64,000 nt of DNA from Flavobacterium urumqiense (lineage in GTDB: Bacteria; Bacteroidota; Bacteroidia; Flavobacteriales; Flavobacteriaceae): positions 1 through 64,000 of the forward strand of contig NZ_FNVP01000011.1 in assembly GCF_900108015.1 (NCBI RefSeq). Direction: 5' to 3'. Shown here piece after piece: positions 1 to 64,000 of the stretch (positions within the stretch are counted from its first letter, which is position 1; each line of letters starts with the position of its first letter). The position numbers were made by a program, and so were the translations under genes. Below the pieces are notes generated by a model. The model had not been told where the DNA came from, made no database searches, and saw only the letters and a program-made list of their open reading frames with translations.

Positions 1-1
1 A

Positions 2-160
2 GCCATAAAATGGAGTATTAAAATACTGTTGGTCTAGTAATTGCATTATTTTCAAGTTCTCTAAACTTTCCTGTTTTGCTTTATAATAAAGACCGCCACG
101 ATGAATTTCTAATAATCGACATTGTTTGACAATGCTCAATTTATTTTGGGTATCGACCAT
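2..160 (-). CDS. IS3 transposase OrfB, N-terminal part (cut by window edge)
   Basis: The reading frame is open from the orfA overlap to the window edge. The first internal Met is at 158-160, giving MVDTQNKLSIVKQCRLLEI and ending ...NTPFYG. HRGGLYY near residue 20 and TPFYG near residue 50 are typical of the N-terminal helical region of IS3-family OrfB, just before the rve (DDE) integrase core. That core lies outside the window. OrfB is probably made mainly as an OrfAB fusion by -1 slippage in the A-run near 192-199. The frame continues upstream from that run without a stop (residues KSGLVSISERLK before MVDTQ). Confidence 0.75.
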   Translation of the reverse strand, partial: MVDTQNKLSIVKQCRLLEIHRGGLYYKAKQESLENLKIMQLLDQQYFNTPFYG

Positions 161-183
161 TTTCAATCGCTCACTGATCGATA

Positions 184-462
184 CTAACCCAGACTTTTTT
201 TTAAAAAGTCATTCTCCAAAGTCAACTGACCGATTCGAGCATAGAGTTTCTCTGTTGGAATTTCATCTTTGGCAACGACCGTTTTTTCTGCAGAAAAAAC
301 CGCAGAAAGATTCCGTATGGCTTCCGCCTTCCACATTGAAATTTGATTGGGCAGCAACTCGTATTTTTTTGCTAATACCTCGATGGTATCTTTCTCTTTT
401 AAGGCTTCCAAAACAACTTTGGCTTTGAAGTCTTTTCCGAAGGTTCTTCTTGTTCTTGACAT
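184..462 (-). CDS. IS3-family transposase OrfA (HTH_Tnp_1)
   Basis: This 92-residue protein has the usual length of an IS3/IS911 OrfA. The N-terminal part, RRTFGKDFKAKVVLEALKE, and the following VLAKKYELLPNQISMWK segment form the helix-turn-helix that binds the element ends. The C-terminal part, roughly residues 60-90, looks like the leucine-zipper segment used for multimerisation. The frame ends ENDFLKKSLG, where an A8 run lets ribosomes slip -1 into orfB. It lies 74 bp inside the element end. Function is assigned from family resemblance. Confidence 0.88.
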   Translation of the reverse strand: MSRTRRTFGKDFKAKVVLEALKEKDTIEVLAKKYELLPNQISMWKAEAIRNLSAVFSAEKTVVAKDEIPTEKLYARIGQLTLENDFLKKSLG

Positions 463-556
463 ATTAGTGCTAATTTAAGGTTTTTATTCCTATCTAAATT
501 AGTTGGGATATATTGTCCGAATTTTGGGGGTCAGCATAAAACAAAATTTAAATAAA

Positions 557-3500
557 TTATTTAAATAACCATTTGTGCAATAACTTTTCTAAATCAACTT
601 GAATAATTGGTTTTGGCAAATAATCATTCATTCCAACTTTTAGACATTTTTCTTTGTCACCTGTCATAATTCCGGCTGTAATTGCAATTATTGGAATATC
701 TTCAGAATCTTTTAATTTCCTGATTTCGTCAGTCGCTTCATATCCATTTTTATTAGGCATTTGAATATCCATTAAAATAATATCAGGCTTCTCTTTTTTA
801 TATTGCTCAACAGCTTCGTTGCCGTTTTTCGCTTCAAAAATAATACAATTTAAAATTATTTTTTTGATCAGCGTTTTTGCTAAAAGCATATTAATCTTAT
901 TATCCTCAACAATTAAAACCTTTTTGTTACTTAGGATTTCTGAGGAAGTAAGGGCAAAACTATCTTCTGCAAGAATTACTTCTAAATTTAAAATTTTTTT
1001 ATGTTTAGATTTTTTAAATTTAATTTCAAAGAAAAAATCGCTACCATAACCGTACTTGCTGATTAATTGCAATTTACTATCCATTAGTGCTAACAACTGA
1101 TTAGAAATAGCGAGGCCTAATCCTGTACCCCCAAATTTTCGATTTGTGGAATTATCTTCTTGTACGAAAGAATTAAATATTTTTTCAGTATTAATTACTC
1201 TAATTCCAATACCGGTATCTTTTACAGAAAATCTTAAATTTGATAAATTATTCGTTGAATTGGCTACCTCAGTGATATCCAGTCGTATTTCACCAAAATG
1301 GGTAAACTTTAATGCATTACTCAATAAGTTTACCAATATTTGTTTTAATCTGACAGAATCGCCTAGTATATATTGAGGTACTTTTCCATCAATATTTAGT
1401 AACAAATCTATCTTTTTTAAAGTGGCTTGGTATTTGAATAAATCAACAACTTGACGAGCCAATTTACGCAAATTAATTTCCTCAATATCTAATTCTAATT
1501 TTCCAGATTCAATTTTAGAAAAATCCAAAACATCATTTACGATATGCATAAGTGAAGTAGCCGATTCATTAATAGTGGTCATATATTCCGCTTGAATTTT
1601 TTTAAGATCGGATTTCATCAACAAATGGGTAAATCCAATAATTCCATTTAATGGAGTTCTAATTTCGTGACTCATATTTGCCAGAAAATCCGTCTTCGCT
1701 CTATTTGCAGCTTCCGCTTGTTCTTTGGATTTCAGTAATTCAATTTCTAATAATTTACGTGTTGTTATATTCATGAAACTAATCACAATTTCAGTAATAG
1801 CACCTTTTTTATCCAAAACAGGAAAGCCGTTGCATAATAACCAGATAACATTCTGTTTTAAGGGTCTGTTTACACCAATAGTTACGTTTTTAAAAGCTTT
1901 TTTATCAGCAATAATTTGGTTAACGGGGTATTTTTCAACAGGCATTGCCGTAAAATCTTCATTCAAAAAGGACCAGGCAGGATCAAAAGCTTTTTTCCCT
2001 TTCATTTTATCAACATCCAATCCAAACAATTCAGCTGCGATACTATTACTGATAATTATTGATGTATCAGTCGCATGAACAACAATACCAGCCTCAAGGT
2101 TATTCAATAATCCTCGATAGTGTTCTTCACTTTTAAACAATGCTAAATCATTTTTTTTAGATTCACTAATATCTCTGGAAAGACATATAAAATGAATTCC
2201 ATGATCTTCACTTTCTTTCATAGGAGCAATAGAAAGTTCAAACCAACGTATTCCATTCGGCAATTCCAAGGTATATTGCCTTCCATTTGAAAATCCTTTT
2301 ACTGAAGCTTCATGTAATGCCGACATAATTAAATTTGAGGCCGCAGCGGGTAGTACTTCGGTAAAGGTTTTTCCCAAAAATGCATCTGGAGGCATCGCGT
2401 AAAAATCATTATTGGGGGAATGATAATTATAAATATGACCTTCAGCATCTACTTCAAATAACATATCAGGTATTGCCTCAAATACACTTTCGAGTTTTTC
2501 ATGCATTTTCAGCAAATCCTCTTCCGCTTTTTTTAGGTTCGTAACATCTAACATTGAACCAATAAAACGGATTGGTTTTCCTGATTCATCTCGTACAATT
2601 GCTGCACGTTCATAGAAAAAACCATAACTTCCATCTCTTTTTTGAAAACGAAATTCATCTGTCCAGAAAATTGAATTTCCTAAATAGGCCTCTTCAATAT
2701 TTTTTATAACTCTTTCGCTATCCATTGGATGAAGTCTGGATCTCCAAATAATTTTGTATTCATCGATTGAAAAATCATCGTCATCATCATAGGTATTTAT
2801 AAGCTCCTTAAACACTTTATTGTGCCAACTTTTACCGGTTATGAAATCCAACTCAAATATTGCATCGTTCGTAGCCAATGAAATCATTTCGAATCGATCG
2901 TTTGCAACTTTAGTTTTTTCTTCTGCTCTTTTACGCTCTGTAATATCTAGCATAGATCCAATGTAGCGAATTGGTTTTCCTGACTCATCTCTAATAATGG
3001 CGGCACGATCATAAAAATCACCGTACGTTCCATCCGCTTTTTGAAAACGAAATTCATCTGACCATGCTGTGGCAGACCCTCTGTATGTTTCCTCTAACTT
3101 TTTGATAACGCGATCTCTGTCGTCAGGATGAAGCTTAGATCTCCACATGGCTTTGGAATCACTTTTATTGCGCTCATTATGATTACCAAAATTAAAAAGT
3201 TCTACAAATGTTTTATTGTTCCAACTCCATCCAGTCCGTAAATCAACTTCATATATGGCGTCGTTTGTTGCAATGGAGATTCGCTCAAATCGCTCACTAG
3301 CAATTTTAATAATTTCTTCGGCTTTTTTTCGCTCAGTAAGATCAATTCCCATTCCTAAAAGGCATTTTTTGCCTTCGTACTCTAATACTAATGAATTAAT
3401 ATAATAGGGAATTTTGTTATTATTTTTGGTCAAAAATTCAACTTCAATACCGAGTGAATTTGTTTTAAAAACACTTTTTATTCTTAATTTAACTTTTTGT

Positions 3501-6500
3501 TTTTCTTTTTCATCATAGAAATCTAAAGGATGCATTTGAGCGATTTCATTATGATCGTATCCTGTAACTTCTTCAAAGTGCTTATTCCATTTTACAAATT
3601 TCCCTGATTTATCATAGAGATAAAAGACACCCGGCAAATTATTGATTATGGTTTCTGAAAGCTGTTTTTCTTTTAAAATTAAACTTTCAGTAATTTTACG
3701 CTCTGTAATATCTGTAACAGTCCCAATGTAACCTATCGTCTCATTTTTAGAATTTTTTTCAGGAATAGCTTGTCCCATAACCCAAGCAATCGATCCATCA
3801 TCATGAACAAAACGATATTCTGACAAGGAAATTTCTTGCAGAAAAGTTGCTTTTTCCCAATCATTAAAAAGTAATTTTTTATCATCATTATGAACAGCAG
3901 CAAGCCAACCGTTTCCCAAAGCCTCCTCAAAAGATAAACCCGAAATTTGACACCAACGGGGATTAACATAGGTGGTGAACCCATTTATATCAGCACGAAA
4001 AATTCCTACCGGAGATACTTCCGTAAGCGTATGATATCGCTCTTGACTTTCCAAAACGGCCTCCTCTGCCTTTTTGCGTAAAGCTTCTTTTTCAAAATTC
4101 TCTAACGCAAAAGCTACATCACTTGTTGCTTCTTCTAACAGTGCAATTTCTTCGGAATCAAAAAAGTTTTTTTCACTGGCATAAAAAGAAAAAATTCCAA
4201 TAACCTTTCCGAACTTTTTTATTGGCACCGCAATTAACGAAAAGTAACCTCGTTCTAAAGCTTCTTTTTTCCAAAGCAACATCATTGGGTCATTCTCAAT
4301 ATCATTACATACCACATATCTGGCTTCCCTAACGGCAATCCCACAAGGACCTTTACCCTGCGAAACATCTTCTGTTGAAATCATTTTTATTTTAGCAAGA
4401 TACCCCCTATCTTCGCCTACAATCATTCTTGGAACTACTTTTTTAGTATTTTCATCTACTAAGCCAATCCAAGCTAACTTAAATTTCCCTAATTCAACCG
4501 CTATTGTACAGGCCTCTTTAAAAAGAATTTGTTCATCAGTTGTACGAACAATCATTTGGTTTATCTGGCTAATAAATAAATAGAGTCGATTTGCTTTAAT
4601 AAGTTTTTTTTCGGCCACAACCCTTTCGGTGATATCGGTAATTATTCCGTGACAAATTACAGTTCCTTCTGATTCTACTTCTGGTAAAGAATTAACATCA
4701 TGCCAGACCAATCCTTTTATTGGATGCAGATAACGGTATTGAACTTTAAGTGGAACTAATTTAGATTTCGTTATTTTAATACTTTCCATCACATGACCAA
4801 TATCATCTTGATGAATCAATGCGAAAATGGCATTTGAATCATTTTTAATGTCTTCATAAGTGAAACCGTAAATTTCTTCAATCGCATCACTAGCATAAGG
4901 ATAACTCAATGAGTCGTCTTTATTTTGACGCATGGAATAAATTAAACCAGGTGAAGTAGCGGCAATTTTAATAAACTTATCTCTTTCTTCTCTTAAGATT
5001 TCAATGGCTTCTTTTTGTTCAGTGACCTCTCTTAAATTAGAAACAATGCCATTCACGCTGCTATTATCCAATAGGTTATTTATAACGCCTTCCAGCCAAA
5101 TATAATGCCCTCTTTTATGTTGGACCCGAAATAAAACTGGATTTGGAACTTCAGGATTTTCAAATGTTTTTTGAATTGCCTTATCAATGTAATCTATATA
5201 ATCTGGATGAAAATAGTCTTTATTAGAAATTTTTTTTAATTCTTCATTTGAATATCCGGTTATTCGCAACGAAGAGGGACTTCGAAATAAAGTCTTTAAA
5301 TTTTTATCAAGTACACTAATAATTCCTTCATTGTTTTCAACTAATGCTCGAAAACGTTTTTCGCTTTGTTCAATTTTTTCCTCAGATCGCTTCTTATCTG
5401 ATATATCCCTGAAAAAAATTGATAATCCATCATAAGAAGGGTAAATATGGTTTTCAAACCATCTGTCATTTGGTGCATAATACTCTTCTAAATTAATATA
5501 TTGCTGCGTTTCTATTGCATGATAATATGCTTCAAAGAACGGGTGATTCACCTTCTCTGGAAATTCAGTCCAAATGTGTTTCCCTATCATTTCCTCCGGT
5601 TTTCGATTAAAAATCTCACCCGCTTTTTTATTCATGTACGTATAACACCAATTATTGTCCAATGCTACAAAAGCATCGGAGATGCGATCAAAGGTTTTGG
5701 TAAGTAAATCTTTTGTTTTTTTACTTTCTGTTATATCTTTTACAAATCCTAGAAAACGATTCTCGGAAAGTTGCACAGCCTCAACAGACCACCATTTAAT
5801 CTCTCCATTTTTATGAATTGCTTTGATTTGTTTTTTTGCTATTCCATTATCTAAAAGATTCTGGAACTCTTTGAAATAATCTTCAACAGAATCTAACGTT
5901 GATAAATCCCCAAACTTCATTGTTAAGAGCTCCTCTTTTGAATATCCCGTCAATATAGTTGCACCGTGGTTAGCTTCTAAATAATTTCCTTTTTCATCCA
6001 AGACAAAAACTCCATCCGGTGCACATTCAATATAATTTTTAAATTTAGTATTACTTTCTTCATCAATCGCTTTTAGTCTATAATCAACTACTGCTTGCTC
6101 TTTCGCTTTAACCGCTACTTCAATTTGTTTTTTTAAAGTAAAATCTTGCGTATTACCCCTAATACCAAATACAATTCCATTATCATCTATTAGCGGAAAA
6201 ATAGTTTGGTTCAACCACTTTACTTTTTTATTAAAAAAAGTGGCACTTTGTTCTATTTCAAAAGGTTTTTTATCAATGATTAATTGCGTTATTTTATTTT
6301 GAAATAACGTTTTATCTTCTTTAATAAAATTATTTAAATATTCTTGGAATAAATTTTGATATTTCTTTTTTTCAATTTCAAAAATAGCATACAATTCATT
6401 AGACCAAATTATTTCTTTTGTTCTAAAATTGAATTCCCAAGTGCCCATTTTTGCATTTTTTTGCACAAGGTTTACTAATTTTTTACTTTTAATTAATTTT

Positions 6501-6946
6501 TCTTGGGTATTTATTGTCTCTGAAACATCTCTTCCAATTGCATAAATATTTTCGGAAGACATACTGTTTGCAGTCCATTGAATAGTTACAAATTCACCAT
6601 TCTTTTTTAGGAATCTATTCTCATAACTTATTGAATTCTGTCCCTGTGATAACCGCGCAATTTCCTGCGTGGTTTTATCGAAATCTTCTGTATGAATAAA
6701 GAAATTGAGTGGTGTAGTAAGTAATTCCTTTTCAGAGTAACCGAATTTTTTTATAAACTCTGGGTTTATTTCTTTGAAATAGCCATCAGTGCTTATTGTA
6801 CACAACAGATCATTTGACTCCTTAATAAAAAACTTAAAACTAGCGAATGCCTCTTCTTTTTTTTGTAATCGAATTATTTCTAATTCTTGTTTTTCTGTTT
6901 TTTTGAGTAATTCATCATACGTTGGTTTAGCCTTATTTATACTCAT
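557..6946 (-). CDS. giant multi-PAS/GAF hybrid histidine kinase
   Basis: This sensor has about 2129 residues and no signal peptide or membrane segment, so it is probably cytoplasmic. In order it shows six PAS-like units (about residues 30-780), one GAF domain (about 800-955, LYLFISQINQMIV to DVAFALENF), six more PAS units (about 970-1735), then HisKA, HATPase and receiver domains. The phospho-acceptor is the His of NMSHEIRTPLNG (residue 1760) and the receiver Asp is in LMDIQMPNKNG (residue 2060). N, G1 and G2 boxes (NLLSNALKFT, DTGIG, GGTGLGL) are intact, so it should be active. PAS units 9 and 10 are close copies of each other. A longer frame starts at 6997, but its extra 17 residues look like translated spacer, so I chose the Met at 6946. 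The input signal and the downstream phospho-partner are unknown. No response regulator is adjacent. Confidence 0.9.
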   Translation of the reverse strand: MSINKAKPTYDELLKKTEKQELEIIRLQKKEEAFASFKFFIKESNDLLCTISTDGYFKEINPEFIKKFGYSEKELLTTPLNFFIHTEDFDKTTQEIARLSQGQNSISYENRFLKKNGEFVTIQWTANSMSSENIYAIGRDVSETINTQEKLIKSKKLVNLVQKNAKMGTWEFNFRTKEIIWSNELYAIFEIEKKKYQNLFQEYLNNFIKEDKTLFQNKITQLIIDKKPFEIEQSATFFNKKVKWLNQTIFPLIDDNGIVFGIRGNTQDFTLKKQIEVAVKAKEQAVVDYRLKAIDEESNTKFKNYIECAPDGVFVLDEKGNYLEANHGATILTGYSKEELLTMKFGDLSTLDSVEDYFKEFQNLLDNGIAKKQIKAIHKNGEIKWWSVEAVQLSENRFLGFVKDITESKKTKDLLTKTFDRISDAFVALDNNWCYTYMNKKAGEIFNRKPEEMIGKHIWTEFPEKVNHPFFEAYYHAIETQQYINLEEYYAPNDRWFENHIYPSYDGLSIFFRDISDKKRSEEKIEQSEKRFRALVENNEGIISVLDKNLKTLFRSPSSLRITGYSNEELKKISNKDYFHPDYIDYIDKAIQKTFENPEVPNPVLFRVQHKRGHYIWLEGVINNLLDNSSVNGIVSNLREVTEQKEAIEILREERDKFIKIAATSPGLIYSMRQNKDDSLSYPYASDAIEEIYGFTYEDIKNDSNAIFALIHQDDIGHVMESIKITKSKLVPLKVQYRYLHPIKGLVWHDVNSLPEVESEGTVICHGIITDITERVVAEKKLIKANRLYLFISQINQMIVRTTDEQILFKEACTIAVELGKFKLAWIGLVDENTKKVVPRMIVGEDRGYLAKIKMISTEDVSQGKGPCGIAVREARYVVCNDIENDPMMLLWKKEALERGYFSLIAVPIKKFGKVIGIFSFYASEKNFFDSEEIALLEEATSDVAFALENFEKEALRKKAEEAVLESQERYHTLTEVSPVGIFRADINGFTTYVNPRWCQISGLSFEEALGNGWLAAVHNDDKKLLFNDWEKATFLQEISLSEYRFVHDDGSIAWVMGQAIPEKNSKNETIGYIGTVTDITERKITESLILKEKQLSETIINNLPGVFYLYDKSGKFVKWNKHFEEVTGYDHNEIAQMHPLDFYDEKEKQKVKLRIKSVFKTNSLGIEVEFLTKNNNKIPYYINSLVLEYEGKKCLLGMGIDLTERKKAEEIIKIASERFERISIATNDAIYEVDLRTGWSWNNKTFVELFNFGNHNERNKSDSKAMWRSKLHPDDRDRVIKKLEETYRGSATAWSDEFRFQKADGTYGDFYDRAAIIRDESGKPIRYIGSMLDITERKRAEEKTKVANDRFEMISLATNDAIFELDFITGKSWHNKVFKELINTYDDDDDFSIDEYKIIWRSRLHPMDSERVIKNIEEAYLGNSIFWTDEFRFQKRDGSYGFFYERAAIVRDESGKPIRFIGSMLDVTNLKKAEEDLLKMHEKLESVFEAIPDMLFEVDAEGHIYNYHSPNNDFYAMPPDAFLGKTFTEVLPAAASNLIMSALHEASVKGFSNGRQYTLELPNGIRWFELSIAPMKESEDHGIHFICLSRDISESKKNDLALFKSEEHYRGLLNNLEAGIVVHATDTSIIISNSIAAELFGLDVDKMKGKKAFDPAWSFLNEDFTAMPVEKYPVNQIIADKKAFKNVTIGVNRPLKQNVIWLLCNGFPVLDKKGAITEIVISFMNITTRKLLEIELLKSKEQAEAANRAKTDFLANMSHEIRTPLNGIIGFTHLLMKSDLKKIQAEYMTTINESATSLMHIVNDVLDFSKIESGKLELDIEEINLRKLARQVVDLFKYQATLKKIDLLLNIDGKVPQYILGDSVRLKQILVNLLSNALKFTHFGEIRLDITEVANSTNNLSNLRFSVKDTGIGIRVINTEKIFNSFVQEDNSTNRKFGGTGLGLAISNQLLALMDSKLQLISKYGYGSDFFFEIKFKKSKHKKILNLEVILAEDSFALTSSEILSNKKVLIVEDNKINMLLAKTLIKKIILNCIIFEAKNGNEAVEQYKKEKPDIILMDIQMPNKNGYEATDEIRKLKDSEDIPIIAITAGIMTGDKEKCLKVGMNDYLPKPIIQVDLEKLLHKWLFK

Positions 6947-7092
6947 AAAATTGTCAATAAATTTGTTGTACACGCTAAATATAATAAAATAAAACAAGAA
7001 ATTGAATTAGGTGCATTATTATAAAAAAACATTTAAATCTTCAATATTATTCAACTGTGACTTTTGTTACTGTGTAAGGATTTATCACCTAA

Positions 7093-7100
7093 TATCTTTG
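7093..7100 (+). promoter_or_regulatory. probable -7 element for the efflux operon
   Basis: TATCTTTG matches the Bacteroidetes -7 consensus TAnnTTTG and lies 22 bp before the start codon of the outer-membrane efflux gene. A TTG at 7064-7066 may act as the -33 element, although the spacing (26 bp) is slightly long. Confidence 0.45.
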
Positions 7101-7122
7101 CTGTATTAATTAAAGAAAAATT

Positions 7123-8436
7123 ATGAAGAAAATAAATTTAATACTGATCTTAGGAGCATTTTTGATTTCTACTTTAGGATTTGGTCAAGACACGTTGACT
7201 ATTTCTAAAAAGGATATTTGGAAAAAGGCTTCTGATAAAAACCTGCTTATCAAAATAGCTAATCAGGACTTCAAATCGGCACAAGCAGATTACAGACAAT
7301 CTAATTCGTTATTCCTACCAAGTATTTCGGCATCGCATACAGCTATTTCAACAACAAATCCTTTGATGGCTTTTGGTTCCAAATTGAATCAGGAAATTTT
7401 AACGCAATCGGATTTTAATCCAGACTTATTGAATAATCCAGCAAGAACGAAAAATTTCGCTACTAAAATTGAAATTTTACAACCGTTAATCAACGTAGAT
7501 GGATATTACGGAAGACAAGCTGCAAAAGCAAAAATGCAGGCTTTTCAACTGCAAACGGAGCGCACCAAAGAATATTTGGAACTGGAAGTCAGTAAAGCTT
7601 TCATGGAATTGCAATTGGGTTATAAATCGGAAAAAGTTCTGGAAAAAGCCAATACGACTGCTACAGCCAATTTGAAATTGATAGAGAACTATTTTAAGCA
7701 AGGAATTCTTCAAAAAACAGATTTGCTTTCGGTTCAGGTTCGTGTAAATGAAATTAAAAATCACTTGCAATACGCCAAAAGTAATGTGCAAAACGCTTCG
7801 GATTATTTGGGGTTTCTTTTAAATGAAGATACAGCAAATAAAGTATATAAACCGATTGAAGAATTGGAAAATGCAATTGTTATTGAAACGTTCAACACGA
7901 CACTTTCCAGTAATAGAAAAGACATTCAAGCAATAGATAAATCATCTGAAGCTTATGCAAAAATGGTACAATCAAGCAAAATGAATTTCTTACCAAGGTT
8001 AAATGCTTTTGGAAGTTATGAATTGTATGATAATAAACTTTTTGGAACCAATGCCAAAGGATATTTGATCGGAGCGCAATTGTCATTGAATGTTTTTGAC
8101 GGTTATAAATCAATTGGAAAAATGGAGAAAGCGAAAGCGGATTTCCAAAAATCAGAAATGGAAAACCAACAATATAAATCCAAAAGCCAATTGGAATTAA
8201 GCAAAACCAACCGCCAGTTAAAAGATGCTGAAAACAAAGTAAATCTTTCCAAATTAGCATTAGAACAATCACAAGAAGCTTACAGAATCCGAAGCAATCG
8301 TTTTACGCAAGGACTGGAAAAAACGACTGATTTATTGCAAGCAGAAACCCAAATGTCTCAGAAAGAACTAGAATTCCTGCAAGCTGTTTTCGAATATAAT
8401 TTTACTCAAGAATATTTACAATTTTTAACTAAATAA
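7123..8436 (+). CDS. TolC-family outer-membrane efflux protein
   Basis: This is the outer-membrane channel of a tripartite RND efflux system. It has 437 residues, typical for the OEP family. An N-terminal signal peptide (residues 1-21, ending GFGQ) precedes two repeated OEP halves rich in long amphipathic helices. The two halves are seen around residues 55-230 and 260-430, with conserved-looking stretches such as LEVSKAFMELQLGYKSEKV and YRIRSNRFTQGLEKTTDLL. It is the first gene of the operon, and the adaptor begins 4 bp after its stop. Substrate range cannot be read from the sequence. Confidence 0.92.
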   Translation: MKKINLILILGAFLISTLGFGQDTLTISKKDIWKKASDKNLLIKIANQDFKSAQADYRQSNSLFLPSISASHTAISTTNPLMAFGSKLNQEILTQSDFNPDLLNNPARTKNFATKIEILQPLINVDGYYGRQAAKAKMQAFQLQTERTKEYLELEVSKAFMELQLGYKSEKVLEKANTTATANLKLIENYFKQGILQKTDLLSVQVRVNEIKNHLQYAKSNVQNASDYLGFLLNEDTANKVYKPIEELENAIVIETFNTTLSSNRKDIQAIDKSSEAYAKMVQSSKMNFLPRLNAFGSYELYDNKLFGTNAKGYLIGAQLSLNVFDGYKSIGKMEKAKADFQKSEMENQQYKSKSQLELSKTNRQLKDAENKVNLSKLALEQSQEAYRIRSNRFTQGLEKTTDLLQAETQMSQKELEFLQAVFEYNFTQEYLQFLTK

Positions 8437-8440
8437 ACAC

Positions 8441-9523
8441 ATGAAAAAAATATTTATCCCAATACTGACTGTAGCCCTGATCCTTTTAACTTCCTGTAAC
8501 GGAGAAAAGAAAGAGGCTCCTGCCAAAGAACTTGCCATTGCCGTGAAAGTAAGCGGGATTTCGTCCAATGACAACAGTCCATTTGTAACGGCAAGCGGAA
8601 AAATTGAAGCCGAAAACAGTGCCAATCTCAGCACTAGAATGATGGGGTATGTCACCAAAATTCATGTACAGGTAGGACAAAAAGTAGGTGCCGGACAATT
8701 ATTAGTCAGCATCAACAATACTGATTTGCAAGCCAAAAAAGCACAAGTCGATGCCAGTATTCATCAAGCGACTGCTGGTTACAGCAACGCTAAAAAAGAT
8801 TACAATCGTTTTGTAAATTTATTCAAACAACAAAGTGCCTCTCAAAAAGAACTCGACGATATTACAGCACGTTACGAAATGGCGAAAGCAGGATTGGAAG
8901 GAGCCAGACAAATGCGAAACGAGATTTTAGCTCAGTTTTCGTATTCGAATATTACAGCTCCGTTCTCGGGAGTGGTGACCAATACTTTCGTAAAAGAAGG
9001 TGATATGGCGAATCCCGGAATGCCTCTAGTAAGTTTGGAAGGCGCTTCAAAATTACAAGTAACGGCGATGGTTTCTGAAAATGATATTGTAAGTATAAAA
9101 AAAGGAATGACTGTCAATGTTTTGGTAAAATCATCTAATGTCACACTGACCGGAAAAGTTAGCGAAGTGAGTATTTCGGCTGCGAATACTGGAGGCCAAT
9201 ATTTGGTGAAGGTAAATTTAGATAAAACAGATGCATCAGTTTTATCAGGAATGTTTGTAAATGTGCAATTTCCTGTTGCAAACAAAACTCAAACGGTTGA
9301 AACTAATAGAATTTTAGTGCCCGAAAATGCTTTGGTAAAACAAGGACAACTAAGCGGGATCTACACGATTGCAACTGGAAACATTGCCATTTTAAGATGG
9401 TTACGAATTGGGAAAACGTTTGGCAATCAAGTAGAAGTTTTATCTGGTTTATCCGCTAATGAGCAATACATTGTTTCAGCAGATGGAAAGTTGTATAACG
9501 GAGCTTTGGTTCGTGTTCAGTAA
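8441..9523 (+). CDS. RND efflux periplasmic adaptor subunit (lipoprotein)
   Basis: This is the membrane-fusion protein that links the inner-membrane pump to the TolC-like channel. It has 360 residues. The signal sequence ends in a lipobox (LLTSC, Cys19), so it is probably lipid-anchored. A biotinyl-lipoyl-like half motif (GYVTKIHVQVGQKVGAGQLL, about 70-89) is followed by a coiled-coil hairpin (about 95-165). The second lipoyl half (FSYSNITAPFSGVVTNTFVK) and beta-barrel segments come after. Gene order (channel, adaptor, pump) supports the role. A 180-bp spacer with a structured repeat separates it from the pump gene. Confidence 0.92.
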   Translation: MKKIFIPILTVALILLTSCNGEKKEAPAKELAIAVKVSGISSNDNSPFVTASGKIEAENSANLSTRMMGYVTKIHVQVGQKVGAGQLLVSINNTDLQAKKAQVDASIHQATAGYSNAKKDYNRFVNLFKQQSASQKELDDITARYEMAKAGLEGARQMRNEILAQFSYSNITAPFSGVVTNTFVKEGDMANPGMPLVSLEGASKLQVTAMVSENDIVSIKKGMTVNVLVKSSNVTLTGKVSEVSISAANTGGQYLVKVNLDKTDASVLSGMFVNVQFPVANKTQTVETNRILVPENALVKQGQLSGIYTIATGNIAILRWLRIGKTFGNQVEVLSGLSANEQYIVSADGKLYNGALVRVQ

Positions 9524-9593
9524 TAAAGTTTAAGGTTTAAGGTTTAAACCAAAAAACTGAAAATCTATAAAATAAATGTCATTGTTAATTCCG

Positions 9594-9690
9594 CGTGAGG
9601 GATTGAGGCGGCATCCTTTTGTAAAGCGCAGCGGAACAAAAGATACAGCCGAAAGCCCGACCCGACCTTTTTGGGAGGGTCACGCCCAAA
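9594..9690 (+). repeat. dispersed structured repeat, copy A
   Basis: This GC-richer segment sits between adaptor and pump genes. It contains a stem formed by ATCCTTTTGT (9613-9622) and ACAAAAGAT (9636-9644). Flanking blocks GCGTGAGGGATTGAGGCGGC, AAAGCCCGACCCG and GTCACGCCCAAA follow a fixed order. The same blocks recur at 36881-37000 (same strand) and at 25130-25320 (opposite strand). The stem pairs change together between copies. Confidence 0.7.
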
Positions 9691-9703
9691 TAAATAAAAG
9701 AAA

Positions 9704-12700
9704 ATGCAAGAAGGTATTTCAGGTAAAATAGCCCAATTTTTTATTAACTCAAAACTGACCATTTTGCTGATGGTGGGTTTGATGATTATTGGAGTTTATA
9801 GTTCGTTTCTGATTCCGAGGGAAGAAGAACCGCAGATTAATGTTCCGATGGCCGATGTAATGGTGGGTTATCCGGGAGCGAGTCCTACTGAGGTGGAAAG
9901 TCGTGTGGCCAAACCATTGGAGAAAATTATTTCGAATATTAAAGGAGTGGAACACGTGCATACGATGGCGATGAACGGTCAGGCGATGCTGATTGTGCAG
10001 TTTTATGTAGGTCAGGATGTGGAGCGTTCATATGTTAAATTGTACGACGAATTAGCGAAACACGAAGATATGTTTCCGAAAGGAGTATATAAACCGATGG
10101 TGAAAACACGTTCTATTGATGATGTTCCTATGTTGGGAATTACGCTTTGGAGTGCTAAACAAGATAATTTTCAGCTGCGCCAAATAACCGAAGAAGTAAC
10201 ATCGGAGATTGAAAAAATAAAAGATGTGGCGATTACCAAAGAAATTGGTGGCAGCAATCGCGAACTGAAAATAATTCTCGACAAGGATAAAATGGCCGAA
10301 AATGGCGTGGATGCTTTGGGAATTATGCAAATGATACAAGCCAATAACGGAAGTTCACAATCAGGGAGTTTTGTACAAAATGACCAGGAATATTTGATTA
10401 CTACAGGTCAGTTTTTATCGAATGCCGAAGATGTAGAAAATTTAGTGGTTGGTGTAAATAAAAACATGCCAGTATATCTGAAACAAGTGGCGAAAGTGCA
10501 AGACGGACCGGCTACGCCCAGAAGTTATGTGTCTTTTGGCTATGGCAAAGCCAATGAAAAATTCAAAACGGCAAAATCAGAATATCCTGCCGTCACTATA
10601 TCAGTTGGTAAAGTTAAAGGGGCAGATGCAATGAAAATTTCGGAGAAAATAATTGCGAAAGTAGAACAGCTAAAGAAAAATTTAATCCCGACTGATGTTC
10701 ATGTTGAAATCACCCGTAATTATGGGGAAACAGCCTCGGATAAAGTAGGCGAATTATTGTTGCATTTGGGAGTGGCGATAGTAGCAGTAACTATTTTGGT
10801 GATGTTAGCCATGGGATGGCGCGGTGGATTGGTCGTGTTTTTCTCGGTTCCATTGACATTTGCACTTACCTTGTTTGCTTATTATTTATTGGACTATACG
10901 TTGAATAGGATTACCCTTTTCGCTTTGGTTTTTGTTGTGGGAATTGTGGTCGATGACAGCATTATCATTGCCGAAAACATGCATCGACACTTCAAGATGA
11001 AGCGACTGCCCTTTAAACAAGCGGCTATTTATGCGATAAATGAGGTGGGAAATCCAACGATTTTAGCAACATTTACTGTTATTGCGGCTATTTTGCCAAT
11101 GGCTTTCGTATCCGGAATGATGGGACCATATATGAGTCCGATGCCAATTGGTGCTTCGATTGCAATGATTTTGTCTTTGTTTGTGGCTTTGACTGTAACG
11201 CCTTATTTGGGATATCATTTGCTTCAGGAAAAAGACGATCAAAAACACAAAGAATCTGAAGGATTAGAAACCAGTCGTATTTATAAATTGTACAACAAAC
11301 TGGAACGACCATTCTTAGAAAGCAGTACAAAAAGAAGAATACTACTTGCCGTTACTGTTGTGTTATTGTTTGGTTCTGTTTTGATGTTTTTCACGAAATC
11401 AGTAGTGGTAAAAATGTTGCCCTTTGATAACAAAAATGAATTTCAAGTCGTGATTGACATGCCCGAAGGAACAACATTGGAGCGAACTGCAGCGGTTACC
11501 AAAGAAATTGCTCAGTATTTATCCACCAGAGCAGAAGTAGTCAATTATCAGAATTATATTGGAACCTCTGCTCCTATTACATTCAACGGATTGGTACGTC
11601 ATTATGATTTGCGTGGCGGAAGCAACATGGCGGACATTCAGGTGAATTTATTGCACAAAGAAAACCGTGATATACAAAGTCATGCAATTGCCAAAGCGAT
11701 GCGTCCTGCCATCCAGAAAATTGCTAAGAAATATGGCGCAAACGTGAAATTAATTGAAGTACCACCAGGACCGCCTGTATTGTCAACCTTGGTTGCTGAG
11801 ATTTATGGTCCAAATTATAAAGACCAGATAAAAGTAGCCCAACAGGTGAAAACTATTTTGGAAACTACTTCGGATGTTGTGGATATTGACTGGATGGTTG
11901 AAGACAATCAAACGGAGTATAAACTAGAAGTGGATAAAGAAAAAGCGATGCTGAATGGAATTGCTCCGCAGCAAGTGGTTGGGAATTTGACGTATTTACT
12001 CAAAGAATATCCAATTTCTAATTTGTATGATGAAAATTCGAATGATAATGTGGGAATTGTTCTTTCGCTTGACGATAAAGACAAAACGAGTTTACAGGAC
12101 ATTCAAAACCTAAAAATTAAAGGAAGCCAGGGAAATATGATTCCCGTAAGTGATTTGGTAAAAGTAAAAACGGATACATTACAAAAAACCATTTACAGAA
12201 AAGACCAGAAACGTGTGGTTTATGTAACAGCTGATATGGCTGGAGCATTAGAAAGTCCGGTATATGCGATTTTAGGAATGAGTGAAAAATTGACTAAAAT
12301 GAAAGTCCCAAAAGGATACAAAGTCAATGAATTGTACATGGAGCAACCCACGGATGAAAGTGATTTTACTGTAAAATGGGATGGGGAATGGCAAATTACT
12401 TTGGAAGTATTCCGTGATTTAGGAGTTGCCTTTATGGTGGCCATCGTAATCATTTATATGTTGATTGTGGGCTGGTTCCAAAACTTTAAAACACCAATTG
12501 TGATGATGCTCGCTATTCCGCTATCCTTAATCGGGATTGTGTTTGGTCACTGGTTGTTAGGTGCTTATTTTACAGCTACTTCTTTCATTGGAATGATTGC
12601 ATTAGCTGGTGTTATGGTAAGAAACTCGGTTTTACTGATTGACTTTATAGAAATCCGACTGAATGATGGTGTCGCATTAAAACAAGCGATAATCGAGGCT

Positions 12701-12895
12701 GGAGCTGTGAGAACCTCTCCTATTCTATTGACAACTGGTGCGGTGGTTATTGGAGCTTCCATCATATTATTTGATCCTTTGTTTCAGGGATTGGCTATTT
12801 CCTTGGTGTTTGGAGCAATAGTTTCCACTATTCTAACATTGATTGTGGTACCATTGATTTATTATATAACGGAGAGAAAGAAATGGGAAAAATAA
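9704..12895 (+). CDS. RND efflux transporter permease (AcrB/MexF-like)
   Basis: This inner-membrane proton-driven pump has 1063 residues, the usual length for RND permeases. A first membrane segment (about 14-35) precedes a large periplasmic pore region. Membrane segments cluster at about 350-550, a second periplasmic loop follows, and a second membrane cluster covers about 910-1055. The proton-relay Asp pair is visible in VVGIVVDDSIIIAENMHRH (TM4, near residues 415-430). TM10-11 contain a conserved polar or Arg-rich loop, GVMVRNSVLLIDFIE. It forms an operon with the upstream channel and adaptor. Drug versus metal specificity is not clear. The DD motif is more like drug or general efflux pumps than CusA-type pumps. 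Confidence 0.93.
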   Translation: MQEGISGKIAQFFINSKLTILLMVGLMIIGVYSSFLIPREEEPQINVPMADVMVGYPGASPTEVESRVAKPLEKIISNIKGVEHVHTMAMNGQAMLIVQFYVGQDVERSYVKLYDELAKHEDMFPKGVYKPMVKTRSIDDVPMLGITLWSAKQDNFQLRQITEEVTSEIEKIKDVAITKEIGGSNRELKIILDKDKMAENGVDALGIMQMIQANNGSSQSGSFVQNDQEYLITTGQFLSNAEDVENLVVGVNKNMPVYLKQVAKVQDGPATPRSYVSFGYGKANEKFKTAKSEYPAVTISVGKVKGADAMKISEKIIAKVEQLKKNLIPTDVHVEITRNYGETASDKVGELLLHLGVAIVAVTILVMLAMGWRGGLVVFFSVPLTFALTLFAYYLLDYTLNRITLFALVFVVGIVVDDSIIIAENMHRHFKMKRLPFKQAAIYAINEVGNPTILATFTVIAAILPMAFVSGMMGPYMSPMPIGASIAMILSLFVALTVTPYLGYHLLQEKDDQKHKESEGLETSRIYKLYNKLERPFLESSTKRRILLAVTVVLLFGSVLMFFTKSVVVKMLPFDNKNEFQVVIDMPEGTTLERTAAVTKEIAQYLSTRAEVVNYQNYIGTSAPITFNGLVRHYDLRGGSNMADIQVNLLHKENRDIQSHAIAKAMRPAIQKIAKKYGANVKLIEVPPGPPVLSTLVAEIYGPNYKDQIKVAQQVKTILETTSDVVDIDWMVEDNQTEYKLEVDKEKAMLNGIAPQQVVGNLTYLLKEYPISNLYDENSNDNVGIVLSLDDKDKTSLQDIQNLKIKGSQGNMIPVSDLVKVKTDTLQKTIYRKDQKRVVYVTADMAGALESPVYAILGMSEKLTKMKVPKGYKVNELYMEQPTDESDFTVKWDGEWQITLEVFRDLGVAFMVAIVIIYMLIVGWFQNFKTPIVMMLAIPLSLIGIVFGHWLLGAYFTATSFIGMIALAGVMVRNSVLLIDFIEIRLNDGVALKQAIIEAGAVRTSPILLTTGAVVIGASIILFDPLFQGLAISLVFGAIVSTILTLIVVPLIYYITERKKWEK

Positions 12896-12971
12896 AAAAT
12901 GGTGCAACGTTTAAGGTTTAAAGTTGTAAAATCGGAACCTTAAATTTAAAAATTTTAAACAAAAAACAAAC

Positions 12972-13277
12972 ATGAAACTACTGATTATTACCGCAGTCAT
13001 ATCATTTGAAAAAGACATCAAACAAATGCTGAAACAAGCCCATGTAAAAACCTTCACCTACAAAGAAGTTAAAGGCTTTAATGATATTTCTGAAGAAGCA
13101 ATTGAAAGCAATTGGTTTTCAACAGAATTAAATGAAACTGAATCGATATTATTTTATGCTTTCGTAAAAAAAGAGAATATAAATGCACTATTTGATTTGT
13201 TTACTGAATTCAATGAAAAGCTAAAAACGTCATCCAAAATACATGTTGCCGTTCTAAATATCGAAAAATCAAATTAA
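12972..13277 (+). CDS. small PII-like (ferredoxin-fold) protein of the efflux operon
   Basis: This 101-residue protein has no signal peptide or membrane segment. It starts MKLLIITAVISFEKDIKQML, followed by KTFTYKEVKGF. That beta-alpha-beta layout with a VKxFTxxEVKGF block resembles the N-terminal half of PII-type signal proteins. A second beta-alpha unit (ILFYAFVKKENINALFDLF) follows. The canonical T-loop Tyr region is replaced by an acidic stretch (about 35-55). It lies 76 bp after the pump gene and 11 bp before a small membrane-protein gene, so it is probably co-transcribed. I infer a regulatory or ligand-sensing role for the pump. The family assignment rests on pattern only. Confidence 0.55.
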   Translation: MKLLIITAVISFEKDIKQMLKQAHVKTFTYKEVKGFNDISEEAIESNWFSTELNETESILFYAFVKKENINALFDLFTEFNEKLKTSSKIHVAVLNIEKSN

Positions 13278-13288
13278 AATAAAGAATT

Positions 13289-13474
13289 ATGAAAAACAGA
13301 ATTGTAAGAGCCGTAGCCGGCAGTTTTATATTAATCAGTTTACTTTTGGCAATCTATGTCAACCAAAATTGGTTATGGTTTACCGCTTTTGTAGGAGCCA
13401 ATTTATTACAGTCTTCTATTACCAAATGGTGTTTGATGGAACAAATACTCAATAAGTTGGGGGTAAAAGATTAA
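13289..13474 (+). CDS. YgaP-like transmembrane domain protein (DUF2892-type)
   Basis: This 61-residue protein has two probable membrane helices (about 10-27 and 30-45). It begins MKNRIVRAVAGSFILISLLL, with a central NQNWLWFTAFVGANLLQSS and a cytosolic C-terminal tail. The composition and the 'N.NW...F.G.NL.QS..T..C' pattern match the DUF2892 family of small inner-membrane proteins, whose role is unclear. The gene closes the efflux operon and is followed by a strong hairpin terminator. Confidence 0.75.
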   Translation: MKNRIVRAVAGSFILISLLLAIYVNQNWLWFTAFVGANLLQSSITKWCLMEQILNKLGVKD

Positions 13475-13500
13475 TAATACACTTTAAATTTAAAATATAG

Positions 13501-13528
13501 AAAAACCGAAATGTAAGTTTCGGTTTTT
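13501..13528. terminator. bidirectional intrinsic terminator
   Basis: A perfect 11-bp stem, AAAAACCGAAA / TTTCGGTTTTT, with the loop TGTAAG lies between convergent genes (the end of the efflux operon and the catalase). A and T tails on both sides suit termination from either strand. Confidence 0.85.
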
Positions 13529-13575
13529 CTGTATATAAATAATTTTTTTTTAATGGGAACCAAATCAAACTGCAT

Positions 13576-15729
13576 TTATAATTCTGTTTCACGATTCCAG
13601 AAACGGTGATTTCCCATAGCATCTATAAATTCTTTTGTAAAATTTTTATCGTTAGTTTTTGAATTAATAATAATTCCATATTCTTCATTTTTATCTACTT
13701 TATCATCGATATGGGTTTTACCCAATATTTCAATTTCATCAGCACCTATGACTTTGCAATGCTTGTAAGCTTCATTGATAAATTCGATAGCTTCAACATT
13801 GGAATTTAAAAAACCAGCATTTTTTCCGCCGGGAATATATACAGCATCAAATAAAACAGAAGCGGCAATTAAGAAACTCTGATCAACCGCAAGTTCATTC
13901 CCTTCGCTAGTTTTTATAGTCCCTAAATGCGGTGCTATAATTTTTGCAGTGGCGCCCGCTTTTTCTAATGCGGTTTTCATTGCATTAATTGATGCTTGAT
14001 GAACTCCTTCTGAGCATAAAAACGCCACTTGTCTTGTCGCAATTGTTTTAGACAATGTTTTGTTTTTAATCATACTCAATGCATCCGATGATTTCACACT
14101 TTGGGTAACTTTTTTTGGCTCATATTTTTGTTTGTCAGCATTCGCTCCAACACCATGATTTATTGGTTTCTCCGGGCTGCTCGGAACTTTAAGTCCCAGG
14201 CCTTGGGCAACTTTATCAGCTAATGTTTCATCAATTTGCGATAATAAACCTAACATTCGGGTTTTTATGGCAATGGTTTCTAATTTGCCCAGTTCAAAAC
14301 GCAATGCTTTTATGATATGATTTTTTTCAACTTGCGTTTGGCTGTTAAAGAACAAGGTTGCCTGGCTAAAATGATCCGAAAAACTCTCGCTGCGGTCCCG
14401 TACTTTGTGAGCATCAATCCTTTCGTTGAAACTGGTAAAACCACCTTCATCAATTTTTGCCTGAAAAGGACAACCTCCACCAAGAGAATTGGGGTGATAG
14501 CTTACCCGACCTACATTAATTTCCTGACGCATGTGACCATCACGCTGATTATTGAACATAGGTGCAATAGTTCTGTTGATAGGAATTTCATGAAAATTAG
14601 GGCTTCCTAAACGTGATAATTGGGTATCGGTATAAGAAAATAAACGGCCTTGTAATAAAGGATCGTTTGTAAAATCGATTCCTGGCACAATATGACCCGG
14701 GTGAAAAGCGACTTGCTCCGTTTCTGCAAAAAAGTTGTCTGGATTGCGGTTGAGGACCATTTTTCCAATTAGGGTAACCGGAACTAATTCTTCAGGAACT
14801 ATTTTAGTTGGGTCTAATAAATCAAATTCGAATTTATGTTCATCGGCTTCGGGAATAATTTGAACGCCTAATTCCCATTCCGGATAATTTCCATTTTCGA
14901 TGGCTTCCCATAAATCCTGACGATGAAAATCCGAATTTTTTCCAGATATTCTTTGGGCTTCATCCCAAACTACGGCATGCGTTCCTAATTTTGGTTTCCA
15001 ATGAAATTTCACAAAATGGGATTCATTTTTGGCATTTATAAAACGAAAAGTATGCACACCAAAACCTTCCATCATGCGCAAACTTCTTGGGATTGCCCGG
15101 TCTGACATTACCCACATAATAGTATGCATGGTTTCTGGCATCAAGGAAATAAAATCCCAAAAAGTATCGTGAGCAGAAGCCGCTTGTGGCATTTCGTTAT
15201 TCGGTTCCGGTTTTACGGCATGAATTAAATCTGGGAATTTTATGGCATCCTGAATAAAAAACACAGGCACATTATTTCCAACTAGATCATAATTGCCTTG
15301 CTCTGTATAAAATTTAACTGCAAATCCTCTGATATCACGTGCTAAATCCGTAGAACCTCTTGATCCTGCAACAGTTGAAAAACGGGCGAAAACGGGCGTT
15401 TTAAGACTAGGATCCTGAAGGAATTCTGCTTTAGTATATTTCTCCATAGACTCATAAACCTGAAAATAACCATGCGCAGCTGAACCTCTTGCATGCACAA
15501 TTCTTTCCGGAATTCTTTCATGATCAAAATGGGTTATTTTTTCTCTTAAGATAAAATCTTCCAATAACGAAGGTCCGCGTTCGCCTGCTTTAAGGGAATT
15601 AGTATCATCATTGATTTTTAAACCTTGGTCGGTTGTCATAAACTGATTAGTACCATCGGATTTATTTAATTTCAAATCCTGCTGTTTCTGATTTTCAGAA
15701 TCATCTACGTTTTTTTTGGTGTTTTTCAT
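13576..15729 (-). CDS. katE: large-subunit (clade 2, HPII-type) catalase
   Basis: This monofunctional haem catalase degrades hydrogen peroxide. It has 717 residues, which fits the large-subunit clade. The catalytic His is in [15 protein letters not shown] (about residue 82) and the conserved Asn region follows in [17 protein letters not shown]. The proximal haem Tyr is in [16 protein letters not shown] (about 370). The C-terminal 150 residues (from about 565) form the class I glutamine-amidotransferase-like domain typical of HPII, with [14 protein letters not shown] and [11 protein letters not shown]. The N-terminal 60 residues are charged and variable. The gene is monocistronic, convergent with the efflux operon and separated from it by a bidirectional terminator. 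Confidence 0.95.
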
Positions 15730-16441
15730 TTTAATAGTTTATTGGTTTTTACACTTTCTAACTTTCAATAAATTTACATATAAAAGATAAAAAAAAATTA
15801 CATAATTCTATTTTAAATTTATAACATTATTGAAATTTAAAATTGTAATAGTTTTATTTACAATAACTTATGTTTTTTATTTAGATTTTAAAATCCTTTT
15901 CTCAAGGAAAATTTAATGCCGAAAATAGTACTGCACTTCACAATAGAAATTACTTTGGCAACAAATGTTTTTAGATAAGAAATGAACTAAAAAACTGTGT
16001 CAATTTCATCGCATTGACTACCTCAGCAGTATTATTAAAATAGAAATAAACCTCTTTAATTATTTTGCATTTTTAATTAATATGAAATTACTATTTTTTA
16101 AGAAGATGTTGCATTTTATTATGGAATCAATTCCTTAGTTAATAAAAAGTAGACGGTTTTACCCGCTTTATTTAGCCGCATTTTCGTCTCAACATTCTGA
16201 AAAAATTCACTTATTTAGAAGTACTATTTTTTTTGAATTTAAAATCCCTGTTTTTACTTCCAAAATATTTACGATATCTATTATGACTTTTGTTATATGA
16301 ACAGATTCGTACTTTGTAACCTGAATACTGGAATCTCAAAAATAAATCTAATTTTATATTTGTAACTAACAGTCAAGGAGCTGATTTACAGATTTAAAGC
16401 CTGAAAATTTAAATACTTTACAGTTTTACAAAGTTATTTTT
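15730..16441. other. 712-bp AT-rich spacer upstream of catalase and marR
   Basis: The spacer should hold the catalase promoter (minus strand) at its left end. Part of it (15971-16065) keeps a recognisable minus-strand coding remnant, described separately. In the rest (16066-16441) I see no gene, only AT-rich sequence and a short imperfect inverted repeat (AGACG near 16151, CGTCT near 16185). Confidence 0.5.
15971..16065 (-). pseudogene. C-terminal remnant of a probable DUF72-family gene
   Basis: On the minus strand this stretch reads KEVYFYFNNTAEVVNAMKL followed by TQFFSSFLI and a stop. The block VYFYFNNT near a C-terminus is characteristic of DUF72 proteins, whose last part usually reads YFNNT..G.AI.NA..L. 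An in-frame stop lies just upstream and no start or upstream domain is found, so only a decayed tail remains. The match is short, and the identification is tentative. Confidence 0.4.
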
Positions 16442-16458
16442 TTGTTAAAACATATAAC

Positions 16459-16504
16459 ATTTGTATATACAAATAAAAAACATGTTACATTTGTATCGAC
16501 AAAT
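16459..16504 (+). promoter_or_regulatory. marR promoter with two palindromic operators
   Basis: A perfect 16-bp palindrome, ATTTGTATATACAAAT (16459-16474), and a near-copy, ATTTGTATCGACAAAT (16489-16504), lie 30 bp apart centre to centre. They overlap a TTTG at 16460-16463 and a consensus -7 element TACATTTG at 16486-16493, with 22-bp spacing. This is the layout expected for MarR autorepression. It also shows that the Met at 16520, not the earlier in-frame TTG-type start at 16442, begins the protein. Confidence 0.75.
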
Positions 16505-16519
16505 GAGATACGTAAAGGC

Positions 16520-16975
16520 ATGAAAATTGAAGATGAAATAAAAAGTACGATTGCATTGGACATTTCAAAAAAAATTATTTTGAATGTTTTGTATACACAA
16601 AATGTAATTATTGATAATTTTAATGATATACTGAAACCGTATGATATATCTGGCGAACAATATAATGTTTTACGAATATTGAGAGGTCAGAAAGGCAGTC
16701 CTGCAAATATGTTTGTTATTCAAGAACGTATGTTGGCAAGAACGAGTAATACTACTCGATTGGTAGATAAATTATTACTAAAAAATCTTGTTACCAGAAA
16801 TGTTTGCCCTGAAAACAGAAGAAAAATTGAAGTTTTAATTACACAAAAAGGCTTAGATGTTCTCAACGAATTAGATCCTAAAGTAATTGAACACGAAGAA
16901 TTTTTTTCTAACAATTTGAGTTCACAAGAAGCTGAACAATTAAATAGTTTATTAGAAAAATACAGAAATAAATAA
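16520..16975 (+). CDS. MarR-family transcriptional regulator
   Basis: This 151-residue protein (from the Met at 16520) has a winged helix-turn-helix of the MarR type. ISGEQYNVLRILRGQKG is helix 2-3, VIQERMLARTSNTTRLVDKL the recognition helix region, and VTRNVCPENRRKIEVLITQKG the wing. Helices at the N- and C-termini would form the dimer interface. The upstream palindromes over the promoter suggest autoregulation and control of the following nitroreductase and YceI genes. The nitroreductase starts 8 bp after the stop. The effector is unknown. The single Cys in the wing (NVCPENRR) could in principle be redox-active, but this is speculation. Confidence 0.9.
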   Translation: MKIEDEIKSTIALDISKKIILNVLYTQNVIIDNFNDILKPYDISGEQYNVLRILRGQKGSPANMFVIQERMLARTSNTTRLVDKLLLKNLVTRNVCPENRRKIEVLITQKGLDVLNELDPKVIEHEEFFSNNLSSQEAEQLNSLLEKYRNK

Positions 16976-16983
16976 CGATCATT

Positions 16984-17616
16984 ATGAGTACATTTTTAGA
17001 ACACCAAAACTGGCGTTACGCCACCAAAAAATTCGATACAACAAAAAAAATAACAACTGAAGATTTAACTGTATTAAAAGAAGCAATTCGTTTAAGTACC
17101 TCTTCCTACGGTTTACAGCCTTATAAAATTATTATTGTTGAAAATCCAGAATTAAGAGCGCAATTGCAGCCAGCGGCTTGGGGACAATCTCAAATTGTTG
17201 AGGCTTCTCACCTAATTATTTTTGCAAATGAAACTAACATTGGTGATGAAGCAATTGACAGTTTTTTGAAAAACGTAAGTGAAACAAGAAACACACCTGT
17301 TGAAGCATTGTCTGGTTATGGTGACTTTATGAAATCTAAAATTTCAACATTGCCTGCAGAAGAAAAAAATATTTGGACAGCTAAACAAACCTACTTAGCT
17401 TTGGGGAACTTGATGAATGCAGCCGCCGAACTGAAAATTGACGTTACTCCGATGGAAGGTTTTCTTCCCGCTCAAGTTAATGAAATTTTAGGATTAGACG
17501 AATTAGGTCTTAATGCTTGTCTAATAGCAACTTTAGGTTACAGGCATGCAGAAGATGCTACACAACATTACAAAAAAGTTAGAAAATCGAACGAAGACTT
17601 ATTTATTACATTATAA
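16984..17616 (+). CDS. NAD(P)H-dependent nitroreductase family oxidoreductase
   Basis: This FMN-dependent enzyme of the nitroreductase fold (210 residues) transfers electrons from NAD(P)H to nitroaromatics, quinones or similar electrophiles. The N-terminal WRYATKKFD is the FMN-contacting 'R.S.R.F'-type block. SSYGLQPYKIIIVENPELR is the second FMN-binding stretch (an NfsB-like '..GLQP..F'). The late LGLDELGLNACLIATLGYR is the conserved C-terminal FMN/cofactor block. No signal peptide is seen, so it is cytosolic. It is probably co-transcribed with marR, a common pairing in which the regulator senses the same reactive compounds. Confidence 0.9.
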   Translation: MSTFLEHQNWRYATKKFDTTKKITTEDLTVLKEAIRLSTSSYGLQPYKIIIVENPELRAQLQPAAWGQSQIVEASHLIIFANETNIGDEAIDSFLKNVSETRNTPVEALSGYGDFMKSKISTLPAEEKNIWTAKQTYLALGNLMNAAAELKIDVTPMEGFLPAQVNEILGLDELGLNACLIATLGYRHAEDATQHYKKVRKSNEDLFITL

Positions 17617-17662
17617 TTACTAATTCAAAATCAAATATTAATCCATTATCAAAATAAAAAAA

Positions 17663-18229
17663 ATGAAAAATTTAAAATCAATTGCATTAGCATTAGTGGT
17701 AGTTTTATCAACTTTATCAGTAACAGCTCAAACGAAAAAAGTAGATGCTGCAAACAGTTCAATAAATTGGATTGGAAAAAAAGTAACAGGACAACATAAT
17801 GGAACTGTTGACCTTAAATCAGGTACATTAGTTTTTAAAGGAAAAAAATTAGCAGGCGGAACTTTTGTTGTTGATATGACTTCATTAACTTCTACAGACC
17901 TTAAAGGGGAATACCAAGGAAAATTAAACGGTCACTTGAAATCAGAAGATTTTTTTGGAACTGAAAAATTCCCAACAGCAACATTAGTTTTCAAAAAAGT
18001 AACGGTAAAAGCTCCAAATGTTTACACTGTAACTGGTAATTTAACAATAAAAGGAATAACAAACCCTATTACTTTTGATCTTGCAACAACAAAAAATACT
18101 GCTGCAACTACATTTAAAGTGGATAGAACAAAATACGATATCAAATATAATTCTGCAAGTATCTTTAGTACTATTGGAGACAAAGCAATTTCTGATGATT
18201 TTGAATTAGCAGTAGCAATGAAATTCTAA
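17663..18229 (+). CDS. YceI family secreted protein
   Basis: This 188-residue protein has a signal peptide (residues 1-22, ending VTAQ). The YceI lipocalin-like barrel follows: VDAANSSINWIGKKVTGQHN at its start, then GGTFVVDMTSLTSTDL and GHLKSEDFFGTEKFPTATL. Family members bind polyisoprenoid or amphiphilic ligands in the periplasm. It follows the MarR/nitroreductase pair by 46 bp and precedes a hairpin terminator, so it is probably the last gene of that unit. The ligand cannot be inferred. Confidence 0.92.
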   Translation: MKNLKSIALALVVVLSTLSVTAQTKKVDAANSSINWIGKKVTGQHNGTVDLKSGTLVFKGKKLAGGTFVVDMTSLTSTDLKGEYQGKLNGHLKSEDFFGTEKFPTATLVFKKVTVKAPNVYTVTGNLTIKGITNPITFDLATTKNTAATTFKVDRTKYDIKYNSASIFSTIGDKAISDDFELAVAMKF

Positions 18230-18253
18230 TATTTTTTTAAAAAAAATTTATGA

Positions 18254-18279
18254 AACCCCATCAAGAGATTGTTGGGGTT
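18254..18279 (+). terminator. intrinsic terminator after yceI
   Basis: The stem AACCCCA / TGGGGTT (18254-18260 and 18273-18279) is followed by a run of T, 24 bp after the YceI stop codon. Confidence 0.7.
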
Positions 18280-18338
18280 ATTTTTTTAAAAAATTTATTT
18301 AACAAAAAAGAGCTAAATCAAATGTTTTTTTCGTTTTT

Positions 18339-18373
18339 TATATTTGAATAATCAAATTACATTTATATCTTTG
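18339..18373 (+). promoter_or_regulatory. candidate trp operon promoter -7 elements
   Basis: Two perfect TAnnTTTG matches precede the leader peptide: TATATTTG at 18339-18346 and TATCTTTG at 18366-18373. The first would leave a short untranslated leader before the trpL start at 18379. The second would give an almost leaderless transcript. Which one is used cannot be decided here. Confidence 0.5.
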
Positions 18374-18378
18374 TAGTA

Positions 18379-18435
18379 ATGAAAACAATTACAAACAATA
18401 CTTGGTGGTGGAACAATTTACGTCAGACGTCGTGA
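18379..18435 (+). CDS. trpL: tryptophan operon leader peptide
   Basis: The 18-residue open frame reads MKTITNNTWWWNNLRQTS, with three consecutive Trp codons (18403-18411). It lies directly upstream of a hairpin-plus-T-run and trpE. Three Trp in an 18-residue peptide is not expected by chance in such AT-rich DNA. This is the layout of a classical translation-coupled attenuator: ribosomes stall at the Trp codons when charged tRNA-Trp is scarce. Its stop codon (18433-18435) lies inside a segment that can pair with the terminator region. Confidence 0.88.
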   Translation: MKTITNNTWWWNNLRQTS

Positions 18436-18500
18436 ACAAAGCTTCCATAGTATTACTAACTATAAATATAAAAGGCTTGTCATCACGACAGGCCTTTTTT
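18429..18500 (+). promoter_or_regulatory. trp attenuator: antiterminator and terminator
   Basis: The terminator is an 11-bp stem, AAAGGCTTGTC (18471-18481) with GACAGGCCTTT (18487-18497), followed by more T residues. The alternative pairing is GTCGTGA (18429-18435, spanning the trpL stop codon) with TCACGAC (18483-18489), which would break the terminator's loop and 3' arm. A ribosome stalled at the Trp codons leaves 18429-18435 free and favours read-through. One that reaches the stop codon covers it and favours termination. Confidence 0.8.
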
Positions 18501-18547
18501 TTTGTGCCCATTTTATCACTATCACACAATACTAAAATATATATAAA

Positions 18548-19948
18548 TTGAAGCCTTTTAAACTAAACACAAATTATAAGCAAATACTTGCCGATACCAT
18601 TACTCCGGTGAGTGTATATCTCAAAATTCGCGATAAATTTCCTAATAGCTTATTGCTGGAAAGCAGTGATTATCATGGAAGTGACAACAGTTTTTCTTAC
18701 ATTTGTTGCAATCCGATTGCTTCTATAAAAATAGAAAATGAAATTATTCATAAAATATTCCCTGATGGAAGTTTTGAGAAAATTACAATTGATTCGACTA
18801 CTGATATTCCAGCAGTTATTCAAGAGTTTTCGAGTCAATTTAAATCGGAGAAAAATGATTTCAAGTTTATCAATAATGGTTTATTTGGCTATATTTCCTA
18901 TGATGCCGTTCGTTATTTTGAAACAGTAACTATTACTAAAAAAGACAATAGTATTTCTATTCCTGATGTTTATTATGCCGTTTACCAAAATATAATAGCC
19001 ATCAATCATTTTAAAAATCAAGCGTATATCTTTTGTCATAGTTTAGATGGAAGAAACAACATTTCGGAAATTGAGCAGTTATTGCAATCAAGAAATATTG
19101 CTTCCTATAAATTCTCTAAAAAAGGAGACGGTTTTTCTAATTTGACAGATGACCAATTCATGCATAATGTGGCTTTAGCCAAAAAACATTGTTTCCGTGG
19201 TGATGTGTTTCAATTAGTTTTATCCAGAAGGTTTACCCAAGGTTTTAAAGGGGATGAATTTAATGTTTATAGAGCATTGCGAAGCATCAATCCTTCACCC
19301 TATTTATTCTTTTTTGATTATGGTGATTTTAAAATATTTGGTTCTTCGCCAGAAGCACAAATTATTGTAAAAGATCGTAAAGCTGAAATTCATCCTATAG
19401 CAGGAACTTTCAAAAGAACGGGCGATGACGAAAAAGATGCCGTTCTTGCCAAAGAATTAGCAATTGATAAAAAAGAGAACAGTGAGCATGTAATGTTGGT
19501 GGATTTAGCCAGAAATGATTTGAGTAGAAACGGACATAATGTAAATGTCGAAAAATATAGGGAAGTTCAATTTTTCTCGCATGTTATTCACTTGGTTTCT
19601 AAAGTAACGGGACATTTACATGAAAATGCAACAACGATGCAAGTGGTAGCCGATACTTTTCCTGCGGGAACATTAAGCGGCGCTCCCAAGCACAGAGCGA
19701 TGCAACTGATTGAAGAATACGAAAAAACAAACCGTAGTTTTTACGGTGGAGCCATTGGTTTTATGGATTTTGAAGGCAATTTTAATCACGCTATTATGAT
19801 TCGTACTTTTCTAAGTAAAAATCATCATTTACACTCTCAAGCTGGAGCAGGAATTGTTGCCGGCTCCGATGAAGAAAGCGAAATGCAGGAAGTCTATAAT
19901 AAATTGAGAGCCTTGAATGCGGCTTTGGATTTAGCGGAAACAATATAA
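18548..19948 (+). CDS. trpE: anthranilate synthase component I
   Basis: TrpE converts chorismate to anthranilate with ammonia delivered by TrpG. It has 466 residues. The N-terminal LLLESS motif (residues 35-40) is the Trp feedback-binding element. The catalytic chorismate-binding domain follows: FQLVLSRRFTQ, GSSPEAQI, IAGTFKRTGDDEKD, GTLSGAPKHRAMQLIEEYE and the C-terminal QAGAGIVAGSDEESE. The start is a TTG at 18548. No suitable ATG lies nearby, and the protein begins MKPFKLNTNYKQ as family members do. It is the first structural gene behind the attenuator. Confidence 0.95.
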   Translation: MKPFKLNTNYKQILADTITPVSVYLKIRDKFPNSLLLESSDYHGSDNSFSYICCNPIASIKIENEIIHKIFPDGSFEKITIDSTTDIPAVIQEFSSQFKSEKNDFKFINNGLFGYISYDAVRYFETVTITKKDNSISIPDVYYAVYQNIIAINHFKNQAYIFCHSLDGRNNISEIEQLLQSRNIASYKFSKKGDGFSNLTDDQFMHNVALAKKHCFRGDVFQLVLSRRFTQGFKGDEFNVYRALRSINPSPYLFFFDYGDFKIFGSSPEAQIIVKDRKAEIHPIAGTFKRTGDDEKDAVLAKELAIDKKENSEHVMLVDLARNDLSRNGHNVNVEKYREVQFFSHVIHLVSKVTGHLHENATTMQVVADTFPAGTLSGAPKHRAMQLIEEYEKTNRSFYGGAIGFMDFEGNFNHAIMIRTFLSKNHHLHSQAGAGIVAGSDEESEMQEVYNKLRALNAALDLAETI

Positions 19949-19977
19949 AATAATTTAAAAATTCAATAATTTTAGAA

Positions 19978-20018
19978 TTTAAAGATTGCTGAAACGTTAG
20001 AATTTTTCAATCTTTAAA
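19978..20018. repeat. inverted repeat between trpE and trpG
   Basis: TTTAAAGATTG (19978-19988) and CAATCTTTAAA (20008-20018) form a perfect 11-bp inverted repeat with a 19-base loop in the 94-bp spacer. It lacks a clear T-run of terminator type. It may affect mRNA stability or partial termination. Confidence 0.5.
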
Positions 20019-20042
20019 TCTTTCAATTTTTCAATAATAAAA

Positions 20043-20609
20043 ATGAAAAAAATACTAGTCATAGACAATTACGATAGTTTCACTTATAATTTAGTGCATT
20101 ATCTCGAAGATTTAAATTGCGAAGTAACCGTTTACAGAAACGACGAATTTGATATTGATGAAATAGCTACATTTGATAAAATACTACTTTCTCCCGGACC
20201 TGGTATCCCTGATGAAGCAGGATTATTGAAAGATATAATTAGAAAATATGGTCCAACCAAAAGTATTTTTGGTGTTTGTTTGGGTCAACAAGCAATTGGC
20301 GAAGTTTACGGAGGAACACTTTCGAATTTAGATAAAGTATATCATGGTGTCGCAACGATAGTAAAAACAGTAGTAGATGACGAGCTTTTATTTGAAGGAT
20401 TAGGAAATGAATTTGAAGTAGGACGTTATCATTCTTGGGTGGTTGACACCAATTTACCAGATGTTCTGGAAGCTACTTCATTCGACGAAAATGGACAAGT
20501 AATGTCGTTGCGTCACAAAACGTATGATGTTCGTGGTGTACAGTTCCACCCTGAAAGTGTTTTGACTCCGAATGGGAAAAAGATATTAGAAAACTGGATT
20601 AAATCTTAG
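20043..20609 (+). CDS. trpG: anthranilate synthase component II (glutamine amidotransferase)
   Basis: This class I glutamine amidotransferase supplies ammonia to TrpE and perhaps, in this group, also to aminodeoxychorismate synthase. It has 188 residues. The nucleophile is Cys79 in FGVCLGQQAIGE. The His-Glu pair is His169 and Glu171 in VQFHPESVLT. The oxyanion-strand motif LLSPGPGIPDEAG is at about 48-60. It lies 94 bp after trpE. Confidence 0.95.
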   Translation: MKKILVIDNYDSFTYNLVHYLEDLNCEVTVYRNDEFDIDEIATFDKILLSPGPGIPDEAGLLKDIIRKYGPTKSIFGVCLGQQAIGEVYGGTLSNLDKVYHGVATIVKTVVDDELLFEGLGNEFEVGRYHSWVVDTNLPDVLEATSFDENGQVMSLRHKTYDVRGVQFHPESVLTPNGKKILENWIKS

Positions 20610-20712
20610 TAGTCAGTGTTCAGTCGCAGTAATCAGTCGACTAAATTTAATTAACATTATTCAATACCAAATTTTGCGTCTTTGAGCCTTTGTGGCAAAA
20701 ACAACCTAAAAA

Positions 20713-21699
20713 ATGAAAAACATATTAAACAGATTAATTAATCACGAAATACTTTCGCAAGAAGAAGCAAAAAATGTATTGGTAAATATCTCTAACGGGA
20801 GTTATAACACTAGTCAGATTGCTTCATTTCTTACCGTATACATGATGCGAAGCGTTAGTATAGAAGAACTTTCTGGATTTCGGGAAGCGTTATTGGACTT
20901 GTGCATCCGAGTGGATTTATCCGCTTACAATACTATCGATTTATGTGGAACAGGCGGTGATGGAAAAGACACTTTCAATATTTCAACCTTGGCTTCATTT
21001 GTGGCTGCGGGAGCAGGAATAAAAGTAGCAAAACACGGAAATTACGGCGTTTCTTCTATTTCGGGTTCCAGTAATGTGATGGAGAAATTAGGAATCAAAT
21101 TCAGCAATGACAATGATTTTCTGGAGAAATGTATCGATAAAGCAGGAATTTGTGTTTTACATGCGCCCTTATTTCATCCAGCCATGAAAAATGTAGGACC
21201 AATTAGAAAAGAATTGGCTGTAAAAACATTCTTCAATATGTTGGGACCAATGGTAAATCCTTCGTTTCCCAAAAACCAATTGGTAGGTGTTTTCAATTTG
21301 GAATTAGCCAGAATGTATGCGTATCTGTATCAAAATACAGCTGTGAATTTCACCATCTTACATTCGATTGACGGCTATGATGAAGTTTCCTTGACAGGAC
21401 CTACAAAAACAATTACTAGTTCTATGGAAGGAATGCTAAATCCAGAAGATTTTGGTGTTCGTCTTTTGCTGCAAAGCGAAATAGAAGGTGGAACTACTAT
21501 TGACGAATCCTCTCAAATGTTTACCAATATCATTTCTGGAAAAGGTACTGAAGCCCAAAATAATGTGGTTTGTGCCAATGCGGCCATGGCCATTGCAACG
21601 GTTACAAAATGTTCTCCTTTAGAAGGATTTCAAATAGCAAAGGAAAGTTTATTATCCGGAAAAGGACTTGTAGCTTTGAAGAAATTACAGAATATGTAA
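20713..21699 (+). CDS. trpD: anthranilate phosphoribosyltransferase
   Basis: TrpD joins anthranilate to PRPP. It has 328 residues, slightly shorter than many homologues but complete. The PRPP-binding GTGGDGKDTFNIST (about 76-89), the KHGNYGVSSISGSSNVME block (about 105-122) and the conserved late blocks GPTKTI and DGYDEVSLTG are all present. It sits in the trp operon. The 104-bp spacer before it contains dispersed-repeat-like text (20618-20700, including TTGCGTCTTTGAGCCTTTG), a kind of intergenic repeat that I recall from Flavobacterium genomes. Confidence 0.95.
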   Translation: MKNILNRLINHEILSQEEAKNVLVNISNGSYNTSQIASFLTVYMMRSVSIEELSGFREALLDLCIRVDLSAYNTIDLCGTGGDGKDTFNISTLASFVAAGAGIKVAKHGNYGVSSISGSSNVMEKLGIKFSNDNDFLEKCIDKAGICVLHAPLFHPAMKNVGPIRKELAVKTFFNMLGPMVNPSFPKNQLVGVFNLELARMYAYLYQNTAVNFTILHSIDGYDEVSLTGPTKTITSSMEGMLNPEDFGVRLLLQSEIEGGTTIDESSQMFTNIISGKGTEAQNNVVCANAAMAIATVTKCSPLEGFQIAKESLLSGKGLVALKKLQNM

Positions 21700-21801
21700 G
21701 CCCCCCAACCCCCGAAGGGAGAGTTAAAAAATAACAAAAAAGTATAATAAAGAACTCAATGAGGTCCAACAGTTCCCCCTTCGGGGGTTAGGGGGCTAAT
21801 T
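21698..21801. repeat. GC-rich inverted repeat between trpD and trpC
   Basis: The left arm, from AAGCCCCCCAACCCCCGAAG (21698-21725), and the right arm, ending CTTCGGGGGTTAGGGGGCT (21771-21801), form a long inverted repeat of about 28 bp with few mismatches. The loop is AT-rich and about 45 bp. Each arm can also fold on itself (CCCCCTTCGGGGG). It is strikingly G/C-rich against its surroundings and begins inside the trpD stop codon. It looks like a mobile intergenic palindromic element. Confidence 0.75.
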
Positions 21802-21805
21802 AAAA

Positions 21806-22594
21806 ATGAACATCCTAGATAAAATTATAGTTGACAAAAAAAGAGAAGTAATTCTCAAGAAATCTATCATTCCCGTTTCGCAATTGGAAGCTTCTGTTTT
21901 TTTTGAAAGAAAGACTATTTCTTTGAGCGATAATTTAAAAAACAGCACGTCAGGAATTATTGCTGAACACAAACGTCGTTCGCCGTCCAAAGCAGAAATA
22001 AATTATAGTTTTACGGTGGAAGAAGTAACTAAAGGCTACGAAAATGCTGGTGCTTGTGGAATTTCGGTATTGACGGACGGAAAATATTTTGGTGGTTCGC
22101 TAGACGATTTACTTTTAGCAAGAGCCACAGTAAACATTCCATTATTGAGAAAAGAATTCATTGTTGATGAATACCAAATCTTAGAAGCCAAAGCACATGG
22201 AGCCGATTTAATTCTACTTATTGCAGCAGTTTTAACGAGGGACGAAATCAAATCTTTATCTGAATTTGCTAAAAGTTTGGGATTGGAAGTATTGTTGGAA
22301 GTTCACAATCAGCAAGAATTGGAAAAATCAATTATGCCCACATTGGATATGATTGGTGTAAACAACAGAAACCTAAAAACATTCGAAGTGAGTTTGGATT
22401 TCAGCAAGCAATTAGCAGCACAAATTCCAGATGATTTTGTAAAAGTTTCCGAAAGCGGGATTTCATCTATTGAAGCTATTACTGAATTAAAACCATACGG
22501 ATATAAAGGTTTTTTAATTGGAGAAAACTTTATGAAAACGGATAATGTCGGTAAAGCGGCAACGGAATTTATTTCGAAATTAATATTAAATTAA
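21806..22594 (+). CDS. trpC: indole-3-glycerol-phosphate synthase
   Basis: TrpC closes the indole ring from CdRP. It has 262 residues and a TIM-barrel fold. Visible blocks are IIAEHKRRSPSKAEI (catalytic Lys region), ISVLTDGKYFGGSLDDL, LRKEFIVDEYQILEAKAHGA, EVLLEVHNQQELEK, IGVNNRNLKTFEV and VSESGI. TrpF is a separate gene downstream. It begins 106 bp after trpD, beyond the palindromic element. Confidence 0.95.
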   Translation: MNILDKIIVDKKREVILKKSIIPVSQLEASVFFERKTISLSDNLKNSTSGIIAEHKRRSPSKAEINYSFTVEEVTKGYENAGACGISVLTDGKYFGGSLDDLLLARATVNIPLLRKEFIVDEYQILEAKAHGADLILLIAAVLTRDEIKSLSEFAKSLGLEVLLEVHNQQELEKSIMPTLDMIGVNNRNLKTFEVSLDFSKQLAAQIPDDFVKVSESGISSIEAITELKPYGYKGFLIGENFMKTDNVGKAATEFISKLILN

Positions 22595-22630
22595 TCTATT
22601 TACAGGTTAATTAATGAATAAAATAATAGT

Positions 22631-23245
22631 ATGCAAAAATTACTTCTATTTCTTTTTTTTGTAAGTTTTACCTCATTTTAACAAATTAGGTATTATAAAA
22701 TTAATTATGACGATTTACCCCAATCAATTGAACTTATAGAAAATGATAATGGCAAATTCATTGGAACTATAAATACGGAATTAGATAAGGGCAATTGGGA
22801 TATTACTTGGTTAAATAGAACTTGGAGAAAGCTTTGGAAAATAGAAAACAAAAAAAAATCTATTGTTGATCCAATAAATGAAGAGTTAGTTAAAAATTTA
22901 ATGAACCAATTAGAAAAAGACGGAATTGAAACAATTAAAAATTGTAAAGATGATGTCAATTGTAATAACATTGGTTTTCTTGATGGTTCAAGTACATCCT
23001 TTAAAATTAAAACTAAAAAAAATGACCGTGAATATTATTTCAGTGAAATATATCCAATTTTAAAAGATAACATAGAAACTAATGAGATTAGAAAAAAAGC
23101 ACAAAATATCATAACTACATTGGACAAATTTATTAGCCAAAAAGAAAGTTTTTCCAATGCAATTAAACAATTACCAAGGGGTAAATACTACTATTTTAGT
23201 GGTATCTCCATTTGCCGAATAAATAATAATAAAAAGAGGAAATAA
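22631..23245 (+). pseudogene. secreted protein gene broken by a stop in the signal peptide
   Basis: A frame begins at ATG 22631 with MQKLLLFLFFVSFTSF, a typical flavobacterial signal peptide. It hits TAA at 22679-22681, then continues in the same frame for about 187 codons to 23245 without another stop. The codons around the stop read TTT TAA CAA. A single TCA-to-TAA change would restore SFSQ, a normal signal-cleavage ending. The rest (from KINYDDLPQSIELIEND to SGISICRINNNKKRK) matches no family I recognise. It lies inside the trp operon between trpC and trpF. Alternatives are a sequencing error or translation from the internal Met at 22901. Confidence 0.75.
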
Positions 23246-23284
23246 GTAACATTATTGAGAAATACATATACTAAAATTCAAAAG

Positions 23285-23926
23285 ATGAAACTCAAAATCT
23301 GCGGCATGAAATATCCCGATAATATACTCGAAGTAGGTTCGCTTCTACCCGATTATATGGGATTTATATTCTGGGAGAAATCAGCGCGGTATTTTAATGG
23401 TAGCATTCCGGACTTACCAAAATCAATCAAGAAAGTAGGAGTTTTTGTCAACGCTACACAAGAGGATATTCTTGAAAAAATAGCAAAATACGATTTGCAG
23501 GCCGTTCAATTACACGGACAGGAATCGGTTGAATTTTGTTTAGATTTGAAACAAGTTTTAAAAGATGACAATGGAAAACAAATTCAAATTGAAATCATAA
23601 AAGTATTCTCTGTTGATGATTCTTTTGATTTTGAAGTATTGAAACCCTTTGAAACCGTTTGTGATTATTTTCTTTTTGATACCAAAGGAAAATTACCCGG
23701 CGGAAACGGAACCACATTCAATTGGAAAGTATTAGAAAAGTATTCTTCAAACAAGCCATTTTTCCTAAGTGGCGGAATTGGTTTAGAAGAAATCGATTTA
23801 ACAAAAGAAATTTTAACAACAAATTTACCAATTCATGCTTTGGATTTAAATAGCAAATTTGAAATCGAGCCAGGATTAAAAGATAAAAAAATATTGAAAA
23901 AGTTTCAGAACAATTTGAAACTTTAA
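23285..23926 (+). CDS. trpF: phosphoribosylanthranilate isomerase
   Basis: TrpF carries out the Amadori rearrangement of PRA to CdRP. From the Met at 23285 it has 213 residues. The frame is open to a TTG at 23255, but the family start is MKLKICGM. KICGMKYPDNI carries the catalytic Cys. GVFVNATQEDI, VQLHGQESVEFC, FDTKGKLPGGNGTTFNW (catalytic Asp region) and FLSGGIGLEEI follow. The C-terminal LDLNSKFEIEPGLKD is the conserved 'DxSSGxE' region, with LNSKFE here. It stands 20 bp upstream of trpB. Confidence 0.93.
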   Translation: MKLKICGMKYPDNILEVGSLLPDYMGFIFWEKSARYFNGSIPDLPKSIKKVGVFVNATQEDILEKIAKYDLQAVQLHGQESVEFCLDLKQVLKDDNGKQIQIEIIKVFSVDDSFDFEVLKPFETVCDYFLFDTKGKLPGGNGTTFNWKVLEKYSSNKPFFLSGGIGLEEIDLTKEILTTNLPIHALDLNSKFEIEPGLKDKKILKKFQNNLKL

Positions 23927-23946
23927 ACTTTTAAACTTTAAACAAA

Positions 23947-25128
23947 ATGAGTTACAACGTCAACGAAAAAGGCTACTACGGAGAATTTGGAGGCGCTTAC
24001 ATTCCTGAAATGTTATATCCAAATGTCGAAGAATTACGTCAAAATTATTTAAAAATTACGGCTGAACCAGAATTTCAAGCTGAATTTGATGCCTTGTTAA
24101 AAGATTACGCAGGTCGCCCTACGCCTCTTTATTTTGCAAAACGACTATCGCAACAATACAATACTAAAGTTTATCTGAAAAGAGAAGATTTGTGTCACAC
24201 TGGCGCCCATAAAATCAACAATACTATCGGACAAATTCTTTTGGCAAAACGTTTAGGCAAAACCAGAATCATAGCTGAAACAGGTGCTGGACAACATGGT
24301 GTCGCTACAGCAACTGTCTGTGCGCTAATGGGATTAGAATGTATCGTTTATATGGGAGAAATCGACATCAAGCGTCAAGCGCCAAATGTAGCTCGTATGA
24401 AAATGTTAGGTGCTGAAGTTCGTCCCGCTCTTTCAGGATCTCGTACACTAAAAGACGCAACTAATGAAGCCATTCGCGATTGGATCAACAATCCCGTTGA
24501 CACCTATTATATCATAGGATCTGTAGTGGGACCGCATCCTTATCCAGATATGGTAGCGCGTTTTCAAAGTGTTATTTCTAAGGAAATCAAGGAACAATTA
24601 CTGGAAAAAGAAGGACGTGAAAATCCAGATTACGTAATCGCTTGTGTAGGTGGCGGAAGCAACGCTGCCGGAGCTTACTATCATTTTCTTGATGAATCGT
24701 CCGTGAATATTATCGCTGTTGAAGCCGCAGGATTAGGAGTAGATTCGGGCGAAAGTGCCGCTACCTCCGTCTTAGGTAAGATTGGCGTCATTCATGGCAG
24801 CAAAACCTTGCTAATGCAATCTGTTGACGGCCAGATTACCGAACCATATTCCATTTCTGCAGGTTTGGATTACCCAGGAGTTGGTCCTATGCATGCGCAT
24901 CTGTTCGCTTCAAAAAGAGCACAATTCATTTCCATCACAGATCAGCAAGCCATGGATTGGGGTTTAAAATTATCTAAAATGGAAGGTCTGATTCCTGCAA
25001 TTGAAAGCGCGCATGCCTTTGCTGTGCTCGACGAAATGAAATTCAAGCCAGAAGATATCGTAGTCATCAACCTTTCTGGTCGTGGCGACAAAGATTTGAA
25101 TACCTACATCGATTATTTTAAATTATAA
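23947..25128 (+). CDS. trpB: tryptophan synthase beta chain
   Basis: TrpB condenses indole and serine on PLP. It has 393 residues, the normal length for the TrpB1 type. The PLP Lys is Lys89 in [25 protein letters not shown] is the substrate-binding block, [15 protein letters not shown] holds the PLP phosphate, and [13 protein letters not shown] is the C-terminal block. Codon use and conservation look normal. A 236-bp spacer that contains a structured repeat separates it from the next gene. Confidence 0.97.
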
Positions 25129-25129
25129 G

Positions 25130-25320
25130 TTGGGTTTATCCCGTATTTATTTCGGGGCGTTACCTCGCTTTCACTAGCGTTTCAGCGCGGTCAGGCTTTC
25201 CGTTGCAATCTTTTTTATCTCGTTAAAAAACGAGATAAAAAAGGATTTCCACTTCAAACGAAGTTCACTGAACTCCAATAAAAAATAAGAGTTTAGTGAA
25301 GTAATCCTTAACGAAAACCC
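25130..25320 (-). repeat. dispersed structured repeat, copy C (inverted, expanded)
   Basis: Read on the minus strand this carries the same ordered blocks as the copies at 9594 and 36881 (on the plus strand: GGGCGTTACC, GGTCAGGCTTTCCGTTGC, a long stem, then AATCCTTAACG). The stem is ATCTTTTTTATCTCG (25208-25222) with CGAGATAAAAAAGGAT (25231-25246), longer than in the other copies. It has an extra hairpin between blocks (TTCACTGAACTC near 25264, GAGTTTAGTGAA near 25289). It lies inside the trp operon after trpB. Confidence 0.65.
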
Positions 25321-25364
25321 AGCACTAAAATAACGTTCAATTCACATTTTTCAAAATAGAAATT

Positions 25365-25685
25365 ATGGAAAAATTATTTGCTTACGGCAGCTTACAAAAT
25401 GAGGACATACAAAAAGATCTTTTTGGGCGTATTCTTGAGGGAACTCCCGAAACGTTAATTGGTTATGTAATAAAAGAAATTCAAATCGAAGAAGAATTTG
25501 GATTAGTACACTATCCCATTATTACGGAAACCAATAAGCCGGAAGACACTATCAACGGAATGGTATATTCCATTTCACTACAAGAACTTCGCCAAACAGA
25601 TCTTTACGAAGGATTGCATTACAAACGCGTTGAAGTGCATTTAAAATCGGACCAAAAAGCTTGGGCCTACAGTGCGGCAATTTAA
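25365..25685 (+). CDS. gamma-glutamylcyclotransferase-like (AIG2 family) protein
   Basis: This 106-residue protein begins MEKLFAYGSLQNEDIQKDLF. YGSL is the hallmark substrate-binding loop of the GGCT/AIG2 fold. A later GMVYSISLQELRQTDLYEG provides the conserved acidic position (Glu in LYEG). Family members release 5-oxoproline from gamma-glutamyl amines, or act on unknown substrates. It is a single-domain cytosolic protein. It lies between trpB and trpA with 67 bp to trpA, so it is probably transcribed with the trp genes, but no metabolic link is evident. Confidence 0.85.
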   Translation: MEKLFAYGSLQNEDIQKDLFGRILEGTPETLIGYVIKEIQIEEEFGLVHYPIITETNKPEDTINGMVYSISLQELRQTDLYEGLHYKRVEVHLKSDQKAWAYSAAI

Positions 25686-25752
25686 ACTAGTAAACTACAA
25701 CTAAAACTACAAGGTCAAAAAAGACCTTGTAAACGGAATAAAAAATATAAAA

Positions 25753-26514
25753 ATGAACCGAATAAATCAAAAATTACAAGAGACTAAAAAGATACTTTCC
25801 ATCTATTTCTCCGCAGGATATCCAAACGGCAACGATACCGTACAAATCATTCAGGATTTGGAAAAAAGTGGCGTTGACATGATCGAAATCGGATTGCCGT
25901 TCAGCGATCCATTGGCCGATGGACCAACAATTCAAGCCAGTTCCACACAAGCCTTGCACAACGGAATGACAACACAAGTTTTGTTTGACCAATTAAAGGA
26001 CATTCGTAAATCAGTTTCTATTCCTTTAGTAATAATGGGTTATTTCAACCCGATGTTGCAGTACGGAGTAGAGAATTTCTGCCAGAAATGTGCGGAGATT
26101 GGTATCGACGGATTAATCATTCCTGATCTTCCCGTTGATGTGTATGCCGATGAATACAAAGCTACTTTTGAAAAATACGGATTGAAAAATATATTCTTGA
26201 TTACACCACAAACTTCTGACGAGCGCATCCATTTTATTGACAGCGTATCTGATGGTTTTATCTATATGGTAAGTTCGGCGAGCGTTACAGGGTCCCAAAC
26301 CGGTTTTGGAAGCATTCAAGAAGATTATTTCAAACGCATTGCTGACATGAATCTAAAAAATCCACAAGTAATAGGTTTTGGAATCAACAATAAAGAAACT
26401 TTTAACCAAGCCACACAATTTGCCAAAGGAGCCATTATAGGTAGTGCCTTCATCCAGCATTTAACCGAAAACGGAACAGGAAAAATCGAAGAATTTGTGA
26501 AAGCGATTCGATAA
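25753..26514 (+). CDS. trpA: tryptophan synthase alpha chain
   Basis: TrpA cleaves indole-3-glycerol phosphate and passes indole to TrpB. It has 253 residues. The catalytic acids are visible as Glu45 and Asp56 in VDMIEIGLPFSDPLADGPTI. The phosphate-binding and loop blocks YMVSSASVTGSQTGFG and VIGFGINNKETF are present. It is the last gene of the operon and is followed 24 bp later by a strong terminator. Confidence 0.96.
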   Translation: MNRINQKLQETKKILSIYFSAGYPNGNDTVQIIQDLEKSGVDMIEIGLPFSDPLADGPTIQASSTQALHNGMTTQVLFDQLKDIRKSVSIPLVIMGYFNPMLQYGVENFCQKCAEIGIDGLIIPDLPVDVYADEYKATFEKYGLKNIFLITPQTSDERIHFIDSVSDGFIYMVSSASVTGSQTGFGSIQEDYFKRIADMNLKNPQVIGFGINNKETFNQATQFAKGAIIGSAFIQHLTENGTGKIEEFVKAIR

Positions 26515-26538
26515 TAAAAATATCATTTTATATAAATC

Positions 26539-26571
26539 AAACGGCGTTTAAAGTTCATTTAAACGCCGTTT
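26539..26571 (+). terminator. intrinsic terminator of the trp operon
   Basis: A perfect 14-bp stem, AAACGGCGTTTAAA / TTTAAACGCCGTTT, with the loop GTTCA is followed by T residues, 24 bp after trpA. Confidence 0.9.
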
Positions 26572-26862
26572 TTTTGTGATTTAAACAATTTTACATCTTG
26601 TCATTTATAAGATTATTTTTATATATTAGCGAAACCAATAAGACTGAGGATTATCAGACCTATCTACCCAAATTTGGGGTGATAGGTCGCATAACGTCAG
26701 ACCTACACACTAGTTGGCGGTAATTCCTCCAAACTACCACCAGAAATAGGCAAGCTAACCACAGAAAAGTGAAAAATAGTAGAAATCAATAAGAAAAAAA
26801 AATGCTGATTTACAAAACACTAATTAAGATTTGGTTAGGGTTTTAAAAATATAATGTGATAA
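26572..26862. other. non-coding segment with hairpins before the CPBP gene
   Basis: No gene is seen. A hairpin, GACCTATC (26659-26666) with GATAGGTC (about 26683-26690), encloses ACCCAAATTTGGGGT. A second imperfect hairpin is TGGCGGTA (about 26715-26722) with TACCACCA. The sequence TTGGCGGTA recurs in inverted form just after the following gene (TACCGCCAA at about 27545). The segment looks like the left flank of an inserted gene cassette. Confidence 0.45.
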
Positions 26863-27540
26863 ATGAACAAAATTTTTAAGAACCTTTTAAGTAAAGATTT
26901 TATATGTTTTATAAAAAATCCTAATCAAGTTTTTCATAGTAATTTCAAACAGGATTTTATAATATTCGTAATACTGACATTTTTGAATTTTTTTGGTTTA
27001 TTTGTAAAAGGAATAGTCACTAAAGAACCATTTATAGAGTCGAGTGACTTGCCTAATTTTACTTTTTCAAAAATTTTCCCATTTATTTTCTTAATTCCTT
27101 TAATTGAAGAATTTGCTTTTAGAGGTTTTTTGCAATTCAGATCAAAATTAATATTTATTATTAGTTTGATTTCTCATATAATTTTATTGATAACTTTTGT
27201 TAGTAATTACAAGATAAAAGCAACTATGGTAATAATGATGATAATTATTGGATTATTATTCCTATTATTTAAAAATTGGTATCCACTACTAATTGATTTT
27301 ATTACAAATAATTTAAAAATTTTAGTTTTTATTTCGTCAATATGCTTTGGAATTATGCATTTGACAAATTTTGAAAATTTTGAATGGATTAATTTGATAA
27401 GTATTTTTGAGAAAATAATCACTGGAATATTCTTTTGCTATATCACTCGAAAATATAATATTTGGCATTCATATTTTTTTCATATTTTAAATAACTCCAT
27501 ACCTTTTATATTAGTTATGATTTATATTTTATCTCAATAA
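26863..27540 (+). CDS. CPBP-family intramembrane glutamic endopeptidase
   Basis: This integral membrane protein has 225 residues and about six hydrophobic segments. The three CPBP/Abi signature motifs are present: EE...R in LIEEFAFRGFLQF (about residue 85), an F...H segment in CFGIMHLTNF (about 165), and H..N in YFFHILNNSIPF (about 205-215). Family members (related to Rce1/MroQ) cleave within the membrane and often act in peptide maturation, bacteriocin immunity or regulation. The gene is much more AT-rich than its neighbours. It sits alone between inverted structured repeats, which suggests acquisition as a cassette. The substrate is unknown. Confidence 0.88.
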   Translation: MNKIFKNLLSKDFICFIKNPNQVFHSNFKQDFIIFVILTFLNFFGLFVKGIVTKEPFIESSDLPNFTFSKIFPFIFLIPLIEEFAFRGFLQFRSKLIFIISLISHIILLITFVSNYKIKATMVIMMIIIGLLFLLFKNWYPLLIDFITNNLKILVFISSICFGIMHLTNFENFEWINLISIFEKIITGIFFCYITRKYNIWHSYFFHILNNSIPFILVMIYILSQ

Positions 27541-27544
27541 AGAA

Positions 27545-27700
27545 CTACCGCCAACAGCTAGGGTTTCGTTGCGTGCGCAGCACCAACAATGAAACTCGGG
27601 TTGAACGGAACCGAGTACCTGTAGTCAAAACTATGGAGTTACCTGCCCGCTCGAATAAATCACATAGCGTAGCGGAATTGTATTACGAATCTGCAAAGTC
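27545..27700. repeat. structured GC-richer repeat downstream of the CPBP gene
   Basis: The segment starts TACCGCCAACAGC, the inverse of TTGGCGGTA before the CPBP gene. It then holds GTTTCGTTG paired with CAATGAAAC (about 27564-27594) and ACTCGG paired with CCGAGT (about 27594-27615). The remainder (to about 27700, with CCGCTCGAATAAATCACATAG) contains an open frame of 72 codons that I consider spurious. Text of this kind is familiar to me from Flavobacterium intergenic repeats, but I cannot check copy number here. The rest of the spacer to 27871 shows nothing. Confidence 0.45.
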
Positions 27701-27871
27701 AAGAGAATTTATTTTGAAGCAAAGTACTATTGGCTCAGATTGCAAGTTTGCATTTTCTTTATATAAGATTAACAAAATCCCAGTGGATTAGTTTGCATTC
27801 TATCATAGAAAAATAGCTAATAAAAAACCCTATTAGCCGTTTAATCCTTAAACATAGCTTATTTTTGCCGG

Positions 27872-29062
27872 GTGAAGAAATCAGTCTCAATTATTGGAGG
27901 AGGACCTGCGGCACTTTTACTCGCCGCATTTCTCGATCCGCAGCAATTTAATGTTACCATTTACGAGAAAAACAAAACGCTTGGAAGAAAGTTTCTTGTG
28001 GCTGGAAAAGGCGGATTTAATCTTACGCATTCCGAACCAATTGCGCAATTGATAGAACGCTACACTCCATCTCATTTTTTACAAGAAGCCTTACTCGATT
28101 TTGACAACCTCGATTTTCAAAAATGGATTGATCTCATGGGTATCCCAACCTACATAGGCAGTAGTAAAAGGGTATATCCGGTAAGCGGCATCAAACCTAT
28201 CGAAGTGCTTAATGCCATTCTTGATGTACTCAATAAGCGTGGTGTTAATATTCAATATCAACATACTTGGACGGGCTGGAATACTAACAAAGATCTTGTT
28301 TTTAATACTGACCAAGCAGTCAAATCAGATTATTCCATTTTTGCTTTGGGCGGAGGCAGCTGGAAAGTAACTGGATCTGACGGGACTTGGCTTGATCTAT
28401 TCAAAACAGAAGGAATAGATGTCGTTCCTTTTAAAGCATCTAATTGTGCTTATGGTGTACACTGGCCCGATGATTTTATTGACCTATATGAAGGAAATCC
28501 ACTTAAAAATATAGCCATTAGCTGCGGCGATAAAAGTCAAAAAGGCGAAGTGGTTATTACGCGTTTTGGTTTAGAAGGAAATGCCATTTATGCAATCAGC
28601 CCGCAAATTCGGGAGGAGCTTAGTGCCAAGCAAACGGCTACTATATACTTAGATTTAAAACCAACGTTAAGTCATAATGATTTGCATCAAAAAATCAAAA
28701 AATCAAACCTAAAAAAAACGAGCGAAAAATTACAAAAAGAGCTTAAAATGAATTCTGCACAAATTGGACTTTTGAAAACCTATCTTTCAAAAGAAACCTA
28801 TCTGAATTCGGAACTTTTGGCACAAAACATCAAAAAGCTTCGTATAGAAATCACCAGTTCTGCCCTATTAGACGAAGCTATATCTACAACCGGGGGAGTT
28901 AAATTGAGCGCCTTGGATGAAAATTTTGAATTAAAAATGATGAAGCATCATTATTGCATTGGCGAAATGATAGACTTGGATGCACCTACTGGTGGCTATC
29001 TTCTTCAATCTTGTTTTAGTATGGGTGTTTTTCTTGCCCGTCACCTGAATGTTATTTATTAA
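27872..29062 (+). CDS. NAD(P)/FAD-dependent oxidoreductase (HI0933/BaiN-like, TIGR03862 type)
   Basis: This 396-residue flavoprotein begins with a dinucleotide-binding GxGxxA-type motif (SIIGGGPAALLLAAFL) and the conserved GRKFLVAGKGGFNLTHSE block of the HI0933-like family. A central SNCAYGVHWPDDF precedes VVITRFGLEGNAIYAISPQI, and the closing STTGGVKLSALDENFELK ends in the FAD-site block IDLDAPTGGYLLQSCFSMG. It is cytosolic. The start is GTG at 27872. The reaction is not known for this subgroup. Some relatives act on bile acids or are annotated only as flavoproteins. Confidence 0.88.
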   Translation: MKKSVSIIGGGPAALLLAAFLDPQQFNVTIYEKNKTLGRKFLVAGKGGFNLTHSEPIAQLIERYTPSHFLQEALLDFDNLDFQKWIDLMGIPTYIGSSKRVYPVSGIKPIEVLNAILDVLNKRGVNIQYQHTWTGWNTNKDLVFNTDQAVKSDYSIFALGGGSWKVTGSDGTWLDLFKTEGIDVVPFKASNCAYGVHWPDDFIDLYEGNPLKNIAISCGDKSQKGEVVITRFGLEGNAIYAISPQIREELSAKQTATIYLDLKPTLSHNDLHQKIKKSNLKKTSEKLQKELKMNSAQIGLLKTYLSKETYLNSELLAQNIKKLRIEITSSALLDEAISTTGGVKLSALDENFELKMMKHHYCIGEMIDLDAPTGGYLLQSCFSMGVFLARHLNVIY

Positions 29063-29369
29063 TTTTTTTTTCTCAGGGAGCTATATATTCCATTAATTTT
29101 AATTCAGATAAAAAAATTCTGTTTAGAAATACCATTTTATAAACTAATCAATGGGTATCAAACTCGTGTACCATTTCGTTGGTCATAGACGGAAGGTTGG
29201 AAAACCTCTATGTATTTGATGCCATTGTGCCAACCTATCAAATTAGTAAAGGCACTGCTAAACAGAATTTATACATTACAAAAATACGATATATTAAGCA
29301 TCTGACTTTTATATAGTTTTTCAATTTATTTACAAAATTCACAGTTCGTAAAAGTAAAAGAGAGTTATG
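29063..29369. other. 307-bp spacer between convergent genes
   Basis: No convincing gene is seen. On the minus strand a short stretch (about 29145-29225) reads in one frame as NLPSMTNEMVHEFDTH before a stop. It could be a decayed coding fragment, but I recognise no family. A direct or inverted GGTTGG/CCAACC pair (about 29193, 29232) is also present. No clear terminator was found. Confidence 0.3.
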
Positions 29370-31199
29370 TTAGATCATTTTATTCTTGTTATCATTTACG
29401 AAGTACATTTTCATCATTCCTCTATTTTTAACTTCAATTTCTCCTCTATAATCACAATCAAAGGCGTCTTTAATTAACTCATAAGTATTTTCAGATACAT
29501 TAATTTTCCCCGGCTCTGAATTAGATTCCATTCTAGATGCAATGTTGACCGTATCGCCCCAAATATCATAAGCAAATTTCTTAGTTCCAACTACTCCAGC
29601 TACAACCGGTCCAGAATTAATTCCGATGCGAATTTCAAAACGAGTATGCTCCAGAGGATTATTATTTTTTGAATGTGTAACAAATTCGGCAATTTCAAAA
29701 GCGGCATGCATCATTTTAAAAGCATGATCTTCTATTGGAAAAGGCAATCCTCCCGCACACATATAGCAATCACCTACCGTTTTGATTTTTTCTAAATCAT
29801 ATTTTTCCATGATTTCATCAAATTTAGAAAAATAATAATCTACGCTTTCTACTAATTTTTCTGGCGATAGCTTTTCTGCATAATGAGTAAATCCTTCAAA
29901 ATCGGTAAACAATACGGTAACCGATTCAAACTTTTTAGCGAGTACTTTCCCGTTTTGTTTTAACTCATTAGCTGTTTCCGCAGGAAGAATATTTAGCAGC
30001 AAGCTGTCTGACCTATTCTTTTCTTCTTCAATAATGACATTAGTTCTCTTTATAAATTTATAGCGTCTGTACATTCCGAAAGCAAGTAAAAAAACAAGTG
30101 CCGCTGAAACAGCGGATGAAACGGCCATAATCTGACGGTTTTTTTTTCCTTGGTTTAGTAAATCGACTTCGGACTGTTTTTGGGAGACTTCATAATCCGT
30201 TCTCAAATCGGCCATTTGCTGTACTGCTTTTAGGTTGGTAACACTATCCCGGTAAGCAATATGATTCTTATAATACCTAAAAGATTCGGCAGTATTCCCA
30301 GCTTTTTGATACAGTTCAGAAAGTTTAAGATTTGAGTTACTGATTTGATCTTTCAATCCATATCGTATGGCTAATTCCAGACTTCTGCGTGCATAATTAA
30401 GTGCGGTAGTCCAATCATTCTGCTTTAAATAAATATCTGACATATAGGTTAGGTAATCTGAAATCGCATAATAATCCTTTAATTCTTCGAGCATTTTTAT
30501 GGCTTCACTTATATAGTTCTTTGCCAAGACATCCTTTCCCTGCTCCGCATATACCATTCCTATATTTCCCAGGTTATAGGCTGTACCGCTTAAATATTTA
30601 GCTTTATTGAAAATTTCACCTGATTCTTTAAAATAGCGTAATGCTAAATCATATTTTTTATTTTTCGAATATTCATCTCCCGCGTTTAATAAAGTAGATG
30701 CTAAAGCAACAGAATTATCCGTTTTTCTTAATAATTTGATTGCTTTGCTGTAGTATATTTGGGCATTTTTAGAATTTCCCATCATCGAATATACATCTGC
30801 AATCGAGGAATATGCAGTCCCCTGGCCAATACTATATTTTGCTTTGGTTGCTGCCTCTTCACTTTTGAAAAAAGCATCTAAAGATTTATTCAAATCTCCT
30901 ATAATTCTGAGTTTATTCCCTTTTTGAAAATAACCCCTGTGTAGATATAAATTGTTTTTTTCTAACTTTGATAATGCAATAAGTTCCTCAGCATATTTTA
31001 AGGATAACTTGAGATTATTTACTTCATTAAAAGATAAATTCCGAAGTAATTCTAATTTTTCAGAATTTTCAAGATTCTCTTTCTGATAAATCTTCACAAG
31101 ACTATCCGCCACTTTTTGCTCTTGTGCTAAAATACTTATGTGTATAAAAAAAACAAAAAGGGAGACTCTAAAAGAATATTTAAAAAAGCTCAAGCCCAT
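29370..31199 (-). CDS. TPR-domain class III adenylate/guanylate cyclase
   Basis: The protein has 609 residues. A signal peptide (1-25, ending ILAQ) is followed by a periplasmic TPR array (about 30-330). One membrane helix (about 356-376) and a linker lead to a cytosolic class III cyclase domain (about 425-600). Metal-binding Asp residues are in VLFTDFEGFTHY and KTVGDCYMCAGG. KIKTVGD and FAYDIWGDTVNIASRM supply the Lys/Asp pair that favours ATP over GTP, so I infer cAMP production. Its ATG overlaps the stop of the upstream gene (TAATG), so translation is probably coupled. The TPR domain may sense a partner outside the cytosol. Confidence 0.9.
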   Translation of the reverse strand: MGLSFFKYSFRVSLFVFFIHISILAQEQKVADSLVKIYQKENLENSEKLELLRNLSFNEVNNLKLSLKYAEELIALSKLEKNNLYLHRGYFQKGNKLRIIGDLNKSLDAFFKSEEAATKAKYSIGQGTAYSSIADVYSMMGNSKNAQIYYSKAIKLLRKTDNSVALASTLLNAGDEYSKNKKYDLALRYFKESGEIFNKAKYLSGTAYNLGNIGMVYAEQGKDVLAKNYISEAIKMLEELKDYYAISDYLTYMSDIYLKQNDWTTALNYARRSLELAIRYGLKDQISNSNLKLSELYQKAGNTAESFRYYKNHIAYRDSVTNLKAVQQMADLRTDYEVSQKQSEVDLLNQGKKNRQIMAVSSAVSAALVFLLAFGMYRRYKFIKRTNVIIEEEKNRSDSLLLNILPAETANELKQNGKVLAKKFESVTVLFTDFEGFTHYAEKLSPEKLVESVDYYFSKFDEIMEKYDLEKIKTVGDCYMCAGGLPFPIEDHAFKMMHAAFEIAEFVTHSKNNNPLEHTRFEIRIGINSGPVVAGVVGTKKFAYDIWGDTVNIASRMESNSEPGKINVSENTYELIKDAFDCDYRGEIEVKNRGMMKMYFVNDNKNKMI

Positions 31200-31597
31200 T
31201 ATTGGTTAACCTGTATTTTTGGGTCAATGCTAAATAGGCCCGGTCGTCTTGTTCCGTTATTAAAAACATTAAACTGAATGGTATATTTTTCTGTTTCTCC
31301 TTTAGCGTTGTTTCGAACAGCACCGGAAACTTTTTCGGGATGAAGTCCATTTCCGGGTAAATTGTCATGACTAAAAACACTACTGCCGCCACTATGATTA
31401 ATATTGATAATATTGACCGTATCTGATGGTGTTACACTGGATACTCCCTGCCAGATGACAGTATCTCCAGCATTTACCCGGGTTAAAAAATCTTCATTGC
31501 TAATTCCTGGTCCTTGACCAAAATTACTATTGGAATCAACATTTTGTACTGAAATTTGACTTGTGTCAACATTTAGTGTAACGATTACATCTGCCAT
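31199..31597 (-). CDS. AidA/PixA-like inclusion-body family protein (tentative)
   Basis: This 132-residue protein lacks a signal peptide. It is rich in Asn, Ser and Val, with a beta-strand-like pattern. VNAGDTVIWQGVSS near residue 42 and the C-terminal EKYTIQFNVFN...LFSIDPKIQVNQ resemble the layout of PixA/AidA proteins (GDTVRWRGTS ... YTVYFALY ... YFYWDPTI). That family forms cytosolic inclusion bodies or acts in host interaction, and its activity is unknown. It is the upstream partner of the adenylate cyclase, with overlapping stop and start codons. A cupredoxin-like fold is the main alternative. Confidence 0.5.
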   Translation of the reverse strand: MADVIVTLNVDTSQISVQNVDSNSNFGQGPGISNEDFLTRVNAGDTVIWQGVSSVTPSDTVNIININHSGGSSVFSHDNLPGNGLHPEKVSGAVRNNAKGETEKYTIQFNVFNNGTRRPGLFSIDPKIQVNQ

Positions 31598-31771
31598 GAT
31601 TTTTATATTTAAAGGTTTATAAATTCTAATTTAAAAAACTATTAATTTAAAAATGGCTGGGGAACCAAGTAATTGATATTTTATGTAACAATCTAATTAC
31701 AAGGTAAATATAATGATATTTTATTAAAATAAAGTGGTATATTTAATGGATTTTAATCCAAATTCATCCTT

Positions 31772-32659
31772 ATGAATATTGACGATCAACCAATTGACTG
31801 GAAGGAAATATTTCATCCTAAAAATATTGTTTTAAATTTAGTAGGTGTCGCATTTATTACATTGGCACTAAAGGGATTTATGATACCCAATAAATTTTTG
31901 GATGGAGGGATTATAGGTATTTCAATATTAATCCATGAAATTACCCATTTGCCATTTGGACTTCTGGTGCTCGCGTTAAATATACCATTCTTGTTCTTAG
32001 GAAAAAGGTTGCTGGGAAAAACGTTTGCCATACAAAGTTTGATGACTTTTTTATTGATAGCTGCCAGTATGACCTTTACTCACATCGATGCCGTTACAAC
32101 AGATCGTCTTTTAATTGCTGTGTTCGGCGGTTGTCTAATTGGCATTGGAATGGGGTTGTGCATTCGAAGCGGTTCGGCCGCTGACGGTGTAGAAATTCTG
32201 GCTTTATTAACTACCCGAAAAATCGGACTCAATGTATCAGAAGTCATTTTTGGAGTGAATACCTTGTTGTTTCTGGCCGCAGCTTGGTCTTTTGGTATTG
32301 GGACAGCATTATATTCTATTGTCACTTATTTTTCGGCTATAAAATCACTAGATTATATTACACACGGTCTGGAACAATATATTTCCTTAAATATAATTTC
32401 CTCCAAAAGTGACGCTATTAAAGCTCTAATTGTAAAAAGATTTGGAAAAGGAATTACAGTAATTAAAGGGGAACGTGGCTATCTGCCCGAAACTTTCGAT
32501 ATGAAAACAGAATGTGATATCATCGTAACGGTAGTAACACGACTTGAATTACTCAGAATCAAAGATGAAGTACGGAAGTTAGATCCCCACGCTTTTATGT
32601 TTATTCAGTACATCAAAGAAGCGAGCGGCGGAATATTAAGGAATAAGCAAAAACATTAG
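31772..32659 (+). CDS. YitT family membrane protein
   Basis: This 295-residue inner-membrane protein has about five N-terminal helices (YitT_membrane part, residues 20-205). FMIPNKFLDGGIIGISIL and GLCIRSGSAADGVEILALL are diagnostic blocks. A C-terminal DUF2179 domain of about 80 residues follows, with GKGITVIKGERGYLPETFDMKTECDIIVTVVTRLELLRIK and the final DPHAFMFIQYIKEASGG. The function of the family is not established. A hairpin terminator follows, so it is probably monocistronic. Confidence 0.92.
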   Translation: MNIDDQPIDWKEIFHPKNIVLNLVGVAFITLALKGFMIPNKFLDGGIIGISILIHEITHLPFGLLVLALNIPFLFLGKRLLGKTFAIQSLMTFLLIAASMTFTHIDAVTTDRLLIAVFGGCLIGIGMGLCIRSGSAADGVEILALLTTRKIGLNVSEVIFGVNTLLFLAAAWSFGIGTALYSIVTYFSAIKSLDYITHGLEQYISLNIISSKSDAIKALIVKRFGKGITVIKGERGYLPETFDMKTECDIIVTVVTRLELLRIKDEVRKLDPHAFMFIQYIKEASGGILRNKQKH

Positions 32660-32694
32660 TAAATAAAATAGCTGTGATAAGGACAGCAAATCTT

Positions 32695-32726
32695 AAAAAT
32701 GAGCCTTCCGGCCCTGCTCTATTTTT
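32695..32726 (+). terminator. probable terminator after the YitT gene
   Basis: AAAAATGAGC (32695-32704) pairs with GCTC, a one-base bulge and ATTTTT (32716-32726). A short GCTGT/ACAGC hairpin stands just before it (32671-32687). Confidence 0.45.
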
Positions 32727-32748
32727 AAAAATTAAATAGCATTTAAAT

Positions 32749-33348
32749 ATGAAAAACTGGACTGCATTGTATATTAATGTGATGGATTGTTTACAAGAAA
32801 AATTATCTCCATTTCTTATTTATCACCATTGGAAACATACAGAACATGTATTGAAAATAGCAGAATATATTGCACGACAAGAGCATATAATTGAGGAGAA
32901 TATAGTGCTCATTAAAACCGCAGCATTATTTCATGATGCTGGATTTATCAATGACAATAATGAAGGGCACGAAGAAGAAGGAGTTCTTCTGGCGGAAAAA
33001 AAATTACCGAACTTTGGATACACCAAAAAAGAAATTGAAATCATTGTCGGAATGATAAGAGCCACTGAAATTCCTCAAAAACCAAAAACCAAATTAGAAT
33101 GCATCCTTGCCGATGCTGATCTCGAATATTTGGGAACGGATAATTTTGTGCACTTAGGAAATAAGCTGTATCTGGAATTGAAGCATTACAATTCCAATCT
33201 CAGTTTGGAGGAATGGAACGAGATGCAAATAAATTTCCTTCAATCCCACTTTTATCATACTGACTATTGCCTTCAAAATAGAGCTAATGGAAAAGAAAAG
33301 AATATGAAAGAATTGATTCAAAAACAAAAAAGCCTAGAAAAATTTTAA
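32749..33348 (+). CDS. HD-domain metal-dependent phosphohydrolase
   Basis: This 199-residue cytosolic protein has the HD signature. The first His ligand is in YHHWKHTEHVLKIAEYI (about residue 24-30). The tandem His-Asp is in TAALFHDAGFINDNNEGHEEEG (about 62-78), and a late Asp lies in LECILADADLEYLG (about 120). Such domains hydrolyse phosphomonoesters or phosphodiesters such as (p)ppGpp or nucleotides. The substrate here is unknown. No partner domain is present. Confidence 0.9.
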   Translation: MKNWTALYINVMDCLQEKLSPFLIYHHWKHTEHVLKIAEYIARQEHIIEENIVLIKTAALFHDAGFINDNNEGHEEEGVLLAEKKLPNFGYTKKEIEIIVGMIRATEIPQKPKTKLECILADADLEYLGTDNFVHLGNKLYLELKHYNSNLSLEEWNEMQINFLQSHFYHTDYCLQNRANGKEKNMKELIQKQKSLEKF

Positions 33349-33659
33349 AAATTGACTTAGTTTTAAGCAAATCAATTATGTGTGTGAAAATTATTTTTTG
33401 TCGTATAAATTAAAGCTGAGATATTAAACAAAATGATGCACCTAACTTATAAAAAAAGTAGATTGCAAACGATTATAAAGCTTACTTAGATGCTCTTATG
33501 TATGATTTTTTTGTATCACACGCATTACATAAATCGTATTTAAAGAAATCGATTTCGCTGAATATCAGCTCCATCGTTTAATTTTTCCAATTAATTTTTG
33601 AAAAACAAAAAATATCGTTAAATTTTATTTAATTTGCGGCAAAATTCAATTATTTTATA
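33349..33659. other. 311-bp spacer before the acyl-CoA synthetase gene
   Basis: AT-rich spacer without a visible gene or repeat. A promoter for the downstream gene is expected at its right end. TTTTTG near 33595 and TTAATTTG near 33629 are a possible imperfect -33/-7 pair. Confidence 0.35.
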
Positions 33660-35435
33660 ATGATAACTATCACTCGCCTTTTTGATTTCCCTTATTATCA
33701 GCAAGAAAAATACACAAACATTCCGGATGCCTTAGCAAGTAAGCAGAACGGTGTTTGGGTAAAAACTTCTACTCAGGAATATATAGCCAAAGCCAATGCG
33801 GTTTCCAGGGCACTGCTGCGGATGGGCATTCAAAAAGACGATAAAATTGCCATCATTTCGTCTAATAACAGAACTGAATGGAATATCATGGATATTGGTG
33901 CTTTGCAAACCGGAGCGCAAACTGTTCCTATCTATCCAACCATTTCTGAAGAAGATTATGAATACATACTGAATCATTCGGGTGCGATTTATTGTTTTGT
34001 ATCGGATGCTGAAGTACTTCGAAAAGTAAATTTAATTAGAGCTAAAGTTCCCAGTATAAAAGAAGTGTACTCATTCAACGAAATTGAAGGGTGTAAAAAC
34101 TGGAATGAATTATTGATTCTTGGTGTAGACACCAGCAATCAGAATGATGTTGAAGACCGAAAAAGCAATGTTAAAACGGAGGATTTAGCGACAATCATTT
34201 ATACTTCAGGAACAACAGGAAGACCAAAAGGCGTAATGCTTTCACATAAAAATATTGTATCTAATGTTATTGATAGCGCGGCAAGAATTCCTTTTGAAGC
34301 AGGAAAAAGCCGTGCTTTAAGTTTCCTGCCTGTCTGCCATATTTTTGAGAGAATGATTTTATATTTATACCAATATTACGGTGTTTCGGTATATTTTGGA
34401 GAATCAATTGATAAAGTCAGTGACAATCTTAAAGAAGTAAAACCAACGGTAATTACCGCTGTGCCAAGGCTTCTTGAGAAAGTATATGATAAAATATATG
34501 CCAAAGGAACCGAACTAACAGGAATTAAAAAGAATCTTTTCTTTTGGGCTATTGATTTAGGGCTAAGATATGAGCCTTATGGAGCAAATGGTTTTTGGTA
34601 TGAAATGCAACTTAAAATTGCCCGAAAATTAATTTTCAGTAAATGGAAAGAAGGTTTAGGAGGAAATCTTGATTTAATGGTTTCGGGAAGTGCTGCTTTA
34701 CAGCCCAGATTAGCCAGAATTTTTGCAGCAGCAGAAATCCCAGTAATGGAAGGTTACGGTTTGACGGAAACATCTCCTGTAATATCCGTAAACGACATGA
34801 GAAACAAAGGTTTCAGAGTGGGAACCGTAGGGAAAGTAATTGATAATGTAGAGGTAATAATTGCCGAAGACGGTGAAATCCTTTGCAAAGGACCTAACGT
34901 GATGATGGGTTATTTTAAAGATGAAAAATTAACAAGCGAAGTAATCACAGACGGTTATTTCCACACTGGTGATATTGGAATTTTTGATGCTGACGGTTTC
35001 TTGAAAATTACCGATCGCAAGAAAGAAATGTTTAAAACGTCAGGTGGAAAATACATTGCACCACAATTGATTGAAAATACGATGAAGCAATCCCGTTTCA
35101 TTGAGCAAATCATGGTTATTGGTGACGGACAGAAAATGCCGGCAGCCTTCATTCAACCTAATTTTGAGTTTCTAAAAGAATGGGCTGTTATTCACGGACT
35201 AGATATTGGAAAAAGCAATAAAGAAATTATCTCAAACGAAAAAGTTATCGAACGAATTCAAGGAGAGATTGATACTTTTAATAAAAAATTCGGGAATTGG
35301 GAGAAAATCAAACGTTTTGAATTGACTCCGGATGTTTGGTCTATAGAGGGCGGACAATTGACTCCAACTTTAAAACTAAAACGAAAAATAGTAATGGAAA
35401 AATACATTGATTTATTCCATAAAATATACAACTAA
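33660..35435 (+). CDS. long-chain fatty acid--CoA ligase (AMP-binding)
   Basis: This 591-residue enzyme activates fatty acids to acyl-CoA via an acyl-AMP. The P-loop-like motif IIYTSGTTGRPKGVMLSHKN (about residue 179-198) and the A5 motif EGYGLTETSPV (about 365) are present. So are GDIGIFDADGFLKITDRKKEMFKTSGGKYIAP (hinge and A8) and a C-terminal Lys in TPTLKLKRK. It belongs to the long-chain FAA1-like group. It is followed by a lipoprotein hydrolase gene after 22 bp, and it stands near the beta-oxidation operon, which would use its product. Confidence 0.93.
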   Translation: MITITRLFDFPYYQQEKYTNIPDALASKQNGVWVKTSTQEYIAKANAVSRALLRMGIQKDDKIAIISSNNRTEWNIMDIGALQTGAQTVPIYPTISEEDYEYILNHSGAIYCFVSDAEVLRKVNLIRAKVPSIKEVYSFNEIEGCKNWNELLILGVDTSNQNDVEDRKSNVKTEDLATIIYTSGTTGRPKGVMLSHKNIVSNVIDSAARIPFEAGKSRALSFLPVCHIFERMILYLYQYYGVSVYFGESIDKVSDNLKEVKPTVITAVPRLLEKVYDKIYAKGTELTGIKKNLFFWAIDLGLRYEPYGANGFWYEMQLKIARKLIFSKWKEGLGGNLDLMVSGSAALQPRLARIFAAAEIPVMEGYGLTETSPVISVNDMRNKGFRVGTVGKVIDNVEVIIAEDGEILCKGPNVMMGYFKDEKLTSEVITDGYFHTGDIGIFDADGFLKITDRKKEMFKTSGGKYIAPQLIENTMKQSRFIEQIMVIGDGQKMPAAFIQPNFEFLKEWAVIHGLDIGKSNKEIISNEKVIERIQGEIDTFNKKFGNWEKIKRFELTPDVWSIEGGQLTPTLKLKRKIVMEKYIDLFHKIYN

Positions 35436-35457
35436 CATTTTGTAAAACAATCTCGTT

Positions 35458-36543
35458 ATGAAACTAAAAGTTCTAATTTGTTCCGTTATAAGTGTATTCT
35501 TTTTCTCTAATTGCCAAGAAAAAACAAAGGTAGATTCGATAAAAGCAAATTATTTAGATTTCTCTAAACGTGACGATCAGTTGACTGGCGGAATTAAAAT
35601 GATTCCGATAAAAACGGCGAAAGGCACTTTTAAAGTCTGGACAAAAACTGTTGGTAATAATCCAAAAATAAAAGTGTTATTGCTTCATGGCGGTCCTGGA
35701 TTGACGCATGAATTGTATGAATGCTTCGACGGATATTTCCCTAACGAAAGTATTGAATACATTTATTACGATCAGTTGGGTTCGTATTACAGCGACCAAC
35801 CCAACGACAACAGTTTATGGACAAACGAACGTTTTGTGGAGGAAGTGGAACAGGTCCGAAAAGCTTTAGGCTGTGATAATACCAACTTTTATATTTTGGG
35901 ACAATCGTGGGGCGGAATCCTCGCGATGGAATACGCATTGAAATACCAAAAAAACCTGAAAGGACTGATTATTTCAAATATGATGGCTAGCGCACCTGCT
36001 TACAACAAATATGCAGAAGAAGTGCTGGGTCCAAAACTTCCAAAAGCAGTTTTTGATCAAATAAAAACATTTGAAAAAAACAAAGATTATACCAATCCAA
36101 AATACACAGAACTGCTTTTTAAATACTATTATACGGAACACATTTTAAGAATGCCTGTTGATCAATGGCCAGAATCTATAAACAGAGCTTTCAAACACAT
36201 CAACCCAAATGTGTATGTTTATATGCAAGGGCCAAGTGAATTTGGAATTACAGGAAATGCTTCTTTAAAGAATTGGGATGTCACTGCCAGACTTAAAACG
36301 ATTAGCGTTCCCACTCTGGTTATTGGTGCCAAATATGACACTATGGATCCCAAGCACATGGAATGGATGTCTAAAGAAGTTCAAAACGGACGCTTCTTGT
36401 TGTGCCCTAACGGAAGCCATCTTTCACAATACGATGATCCGAAAAACTATTTTCCAGGTGTGATCAAATTCTTGAAAGATGTGGATAATGGGGAGTTTAA
36501 GAAGGCATACCCAAAATACATATTACAAAAAACCACGAATTGA
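35458..36543 (+). CDS. proline iminopeptidase-family alpha/beta hydrolase (lipoprotein)
   Basis: This 361-residue protein has a lipoprotein signal (FFFSNCQEK, Cys19). An alpha/beta-hydrolase fold of the prolyl aminopeptidase type follows: the oxyanion loop LLLHGGPGLTHELYE, YYDQLGSYYSDQP, and the nucleophile elbow ILGQSWGGILAMEYALKY (Ser about 158). The acid lies in VIGAKYDTMDPKHMEWM (about 295) and the His in CPNGSHLSQYDD (about 325). It probably releases N-terminal Pro or hydrolyses small amides or esters at the cell envelope. Its last six codons lie inside the left arm of an inverted-repeat element at 36527-36752, so its C-terminus may have been reshaped by an insertion. Confidence 0.9.
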   Translation: MKLKVLICSVISVFFFSNCQEKTKVDSIKANYLDFSKRDDQLTGGIKMIPIKTAKGTFKVWTKTVGNNPKIKVLLLHGGPGLTHELYECFDGYFPNESIEYIYYDQLGSYYSDQPNDNSLWTNERFVEEVEQVRKALGCDNTNFYILGQSWGGILAMEYALKYQKNLKGLIISNMMASAPAYNKYAEEVLGPKLPKAVFDQIKTFEKNKDYTNPKYTELLFKYYYTEHILRMPVDQWPESINRAFKHINPNVYVYMQGPSEFGITGNASLKNWDVTARLKTISVPTLVIGAKYDTMDPKHMEWMSKEVQNGRFLLCPNGSHLSQYDDPKNYFPGVIKFLKDVDNGEFKKAYPKYILQKTTN

Positions 36544-36752
36544 TGTGAGGGCACTGAATAACTTCCTATAAATAAAAAGGCTTAAACTTTAAATCAGTTT
36601 AAGCCTTTCTCTTTTTTATATTTTTGAATCAACTATTTTTAATCTCACTTAAGTGATTCTCACCGCGTTTATTTCATTTTTTTACCATGATTTTGTCTCT
36701 ATTTTTTATTTGAGGATTTTTTCAGTGCCCTCATTGCTGTTCGTGGTTTTTT
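36527..36752. repeat. 226-bp element with 32-bp terminal inverted repeats
   Basis: The left arm (36527-36558) is AAAAAACCACGAA, six bases, then TGAGGGCACTGAA. The right arm (36721-36752, inverted) has the same two 13-base blocks, with six different bases between them. The element has no transposase frame and includes a rho-independent terminator. It overlaps the end of the upstream gene. This looks like a MITE-type insertion or a paired repeat remnant. Confidence 0.7.
36576..36608 (+). terminator. intrinsic terminator downstream of the hydrolase gene
   Basis: The stem AAAGGCTTAAACT / AGTTTAAGCCTTT (13 bp) with a seven-base loop is followed by a T/C-rich tail. It lies within the inverted-repeat element. 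Confidence 0.85.
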
Positions 36753-36880
36753 TATTTTTAGAATTCAAAATGATAAAATTAAAAATCAAATACAATTATA
36801 ATAAACCACTTACAATTACGAAAACCTATAATCCTACAAAACAAACTTCATAACTCCATTATTCCTCCTCTGCAGGATTT

Positions 36881-37000
36881 GCACGAGAGATGGAAGTGGC
36901 ATCCTTTTATAAAGCTTCGCGGAATAAAAGATACAACGAACAGCTCGACCCGGAGTTGCGAGGAGGAACGACGAAGCTAAAACCGAGGGGCGTGCCCAAA
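36881..37000 (+). repeat. dispersed structured repeat, copy B
   Basis: The segment has the same block order as copy A at 9594. GAGAGATGGAAGTGGC comes first, then the stem ATCCTTTTAT (36901-36910) with ATAAAAGAT (36924-36932), then ACAGCTCGACCCGG and GGGGCGTGCCCAAA. The stem position that is G-C in copy A is A-T here, so pairing is kept. About 20 extra bases sit before the last block. The rest of the 36544-37139 spacer is AT-rich, without a gene. Confidence 0.7.
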
Positions 37001-37087
37001 AAAATACGTTAAAAAACCATTCAGTTTACTCAAATTCAGTGGTATTTATTTATATTTAGTGCTTTTTAACAAAAAAATATTTTAATT

Positions 37088-37121
37088 TATTATGCGTGCA
37101 TAGTATTTTTTATTATATTTG
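37088..37121 (+). promoter_or_regulatory. promoter and candidate MarR operator of the fad operon
   Basis: TATTATGC GT GCATAGTA (37088-37105) is an inverted repeat (TAnTATGC/GCATAnTA) placed just upstream of a perfect -7 element, TATATTTG (37114-37121). That element lies 18 bp before the marR start. A repressor bound there would cover the -33 region. Confidence 0.6.
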
Positions 37122-37139
37122 AAATCGATATAGTACCTT

Positions 37140-37631
37140 ATGAAAGACAAAACAATAGATTACATATTACGAGCTACCTGGCAAGCGGTCGCCAGAATGT
37201 ATAATGAAGAAGCTTCTAAATATGATGCGAGTATGGCAACGGGTTTTGCTTTATTGAGTATTGACAAGGATGGCGGAACGCCCTCAACGGCTTTGGGTCC
37301 AAAAATGGGAATGGAAGCCACAAGCCTGACCAGAACCTTGAAATCTATGGAGGAAAAGGAATTGATTATTAGAAAGAAAAACCCTGAAGATGGCCGTGGT
37401 GTTTTGATTTACCTTACTGATTTTGGTAAAGAAAAAAGAGAGTTATCTAAGAATACGGTTTTGAAATTTAATGAAACCGTCAAACAACACATCTCTGAGG
37501 AGAAGCTGCAACATTTTATTGAAGTGGCTGAAATCATCAACGAATTAATTTTGGACAAAAATATTTTTAATCACGCGAGCGTCAGCGAACTGATGGAGCA
37601 AACTGAAAAAACAGAAAATGATATCGCCTGA
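37140..37631 (+). CDS. MarR-family regulator of the beta-oxidation operon
   Basis: This 163-residue protein has a winged helix-turn-helix. GTPSTALGPKMGMEATSLTRTLKSMEEK is helices 2-4 with the recognition helix, and IIRKKNPEDGRGVLIYLTDFG is the wing. N-terminal helices (DYILRATWQAVARMYNEEA) and C-terminal helices form the dimer. It is 62 bp upstream of the fad genes and is probably co-transcribed. I infer that it represses this operon and itself through the inverted repeat at 37088-37105, and that acyl-CoA is the likely effector. Confidence 0.88.
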   Translation: MKDKTIDYILRATWQAVARMYNEEASKYDASMATGFALLSIDKDGGTPSTALGPKMGMEATSLTRTLKSMEEKELIIRKKNPEDGRGVLIYLTDFGKEKRELSKNTVLKFNETVKQHISEEKLQHFIEVAEIINELILDKNIFNHASVSELMEQTEKTENDIA

Positions 37632-37693
37632 TTCAAAAAATAATTCAGAATGGCGATACCATATTCAAATAAAAAAATAAATATTAACTACGT

Positions 37694-40084
37694 ATGAAAC
37701 GCACAATTAAAAAAGTTGCAGTAATTGGATCCGGAATTATGGGTTCAGGAATTGCCTGTCATTTTGCTAACATTGGTGTTGAGGTTTTACTTTTGGACAT
37801 TGTTCCAAGAGAACTTACCGAAGCAGAAGCCAAAAAAGGGCTTACTTTAGAAAGCAAAATTGTAAGAAACCGATTAGTGAATGAGCATTTAGCTAATTCA
37901 CTGAAATCGAAGCCCTCTCCTATTTACAGCCAGAAATTCGCAAGCAGAATTACAACTGGAAATACTACCGATGACATGGCGAAAATTGCTGCTGTTGATT
38001 GGATTATTGAGGTTGTAGTGGAACGTTTGGACATAAAGAAAATGGTTTTTGAACAAATTGAAAAATTTAGAAAACCGGGAACTTTAGTAACTTCAAATAC
38101 TTCTGGAATTCCGATTCACTTTATGAGTGAAGGAAGAAGCGACGATTTTCAAAAGCATTTCTGTGGGACACACTTTTTTAATCCTGCGCGTTATTTAAAA
38201 TTATTCGAAATCATTCCTGGCCCACAAACTTCAACAGAAGTGTTGGACTTCCTTACTATATACGGCGAGAAATTCTTGGGAAAAACTTCGGTTGTTGCAA
38301 AAGATACTCCAGCATTTATTGGAAATAGAGTTGGGATTTATGGGATTCAGAGTTTGTTTCATTTGGTTAAAGAATTGGGACTTACAATTGAAGAAGTGGA
38401 TAAATTGACTGGTCCGGTTATTGGACGACCAAAATCGGCTACTTTCAGAACCGTTGACGTAGTTGGATTAGATACTTTGGTACATGTAGCCAACGGAATC
38501 TACGAAAACTGCCCGAATGACGAGCAACACGAATTGTTCAAATTACCGGATTTCGTCAACAAAATGATGGAAAACAAATGGTTGGGTAGCAAAACTGGTC
38601 AAGGTTTTTATAAAAAAGTAGACAAGGATATTTTGTCTTTGGATTTGGACACTTTAGAATACCGTCCGGCTAAAAGAGCTTCTTTTGCAACTTTAGAACT
38701 GACAAAAACGATTGATAAACCAATTAACCGTTTTAAAGTTTTGGTGAAAGGAAAAGATAAAGCAGGAGAATTCTACAGAAAAAGTTTTGCTGGAATGTTT
38801 GCTTACGTTTCGAACAGAATTCCTGAAATTTCAGATGAATTATATAAGATTGACGATGCGATGAAAGCCGGTTTCGGATGGGAAAATGGTCCTTTCGAAA
38901 TTTGGGATGCTATTGGTGTTGCAAAAGGAATCGAAATGATGAAAGCAGAAGGTCTTGAACCAGCTGCTTGGGTAAATGATATGTTGGCTTCTGGAAGTTC
39001 TAGTTTTTATTCTATTAAAGAAGGAGCAACTTTTTTCTACAATATCCCAACAAAATCACAAACTAAAGTTCCGGGTCAGGATTCCTTTATTATCCTGAAC
39101 AACATACGCGAAAGCAAAAAAGTGTGGAGCAATAGCGGAGCGATTATACAAGACTTAGGAGACGGAATCTTGAATTTAGAATTCCAATCTAAAATGAATA
39201 CTATTGGTGGTGATGTTTTGGCCGCTATCAATAAAGCAATTGATTTATCTGAAAAAGAATATCAGGGTTTGGTTATTGGAAATCAATCAGCGAATTTCTC
39301 TGTTGGAGCTAACATCGGAATGATTTTCATGATGGCTGTGGAGCAAGAATACGATGAGTTGAACATGGCTATCAAAATGTTCCAAGACACGATGATGCGT
39401 GTGCGTTATTCTGGAATTCCAGTAATAGTTGCACCACACGGAATGACTTTTGGTGGTGGTTGCGAAATGAGCTTACATGCTGATAAAGTAGTCGCTGCAG
39501 CGGAAACGTATATGGGATTAGTGGAGTTTGGTGTTGGAGTAATTCCAGGTGGTGGTGGTTCAAAAGAATTGGCATTGCGTGCATCCGATTTATTCCATAA
39601 AAATGATGTTGAGTTGAACGTATTGCAAGAATATTTCTTGACTATTGCTATGGCAAAAGTGTCCACTTCTGGATACGAAGCTTTTGATACCGGACTTTTA
39701 CAACAAGGGAAAGATATTATTGTGGTAAACAAAGACCGTCAGATAGCTGAAGCAAAAAAACACGCTTTACTAATGGCCGAAGCCGGTTACACACAACCGA
39801 TTCGCAGAAGCGATGTGAAAGTTTTAGGAAAACAAGCTCTGGGAATGTTCCTAGTAGGAACGGACCAAATGGAAGCCGGAAAATACATCTCGGAACACGA
39901 CAAAAAAATCGCTAACAAACTGGCTTATGTTATGGCTGGTGGAGATTTATCTGAACCAACATTAGTAACCGAACAATATTTATTGGATTTGGAACGTGAA
40001 GCTTTCTTGTCACTTTGTACAGAAAGAAAAACATTGGAGAGAATCCAATTTATGTTAACCAAAGGAAAACCTTTAAGAAACTAA
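37694..40084 (+). CDS. fadN: 3-hydroxyacyl-CoA dehydrogenase / enoyl-CoA hydratase
   Basis: This bifunctional beta-oxidation enzyme has 796 residues. The domain order is dehydrogenase first and hydratase last, as in Bacillus FadN and unlike E. coli FadB. The Rossmann motif is VAVIGSGIMGSGIACHFANI (residues 8-27), and the dehydrogenase catalytic His is in HFCGTHFFNPARYLKLFEI (about 155). A crotonase-like C-terminal domain shows LVIGNQSANFSVGANIG and VEFGVGVIPGGGGSKEL, the CoA-ester oxyanion and acid region. It is 5 bp upstream of the thiolase gene. Confidence 0.9.
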   Translation: MKRTIKKVAVIGSGIMGSGIACHFANIGVEVLLLDIVPRELTEAEAKKGLTLESKIVRNRLVNEHLANSLKSKPSPIYSQKFASRITTGNTTDDMAKIAAVDWIIEVVVERLDIKKMVFEQIEKFRKPGTLVTSNTSGIPIHFMSEGRSDDFQKHFCGTHFFNPARYLKLFEIIPGPQTSTEVLDFLTIYGEKFLGKTSVVAKDTPAFIGNRVGIYGIQSLFHLVKELGLTIEEVDKLTGPVIGRPKSATFRTVDVVGLDTLVHVANGIYENCPNDEQHELFKLPDFVNKMMENKWLGSKTGQGFYKKVDKDILSLDLDTLEYRPAKRASFATLELTKTIDKPINRFKVLVKGKDKAGEFYRKSFAGMFAYVSNRIPEISDELYKIDDAMKAGFGWENGPFEIWDAIGVAKGIEMMKAEGLEPAAWVNDMLASGSSSFYSIKEGATFFYNIPTKSQTKVPGQDSFIILNNIRESKKVWSNSGAIIQDLGDGILNLEFQSKMNTIGGDVLAAINKAIDLSEKEYQGLVIGNQSANFSVGANIGMIFMMAVEQEYDELNMAIKMFQDTMMRVRYSGIPVIVAPHGMTFGGGCEMSLHADKVVAAAETYMGLVEFGVGVIPGGGGSKELALRASDLFHKNDVELNVLQEYFLTIAMAKVSTSGYEAFDTGLLQQGKDIIVVNKDRQIAEAKKHALLMAEAGYTQPIRRSDVKVLGKQALGMFLVGTDQMEAGKYISEHDKKIANKLAYVMAGGDLSEPTLVTEQYLLDLEREAFLSLCTERKTLERIQFMLTKGKPLRN

Positions 40085-40088
40085 AAAA

Positions 40089-41270
40089 ATGAAAACAGCC
40101 TATATAGTAAAAGCATACAGAACAGCCGTGGGGAAAGCCCCAAAAGGGGTGTTTAGATTTAAACGTCCTGATGAATTGGCAGCAGAAACGATTCAGTTTA
40201 TGATGAATGAGTTGCCTGATTTCGACAAAAAGCGTATTGATGACGTGATGGTAGGAAATGCGATGCCGGAAGCGGAACAAGGATTAAACGTGGGACGATT
40301 GATTTCCTTAATGGGATTGAAAATCGAAGATGTTCCTGGTGTAACCGTAAACCGTTATTGCGCGTCAGGATTAGAAACAATTGGTATGGCTACAGCCAAA
40401 ATTCAGTCTGGAATGGCGGATTGTATCATTGCCGGTGGAGCAGAAAGCATGAGTTTTATTCCAATGGGAGGTTACAAACCGACTCCTGATTATGCTGTTG
40501 CAAAAGCTGGAAACGAAGATTACTATTGGGGAATGGGACTAACTGCTGAAGCGGTTGCCAAACAATTTAATGTATCTCGTGCGGACCAAGATGAGTTTGC
40601 TTACCAATCGCACATGAAAGCCTTGAAAGCGCAAGCTGAAGGTAAATTTGACAAACAAATAGTTCCTATTACTGTGGAACAAACGTTTATCAACGAGAAC
40701 GGTAAAAAAGAAACCAAATCCTATATCGTAAATAAAGATGAAGGTCCAAGAGCTGGAACTTCTGTAGAAGCTTTGGCAGGTTTAAGACCCGTTTTTGAAG
40801 CTGGTGGAAGTGTAACTGCAGGAAACTCTTCTCAAATGAGTGATGGAGCAGCTTTTGTTCTAATCATGAGCGAAGAAATGGTAAAAGAATTGAATCTTAC
40901 TCCTATCGCCCGTTTGGTAAACTTCGCTTCGGCTGGAGTGGAGCCAAGAATCATGGGAATTGGACCTGTAAAAGCGATTCCAAAAGCATTAAAACAAGCT
41001 GGTTTAACGTTGAATGATATTGATTTAATTGAGTTAAACGAAGCTTTTGCGTCACAAGCATTAGCTGTAACAAGAGAATTAAACCTAAATCCTGATATCA
41101 TCAATGTCAATGGTGGAGCAATTGCATTAGGACACCCATTAGGTTGTACCGGAGCAAAATTGTCTGTTCAATTATTCGACGAAATGAAACGTAGAGGAAG
41201 CAAATACGGAATTGTGAGTATGTGTGTTGGAACTGGGCAAGGTTCTGCAGGGATTTACGAACTTTTGTAG
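40089..41270 (+). CDS. fadA: acetyl-CoA C-acyltransferase (3-ketoacyl-CoA thiolase)
   Basis: This 393-residue thiolase releases acetyl-CoA at the end of each beta-oxidation turn. The acyl-accepting Cys91 is in VNRYCASGLETIG. His lies in GGAIALGHPLGCTGAK (about 349). The second Cys379 is in VSMCVGTGQGSAG. It begins 5 bp after the multifunctional enzyme gene, with which it forms the classical pair. It is cytosolic. Confidence 0.94.
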   Translation: MKTAYIVKAYRTAVGKAPKGVFRFKRPDELAAETIQFMMNELPDFDKKRIDDVMVGNAMPEAEQGLNVGRLISLMGLKIEDVPGVTVNRYCASGLETIGMATAKIQSGMADCIIAGGAESMSFIPMGGYKPTPDYAVAKAGNEDYYWGMGLTAEAVAKQFNVSRADQDEFAYQSHMKALKAQAEGKFDKQIVPITVEQTFINENGKKETKSYIVNKDEGPRAGTSVEALAGLRPVFEAGGSVTAGNSSQMSDGAAFVLIMSEEMVKELNLTPIARLVNFASAGVEPRIMGIGPVKAIPKALKQAGLTLNDIDLIELNEAFASQALAVTRELNLNPDIINVNGGAIALGHPLGCTGAKLSVQLFDEMKRRGSKYGIVSMCVGTGQGSAGIYELL

Positions 41271-41338
41271 TTAAAGATTTACATCCATATATTGAGGATT
41301 TAGATAATAAATAAAAACATATTAAAAAATAACAAGAA

Positions 41339-43144
41339 ATGGCAGATACAATTGAAAAAAACGTAACCCGTGGCGGTCAGTTTTTGGTTAAAGAAACAAA
41401 GTGCGAAGATGTCTTCACTCCTGAAGACTTCAATGAAGAACAATTAATGATGCGTGACTCTGTAAAAGAGTTCGTAGACAAAGAATTATGGCCTAATAAA
41501 GACCGTTTTGAAAAGAAAGATTATGCCTTAACTGAAGAATCCATGCGCAAAGCGGGAGACCTAGGTTTCTTAAGCGTAGCAGTTCCTGAAGCTTACGGTG
41601 GAATGGGAATGGGATTTGTAAACACCGTTTTGGTTTGTGATTATATCTCTGGAGCAACGGGTTCATTCTCAACTGCTTTTGGAGCACATACAGGAATTGG
41701 AACTATGCCAATCACTTTATACGGAACAGAAGAGCAAAAACAAAAATACGTACCTAAATTAGCTTCTGGTGAGTGGTTTGGTGCTTACTGTTTGACTGAG
41801 CCAGGTGCTGGATCAGATGCTAACTCTGGAAAAACAAAAGCTGTTTTATCAGAAGATGGAAAAACATACTCTATTACAGGACAAAAAATGTGGATTTCGA
41901 ATGCAGGATTTTGTTCCATGTTTATCGTTTTTGCACGTATTGGTGATGATAAAAACATTACTGGTTTCATTGTAGAAAATGCTGCTGATAACGGTATTTC
42001 AATGGGTGAAGAAGAGCACAAATTAGGAATTAGAGCTTCTTCTACTCGTCAGGTTTTCTTTAACGAAACAAAAGTTCCTGCTGAGAACATGTTATCTGAA
42101 AGAGGAAACGGATTCAAAATTGCCATGAATGCTTTAAACGTTGGACGTATCAAACTGGCTGCAGCTTGTCTTGACGCACAACGTAGAGTAATTACAAATG
42201 CAACTGCTTACGCAAACGAAAGAATGCAGTTTAACACCGCTATTTCTCAATTTGGAGCTATTCGTTCTAAATTAGCTGATATGGCGACTAACTGTTATGC
42301 TGGTGAAAGTGCTACTTATAGAGCAGCAAAAGACATTGAAGACAGAATTACTGCACGTGAAGCAGAAGGTATTTCTCATCAAGAAGCAGAATTAAAAGGT
42401 GTTGAAGAATATGCTATCGAGTGTTCTATCTTGAAAGTAGCTGTTTCTGAAGACGTTCAAAGCTGTTCTGATGAAGGTATTCAAATCTATGGAGGAATGG
42501 GATTCTCTGAAGATACTCCGATGGAGAGTGCTTGGAGAGATGCTCGTATAGCACGTATCTATGAAGGTACAAACGAAATCAACAGAATGCTATCAGTAGG
42601 TATGTTGATTAAAAAAGCAATGAAAGGTCATGTTGACTTATTAGGACCTGCAACAAAAGTTGGCGAGGAATTATTAGGTATTCCATCATTTGACACACCA
42701 GATTACTCTGAGTTATTTGCTGAGGAAAAAGAAATTGTTAAGAATTTAAAAAAAGCATTCTTAATGGTAGCTGGTAGCGCAATACAAAAATTCGGAACTG
42801 ATTTAGACGCTCACCAACAAATTTTGATGGCTGCTTCGGATATGCTGATAGAAGTATACATGGCGGAAAGTACTATTCTTAGAACGGAAAAATTAGCTAA
42901 AAAAGAAGGTGAAGCTAAAGTACAAGAGCAAATTGCTATGGCAAAATTATACTTGTATCAAGCAGTAGACATCGTTACTCAAAAAGGAAAAGAAAGTGTT
43001 ATTTCTTTTGCTGAAGGAGACGAACAACGTATGATGTTAATGGGATTACGTCGTTTTACAAAATACACTAACATGCCAAATGTTGTTGCATTAAGAGAAA
43101 CAATTACATCAAAATTAGTAGCTGAAAATGGATATTGTTTTTAA
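41339..43144 (+). CDS. fadE: acyl-CoA dehydrogenase
   Basis: This FAD enzyme carries out the first beta-oxidation step. It has 601 residues, longer than typical ACADs because of a C-terminal extension of about 150 residues, as in Bacillus FadE. YCLTEPGAGSDANSGKTKA (about 150-168) and GQKMWISNAGFCSMFIVFA are FAD and substrate blocks. The catalytic Glu lies in DARIARIYEGTNEINRMLS (about 402-420). QIYGGMGFSED is the helix before it. It is the last gene of the marR-fadN-fadA-fadE operon, and a terminator follows. Confidence 0.92.
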   Translation: MADTIEKNVTRGGQFLVKETKCEDVFTPEDFNEEQLMMRDSVKEFVDKELWPNKDRFEKKDYALTEESMRKAGDLGFLSVAVPEAYGGMGMGFVNTVLVCDYISGATGSFSTAFGAHTGIGTMPITLYGTEEQKQKYVPKLASGEWFGAYCLTEPGAGSDANSGKTKAVLSEDGKTYSITGQKMWISNAGFCSMFIVFARIGDDKNITGFIVENAADNGISMGEEEHKLGIRASSTRQVFFNETKVPAENMLSERGNGFKIAMNALNVGRIKLAAACLDAQRRVITNATAYANERMQFNTAISQFGAIRSKLADMATNCYAGESATYRAAKDIEDRITAREAEGISHQEAELKGVEEYAIECSILKVAVSEDVQSCSDEGIQIYGGMGFSEDTPMESAWRDARIARIYEGTNEINRMLSVGMLIKKAMKGHVDLLGPATKVGEELLGIPSFDTPDYSELFAEEKEIVKNLKKAFLMVAGSAIQKFGTDLDAHQQILMAASDMLIEVYMAESTILRTEKLAKKEGEAKVQEQIAMAKLYLYQAVDIVTQKGKESVISFAEGDEQRMMLMGLRRFTKYTNMPNVVALRETITSKLVAENGYCF

Positions 43145-43176
43145 TTAGAAGATAGTTTTTAGTTGATTTATTTGTT

Positions 43177-43212
43177 AAAAAACCGTCAAGTTGAAATAAC
43201 TGACGGTTTTTT
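43177..43212 (+). terminator. intrinsic terminator of the fad operon
   Basis: The stem AAAAAACCGTCA (43177-43188) / TGACGGTTTTTT (43201-43212) with a 12-base loop is followed by more T, 33 bp after the fadE stop. Confidence 0.85.
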
Positions 43213-43261
43213 TTATAGCTTAAATTTAAAAATTATTTAATTTCCTTCTTTTCTATGGGAC

Positions 43262-43680
43262 TTATTTCTCGATTACAGGAAATACACTGCGATTACTTGA
43301 ATTAATGGAAAGTGAAGCGCTGCCATCAAAAAAAATGGAAATATACATCGTATACACATTATATTGTCCTTTAACTACCGCCGTAATTTGATATGCTTTC
43401 TTTTCTTTTTTTAAAAGTATATTCTTGTCTTTTTCCTTCAAAATTTAATCCGCCATCACCACGATAGGCAACACCAATATAAGTTCTACTAAAAAAAGGC
43501 CTTTCGCTTATGATAAAATTCGTTTATAATTTCTGTACGAAGAAAGGGAGATAGTGCACTGTAATGTAATTCAATTCCGAAGTTCCTTCAAACGTAGCTG
43601 TTTTAACATGATGAATTTTAATTAAATTGCACGAAATAAATGCTAATCATAAGACAGTTAGCGATAAAATTATTTTTTTA
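43262..43680 (-). pseudogene. decayed lipoprotein gene
   Basis: Read on the minus strand, one frame gives KKIILSLTVL, a stop, then LAFISCNLIKIHHVKTATF and EGTSELNYITVHYLPFF. This is a lipoprotein signal with lipobox ISC. The frame then shifts: TYIGVAYRGDGGLNFEGKRQ is in the next segment, and after a second shift AYQITAVVKGQYNVYTMYIS leads to SNRSVFPVIEK and a stop. No start codon remains where one is expected, and there are at least two frameshifts and one stop. I recognise no family. It resembles small secreted flavobacterial lipoproteins. Confidence 0.65.
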
Positions 43681-43821
43681 TGAGTTTTGTTTTTAGTTTA
43701 AATAAAATATTGAAAAAGCATCATCAATAATATTATCAAAAACTTAAGATTTACATAAAATTATAATTGCTAAAAAAGTCAGTTTACAACTTTCTTACCC
43801 TGAAATAATCAAAAAAACATA

Positions 43822-44736
43822 CTATTTTTTCACTTCTATAACCTCTACTTTTATTCCAACAGCGTAGGCATTGGGAATAATTTTATCTCCATGCACGTTG
43901 GCATAAACCTTGGTAAATTCAGCTCCAAAATACAAAATAATAGCTGAATAATATACCCATATTAAAATGATAATTACAGAACCAGCAGCTCCATAAACAG
44001 TCGCAACAGTTGAACTTCCTAAATAAAACCCAATGGCAAACTTACCAAACATAAAGAAAAATGAAGTAAAACTAGACCCAACTAATGCGTCTTTCCAAGC
44101 GATATAACCGTCTGGCAGTGTTTTAAAAATAATTGAGAATAATATAGTGGTTGTGGAAAATAAAATTAAAATATTAATAATGTAAAACAAATAAATAGTC
44201 AAGTCTGGAAAATATAGCAACAACCTTTCGTTAATAACATCCATAACTGTATTAACCATGAGACTTACCAGCAATAAAAATCCAACAGACGCAATCATTG
44301 AAAAAGACATAATTCGATTTTTGATGAATTTCATAATTCCTTTATTCGGTTTTGCTTTTAATCCCCAAATAAAGTTAATGGAACTTTGTATTTCGGCAAA
44401 AACCCCAGAAGCTCCTATCAATAGCATAATTCCTCCAAAAATTGCAGCAAAGGTATTGCTATCCGTTAACTCTATATTTTTAATAGTTTCCTGAATTTGA
44501 ATCGCAGCTTCATTGCCAACCATTCCATTGATTTGACCAAAAAATCTGCCGGTAACAGCCTCCCGCCCGAAGAAAAAACTAAAAATTGATAAAATAATAA
44601 TTAGCAATGGAGGCAAGGAAAATATGGTGTAGTAGGATAACGAAGCACTTAATTTAATAGCGTTATCCTCATCAAATTCCTTATATGTTCGTTTTAACAA
44701 TTCCCAACCTGATTTTGCTGCTTCTTTACGATTCAT
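43822..44736 (-). CDS. YihY/BrkB-family inner membrane protein
   Basis: This 304-residue protein (from the Met at 44736) has six membrane segments. The frame is open to 44769, but family members start near MNRKEAAKSGWELLKRTYKE. DNAIKLSASLSYYTIFSLPPLLI is the first hydrophobic block with the conserved A.S.SYY.. pattern. FAAIFGGIMLLIGASGVFAEIQSSINFIWG and FIKNRIMSFSMIASVGFLLL follow, and GFYLGSSTVATVYGAAGSV comes late. Members were once called ribonuclease BN, but they are membrane proteins of unknown activity. It is divergent from sodC. Confidence 0.9.
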   Translation of the reverse strand: MNRKEAAKSGWELLKRTYKEFDEDNAIKLSASLSYYTIFSLPPLLIIILSIFSFFFGREAVTGRFFGQINGMVGNEAAIQIQETIKNIELTDSNTFAAIFGGIMLLIGASGVFAEIQSSINFIWGLKAKPNKGIMKFIKNRIMSFSMIASVGFLLLVSLMVNTVMDVINERLLLYFPDLTIYLFYIINILILFSTTTILFSIIFKTLPDGYIAWKDALVGSSFTSFFFMFGKFAIGFYLGSSTVATVYGAAGSVIIILIWVYYSAIILYFGAEFTKVYANVHGDKIIPNAYAVGIKVEVIEVKK

Positions 44737-44977
44737 AACTACAAAAATATTTACTTTCTGATAAAACAAAAAAACAATTTAGGTTTTCTTTTTCAATCTG
44801 TATTCTGTGGCAAATTATATTCTAATCAATTACGAATGAACATAGAGCATACCAATATCAAAATTACAAAGTTATTTTCTTGAAATTTACAAAATATTTT
44901 ACAAAATTCACACCAACAAGCGGCGTTGTACAATAATTAAAAAGTAATAAACTTAAATTCAAATTTTCATCTTTTCA

Positions 44978-45010
44978 TTGTAATATTTTAAAGAAAATAG
45001 AGTAACTTTA
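44978..45010 (+). promoter_or_regulatory. probable sodC promoter
   Basis: A TTG at 44978-44980 and TAACTTTA at 45003-45010 (one base off TAnnTTTG) have 22-bp spacing. They lie 31 bp before the Met chosen for the superoxide dismutase. Confidence 0.5.
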
Positions 45011-45041
45011 CGTAATAAATTTATTATAATTGACACTCAAT

Positions 45042-45569
45042 ATGAAAAAAATAACCCTTAGCATTGCTCTAATTTTATCTGTTATCATTGGATGCAAAAC
45101 GAGTAGTAGTTCAAATGATACTAAAAAATTAGCACTTACATTTGAGCCAAAAAGTAATAGTACTGTTTCTGGTACAGCAATTTTCACTAAAAAAAACGGT
45201 AAAGTCACTTTCGTTGCCACATTGGCAGGGCTTAATCCCGGAGTTCATGCTATACATATTCATGAAAAATCAGATTGTTCAGCAGCTGATGGAAGTTCAG
45301 CAGGAGGACATTGGAACCCAACATTCAAAAAACACGGGAAATGGGGAGTTGGCGAACATCATAAAGGCGATATCGGGAACTTTACCGCTGATGAAAAAGG
45401 AAATGGAACCATTACTTTAACAACAGATGAATGGTGTATTGGTTGTGGAGACGCGACTAAAGATATCATAGGAAAAGGACTGATTGTTCATCAAGGTACT
45501 GATGATTTTGTTACACAACCAACAGGAAATGCCGGTGGAAGAGTAGCATGCTCTGCTATAATTAAGTAG
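45042..45569 (+). CDS. sodC: Cu/Zn superoxide dismutase (lipoprotein)
   Basis: This 175-residue enzyme has a lipoprotein signal (SVIIGCKTS, Cys18), so it is placed at the envelope and detoxifies superoxide there. Metal ligands are visible. HAIHIHEKSDC holds two copper His. GGHWNP carries the bridging His, and HHKGDIGN the zinc His and Asp. IVHQGTDDF gives the last copper His. The catalytic Arg is in GGRVACSAI, and the disulphide Cys pair is in KSDC and VAC. A short Cys-containing insert (DEWCIGCGDATKD) before the electrostatic loop is unusual. The Met at 45042 is preferred over the in-frame start at 45030 because it opens the signal peptide. Confidence 0.93.
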   Translation: MKKITLSIALILSVIIGCKTSSSSNDTKKLALTFEPKSNSTVSGTAIFTKKNGKVTFVATLAGLNPGVHAIHIHEKSDCSAADGSSAGGHWNPTFKKHGKWGVGEHHKGDIGNFTADEKGNGTITLTTDEWCIGCGDATKDIIGKGLIVHQGTDDFVTQPTGNAGGRVACSAIIK

Positions 45570-45589
45570 TTTTTTTAAAAGAAATTTAT

Positions 45590-46155
45590 TGCAATAAAAA
45601 GAACACCGTTATTTTAAAAAAATAAAAGAATGGCGTGAGTGGTTGACCGAAAATCATTACTGCCCAAAGATCATATATGTAATTTTCTACATAGTAGGTA
45701 GTGAATTTCAAAATATGTGATAGGAAGAAGCGATTAAAGTTGCCATATATTTTGTTAGATTAATTTAACAATAAAAAAAATAGACGAAATGCGTCGGAAA
45801 TAGTTTTTTTTACCAAGAAAAGATAAAAGTGTTTGGAGTAGACTCAGTAAAACATATATTGAAAACTCATTGAATAAAATCTGATGTACGAAAGTGGATT
45901 AGCAAAAATCTAAACAGGTAAAAAAAACGGTTCTTGGATTTTATTAGATGCTGTAGAGGATTTGATTATGCAAGCAAATCTAGGAATGGCTTTTAACAAA
46001 AATAGTTTTGCATTTGAAAACTGTGAAAATCTTATTGCCTCCTGTATAAAAAGTCATCTCATTGGCACAATCAAGTTAAAAGAGAACAAATAAGAAACAA
46101 TCGGATAATGAAAATTATAGATTTCTGTACCCAAAATAAAAAATATCGAGATTAA
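45590..46155 (+). pseudogene. decayed YdeI/OmpD-associated family gene
   Basis: The spacer translates, over changing frames, to family text in the right order. First comes EWREWLTENHY, then IYVIFY and VGSEFQNM, two stops, and EEAIKVAIYF. After that come KIDEMRRK, a stop, FFLPRKDKSVWSRLSKTYIE, and YESGLAKI. A stop follows, then TGKKNGSWILLDAVEDLI and, at the end, NNRIMKIIDFCTQN with a stop. This matches the YdeI/OmpD-associated proteins (EWR.WL..NH, EA...A.CFGWID, PRK..S.WS..N, LYWI..AKR.ETR..RI). There are several stops and frameshifts, so it is not functional. Confidence 0.85.
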
Positions 46156-46241
46156 TATTTTCTACTAAATAATTAAAACTTATCCTAAACTTTTCTGCAA
46201 AACCATGATAAAACATAGCTCTGTAGCTTCAAATTAAAGCA

Positions 46242-47444
46242 ATGATTAACCCTTCGGCATCCGGTTGGATAGATAAATTTTTTACAGAACAAAAATTTTC
46301 AAAAGAGACTGTTTCTAATACTCCTGATACCTTTTATCATCAAGTTAGAGAGACAGGGTTTATATATGGACATATAATTTCTTTTAAAACTAGAAGTCCA
46401 ATTGAGACTAAAGGCTGGTTTAAGGGAGAGATTTCTAAAGTTGCTTTATTAAATACACTATATGCTATTTTTTGTTTGACAGAAAAAGAAATTAATCCTG
46501 AAAATTTCATCAAACAAACCGTTGCTTTTTACAATCAAATGAATCCTCAAGGATTTAGTTTATTAAAAAAAATTCTCCCTAAAAATTCTCCTTCTTTAAC
46601 TTTAGAAAAAATAATTGATGAACGTGTTCAAACCAATGATACAGTCATCAGTAAAAACTTTTCCCATCTGGTGACAAACGCCTTACTATTTATCGATGTA
46701 CTTGCTTTTCGCCAATATTTAATACACGGGTTAATTCCTGAAAAATATCTAAAAAAAATTGAAGAGACCGTTGTTAATATAGTGACATTAGCATTGAAAA
46801 TAAAGTCCAATAAAACACAATATGATGATTTGCTGATTAAACTTTTTGAAGCTTCCATTCGTTATAGCAAATTTTCTAAAAATTCAGTTCAAAATTTAGA
46901 AACCATTCAATTGGATTATTTTACTAATGATCTTGAGAAATACTATCTTATTGATATTGCCGGAATGGCTTTATGGAGTGATGGTAAAATCGAAAATAAT
47001 GAAGCCTATTTTTTACATTCTTTGGCTGAAGTTTTATCCGTTTCAGATCATTTTGTCAATGATAGTATTAGTAGCACCAATGACTTTATTACAAAACATA
47101 AAAAAGAAATTCCGTATTTTAATTATTCTAATCCTGTCAAGCATTTCTACGACCAAACAACTCAAAGTGTTATCACATTAGTAAGTCGCAATAAAAAGCG
47201 ATTAGTAAAGGAAATAGTCCAAAGCAAAGAATTAATGGTACTACTTGCCTATTCTACCCGTAGAGATTTAAACGAAAAAGAAAAGAAAAAAGTTAAGAAA
47301 CAGTTATTGGATATTTGCAAAACTATCCCTTCACTGACAATATTCTTACTTCCCGGGGGAACTTTATTATTGCCCATTTTAATTAAATTTATTCCCACAC
47401 TTTTACCTTCTGCCTTTAATGAAAATCTGGAAGAAATAGAATAA
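46242..47444 (+). CDS. LETM1-related / TerB-like protein
   Basis: This 400-residue protein has no signal peptide. A central segment (about 228-265) reads YYLIDIAGMALWSDGKIENN, then EAYFLHSLAEVL, like the acidic helix pair of TerB-type domains. The C-terminal part (about 335-395: SKELMVLLAYSTRRDLNEKE...SLTIFLLPGGTLLLPILIKF) has a Pro-rich membrane-associated hydrophobic segment. It resembles the LETM1-like ring region, as in flavobacterial proteins annotated 'LETM1-related biofilm-associated'. The N-terminal 220 residues are helical and unassigned. It is convergent with the carbonic anhydrase gene. Function is unknown. Confidence 0.7.
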   Translation: MINPSASGWIDKFFTEQKFSKETVSNTPDTFYHQVRETGFIYGHIISFKTRSPIETKGWFKGEISKVALLNTLYAIFCLTEKEINPENFIKQTVAFYNQMNPQGFSLLKKILPKNSPSLTLEKIIDERVQTNDTVISKNFSHLVTNALLFIDVLAFRQYLIHGLIPEKYLKKIEETVVNIVTLALKIKSNKTQYDDLLIKLFEASIRYSKFSKNSVQNLETIQLDYFTNDLEKYYLIDIAGMALWSDGKIENNEAYFLHSLAEVLSVSDHFVNDSISSTNDFITKHKKEIPYFNYSNPVKHFYDQTTQSVITLVSRNKKRLVKEIVQSKELMVLLAYSTRRDLNEKEKKKVKKQLLDICKTIPSLTIFLLPGGTLLLPILIKFIPTLLPSAFNENLEEIE

Positions 47445-47445
47445 T

Positions 47446-47473
47446 AAGAAAGCCGCTCTCGAGCGGCTTTCTT
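47446..47473. terminator. bidirectional intrinsic terminator
   Basis: The stem AAGAAAGCCGCTC / GAGCGGCTTTCTT (13 bp) with a two-base loop lies between convergent genes at 47444 and 47477. Confidence 0.88.
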
Positions 47474-47476
47474 TAT

Positions 47477-48112
47477 TTAGAATTTCAATTGGTAAACTTC
47501 ATCCAAATCTTTATTTGAACTAATATTGACTTCTAAGTCCGTAACAAAACCTGAATTTAAACCATAAGCCCATCCGTGTAAAGTCAATTCTTGATTATTT
47601 TTCCATGCCGATTGCACTATCGAAGTTTTAGCCAAATTGAATACTTGTTCTTTTACACTAATTTCAACAAAGGTGTTAAAACGTTCCGTTTCGTCTTCGA
47701 TAGAATCTAAGTAGGAACTATGCAAACGATAAACATCTTTTATATGACGAATCCAGTTATCTATAATTCCAATAGAATCATTTCCCATAGCCGCTTTTAC
47801 ACCACCACAACCGTAATGACCACAAACTAAGACATGTTTTACTTTCAAAACATTCACAGCATAATCCAGAACGCTCAACATATTCATATCAGAATGCACG
47901 ACCATATTGGCAATATTTCTGTGAACAAAAACTTCACCGGGTTTAGCACCCACTATTTCGTTAGCTGGAACTCTACTATCTGAACAACCTATCCATAATA
48001 AAGGTGGTGTTTGACCTTTGGCTAAATCTTGAAAATAATTTGGATCGCTCGCTAATGAAGTTTCGACCCATTGCTTATTATTATCTAATATTTTTTTATA
48101 AAAATCATTCAT
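47477..48112 (-). CDS. can: beta-class carbonic anhydrase
   Basis: This enzyme interconverts CO2 and bicarbonate. It has 211 residues and is cytosolic. Zinc ligands and the Asp-Arg dyad are visible: Cys43 and Asp45 in WIGCSDSRVPAN, and His99 and Cys102 in VCGHYGCGGVKAA. It is 97 bp downstream of, and on the same strand as, a SulP transporter gene. That pairing suggests coupled bicarbonate uptake and hydration. Confidence 0.94.
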   Translation of the reverse strand: MNDFYKKILDNNKQWVETSLASDPNYFQDLAKGQTPPLLWIGCSDSRVPANEIVGAKPGEVFVHRNIANMVVHSDMNMLSVLDYAVNVLKVKHVLVCGHYGCGGVKAAMGNDSIGIIDNWIRHIKDVYRLHSSYLDSIEDETERFNTFVEISVKEQVFNLAKTSIVQSAWKNNQELTLHGWAYGLNSGFVTDLEVNISSNKDLDEVYQLKF

Positions 48113-48209
48113 AATTTTAGTTTTTAATATTTTGCAAAACTTTAAAAATCGTCTTTTAACAATGTAAAGTAACAGTATTTATACATTTATACATAATTAG
48201 TTTGCTTTT

Positions 48210-49865
48210 TTATTCTGGAAAAACTTCTGTCTTAATTTCCTTTTTCACCAACGTTCTTTTAGCAACATCATAATAATGTTCAATACTAACATGGTTTTGT
48301 ATCTCCAAACTATTTTCTAATTGATATGCTTTTTTAAAACCTTTAAGTTTGACTTTTATATTTTCATCAATAGCCCTTGTGGTTTTAAATTCATGGATTA
48401 AATCTAAAATATCATGAGCAATATAAACGGTATCTTTTGCATCGATAACTACTTTTGAATTTTGTGGAATATCTTTTAAAGTTAATTTTATGGCTGCTTT
48501 GTTTAAAAATGAAACTTCTTGAGCCAAGTCTATATGAATTACATCACCATCTGCATATTCTTCTTTTCGAAAACTATAAGCACGCTTAAGATTTCCTTTT
48601 AAAACGAAAATAATACTGATAACAATTCCTAAGGCCACCCCTTTCAATAAATCAGTAAATACAATAGCTAATAATGTTGCAATAAAAGGAACAAATTGGT
48701 ATTTTCCTTTTTCCCAAAAATGTTTAAATGTTGCCGGCTTGGCTAATTTATATCCAACCAATAAAAGAATTGCCGCTAAGGTAGCCAATGGTATTTTATT
48801 CAAAACTAACGGAATTGTAACCACACTTATCAGTAAAAGAAAACCGTGAATAATCGTTGACATTTTTGATTTAGCACCACTATTACTATTTGCTGACGTA
48901 CGTACAATTACTGATGTCAGCGGTAAACCTCCTAACAGAGAACTTATCATATTTCCAATTCCTTGGGCTTTCAGTTCCACATTGGTATCTGTATATCGTT
49001 TTTGGGCATCCATTCTATCGGCAGCTTCAATACTCAATAAAGTTTCAATCGAAGCAACAATGGCAATAGTAAAGGCAACGACCCATACTTTAGGATTTGT
49101 TATTCCTGAGAAATTCGGCGTAACTATAATGGTTTTAAATTCTTCAAAACTAGTAGGTACCGGCAATGAAACTAAATGCTCTTTTGCAATAACTAATGGA
49201 CTTTGTGTAGCAGTGAAAATTTCATTTAAAATTACCCCAACGATTACCGCTACAAGAGCCCCGGGAATTAATTTTAATTTTTTCAAGAAAGGAATTTTAT
49301 CCCACGCAATCAGTATTACTAGTGATACTATTGTAATAATTATTGACCCGAACTGAATATAATTAAAAATGCCCAGTAATGAAGATAATGTATCGCTCCC
49401 ATTCAACTGCAAAAAAGATTGATCCCCTTCAAAATCGCTATCATAACCAAAAGCATGAGGCAATTGTTTCATAATAATAATAATTCCTATACCGGCTAAC
49501 ATTCCTTCAATAACATTCGTTGGAAAATAATTAGAAATACTTCCTGCTTTGATATATCCTAAGGCTAATTGTATAAAACCTGCAATAAAAACTGCTGTCA
49601 GAAAAACATCAAAAGCACCTAAATCAGTAATTGCTGTTAATACAATTGCTGTTAAACCCGCTGCTGGACCAGAAACACTTAAATGCGATTTACTTAAATA
49701 TCCAACCACTATTCCCCCAATAATTCCTGCAATAATTCCAGAAAATAAAGGAGCACCTGAAGCCATTGCAATACCTAAACACAATGGAAGAGCCACCAAA
49801 AAAACCACTAAACCAGATGCGAAATCGGATTTAAGGTTAGCAAAAAGATTCGTTTTTTTTGTCAT
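48210..49865 (-). CDS. SulP-family anion transporter (probable bicarbonate)
   Basis: This 551-residue inner-membrane protein has about 11-12 helices. The early KSDFASGLVVFLVALPLCLGIAMASGAPLFSG and the LSVSGPAAGLTAIVL block identify SulP/SLC26. QGIGNMISSLLGGLPLTSVIVRTSANSNSG is the conserved TM8-10 region. The C-terminal STAS domain is about 440-530 (VSFLNKAAIKLTLKDIPQNS, VIDAKDTVYIAHDILDLI). The adjacent carbonic anhydrase makes bicarbonate a likely substrate. Sulfate is the alternative. Confidence 0.9.
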   Translation of the reverse strand: MTKKTNLFANLKSDFASGLVVFLVALPLCLGIAMASGAPLFSGIIAGIIGGIVVGYLSKSHLSVSGPAAGLTAIVLTAITDLGAFDVFLTAVFIAGFIQLALGYIKAGSISNYFPTNVIEGMLAGIGIIIIMKQLPHAFGYDSDFEGDQSFLQLNGSDTLSSLLGIFNYIQFGSIIITIVSLVILIAWDKIPFLKKLKLIPGALVAVIVGVILNEIFTATQSPLVIAKEHLVSLPVPTSFEEFKTIIVTPNFSGITNPKVWVVAFTIAIVASIETLLSIEAADRMDAQKRYTDTNVELKAQGIGNMISSLLGGLPLTSVIVRTSANSNSGAKSKMSTIIHGFLLLISVVTIPLVLNKIPLATLAAILLLVGYKLAKPATFKHFWEKGKYQFVPFIATLLAIVFTDLLKGVALGIVISIIFVLKGNLKRAYSFRKEEYADGDVIHIDLAQEVSFLNKAAIKLTLKDIPQNSKVVIDAKDTVYIAHDILDLIHEFKTTRAIDENIKVKLKGFKKAYQLENSLEIQNHVSIEHYYDVAKRTLVKKEIKTEVFPE

Positions 49866-49948
49866 AATACCTTACTAAAATTTAATACAGAAACTTGTCA
49901 CATTGAAGAATGTAAAGATTTGATTTTATAATAAAAATCAAGATTGTA

Positions 49949-50230
49949 TTAAACCTGGTTAGGCGGGGGAATAAATATCTTCGAGGTTATTTTATCTTGT
50001 TTTGATAAATTCTCAGAAAAAATAAGACTTGAATTATAATTCAAATAAGGTTCAACTTCAAATGAAACATTGGAAATAAAAACGGCCTTAATTTCTTTAT
50101 GTGATTTCTCCTCTTCAGAAAACTTACCCAAGATAGACGTATCGTTATCGTCCGCTATTAAACTCACAATTGTGGGTGTTAAAAGAAAGCTGATAAAAAC
50201 GAATAGTAATATGTGAGCAGTTATTTTCAT
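49949..50230 (-). CDS. small membrane-anchored protein of unknown function
   Basis: The protein has 93 residues. An N-terminal hydrophobic segment (residues 5-26, HILLFVFISFLLTPTIVSL) is followed by an Asp/Glu/Ser-rich extracytoplasmic part and a Pro-rich end, KIFIPPPNQV. It resembles small flavobacterial proteins that share 'LLTPTIV' and a terminal 'PP' motif and that I associate loosely with metal or envelope loci. No function is assigned. It stands alone between the SulP and dps genes on the same strand. Confidence 0.65.
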   Translation of the reverse strand: MKITAHILLFVFISFLLTPTIVSLIADDNDTSILGKFSEEEKSHKEIKAVFISNVSFEVEPYLNYNSSLIFSENLSKQDKITSKIFIPPPNQV

Positions 50231-50353
50231 TAACGCAAAAATAGATTAAAGTTTAAGAAAAGAGTAAAAGCACTACTGAATTTAAAAAAAAATTAACAAA
50301 AAAAAACCAGAATAAATTGCTTCATCTGGTTTTCCATTTAAAATCTAAACGTT

Positions 50354-50833
50354 TTACAAACCCTCTTCCAACCAAGCTTGCATCATCCATATTACTTTTT
50401 CTTGTTCTGCAATAAAATCGCTCATCATTGAATTGGTTCCCTCATCACTAATTTCTGAAGCTTTATATAGAATTTCCCTTTCAATTTTTAATAGATGAGC
50501 TAATGAATTTACAATAAGGTGAATTGCTTTTTCATCAATAGAAATGTTTTTACCCACTGGTAACTGACTATTTTTAATATAATCCTCAAAAGTATGAAAC
50601 GGCGTACCCCCCAAAGTAAGCACTCGTTCTGCAATCATATCAATTTTTAACTGGGAATCATTATACAATTCTTCAAACTTTACATGCAAGTCAAAGAAAC
50701 GCTTTCCACGAATATTCCAATGAATTCCGCGCAGATTTTGGTAGTAAACTTGAAAATTTGATAATAATATGTTTAATTCTTTTACAATTAATTCTGATTC
50801 TTTTACTGGTAATCCTAGAATATTAATTTTCAT
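50354..50833 (-). CDS. dps: Dps ferritin-like DNA-protection protein
   Basis: This 159-residue protein forms 12-mers that oxidise and store iron and protect DNA. The ferroxidase ligands at the subunit interface are seen as His38 (RGIHWNIRG), His50 (FFDLHVKF), and Asp65 and Glu69 (KIDMIAER), with the family spacing. Its start is 95 bp from the start of a divergent oxyR gene, the usual regulator of dps under peroxide stress. Confidence 0.93.
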   Translation of the reverse strand: MKINILGLPVKESELIVKELNILLSNFQVYYQNLRGIHWNIRGKRFFDLHVKFEELYNDSQLKIDMIAERVLTLGGTPFHTFEDYIKNSQLPVGKNISIDEKAIHLIVNSLAHLLKIEREILYKASEISDEGTNSMMSDFIAEQEKVIWMMQAWLEEGL

Positions 50834-50849
50834 ATTTTTTTATTTCTTA

Positions 50850-50908
50850 CAAATTTATGGAAAAAATAAAAATTGCACTATAAATTAAATTGATTGTTTT
50901 TATCTTTA
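50850..50908. promoter_or_regulatory. dps/oxyR divergent promoter region
   Basis: On the minus strand TAAATTTG (50850-50857) is a perfect TAnnTTTG -7 element for dps. On the plus strand TATCTTTA (50901-50908), with a TTG at 50873-50875, may serve oxyR. The 95-bp spacer is short enough for one OxyR site to control both genes. Confidence 0.55.
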
Positions 50909-50928
50909 CATTAGAAAATACTATAAAA

Positions 50929-51870
50929 ATGACAATCACTCAACTAAAATATGTTTTGGCTGTCGCCGAACACAAAAATTTCACACTTGCCGCCGAAAAA
51001 TGTTTTGTAACTCAACCAACGTTGAGTATGCAAATTCAAAAAATAGAAGAAGAATTAAGTATTCAGATATTCGATCGATCCAAAAAACCAATTCAACTTA
51101 CTGATATTGGACAAAAAATTGTAAATCAAGCCAAAAATATTGTCAATGAAGCGGATAGAATTCAAGATATTGTTGAACAGCAAAAAGGATTTATAGGAGG
51201 CGAATTTCGGTTAGGAATTATTCCTACCATTATGCCTACATTGTTACCTATGTTTTTGAATAATTTCATAAAAAAATATCCAAAAGTCAAACTCATAATC
51301 GAAGAGTTAAACACGGAAGAGATTATAATAAAACTCAATAACGGTCACTTGGATGCTGCAATTGCAGCAACTCCATTATTGGAAGAAAAAATCAAAGAAA
51401 TTGTTTTGTACTTTGAACCCTTTGTAGCTTATATACCAGAAAGTCATCAAAATTTTCAGAAAGAAGAAATTGAAGTCTCTGATTTAAATCTGGATGACAT
51501 TCTGTTACTACAAGACGGACACTGTTTCCGGGATGGAATTTTGAATTTATGCAAAAGTCAGGGGAAAAATGAATTCAATCATTTTCAAATTGAAAGTGGC
51601 AGTTTTGAAACATTAATAAAACTAGCTGATGAAGGATTGGGAACTACACTATTACCCTATCTGCACACTTTAGATTTGAAAGAGTCCGATAAAATTAAAT
51701 TACGCCATTTTAAGGAACCTAAACCAGCTCGCGAAGTCAGTTTAATTTTTCCGAAGAATGAATTAAAAATCCAGATTATTGATGCGCTTAGAAGCACAAT
51801 TGCCGGAGTTATTAAAGGAGCAATTGTTTTCCAAAATGTTCAAATTGTGAGCCCAGTTCAGAAAAAATAA
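50929..51870 (+). CDS. oxyR: OxyR-type peroxide-sensing LysR regulator
   Basis: This 313-residue LysR regulator (from the Met at 50929) has an N-terminal winged helix (MTITQLKYVLAVAEHKNFTL; TLSMQIQKIEEELSIQIFDR). In the effector domain, DGHCFRDGILNLC holds Cys199 and Cys208. This is exactly the spacing and numbering of the redox pair of E. coli OxyR, which also supports this start over the one at 50890. The divergent dps gene is the likely target, and catalase might be another. Confidence 0.93.
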   Translation: MTITQLKYVLAVAEHKNFTLAAEKCFVTQPTLSMQIQKIEEELSIQIFDRSKKPIQLTDIGQKIVNQAKNIVNEADRIQDIVEQQKGFIGGEFRLGIIPTIMPTLLPMFLNNFIKKYPKVKLIIEELNTEEIIIKLNNGHLDAAIAATPLLEEKIKEIVLYFEPFVAYIPESHQNFQKEEIEVSDLNLDDILLLQDGHCFRDGILNLCKSQGKNEFNHFQIESGSFETLIKLADEGLGTTLLPYLHTLDLKESDKIKLRHFKEPKPAREVSLIFPKNELKIQIIDALRSTIAGVIKGAIVFQNVQIVSPVQKK

Positions 51871-51898
51871 AAAAAGGAACCGATTAAGGTTCCTTTTT
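51871..51898. terminator. bidirectional intrinsic terminator
   Basis: The stem AAAAAGGAACC / GGTTCCTTTTT (11 bp) with the loop GATTAA lies directly after the oxyR stop and before a convergent small gene. Confidence 0.88.
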
Positions 51899-51903
51899 TT
51901 TTA

Positions 51904-52101
51904 TTATGAATTTACGATAAGTAAACATTGTTTCAACTCTGGTTTTTCAATTGTGAAATTTAATAACCATTCTCGTAATTGTTCTATTTCAAACGGTAAC
52001 AAGGTTCTTATAGCTTTTTCTAATTCTTTACAAAAAAGTATTGGATCAAAACTTACTCTTTCTAGTATTGATTTTGTGTAATCAAACATGATTTTTGACA
52101 T
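51904..52101 (-). CDS. small conserved protein of unknown function
   Basis: This 65-residue protein has no signal or membrane segment and a mainly helical pattern (MSKIMFDYTKSILERVSFDP; FEIEQLREWLLNF). An alternative start is the Met at residue 5. It ends right at a terminator shared with oxyR. Its composition and dense coding pattern suggest a real gene, and I recall similar short proteins in Flavobacteriaceae. Function unknown. Confidence 0.6.
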   Translation of the reverse strand: MSKIMFDYTKSILERVSFDPILFCKELEKAIRTLLPFEIEQLREWLLNFTIEKPELKQCLLIVNS

Positions 52102-52244
52102 ATTAAAATAATATTATAGGTTAGGTCTTGATTTTTATCTCTTGTAAAAATACATTTTATATAGATTGAATTTTATTTATTAACGTTCTTTTGTATATTT
52201 TATTTTTAAAAAAGAAAGTCTATTAAAATTAAGTTTACAATTTT

Positions 52245-52907
52245 TTATTTTTTACGAGCACGAAACATTTCTCGTTTACCAGGAGGACCAGCGAGCTTTT
52301 CGACAGTAAAACCCACTTCTATCATGCTTCGTTTCACTACTCCTCTTGCGGCATAAGTAACAAGAACGCTATTAGGCTTAAGTGCTTTATACATGCTATC
52401 GAAAATTTCAGTGCTCCATAATTCTGGTTGTACTCTATAACCAAAGGCATCAAAGTAAATTAAATCAAATTTTTCAATATCATCAATTGCTTCAAAAAAT
52501 TGCTTTCTTTTTGTCAATGAAAAATCTGTACTTAAATTGCTCTTTTCCTCCCAATTACTCTCATGCATGGTTTTGAAAATGGAACTTTCGGTTATTGCAT
52601 TCAACTCCTCAACATAATTCATCGAAAGAACTTCGTCAGCAGAGATCGGATACGCCTCTACTCCAACATAGTCAATCGTCTGATTTAGTTTTTTTGCTTC
52701 TAAAAAAGTGATAAATGCATTTAATCCAGTTCCAAAACCAATTTCTAAAATAGAAATATGCTTATTCTCAAATAAGGACAATCCATTTTTTATAAAAACG
52801 TGTTGTGCTTCTTGAATTGCTCCGTGTTTAGAATGATAACATTCGTCCCATTCCCCTAAATGAATAGTCGTAGAACCATCAAGAGTTTGGATTATTTCTC
52901 TTTTCAA
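52245..52907 (-). CDS. mnmD: tRNA U34 methyltransferase MnmD
   Basis: This SAM-dependent enzyme methylates 5-aminomethyl-2-thiouridine at the tRNA wobble position. It has 220 residues and is a stand-alone MnmC methyltransferase domain without the FAD oxidase part. SLFENKHISILEIGFGTGLNAFITF holds the SAM-binding loop (EIGFGTGLN). DLIYFDAFGYRVQPELWSTEIF is the catalytic Asp block, and TYAARGVVKRSM and GPPGKREMFRA are C-terminal signatures. Confidence 0.92.
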   Translation of the reverse strand: MKREIIQTLDGSTTIHLGEWDECYHSKHGAIQEAQHVFIKNGLSLFENKHISILEIGFGTGLNAFITFLEAKKLNQTIDYVGVEAYPISADEVLSMNYVEELNAITESSIFKTMHESNWEEKSNLSTDFSLTKRKQFFEAIDDIEKFDLIYFDAFGYRVQPELWSTEIFDSMYKALKPNSVLVTYAARGVVKRSMIEVGFTVEKLAGPPGKREMFRARKK

Positions 52908-53090
52908 AATTATAAATTGAGTTTATTAGTAGTTTTTATGCGCTATGATCAGGTCAAATTTAGTCAAAACTAAAACGTATCCCCCATAAAAATCTATATT
53001 TTTTATCTATTTGATATAAATTTAAGTCATTTTTTTCGATTTTTTAAAAGATAAATAAATCACAATTAAATCGTATAATTAATAGTTTTA

Positions 53091-53216
53091 TCACAAGGAT
53101 TTCGATGATTTTTATTTAATTTTGCAAATAAAAATGCTCTCCTTGTGAAAAAATCAAAGATTTTAATATTCCTGTTTATCAATTATAAAAATATAAAAAA
53201 TAATCCCTTATTATGA
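53091..53216 (+). promoter_or_regulatory. ilvE upstream region with hairpin, promoter and short leader frame
   Basis: A nested inverted repeat spans 53091-53148. The outer arms are TCACAAGGA and TCCTTGTGA, and the inner arms ATTTTTATTT and AAATAAAAAT. A perfect -7 element, TAATTTTG, lies at 53117-53124. A 24-codon frame from GTG at 53145 ends in TGA at 53214-53216, overlapping the ilvE start (ATGA). Eight of its 23 residues are Ile or Leu. Whether this is a leader peptide or chance is unsettled. The rest of the 52908-53212 spacer shows nothing. Confidence 0.4.
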
Positions 53217-54280
53217 GTACAACTCAAACTAATAAAATTGAAATAATTAAAGCAGCCACTTCAAAAATTAATGAAGTAGACTTTGAAAACTTAAGCTTTG
53301 GTTCTATTTTTACAGATCATTTATTTGAATGTGATTTTAAAAATGGAGAATGGCAAAAACCTGTCATTAAGCCTTACGCGCCCTTTTTGTTAGACCCTTC
53401 GTCAAGAGTTTTTCATTATGGTCAAGCAATTTTTGAAGGTATGAAGGCCTACAAAGATGAGGATGATGCAATCTGGCTATTTAGACCTGATGAGAACTAC
53501 AAACGTTTCAACAAATCAGCAGTTAGAATGGCAATGCAGGAAGTACCGGAAGACATATTTATGAATGGTTTGAAGGAATTACTGAAATTAGATGAAGCAT
53601 GGATAAAAAGAGGTAAAGGAAATTCCATGTATATTAGACCATTTATGATTGCTACGGGAACTGGTGTCATTGCGAACCCATCTGATAATTACAAATTTAT
53701 GATCATTTTATCACCAGTAAGCGCTTACTACGCAGGTGAAGTAAAGGTTCTTATCGCGGAGCATTATAGTAGAGCTGCAAATGGAGGAATAGGAGCTGCA
53801 AAAGCTGCCGGAAATTATGCAGCACAATTTTACCCTACTAGTTTGGCTAACAAACAAGGTTTCCAACAAGTGATTTGGACAGATGATGCCACACATACTA
53901 AACTGGAAGAAGCAGGGACAATGAACGTATTTTTTAGAATAAACGATACGTTATTTACTGCTCCCGTTAGTGAAAGAATTCTTGATGGCGTGACTAGAAA
54001 GACTTTAATCGATTTAGCCAAAAGTGAAGGCATAAATGTAGATGTACGCCCTGTTTTAGTTTCTGAACTTGTTGAAGCCTCTAAAAATGGAACATTGAAA
54101 GAAATTTTTGGTGCTGGAACGGCTGCTGTCGTTAGTCCTATTTCTGGATTTTCTTATCAAGATGTTTATCATGAATTACCTAACAATGAAGATTCAATGG
54201 CATTAAAACTGAAAGATAAATTAACTAATATCCAAAACAAAATAGCTGAAGATACCTTTGGTTGGACTGTTAAAGTATAG
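53213..54280 (+). CDS. ilvE: branched-chain amino acid aminotransferase
   Basis: This PLP-dependent class IV (fold type IV) aminotransferase has 355 residues. SRVFHYGQAIFEGMKAYKDEDD is the N-terminal signature. The PLP Lys is in NGGIGAAKAAGNYAAQF (about 190). LDGVTRKTLIDLAK and EIFGAGTAAVVSPI are the C-terminal cofactor blocks. It makes or degrades Val, Leu and Ile. It stands alone as a single gene with its own upstream structure and a terminator behind it. Confidence 0.95.
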   Translation: MSTTQTNKIEIIKAATSKINEVDFENLSFGSIFTDHLFECDFKNGEWQKPVIKPYAPFLLDPSSRVFHYGQAIFEGMKAYKDEDDAIWLFRPDENYKRFNKSAVRMAMQEVPEDIFMNGLKELLKLDEAWIKRGKGNSMYIRPFMIATGTGVIANPSDNYKFMIILSPVSAYYAGEVKVLIAEHYSRAANGGIGAAKAAGNYAAQFYPTSLANKQGFQQVIWTDDATHTKLEEAGTMNVFFRINDTLFTAPVSERILDGVTRKTLIDLAKSEGINVDVRPVLVSELVEASKNGTLKEIFGAGTAAVVSPISGFSYQDVYHELPNNEDSMALKLKDKLTNIQNKIAEDTFGWTVKV

Positions 54281-54300
54281 ATTTTAGATTTCAATTACAA

Positions 54301-54334
54301 AAAAAGCGGTTTTCATTACGAAAACCGCTTTTTT
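54301..54334. terminator. bidirectional intrinsic terminator
   Basis: The stem AAAAAGCGGTTTTC / GAAAACCGCTTTTT with the loop ATTAC lies after ilvE and before a convergent gene. T and A tails flank it on both sides. Confidence 0.88.
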
Positions 54335-54421
54335 TATATTCTGCCTGAACTTTTGTAATCTGATTTGAATATTAAATATCGTATTGCTTTTACCTACTAC
54401 AAGCGATCTGAAACCCACTAC

Positions 54422-54808
54422 TCATTCACCTAATATTTTAGAAAAATTAGGTTTGAAATAATTAGGTCCTTTCATCACTTTGCCGTCTTCACGATAAATT
54501 GGATTTCCATCTTCGTCTAATTTACTCATATTACTGCGTTGAATTTCGTCGAAAACCGCTTCAATTTTATGTTGCAAACCATGTTCAATGATAGTTCCGC
54601 AAAGAATATACATCATATCGCCGAGTGCATCAGCAATTGCTACTAAATCATTATTTTGAACTGCTTCAAGATATTCCTCATTTTCTTCTTTCATCAAATT
54701 GTAACGAAGGGTATGTTTGCTTTCTCCCAAATCAGCTGTTGGAATTTCGCTATGTCCTATTTTAAATGCAGTATGAAATACTTTAACTGAATCAATTTGT
54801 TTTTGCAT
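54422..54808 (-). CDS. MazG/PRA-PH-like nucleotide pyrophosphohydrolase
   Basis: This 128-residue cytosolic protein has the all-alpha NTP pyrophosphatase pattern. LMKEENEEYLEAVQNN supplies the E..EE metal-binding motif and VAIADALGDMMYILCG the D...D motif. The tail reads YREDGKVMKGPNYFKPN. Family members hydrolyse NTPs or phosphoribosyl-ATP. The substrate here is unknown, and this is not the his-operon enzyme. It is convergent with ilvE. Confidence 0.85.
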   Translation of the reverse strand: MQKQIDSVKVFHTAFKIGHSEIPTADLGESKHTLRYNLMKEENEEYLEAVQNNDLVAIADALGDMMYILCGTIIEHGLQHKIEAVFDEIQRSNMSKLDEDGNPIYREDGKVMKGPNYFKPNFSKILGE

Positions 54809-54889
54809 CTTTTTTATTTTTTAAATGAAAAGGCAAATTAGCAACTATTTCTAAACTATTAACTATTTTTGTTGCAAATAATTTAAACT

Positions 54890-55078
54890 ATGTTTAGTCA
54901 AGGACAATTGATATTTGCGGGCTGTTTTTTTGTTGCTTTTGTTATTGCAATGGTAATTGCTTACCGAAAGGATGTAAAAATGCACAAAATATTTTACGAG
55001 GGAAATTACAAGATATTAATCGGTTTTTTAATTTTTATTGGAATTCTGTTTATGATAAAAATATTTTTCAAACGTTAG
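54890..55078 (+). CDS. small two-helix membrane protein
   Basis: This 62-residue protein has two membrane helices (about 6-25, IFAGCFFVAFVIAMVIAY; about 41-59, ILIGFLIFIGILFMIKIFF) joined by a basic loop (RKDVKMHKIFYEGNYK). It is probably a real small inner-membrane gene of the Flavobacteriaceae type. Function unknown. It lies divergent from the MazG-like gene, and a hairpin terminator follows. Confidence 0.65.
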   Translation: MFSQGQLIFAGCFFVAFVIAMVIAYRKDVKMHKIFYEGNYKILIGFLIFIGILFMIKIFFKR

Positions 55079-55100
55079 CATCTTTATTTTTTGGAATAAA

Positions 55101-55127
55101 AAAATGCCCACTAAAAGTGGACATTTT
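55101..55127. terminator. intrinsic terminator between convergent genes
   Basis: AAAATGCCCACT (55101-55112) pairs with AGTGGACATTTT (55116-55127), with one mismatch, and a T-run follows. Confidence 0.75.
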
Positions 55128-55143
55128 TTTTTACACTATACTT

Positions 55144-57180
55144 CTAATTTTCCGAAGGCAAAAACCCAAAGTTTTTAGAATATTTCAGCATTTGTTCAGC
55201 AAATGTTTTTGGTTGTTTTACTTCTATAGAAATAATATTCCCTTTTTTATCCAATTTTGGAACTAATACCGGGTTAACAAAACCACTATATGCTGCCGAA
55301 GCAAATTGTTTATTGCGTTCTAAAACTTCAACATGTAATTTCTGATCTACTTTTACACCGTAATTTTCCACTAATGCTTTTCCAGCGTTAAAATCTCCTT
55401 CCGATTTAATTCGTTGCACTTCTCTTAATAATTGCCCGAATAAATCGTGTAATTTTTCATAATTGGTAATATTGAAATAGGTTTTTCCATCACGAGTTAT
55501 TTTCTCAATTACATTGTCTTTTTTCCCTTTTTCGAAAACCCATGAACTTACCCATTGACGATTTCTCATGTGTGCTTCCTCAATATTTGCACCCAATTCT
55601 AAACGAACTAACTGGGTCATTAATCCATTTCTGATATAACTGTCATAAGATTCCATTCCTAGTTTTTTCCAATCGTCAACTAATCCTAATTCTTGTAGTT
55701 TAGGATTGTATGAATAGTATAAACCCACTAAATCAGCTCTACCTTCCTCGAGAGTAGAAGCATAACTTTTTAATGATTCTTTTGGAGTACCAACACCTGG
55801 ATTTATCTGTCCAGAGGCATGACCAACTACTTCATGTAAGGCGGTATGCATCTTATCCCCTAATTCACTATATTTTTGAGCCAATGCAATTTCTTCTTCA
55901 TCATTTGCAAATTCCTGCAATTTTCCTTTTCCGGCAGCTTTAGCATAAGAATCTATAATATTTCCTAAAGAAACTGATTTAGAACCATGTTCTGCACGAA
56001 TCCAATCCGCGTTTGGAAGGTTTACTCCGATGGGCGTAGCAGGAGAAGAATCTCCAGATTCACCCGCAACAATTACTGTTTTATAAGAAACACCTACAAC
56101 ATTTTTCTTTTTATGTTCTGGCATTAATGGTGAATTATCTTCAAACCACTGGGCATTTTTTGAAACAACTTCCATTTTTGCCGACATATCAAAATCTTTT
56201 ATCTGAACAATTCCTTCATAAGAACCTCGGTATCCTAATGGGTCATTGTATACTTCTATAAAACCATTTATGTAATCAATATTTCCTTCAGTTGCAACAA
56301 GCCACGCAATATTATAATCATCCCAAGTTTTTAAACTTCCGGTTTTATAATAGCTAATAAGCAAAACTAATGCATCCCCTTGTTTCTTATTTTCGGCTAC
56401 ATCTTTGGCCTTTTCTAACCAGTAAATAATTTTATCAATAGCTGGACCATACATTCCTTTGCTTTTCCATACTTTTTCTACTAATTGTCCTTTTGCATTT
56501 CGAACCAATTTAGAATTCAAACCATAAGAGTAGGGCTTTTTAGAATCTGGACTTGTTTTTTTAGCGTAAAAATCTTCAGCTTCTTTTAAGGTAATTCCTT
56601 TTTCGTAAAAATTAATAGAAGAACCTTCTAATAAGCCTTTTGATTCATCAAGATTAACTCTTTTTGTATCCACATCATTAAAAATAATTGCAGTAACAGA
56701 AGGTGATAAAGTTGTTTTAGTAGCTTTCATCAAACTGCTTAGGTATGAAGCAGAAAAACCTGGCTTTATTTTTTCGCTCGAATAATGGTGGTGAATTCCA
56801 TTTGAAAACCAAACTCTCTTTAGGTATATTTCAAAATTTTTCCAGTCATTAGAAGTTTTATTCCCTGAATAATTTTGGTAAATATGTTCTAATGCTTTTC
56901 TAATTTTAAGATTGTATTTATAATGTTGATCCCACATTATATCACGACCTGATGTTCCGGCTTGCGTTAAATAATAAACTAATTTTTGTTCTTTAAGAGT
57001 TAAATTTTCCCAACCTGGAATTTGGTAGCGTAATACTTTAATATCAGCAAATTGCTCTACAACGTAATCAAAAGGAGCTTTCTCTGTAATTTTTGCTTCG
57101 GCAGTTTTTGCTATTTGTCCGTTAGAGATAACAGATACTGCAAGAGTCATAAATAATCCAACAATTTTAAGTAATTTCAT
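55144..57180 (-). CDS. dipeptidyl-peptidase III-like (M49) zinc peptidase
   Basis: This 678-residue secreted peptidase has an N-terminal signal peptide (ending VISNGQ). The zinc motif appears as LHEVVGHASGQINPG (about 448-462), an HExxGH that resembles the DPP III HELLGH. The third ligand lies in LEEGRADLVGLYYSYNP (about 480-496). The length fits the family. The early WENLTLKEQKLVYYLTQA and GRDIMWDQHYKYN are conserved-looking. It probably removes dipeptides from oligopeptides in the periplasm. Other annotations exist for this family in Bacteroidetes ('dihydrofolate reductase'), which I consider misnamed. Confidence 0.85.
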   Translation of the reverse strand: MKLLKIVGLFMTLAVSVISNGQIAKTAEAKITEKAPFDYVVEQFADIKVLRYQIPGWENLTLKEQKLVYYLTQAGTSGRDIMWDQHYKYNLKIRKALEHIYQNYSGNKTSNDWKNFEIYLKRVWFSNGIHHHYSSEKIKPGFSASYLSSLMKATKTTLSPSVTAIIFNDVDTKRVNLDESKGLLEGSSINFYEKGITLKEAEDFYAKKTSPDSKKPYSYGLNSKLVRNAKGQLVEKVWKSKGMYGPAIDKIIYWLEKAKDVAENKKQGDALVLLISYYKTGSLKTWDDYNIAWLVATEGNIDYINGFIEVYNDPLGYRGSYEGIVQIKDFDMSAKMEVVSKNAQWFEDNSPLMPEHKKKNVVGVSYKTVIVAGESGDSSPATPIGVNLPNADWIRAEHGSKSVSLGNIIDSYAKAAGKGKLQEFANDEEEIALAQKYSELGDKMHTALHEVVGHASGQINPGVGTPKESLKSYASTLEEGRADLVGLYYSYNPKLQELGLVDDWKKLGMESYDSYIRNGLMTQLVRLELGANIEEAHMRNRQWVSSWVFEKGKKDNVIEKITRDGKTYFNITNYEKLHDLFGQLLREVQRIKSEGDFNAGKALVENYGVKVDQKLHVEVLERNKQFASAAYSGFVNPVLVPKLDKKGNIISIEVKQPKTFAEQMLKYSKNFGFLPSEN

Positions 57181-57494
57181 TATTAATGATATTTAAGAGT
57201 TTAATAAATAATTGTGCAACAAATATACGTCTTCTTAAAATAAAACATAAAAAACACGATTTATCTTCTGTTAAATTAAAACTAAAAAACAGCACCCATC
57301 AATTTGGATTATGCTTTTTCTCAAATGACTCGCTAAATTAGAATTAAATCTTATTTCAATAATGTTGCCAATTTTAAAATAGTACTAAACCTGAATTATC
57401 GTTATTTCGAAATAAGAATTTTATTATTATTTTATTGTTCCTTTACTTTATTAATAAAATTTATAACTTTACGGGATATAACACCCAATATATT

Positions 57495-58748
57495 ATGAAG
57501 ATTTTAAAATATTTATTTCTTTTACTTTTACTGAGTTTAGTGGCATTGTCAATTTTTGTAGCAACACAAAAAGGTGATTTTACAGTAGAAAGAAGTAAAG
57601 TTATTAATTCGCCTAAATCTGCTGTTTTTAACTATGTAAATGATTATAAAAATTGGGCAGATTTCGGGTCATGGACCGCCCAAGATCCTGAAATGAAAAT
57701 AAATTACCCGCAAAATACTATTGGTAAAGGAGCCTCTTATTCATGGGAAGGAAAAGAAGGAAATGGAAGCATGAAAACGATTTTTGTAAAAGAAAATGAT
57801 AGTATAGCGCAAAAAATGAATTTTGAGGGAACCGCTTCAACTGTTTTTTGGAGTTTTAAGGACACGGTTGGCGGAACAAAAGTAACATGGAAAACTACAG
57901 GTAAAATGAGTTTTCTTTTCAAAATTTATACTGCTTTTAATGGCGGCGTAAATAAAGTTATTGGCAGCATGTATGAAAAAAGCCTTGCTAATTTAGACAA
58001 AATTCTCGATTATGAAATAAATACCTACACTGTAAAAGTTAATGGTTTGATAAAAATGCCTGAGACCTTTTATTTGCATCAAACCTTCACCAGTGAAATT
58101 TCAAAAGTCATTAAAAATTTTAGAATCGTTACTCCAAAAATTATTACTTTCTGCGAAAAAAATAATCTTCCATTAGCAGGAAAACCTTTCGTAATATACC
58201 ATACTTATGATCTTGTGAATGGACTTACTAAAATATCTATTTGTGTACCAATCAAAAATCAGATCTATACCAGTGAGGGAAGCGATCTCTTAACCGGGAA
58301 ATTAGAAGCATTCGAAGCCGTAAAGACAACTTTGACTGGAGATTATTCACATATTATAAAAGCAATGGATATAACTAATGCGTATATTGCTTCGCGACAA
58401 ATCGCCATTAATCCTTCGCTATCTCATATTGAAGTGTACACTGCTGGTAAAACTGAGACAAAAAGTCCTTCAAAATGGGTAACAGAAATTTACTACCCAA
58501 CAAAACCAACATTAGTGGCAAATCCAATAAATGCTGTGCCAAATAAAACAGCAATTATTCCAAATACGACAGCTATTTTAGCCCCTAAAACCGACATTGT
58601 TGTTCCAAAAGCCAGACTAGAAGTTATAGTACCAAAAACTAAAACAGACGTTGTTGTGCCAAAAGCCAAAAAAGACGCTGTTATCCCTAAAGCAAAAAAG
58701 ACCGTCCCTACTCCTGTCAAGGAAGTAGAGATTCCTTCTGAATTTTAA
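57495..58748 (+). CDS. SRPBCC / GyrI-like protein with Lys-Pro repeat tail
   Basis: This 417-residue protein (from the Met at 57495) has one N-terminal membrane helix (residues 3-22). An SRPBCC (START-like) domain follows (about 28-175: VERSKVINSPKSAVFNYVND; YSWEGKEGNGSMKT). A second, GyrI-like domain (about 180-325: TFYLHQTFTSEISKVIKNF; LTGDYSHIIKAMDITNAYI) comes next. The last 85 residues are a low-complexity tail of VPKA/VPKT-type units. The in-frame start at 57435 would lie before the likely -7 element (TAACTTTA at 57464-57471), so I reject it. The ligand is unknown. Confidence 0.8.
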   Translation: MKILKYLFLLLLLSLVALSIFVATQKGDFTVERSKVINSPKSAVFNYVNDYKNWADFGSWTAQDPEMKINYPQNTIGKGASYSWEGKEGNGSMKTIFVKENDSIAQKMNFEGTASTVFWSFKDTVGGTKVTWKTTGKMSFLFKIYTAFNGGVNKVIGSMYEKSLANLDKILDYEINTYTVKVNGLIKMPETFYLHQTFTSEISKVIKNFRIVTPKIITFCEKNNLPLAGKPFVIYHTYDLVNGLTKISICVPIKNQIYTSEGSDLLTGKLEAFEAVKTTLTGDYSHIIKAMDITNAYIASRQIAINPSLSHIEVYTAGKTETKSPSKWVTEIYYPTKPTLVANPINAVPNKTAIIPNTTAILAPKTDIVVPKARLEVIVPKTKTDVVVPKAKKDAVIPKAKKTVPTPVKEVEIPSEF

Positions 58749-58807
58749 TTTTTTTTAAGATCCGATTAAACCTATTTGATAAATTCCATTCTAACAGATA
58801 AAAAACC

Positions 58808-59350
58808 TTGCAAGAAGAACAGGAATTCATTAAAAAATTATTGAACCCTAAAACGCAAAACGAAGCGTTCAAAGAACTCTTGCGGGATTATCAAAGGCCT
58901 TTATACAATCATATTCGAAATATTGTTTTGAACCATGATGATGCTGATGATGTTTTGCAAAATACTTTCGTAAAAGTGTTTCAATATTTAAAAAATTTCA
59001 AAGGCGAAAGCAAACTTTTTTCATGGATGTATCGCATCGCTACGAACGAAGCGCTAACTTTTTTAAATCAGAAATCAAAAATTAACGGAATTTCATCAGA
59101 AGAACTACAAAACAAAACTATTGATAATTTACAAGCTGATGTATTTTTTGACGGAAACGAAATTCAACTAAAATTACACAAAGCCATTGCCATTTTACCC
59201 GAAAAACAACAATTAGTTTTTAAAATGAAATATTTTGAAGAATTAAAATATGAAACAATATCAGAAATTCTAGGAACATCTGTTGGTGCCCTAAAAGCTT
59301 CTTATCATCATGCAGTAAAAAAAATAGAAGCCTTTGTAACGGCAAATTAA
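58808..59350 (+). CDS. ECF-type RNA polymerase sigma factor
   Basis: This 180-residue sigma-70 factor has regions 2 and 4. Region 2 is at about 25-95 (LLRDYQRPLYNHIRNIVLNH; DADDVLQNTFVKVFQYLKNF; GESKLFSWMYRIATNEAL). Region 4 is at about 120-175 (LPEKQQLVFKMKYFEELKYE; ISEILGTSVGALKASYHHAV). The start is a TTG at 58808. It is the first gene of a unit with an apparent anti-sigma and a Spy-like periplasmic protein, so it probably answers an envelope signal. Confidence 0.92.
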   Translation: MQEEQEFIKKLLNPKTQNEAFKELLRDYQRPLYNHIRNIVLNHDDADDVLQNTFVKVFQYLKNFKGESKLFSWMYRIATNEALTFLNQKSKINGISSEELQNKTIDNLQADVFFDGNEIQLKLHKAIAILPEKQQLVFKMKYFEELKYETISEILGTSVGALKASYHHAVKKIEAFVTAN

Positions 59351-59374
59351 ACCTTTTATATCTAATTAAGTCTA

Positions 59375-59797
59375 ATGAGTATTATGAAAGCATTTAAATT
59401 AGAAAACGAACCTAAAATAGCGTCGGGATTCAAAACTCCAGAGCATTACTTTGATCATTTTTCGGCTAAAGTTTTACAACAATTCCCCGAAAATGAACCT
59501 ATAGTGATTTCGATTTTTCAAAAAAGAAAAATGGTAATCATGATGGTTGCAGCCCTTTTAATCCTGGCATTGATGATTCCAATTTATATTAGTATTTCAA
59601 CAAATTTAAAAGAATTAGATGAAACCACTTTGGAAAATTATTTAGCCTATCAAACTAATTTGAATCAATATGATTTAGTTAGTGAATTAGAAACTAAGGA
59701 TATTAGTAAAATGCAACCTGTTTCTTCTACAGAAGACAAAGTCATTGAAGATATTTTAGCTGCAGACTCTGATATAGAACATCTTCTTACTGAATAA
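59375..59797 (+). CDS. probable membrane anti-sigma protein
   Basis: The protein has 140 residues (137 if the Met at 59384 is used). A short cytosolic N-terminus (FKLENEPKIASGFKTPEHYF, which resembles N-terminal stretches of flavobacterial anti-sigma partners) precedes one membrane helix (about 53-73, VIMMVAALLILALMIPIYI) and a periplasmic acidic tail. It begins 24 bp after the sigma gene. I infer that it holds the sigma factor at the membrane. No known anti-sigma motif confirms this. Confidence 0.7.
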   Translation: MSIMKAFKLENEPKIASGFKTPEHYFDHFSAKVLQQFPENEPIVISIFQKRKMVIMMVAALLILALMIPIYISISTNLKELDETTLENYLAYQTNLNQYDLVSELETKDISKMQPVSSTEDKVIEDILAADSDIEHLLTE

Positions 59798-59828
59798 AAA
59801 TTAAAATTGAACGTGAAAAATTAAAACA

Positions 59829-60290
59829 ATGAAAATTAAAAAATTATTTCTAATCCTATTATTATTATTTTCTTTCAGCTTTTACGGTCAAGGTGAAGGA
59901 ATGAGAGGGAAGAGAGAACAAATTAGAGCGATGAAAGCTGCTTTTTTGACAACCGAATTAAAATTAACTTCCAATGAAGCAGAAAAATTTTGGCCAGTTT
60001 ACAACTCTTTTGATGACAGGCAATTTGAATTAAGACATCAAAAAATGAGATCATTCAGGAGTAAAATGAATGACGAAACTTTAAATAAAATGTCTGAAAA
60101 AGAAGCCATTGCATTCTTAAACCAACTGGAAAGCACGGAAGAAGAATTATTTTCTTTGCGAAAAAATTTCATAGCGACACTCAAAGGAATTGTTCCAGCT
60201 ACAAAAATCATTAAACTCCGAAAATCAGAAGAAGATTTCAATAGGAAACTTTTGCACCAATATAGAGATAAAGGTCATAGAAAAGATTAA
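59829..60290 (+). CDS. Spy/CpxP-like periplasmic protein ('sensor of ECF sigma factor')
   Basis: This 153-residue protein has a signal peptide (residues 1-20, ending FYGQG). An all-helical, Arg/Lys/Glu-rich body follows (REQIRAMKAAFLTTELKLTS; NEAEKFWPVYNSFDDRQFEL). This is typical of small LTxxQ-like/Spy-type proteins that sit behind ECF sigma genes in Flavobacteria. It is 31 bp after the anti-sigma gene. I infer a periplasmic sensor or chaperone that feeds into sigma control. Confidence 0.75.
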   Translation: MKIKKLFLILLLLFSFSFYGQGEGMRGKREQIRAMKAAFLTTELKLTSNEAEKFWPVYNSFDDRQFELRHQKMRSFRSKMNDETLNKMSEKEAIAFLNQLESTEEELFSLRKNFIATLKGIVPATKIIKLRKSEEDFNRKLLHQYRDKGHRKD

Positions 60291-60302
60291 GCTCTTTCTT
60301 TA

Positions 60303-60345
60303 AAAAAACCCTAAACAAAAGATTTCTTATCGTTTAGGGTTTTTT
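60303..60345. terminator. bidirectional intrinsic terminator
   Basis: AAAAAACCCTAAAC (60303-60316) pairs with GTTTAGGGTTTTTT (60332-60345), a 14-bp stem with a 15-base loop. It lies between convergent genes and overlaps the end of the following gene. Confidence 0.85.
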
Positions 60346-61408
60346 AATTCTTGAAATTAATGCGAATCATTTTATTTTTTCCTGCAGCAATAGCAGTATG
60401 ATTATTTATAAATCGTATTGTAAAAAGACTGGAATCTTTGGATAATTGCTTCCAGGAATTCCCCTTATCTGAGGAATAATACAAACCTGATGCACCAACT
60501 GTAACTAATGCTTTCCCATTACTATTGGGAACATATTGTACACAAGAAGCATAACCAAAACCTTGATTTTCGGCACGCAATTCCCAATTTTTTCCACCAT
60601 CTTTTGTTGAAGCTTTATTACCGAAATTTTGGTTTAGCAATTCATAATTACCGCCAGCTATAAATCCATTTTTCGCATCATAAAAATCTGCTGTAAAAAT
60701 CCCAGTCATTGTTTTACCTTGAATTATTGGAGTATCAAAAACCTCCCAAGAATTTCCTTTATCCGGCGAATAAAAAACTCTTGCTTTTTTGCCTCCGGAA
60801 ACAATCCAAGTTTTATTTCCCTTAATTACTATGTTTGTGTTACTTGCTGCAAATGCTGCTTCACCTTCATTAAGTTTTGGTAATTTATCACACGGAATTT
60901 TATTCCATGAATTACCACCGTCGTGCGTCATTATTATATTAAGACAATTGGTTATTGGATCACCTATAGCTATTCCTTCCGCATCATTCCAAAATTGCAA
61001 ACTGTCATAAAACACTTTTTCATGATTTTCTTGATACACTAATTTTGTTTCTAAGCCGTCTTTCGAGATTTTATAAAGCAAAGCTGGATTAGAAACATTT
61101 AAAATAAAAATGTTTTTTGTTGTTTGAGCAATACTTCTAAACTCTGCTTTCGATTTATCAGTGCCAATAGTACTTTCAGTCTTTTTATTTTGTTCCAAAT
61201 CAAATAATCCAAATCTTGAGTTATCAGCGGCATACCAAACTTTTTTTCCATCAATAACAATGGCCCGAATACTGACTTTATCTTGAAAAAGCGTATCAAT
61301 TTGAACTGATTGATAATTCGTTTTTATCGATTTTTTATTGTTGTAATTAGTTGTTTTACAGGAACATAAACAACCAAAAACCAATGATATTAAAAAAAAA
61401 TTCTTCAT
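60344..61408 (-). CDS. YCF48/BNR-repeat beta-propeller lipoprotein
   Basis: This 354-residue protein has a lipoprotein signal (LVFGCLCSCKTT). A beta-propeller is built from repeated BNR/YCF48 'DGGNSW'-type units: HDGGNSWNKIP, SPDKGNSWEVF, KDGGKNWELRA and SSDKGNSWKQL, at about residues 165, 215, 275 and 315. Family proteins are often called photosynthesis-stability or oxidoreductase-like, without biochemical proof. The substrate or partner is unknown. It is probably on the outer face of the inner membrane or at the outer membrane. Confidence 0.85.
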   Translation of the reverse strand: MKNFFLISLVFGCLCSCKTTNYNNKKSIKTNYQSVQIDTLFQDKVSIRAIVIDGKKVWYAADNSRFGLFDLEQNKKTESTIGTDKSKAEFRSIAQTTKNIFILNVSNPALLYKISKDGLETKLVYQENHEKVFYDSLQFWNDAEGIAIGDPITNCLNIIMTHDGGNSWNKIPCDKLPKLNEGEAAFAASNTNIVIKGNKTWIVSGGKKARVFYSPDKGNSWEVFDTPIIQGKTMTGIFTADFYDAKNGFIAGGNYELLNQNFGNKASTKDGGKNWELRAENQGFGYASCVQYVPNSNGKALVTVGASGLYYSSDKGNSWKQLSKDSSLFTIRFINNHTAIAAGKNKMIRINFKN

Positions 61409-61523
61409 TTATTATAATTATTTAGGCTAATTTACGATTTATAACGGGAATACAAAAGGGTCTTCAAATTTATTGGCACAGTAATTGGATATTGAAAAAA
61501 TAATAAATTTAATTCCATTAATT

Positions 61524-62930
61524 ATGAAAAGCAAACTACTACTATTGAGTCTATTGACTTTTGTTTTCGCAACACAAATACAAGCGCAAGGCAGAACTTC
61601 AGTAAACGCAATGAATTCAGAAATTAGCGATAACTTAGATCTGAGAGCTATTGCATCAATTTTTGGTGATTCTCGCGATCTTCAAGATTTTGAAAGACAA
61701 TTGAATGATCCTAAACTTCAAATATCAAATTTAGATTTGAACAATGATGATGAAGTTGATTATTTACGGGTTATTGAATCCGTTGAAAATAGAACTCACG
61801 TAATTATTATACAATCCGTTATTGATCAAGATTTGTATCAGGATGTAGCAACTATTGATGTTGAAAAAGACAGATACAATAATGTTCATGTCCAAGTCAT
61901 AGGGGATGAATTCTTGTATGGAGAAAATTACATTTATGAGCCGGTTTATTATACCACGCCATTCTTTTATGCATCTTTTTGGTCTTTTAATTATCGCCCT
62001 TATTATTCAACTTGGAACTGGAATTATTATCCAAGCTATTATTATGCATGGAATCCATACCCAATATACAGATACAGAAGCAACATTAATATTTCCTTGA
62101 ATATAAATAATAATTATAATTATGTTAGTTCAAGAAGAAGCAGCATAGCCTTGAATTTATATAGTTCTCGCCGTTCTAATGGCTACGAAAGACAATATCC
62201 AAATTATGCGTTTTCAAGAAGAAATGCTCAAGTAACAAATCGCTATGAATTAGAGCAAAGAAGAGATAATAGAAATTTAAGTTCCCGAAATGAAACTGCA
62301 AATTCTGGAAACAGAACCAATCCTTCGAGAGAAGGGGGTACACAAAGACAAGGTCAACAAAGAGATTATTCTCAAAACAGAACCAATCCTTCCAGAGAAG
62401 GGGGTGCAGAAAGACAAGGCCAACAAAGAGATTATTCTCAAAACAGAACCAATTCTTCCAGAGAAGGGGGTGCAGAAAGACAAGGCAAACAAAGAGATTA
62501 TTCTCAAAACAGAACAAATTCTTCTGGTGAAGCTGCTCCGCAAAGACAAGGACAACAAAGAGGAAATTCTGAAAACAGAAATGATACTTCAAGAGAAGCA
62601 ACTTCGCAAAGACAAGTACCACAAAGAGACTATTCTCAAAACAGAACAAATCCTTCTGGTGAATCTGCTTCGCAAAGACAAGTACCACAAAGAGACTATT
62701 CTCAAAACAGAACAAATCCATCTGGTGAAGCTGCTCCACAAAGACAAGCACCACAAAGAGACTATTCTGAAAACAGAAATAATACTTCAAGAGAAGCTGT
62801 TCCACAAAGAACAGAATCACAAAGAGGAAATTCTGAAAACAGAAACAATACTTCAAGAGAAGCTGCTCCACAAAGAATAGAATCACAAAGAGGAAATTCT
62901 GAAAACAGAAACAATAATAGAAGATCCTAA
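61524..62930 (+). CDS. secreted protein with Tyr-rich core and nine 22-residue repeats
   Basis: This 468-residue protein (from the Met at 61524) has a signal peptide (ending TQIQAQG) and a globular N-terminal part (about 40-130: LRAIASIFGDSRDLQDFERQ). A Tyr/Trp-rich stretch follows (about 140-190: FFYASFWSFNYRPYYSTWNW). The last 205 residues hold nine 22-residue repeats with NRxNxSRE and QRxxxQRxxSxNR cores. The repeat tail is very polar (Arg, Gln, Asn, Ser). It resembles secreted surface or matrix-type proteins, but I recognise no named family. The in-frame start at 61485 is rejected because it lacks the signal peptide at its start. Confidence 0.75.
   Translation: MKSKLLLLSLLTFVFATQIQAQGRTSVNAMNSEISDNLDLRAIASIFGDSRDLQDFERQLNDPKLQISNLDLNNDDEVDYLRVIESVENRTHVIIIQSVIDQDLYQDVATIDVEKDRYNNVHVQVIGDEFLYGENYIYEPVYYTTPFFYASFWSFNYRPYYSTWNWNYYPSYYYAWNPYPIYRYRSNINISLNINNNYNYVSSRRSSIALNLYSSRRSNGYERQYPNYAFSRRNAQVTNRYELEQRRDNRNLSSRNETANSGNRTNPSREGGTQRQGQQRDYSQNRTNPSREGGAERQGQQRDYSQNRTNSSREGGAERQGKQRDYSQNRTNSSGEAAPQRQGQQRGNSENRNDTSREATSQRQVPQRDYSQNRTNPSGESASQRQVPQRDYSQNRTNPSGEAAPQRQAPQRDYSENRNNTSREAVPQRTESQRGNSENRNNTSREAAPQRIESQRGNSENRNNNRRS
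62310..62903 (+). repeat. nine tandem 66-bp coding repeats
   Basis: Each 66-bp unit encodes one 22-residue repeat in the end of the preceding gene. Units 1-3 are nearly identical, and units 8-9 form another close pair. A partial tenth unit follows. The repetition makes long open frames in other frames and on the other strand (62176-62886 minus, 62290-62880 plus). These are artefacts of the repeat. Confidence 0.9.
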
Positions 62931-62950
62931 GGCAATAAAATCAGATTATA

Positions 62951-62977
62951 AAAACACGGTTCCTACGATCGTGTTTT
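62951..62977 (+). terminator. intrinsic terminator before kup
   Basis: AAAACACG (62951-62958) pairs with CGTGTTTT (62970-62977) and is followed by T residues, 20 bp after the repeat-protein stop. Confidence 0.7.
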
Positions 62978-63055
62978 TTTTTGTGCCTTTTTTTAAATAA
63001 ACAGCTTTATTTTATTTTAAAAGAGTAAATTTGACGAGTTTTTTAAAAAATATAC

Positions 63056-64000
63056 ATGAGCGCATCGCACAAAGACTTGCACAGTAAATTAACATTAGGC
63101 GGGTTATTAATTTCTTTAGGAATAATTTACGGTGACATAGGAACCTCTCCATTATATGTTATGAAGGCCATACTTGGCGATCATATTATCAACGCGGATA
63201 TTGTTTTAGGTGGGATTTCAGCAGTATTCTGGACGCTAACTTTGCAAACAACGATAAAATACGTAATTATCACCTTGAGTGCTGATAATCATGGTGAAGG
63301 TGGAATTTTTGCGTTGTATGCTTTAGTAAAGAAAACTAAAATTAAATGGCTGATTGTCCCCGCAATTATTGGAGGAAGTGCCTTATTAGCTGATGGAATT
63401 ATAACCCCTCCTATATCTGTATCATCTGCCGTTGAAGGAATTAGAACATATTATCCTCAAATAAATACAATCCCAATTGTAATCGGTATTTTATTTGTGT
63501 TGTTTACTATTCAACAATTTGGAACAAAATTGGTTGGTAAATTCTTCGCTCCAATGATGATGATCTGGTTTGGAATGCTTGCAATTCTTGGCGTCGTACA
63601 AATTTCACAGCATATGGAAGTTTTCAAAGCATTAAATCCATATTATGCTTATCATTTATTATCTATTCATCCCGAAGGCTTTTTTGTGCTTGGTTTTGTT
63701 TTTTTATGTACTACTGGTGCAGAGGCACTATATTCAGACATGGGTCATTGTGGCCGAAAAAACATTAGAATCAGTTGGATTTTTGTAAAAACGGCATTAG
63801 TTCTTAATTATTTTGGACAGGGAGCTTATTTAATTCATCACGAAGGACAAACATTGGAATCTTTAGGTGGTACAAATGGAAATCCATTTTATCTAATAAT
63901 GCCAGATTGGTTTCAGCCAATAGGAATTATAATTGCCACACTTGCTGCAGTAATAGCTTCTCAAGCATTGATTAGTGGCTCATTTACATTAATAAATGAG
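63056..64000 (+). CDS. kup: KUP-family potassium transporter (3' end cut by window)
   Basis: This inner-membrane potassium uptake protein is cut at the window edge after 315 codons. The start is MSASHKDLHSKLTLGGLLIS. The family signature GIIYGDIGTSPLYVMKAIL (residues 23-41) and LADGIITPPISVSSAVEGI (about 118-136) are visible. TTGAEALYSDMGHCGRKNIR (about 219-238) and about eight membrane segments follow. The C-terminal cytosolic domain lies outside the window. It is probably monocistronic, with a terminator just upstream. Confidence 0.95.
   Translation, partial: MSASHKDLHSKLTLGGLLISLGIIYGDIGTSPLYVMKAILGDHIINADIVLGGISAVFWTLTLQTTIKYVIITLSADNHGEGGIFALYALVKKTKIKWLIVPAIIGGSALLADGIITPPISVSSAVEGIRTYYPQINTIPIVIGILFVLFTIQQFGTKLVGKFFAPMMMIWFGMLAILGVVQISQHMEVFKALNPYYAYHLLSIHPEGFFVLGFVFLCTTGAEALYSDMGHCGRKNIRISWIFVKTALVLNYFGQGAYLIHHEGQTLESLGGTNGNPFYLIMPDWFQPIGIIIATLAAVIASQALISGSFTLINE

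Follow-up and report, generated by a model that had tools for sequence, protein, structure and literature searches.

The ERIC elements of enterobacteria and the BOX elements of pneumococcus are intergenic, about 100-150 nt long and present in tens to hundreds of copies, and they are foldable, modular and of uncertain function. Motifs of the Weinberg type often act as cis-acting RNA elements. REP and REPIN repeats, the partners of the REP-associated tyrosine transposases (RAYTs), are high-copy extragenic palindromes whose pairing is kept by compensatory changes; REPs are 20-40 nt long, carry a GTAG tag and flank the rayt gene, and REP-RAYT units are defined by a rayt gene standing between copies of its own repeat (PMC2817692). 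Palindromic repeats with a CGTC tag, reported from several phyla including Bacteroidetes, also occur without a dedicated transposase (PMC3733652). Closest of all to the locus considered here is Flavo-1, published in 2010 as a likely RNA of Bacteroidetes, not cis-regulatory (Weinberg et al., PMC2864571), and listed since then as a structured RNA of unknown function. Its matches in Flavobacterium psychrophilum lie indistinctly sense or antisense of transcripts, with many outside them, and give no functional clue (PMC9723704).

The DNA at issue, referred to below as the window, is the whole 64-kb stretch that was analysed. An original prediction made from its letters had proposed a dispersed structured repeat in three copies: two (A and B) sharing ordered blocks and a stem in which ATCCTTTTGT/ACAAAAGAT changes to ATCCTTTTAT/ATAAAAGAT, both of which are there in the sequence, and a third, inverted and with a longer stem, which is indeed found as copy C. 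A covariance-model search of the window returned all three as separate matches to Flavo-1 (Rfam RF01705; Table 1). What the prediction had missed is that the family is already in Rfam, described in 2010. With the curated gathering score at 42 bits, copy A is 0.3 bits short and copies B and C are above it. The block proposed for copy A, 9594-9690, corresponds to a real element whose closing stem P1 begins one base earlier, at 9593, and the long-stemmed copy C is likewise real, but broken by a nested palindromic insertion of ~48 bp. All three are intergenic in spacers next to or inside operons, as had been said: A between the RND-efflux adaptor and permease genes, B 5' of the MarR-type regulator gene, and C 3' of trpB in the trp operon.

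Table 1. Flavo-1 copies of the window, their parts, their Rfam matches (64-kb search) and the adjoining genes
Feature	Position	Strand	Detail
RND efflux periplasmic adaptor gene, 5' of copy A	8441..9523	+	TIGR01730, 199 bits
RF01705 match, copy A	9583..9666	+	41.7 bits, E 1.6e-5
Copy A, class II Flavo-1	9593..9685	+	RF01705 match; kept at the orthologous site in relatives
Copy A, parts			P1 GCGTG 9593-9597 / CACGC 9681-9685; P2 (Rfam hairpin) 9599-9658; P3 9660-9680
RND efflux permease gene, 3' of copy A	9704..12895	+	NF033617/NF000282 family matches
trpB-like gene adjoining copy C	23947..25128	+	identified by its C-terminal sequence
Copy C, class II Flavo-1	25158..25313	-	antisense within trp operon
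Copy C, parts			P1 CGTTA/TAACG; long P2 tip; P3 GACCGCGCTGAAACG..GCGAGGT
RF01705 match, copy C	25185..25269	-	55.1 bits, E 3.2e-9
Nested palindromic insertion (ACTTCACTAAACTC...GAGTTCAGTGAACTTCGTTTG), ~48 bp	25255..25302	-	interrupts 5' arm of copy C
RF01705 match, copy B	36876..36954	+	49.3 bits, E 1.2e-7
Copy B, class II Flavo-1	36881..36995	+	RF01705 match
Copy B, parts			P1 GCACG 36881-36885 / CGTGC 36991-36995; P2 36887-36946; long P3
MarR-type regulator gene, 3' of copy B	37140..37631	+	MarR-family matches, all below family cut-offs

These copies are a small sample of the family. The same search of the 3.44-Mb genome gives 111 matches at E<=10, 91 of them over the Rfam cut-off, and the repeat is dispersed as predicted, with ~90 copies between the genes of this Flavobacterium-like genome. 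Flavo-1 is present in 58 of the 61 sampled genomes of the genus, many of which score at least 64 copies, and in 83 of 247 genomes of the class. Three genus members (G018, G020, G058) have zero copies and two (G024, G033) have one each; since these few are almost without it, and those with trpB matches look deep-branching, Flavo-1 appears to be dispensable.

When all copies of this genome were read together with their flanks, two architectures emerged. The majority, class I, follow TAGCCCYGATx...xAGCRGGAAATAGCTCC, a pattern that among named genomes is found mostly in Flavobacterium but also in Chryseobacterium, Halpernia, Epilithonimonas and one Chitinophaga MAG. The minority, class II, to which A, B and C belong, follow GCGTG-A-GGGATx...xAGCCCG-ACCC[loop]GGGT-CACGC, so that where class I has the ends TAGCCC..AGCTCC the window copies have GCGTG..CACGC. 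They share with the Rfam motif an identical P2 hairpin and consensus, aligning to model positions 1-76, and differ from it by two stems that the 76-nt model does not include: P1, which closes the element, and P3, the third stem, which is variable. Together the stems of class II make a three-way junction. P1 occurs in the compensatory states GCGTG/CACGC, GCGTT/AACGC (the trp site), GCACG/CGTGC (copy B, two compensatory changes from copy A) and GCATG/CATGT (L137). Its fifth pair, seen as GC, TA and AT, is intact in 31 of 32 rows, where shuffling gives 27 at most; the remaining P1 pairs are nearly invariant and by themselves carry little information. P3 is exchanged whole, among ACCC..GGGT, TTCGCC..GGCGAA and CCCG..CGGG.

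Covariation in the stem, the other part of the original prediction, proves on wider alignment to be real and strong, in lower P2, in P1 pair 5 and in changes seen in place. Among 135 parsed elements, most of them found with a covariance model that favours paired sequences, each lower P2 pair is intact in 132-135 rows and five variable pairs exceed all 2000 shuffles. One (P2 pair x) is A-T in 71, G-C in 32 and T-A in 26 elements, with a shuffle maximum of 85, and another takes all four Watson-Crick types (C-G 51, T-A 45, G-C 17, A-T 13; shuffle maximum 82). The helix is interrupted by two conserved 3x3 internal loops. In the outer one GNA nearly always faces GNA, and in the inner one either GNA faces GNA or GNY faces ANA. 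From the pattern of pairing the element strand can, we conclude, fold as hairpin P2 with two conserved G.A-type 3x3 internal loops and a freely exchangeable tip. Minimum free energy folding of single copies provides weak evidence for copy A (z -1.75) and copy B (z -0.99) and strong evidence only for copy C, from a piece folded without its 5' arm; the conserved non-Watson-Crick loops carry an energetic cost.

Given the preference of the covariance model for paired copies, tests in place at orthologous sites are the fairer ones. At 13 sites shared with a related genome (G017), where orthology was taken from the flanks and both members of each pair are model matches, the lower stem shows 12 two-sided and 5 one-sided changes that preserve the pair, and 1 break. 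Sites A and C were located by flanking sequence rather than by the covariance model, and are thus free of its pairing preference. A class II element stands between the same two efflux genes as copy A in 24 of 30 loci including our own (23 of 29 related) and is absent from 6; as the list favours loci with the element, an uninterrupted match ranking higher, the rate of retention was left unused. Three changes on the permease gene tree suffice to account for its presence and absence, a pattern that would fit an ancient insertion lost a few times since, and the 23 parsed copies hold 21 distinct tips above a lower stem with only two unpaired cells. At site C, between trpB and the gene that follows, ~12 relatives have an element in antisense orientation, with its own version of P1 (GCGTTA..TAACGC) and a fold kept under 9 distinct tips. 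At the level of sequence, then, the fold is demonstrably kept in place by compensatory changes, whether the element is sense or antisense to its neighbours.

What do these features say of the strand that folds? In the tip helices isolated G.U on the element strand outnumbers A.C by 22:7 (p=0.008), with ratios of 10:3 in copies antisense to both neighbours and 4:0 at the orthologues of site C. As G.T is the milder mismatch in single-stranded DNA also, the excess shows which strand folds, and not whether it does so as RNA or as DNA. With regard to neighbouring genes, 62 copies are antisense and 35 sense (p=0.008), 35 lie between divergent and 14 between convergent genes, and on the 5' side of the element the adjacent gene is directed away from it for 97 of 146 copies (p=9e-5), the 3' side being unbiased. 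Short tip loops are mostly T-rich (63 of 77); GNRA and UNCG loops number 0 among the 77, and tip-loop composition lends no support to RNA-specific loop selection. No consistent replication-strand bias, a sign of single-strand transposition, appeared in five complete genomes among the matches listed. An intrinsic terminator was considered and rejected: by inspection the element strand is mostly A-rich after the element and often T-rich before it, which puts the T-run on the wrong side.

The account that we favour, over a cis-acting RNA and as the probable one, is that Flavo-1 is a dispersed intergenic element of the ERIC/BOX kind, in which the folded strand acts as the functional unit. It is high-copy, without coding capacity and intergenic: ORFs of 120 aa or more contain the midpoints of 4 of 93 copies, as compared with 81% of random positions. 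In size, spacer location, copy number, foldability and variable inner parts it is like ERIC and BOX; it differs in its phylum and in its two conserved 3x3 G.A loops. Flavo-1 would then be a family of intergenic repeats in Bacteroidota, high in copy number and non-autonomous, and its copies may arise as discrete units moved by a putative trans-acting enzyme outside the RAYT/Y1 family. Once inserted in A/T-rich spacers they would be retained through recognition of the folded single strand, presumably as single-stranded DNA at the fork or as RNA read from the element strand. Tip turnover would be replacement by other palindromes, and tip pairing could partly be a product of hairpin-directed mutation. 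The family itself is known; what is new here is the class II junction, the conservation in place in both orientations and the exclusion of a RAYT. An entry of vague annotation is thereby recast as a dispersed element, with a larger class having two extra stems, a fold that persists even in the trp operon, where the copy is antisense, and the obvious transposase removed, and it becomes a set of specific questions. Which strand acts, which enzyme moves it, and is it still mobile?

Mobility is what differences in copy number and in site occupancy suggest. Related species differ about twofold, with ~92 copies in this genome (G000) and 42 in G017, and presence or absence is polymorphic at orthologous sites, whether by insertion or by deletion. 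Spacers of relatives that are without Flavo-1 sometimes hold another palindrome, such as AACCCTGTCAGGGTT..AACCCTGACAGGGTT at the L023 site. At another site (L013) our copy and that of G237 are near-identical outside the tip, and the tip is a different palindrome in each. A relative from another family (G362) has three copies that are 98-100% identical over a unit of ~140 bp with sharp edges; these could be local duplications. In our genome the likeness of nearest paralogues has a median of only 81% and a maximum of 95%, so that activity here may be ancient. At the sites examined no target-site duplication, transposition event, parent transposon or responsible enzyme was seen, and plasmids, phages and viral contigs, in collections that probably hold few Flavobacterium records, gave no match. 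In several copies (L098, L111, L228, L232 and others) the tip includes a palindrome that can be recognized on its own (GTCATTGCGAGGAACGAAGCAATC; CTGAACTTGTTTCAGGATCCTGAAACAAGTTCAG) and turns up again in other copies and other species, as though tips were places where other repeats land or are exchanged. Palindromes like GTCATTGCGAGGAACGAAGCAATC may be related to the CGTC-tagged repeats, which Flavo-1 resembles in its occurrence in Bacteroidetes and in the apparent lack of a dedicated transposase, and differs from in lacking the CGTC tag. The ~48-bp palindrome nested in copy C is missing from its orthologue in G007 (L212), recurs at L211, L218, L242 and L253, sits inside Flavo-1 at GATT and looks like a second, nested mobile repeat. 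Integron attC sites came to mind from the variable tip and the GTTAG-like end of some copies, and were rejected, since the copies are scattered and class II forms a three-way junction rather than one hairpin.

A bolder version of the dispersed-element account, which we put forward tentatively as possible rather than probable, is that Flavo-1 is primarily mobile DNA. The folded strand, with its zipper-like 3x3 G.A loops and swappable tip, would be the substrate of a putative non-Y1 system widespread in Bacteroidota, and the copies would afterward be kept by the host for a role at the DNA level that is independent of gene direction.

That RNA transcribed from the element strand folds and regulates the stability, processing or translation of adjoining genes, in other words that Flavo-1 is a cis-acting RNA, we judge to be on the unlikely side, though it is the most serious competitor. 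Conserved G.A internal loops are typical of structured RNA, the fold is kept in place at the sense site A inside an efflux operon, and the G.U preference falls on the element strand. However, the antisense site C retains the fold too, copies antisense to both neighbours exceed those in sense and a further 35 lie between divergent genes, the functions of neighbouring genes are mixed, and the tip loops are devoid of GNRA and UNCG. The matches in F. psychrophilum, of no consistent strand and often outside transcripts (PMC9723704), point the same way.

Could the pairing be unselected? Quasi-palindrome correction is a known mutational process, and template switching in imperfect palindromes, by copying one arm onto the other, would let hairpins repair themselves; the wholesale replacement of tips that nevertheless remain paired is what it would yield. 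Yet such a process would erase the G.A internal loops, and almost every copy has them unpaired; it also leaves unexplained both the bias of G.U over A.C and the retention of P1, P2 and P3 while the remaining spacer diverges. We regard it as improbable for the element as a whole.

More doubtful again, and to our minds very improbable, is that Flavo-1 is a REP/REPIN-type repeat mobilized by a RAYT, the transposase for which a search had been proposed. Flavo-1 shares with those repeats its nature as a high-copy extragenic palindrome with compensatory changes, and the genome has one RAYT (NF047646, 109.6 bits, cut-off 80). This sole RAYT, though, is flanked by a different repeat, ACAATCGTTAGCGCAGTTT..AAACTGTGCCCA, of which the genome has 11 matches, several clustered near the gene. 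Flavo-1 lies within 1.5 kb of only 1 of 30 Y1 loci. Of 20 genomes in which Pfam Y1_Tnp has no match, 12 have 30 copies or more, and genomes with and without Y1 show no significant difference in copy number (p=0.10). A Y1 transposase is thus rarely a neighbour of Flavo-1 and is not required for its high copy number. Flavo-1 is longer than a REP (~90-155 nt), has no GTAG tag, ends in TAGCCC or GCGTG and is unlinked to the RAYT. The RAYT gene itself (L059; G000:C11:142396-143934) is accompanied by REP-like repeats of its own, both direct and inverted, which are likely the true REP family of this genome.

The idea that Flavo-1 is the gene of a small RNA acting in trans would accord with the Rfam type label (Gene; sRNA) and with the 2010 listing as a likely RNA that is not cis-regulatory (Weinberg et al., PMC2864571), yet it is scarcely credible for a family whose ~90 copies per genome have diverged, run in either orientation and have no gene associated with them.

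Some minor observations may be of use to others. Four loci (L403-L406, in G467 and G331) are two copies each of a ~310-bp direct repeat, 23 kb and 9 kb apart respectively and in the same orientation, which starts with a resemblance to the Xer dif site (TTATAATG..CATTATGTTAA) and ends as a class II Flavo-1; they are possibly the two ends of an Xer-integrated island. Upstream of the trp operon that holds copy C the window has a Bacteroidete tryptophan peptide leader RNA (RF01692, 74.8 bits) at 18359-18481 (+). At 29145-29249 (-) there is a match to the Rhizobiales sRNA Atu_At1 (50.3 bits, E 2.5e-5, below the cut-off of 60), which is unexpected in a Flavobacterium-like genome and may be a distant relative within a wider RNA family.

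Follow-up and report, generated by a model that had tools for sequence, protein, structure and literature searches.

A Bacteroid-trp attenuator upstream of trpE in Flavobacterium urumqiense with a predicted leaderless start and an antiterminator strand complementary to the terminator loop

A Flavobacterium trp operon carries a probable attenuator upstream of trpE, which we analyzed in a 64,000-nt stretch of the F. urumqiense genome (the window, from whose first letter all coordinates are counted). The trpE gene (18548..19948, + strand) appears to start with TTG, a codon that is found at the aligned position in 73 of the 79 named relatives checked (L001-L080), and it matches TIGR00564 with an E value of 8.6e-133, under the curated cut-off of that model. 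Downstream of trpE the genes trpG (20043-20609), trpD (20713-21699), trpC (21806-22594), trpF (23285-23926), trpB (23947-25128) and trpA (25753-26514) form a block on the + strand (20043..26514), with trpF under its curated cut-off (E 1.5e-37) and the others over theirs. Extra small frames lie within the operon in the trpC/trpF gap (22901-23245) and in the trpB/trpA gap (25365-25685), the latter being without a match in the NCBIfam search. The trpB/trpA gap, and thus the operon, also contains a Flavo-1 RNA (RF01705, function unknown) on the minus strand at 25185-25269, and a second one is located at 36876-36954 on the plus strand.

The leader peptide frame (MKTITNNTWWWNNLRQTS, 18379..18435, +) comprises 18 codons from the ATG at 18379-81, the sole ATG in frame upstream of the Trp codons, to the TGA stop at 18433-35, and it includes three Trp codons TGG TGG TGG (18403..18411, +). 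It is followed by an intrinsic terminator (18470..18503, +) consisting of a 12-bp hairpin (18470-18498, AAAAGGCTTGTC-ATCAC-GACAGGCCTTTT) and a T tract up to 18503; one terminator was found here compared to 0.2 in shuffled sequences. A previous sequence-only reading of the same DNA had described an 18-residue frame with WWW followed by a T-tailed hairpin, and both were confirmed base for base. The 7-bp pairing that it proposed between 18429-18435 and 18483-18489 is also correct, as GTCGTGA and TCACGAC are exact reverse complements. The first of them, the anti-loop strand (18429..18435, +), makes up the 5' half of the antiterminator, and its target (18483..18489, +) is composed of the 4-nt terminator loop and the first 3 nt of the 3' arm. 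Folding and covariation further identify a 1:2 hairpin, with the Trp codons inside its 5' half (segment 1, 18397..18422, +) and segment 2 as its 3' half (18431..18454, +). The fold of the leader has a z of -3.8 versus chance, and two alternative folds were obtained, either the 1:2 hairpin together with the terminator or the antiterminator. From sequence and folding, the leader peptide is thus accompanied by a terminator and an antiterminator that are mutually exclusive.

The element belongs to the Rfam family RF01692 (Bacteroid-trp), as it scores 74.8 bits over the full model length (1-131) against a gathering cut-off of 49 (E 1.5e-7, whole window searched), has a Trp leader frame before trp genes and contains the conserved 1:2 hairpin. 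Bacteroid-trp RNAs appear in Weinberg et al. 2010 (PMC2864571) and are mentioned in passing for F. psychrophilum (PMC6414381), for which leader-peptide attenuation ahead of amino-acid operons is also described (PMC9723704). In genome draws that partly overlap, RF01692 matches occurred in 199 of 299 genomes at the level of the genus, 244 of 349 for the family, 47 of 296 for the order and 30 of 296 for the phylum, and also in 12 of 149 genomes drawn from a different order, to which one of the matching genomes belongs. The element itself is thus already known. Window and Rfam model share the Trp leader peptide, the 1:2 hairpin and the downstream trp genes. The model does not cover the promoter spacing and stops within the terminator 5' arm (the window match ends at 18481), so that it does not include the loop pairing.

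We then compared the leader with its relatives, the nearest named ones being Flavobacterium species. Leaders were searched in 328 places, namely the window, 80 named Flavobacterium loci and 247 loci with RF01692 matches (L081, which is the window itself, was excluded), and a leader frame was found in 325 of them, including a frame in L308 that looks spurious, and in none of L210, L288 and L298. Among these 325 leaders 296 sequences are distinct. In three Flavobacterium genomes (L208, L213 and L215) a Bacteroid-trp leader beginning MNLILTNTWWW precedes a TrpB-like frame, and no trpE was found downstream of it. Another genome (G170, contig 1) has two Bacteroid-trp matches about 3.8 kb apart, with trpE after one of them (L225) and not after the other (L089).

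The Trp codons are strongly conserved, as all but two of the 286 leaders in the set, which includes the window, contain WWW (284 of 286). The RNA structure was assessed on 65 aligned leaders that remained after thinning of 159 ending in WWW..LR.TS or SS. Here the 1:2 hairpin is paired in 91.3% of the cells and shows two-sided changes at 5 pairs and in 29 cells compared to 2.1 and 8.9 in shuffles; a single pair of this hairpin is U-A in 40, C-G in 21 and A-U in 2 of the sequences. The terminator is paired in 99.0% of the cells. Codons and stems are therefore conserved in relatives in the way that the sequence-only reading had anticipated for a Trp attenuator of the ribosome-controlled kind, an assignment that sequence comparison and folding both support. 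Its view that the switch uses only one extra segment has to be given up, because the covarying 1:2 hairpin covers the Trp codons. That reading had noted neither this hairpin (18397-18454) nor the Rfam family, nor did it include the promoter at 5 nt from the ATG or the possible additional antiterminator helix (18439-44/18472-77).

In the E. coli trp attenuator a Trp leader peptide is combined with the alternative pairings 1:2, 2:3 and 3:4, the position of the ribosome decides between them, segment 2 pairs with the terminator 5' arm and translation begins at a Shine-Dalgarno sequence. The element in the window has in common with it the Trp leader peptide, the alternative pairings and the proposed control by ribosome position. 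It differs in having no Shine-Dalgarno sequence and in a strand that pairs not with the 5' arm but with loop bases and the top of the 3' arm, and Rfam Trp_leader is absent among the 30 matches at E up to 5. Terminator loops can usually vary freely, but that of the trp terminator shows little change and is complementary to the strand at the end of the leader. Pairing of the stop region with the terminator loop and the start of the 3' arm passed at 5% of shuffles in 259 of 274 trp leaders, whereas pairing of segment 2 with the 5' arm passed in 0 of 274. The longest contiguous helix was clearly longer than in the leader's own shuffles in 261 of the 273 leaders that have a terminator, out of 286 examined. 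It is GTCGTGA/TCACGAC in 162 and TCGTGAA/TTCACGA in 43 of the 273, and altered words that are still complementary occur as well, such as GTGAGA with TCTCAC or TCTCAT (5 leaders), TGTCGCAAT/ATTGCGACA (L318) and GTTGG/TCAAC (L156). Among leaders from other, more distant families of Bacteroidota 10 of 13 passed at 5% of shuffles (L333, L335 and L337 failed). Compensating changes of the loop were observed in both L329 and L139 (stop TAA) and in L147 (stop TAG); as they are located inside the loop, the terminator stem does not explain them, while the changes in L338 and L339 affect positions 1-3 and overlap this stem. In the alignment of 65 sequences the anti-loop helix is paired in 98.5% of the cells and nearly invariant, with zero two-sided changes and a covariation score not above shuffles, and this alignment is thus neutral and adds no covariation credit. 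A test in a fixed 9-nt register gave a poor result, with 6 of 27 odd divergent cores above shuffles; it is blurred by alternative registers such as GTCGTCGTG and was replaced by the longest-contiguous-helix tests.

An antiterminator with E. coli geometry would chiefly take the 5' arm, with AAGCUU pairing to AGGCUU and the loop pairing being secondary. The fold of the window indeed contains both helices, the second one formed by a possible strand AAGCTT (18439..18444, +) with AGGCTT at 18472-77, and AAGCT-type or CCT words able to pair with the arm recur in relatives. As only 54.9% of the cells are paired, the arm pairing in relatives reaches no more than 9.9 compared to 9.3 in shuffles, and not a single trp leader passed the 5'-arm test that so many passed for the loop, we regard this geometry as improbable and did not keep the second helix as part of the switch. 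The his attenuator of the same genome (L355/L356, G000 contig 15, about 111.4 kb, minus strand) has a MFTNQLHHHHFHYCFQAMC leader, a T-tailed hairpin, hisG downstream and a promoter 31 nt before its ATG. In contrast to the trp leader it shows the 5'-arm geometry, and among 48 his leaders of the same family (from 50 hisG loci examined) 40 passed for the 5' arm and 3 for the loop. A candidate loop pairing in the his leader (GATGTGTT/AGTACATC) was not above shuffles and was dropped, as the 5'-arm pairing was above them. The opposite results for trp and his leaders settle the geometry, so that the statement of the sequence-only reading that it differs from that of E. coli is confirmed. Comparison thus gives good support for loop-capture antitermination, for which we found no previous description. 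As the his operon has the textbook geometry, both designs can be compared within one cell.

According to the sequence-only reading the leader stop codon falls inside the antiterminator strand. This is true for the window and most relatives (offset 3-5 in 205 of 273 leaders) but not as a rule, as the stop drifts between 11 nt before the start of the anti-loop strand and 9 nt after it. It is shifted upstream in 43 of 273 leaders (offsets -11 to -2) and downstream in 25 of 273 (offsets 7 to 9), and in both groups TCGTGA is mostly retained, which argues for selection on the RNA word and not on the stop. Wherever it is placed, the stop is always near enough to TCGTGA for a terminating ribosome to cover this word. 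The strong invariance of GTCGTGA and TCACGAC would also fit recognition by a protein or a small RNA, with Trp being sensed by other means than ribosome position, and a short terminated RNA could act in trans like rnTrpL from Sinorhizobium (PMC7298713). Since the complementarity is kept through changes (L318, L329, L147, L338 and L339) and the Trp codons are kept almost throughout the set, we consider such a role highly improbable and favor pairing of the two words under the control of the ribosome.

The promoter was assigned by reading the sequence against the consensus for the Bacteroidetes housekeeping sigma factor (sigma-A) given in PMC6847099. The distance to the ATG is 5 nt from the end of a -7 element TATCTTTG (TAnnTTTG, 18366..18373, +), which is preceded at 19 nt by a -33 element TTTG (18343..18346, +); a scan for sigma-70 promoters gave no match, as expected in this phylum. 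In F. johnsoniae transcription is described to start 4-5 nt downstream of the -7 element (PMC6847099), and the predicted 5' end is therefore 18378 or 18379 (+), 0-1 nt before the ATG. Judged by this spacing, the leader mRNA is probably leaderless. In the 325 leaders the distance between -7 element and ATG is bimodal, with 62 leaders at no more than 6 nt (33 at 4 nt, 27 at 5 and 2 at 6) and 237 at 14 nt or more (10 of them with a relaxed element having one mismatch), while 23 are at 7-12 nt and 3 are without an element. Among the other frames of the fetched loci, where orthologues are counted repeatedly, 71 of 894 have an element no farther than 50 nt away, in one case at 3-6 nt; the window contains 6 frames of this kind, one of them with the element at 5 nt. 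A search for the pattern TTTG-ATG-TGGTGGTGG returned mostly chance matches.

The overlapping word TATATTTG (18339-46) is a second full TAnnTTTG and could be a separate -7 element, so that candidate elements lie 32 and 5 nt before the ATG. If it were the true promoter, the leader would measure about 28 nt and the attenuator would be an ordinary leadered one of the Bacteroid-trp family; the other TAnnTTTG would be due to chance or a weak extra start. Published averages are on the side of a leadered message, as leaders of more than 10 nt are given for 87% of those F. johnsoniae transcripts that have a probable promoter (PMC6847099) and leaderless messages make up 5.5% of the mapped F. psychrophilum mRNAs (PMC9723704), with about 3.7% under 10 nt given for B. 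thetaiotaomicron (PMC7366714). In the leaderless class, however, a second full TAnnTTTG within 60 nt upstream is present in only 5 of 54 rows, whereas 44 of the 54 carry NTTG at a distance of 17-22 nt upstream of the -7 element (39 of them at exactly 19 nt), and thus TATATTTG is best read as containing the -33 element. Furthermore, the nearest leadered relative, F. xinjiangense (L001, TrpE 96.8% identical), shares promoter and frame, which align with those of the window except for a single 11-nt gap between them (spacing 16 nt versus 5 nt). We therefore judge the leadered alternative to be unlikely, though slightly less so than the 5'-arm geometry, and predict a leaderless sensor frame, again a feature without a description that we could find.

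The evolution of the spacing was followed on a FastTree tree of TrpE with 286 rows, from which sequences with less than 300 aligned residues or no promoter were dropped and in which duplicates were merged; L256, having two candidate elements, was left out of the counts. On this gene tree, with short forms left out, leaderless and leadered forms interchanged at least 14 times, and at least 8 times if only branches with FastTree support of 95 or more are counted. The other species in the clade of the window (support 87) are leadered. An intermediate spacing of 11-12 nt with a leader of about 7 nt occurs in L192, L204 and L220, which are closely related to leaderless forms and are possibly transitional states. 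It seems somewhat more probable than the opposite that Bacteroidota trp operons form an attenuator class of their own, in which an anti-loop strand would catch the terminator loop at the last moment and which would be leaderless in many lineages including this one, with no fewer than 8 losses or gains of the leader, some of them through one short indel between promoter and AUG, and with the switch kept.

For the window itself we consider it likely that the trp operon is controlled by a ribosome-dependent transcription attenuator of the Bacteroid-trp family with a leaderless start and an anti-loop switch. Sequence comparison shows the leader peptide and its promoter spacing, the 1:2 hairpin, the terminator and the complementarity of the anti-loop strand, and from them we infer the start site, leaderless loading, order of events and Trp response as follows. 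RNA polymerase would start at the AUG or one base before it, so that the ribosome would have to load on an essentially leaderless message; according to PMC6847099 starts in Bacteroidota are without Shine-Dalgarno sequences. With scarce charged tRNA-Trp the ribosome would stall on the UGG codons and mask segment 1, and the free GUCGUGA could bind UCACGAC as the bases of loop and 3' arm leave the polymerase, which would block nucleation of the terminator and result in read-through into trpE. With ample Trp the ribosome would reach the stop codon and cover GUCGUGA, allowing the terminator to form, and with no ribosome loaded the 1:2 hairpin could hold CGUGAA and favor termination. Calculated folds are consistent with the two translated states: with segment 1 covered, RNA up to 18489 adopts the anti-loop form (-14.2), whereas covering of the stop region leaves no more than a scrap of the terminator by 18489 (-0.4), and the terminator proper forms afterwards. 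Without a ribosome RNA up to 18489 favors the anti-loop form at equilibrium (-16.7), and the block by the 1:2 hairpin would thus have to be kinetic. The competition between terminator (-16.2) and antiterminator (-13.9) would be kinetic too, since the terminator is more stable; over the complete leader the terminator is invariably the favored fold at equilibrium, which is what a kinetic switch should show. As the anti-loop target becomes available only once the loop leaves the polymerase, the decision would be made later than in E. coli.

Leaderless short frames controlling downstream genes are known from the cysteine-codon attenuators of mycobacteria, which would resemble the trp leader in this respect and differ in amino acid and phylum. 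In Sinorhizobium meliloti the RNA of the Trp attenuator (rnTrpL/peTrpL) is reported to begin with the AUG of trpL (PMC7298713). That start is reported and ours predicted, and as phylum and promoter type are different as well, the likeness does not imply a shared origin. Searches of open-access articles turned up no description of leaderless leaders or of antitermination by loop capture for Bacteroidota. Our analysis suggests that the element is a member of a known family with two features for which we found no prior description, loop-capture antitermination and the leaderless sensor frame. The usual model of attenuation comes from E. coli, where the leader has a Shine-Dalgarno start and the antiterminator captures the 5' stem of the terminator. 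If our reading is true, the same decision can fall later, through capture of the loop, and a leader peptide can operate without the need of a 5' UTR. Close pairs such as the window (5 nt) and F. xinjiangense (16 nt) would then be natural experiments showing the effect of leaderless initiation on attenuation.
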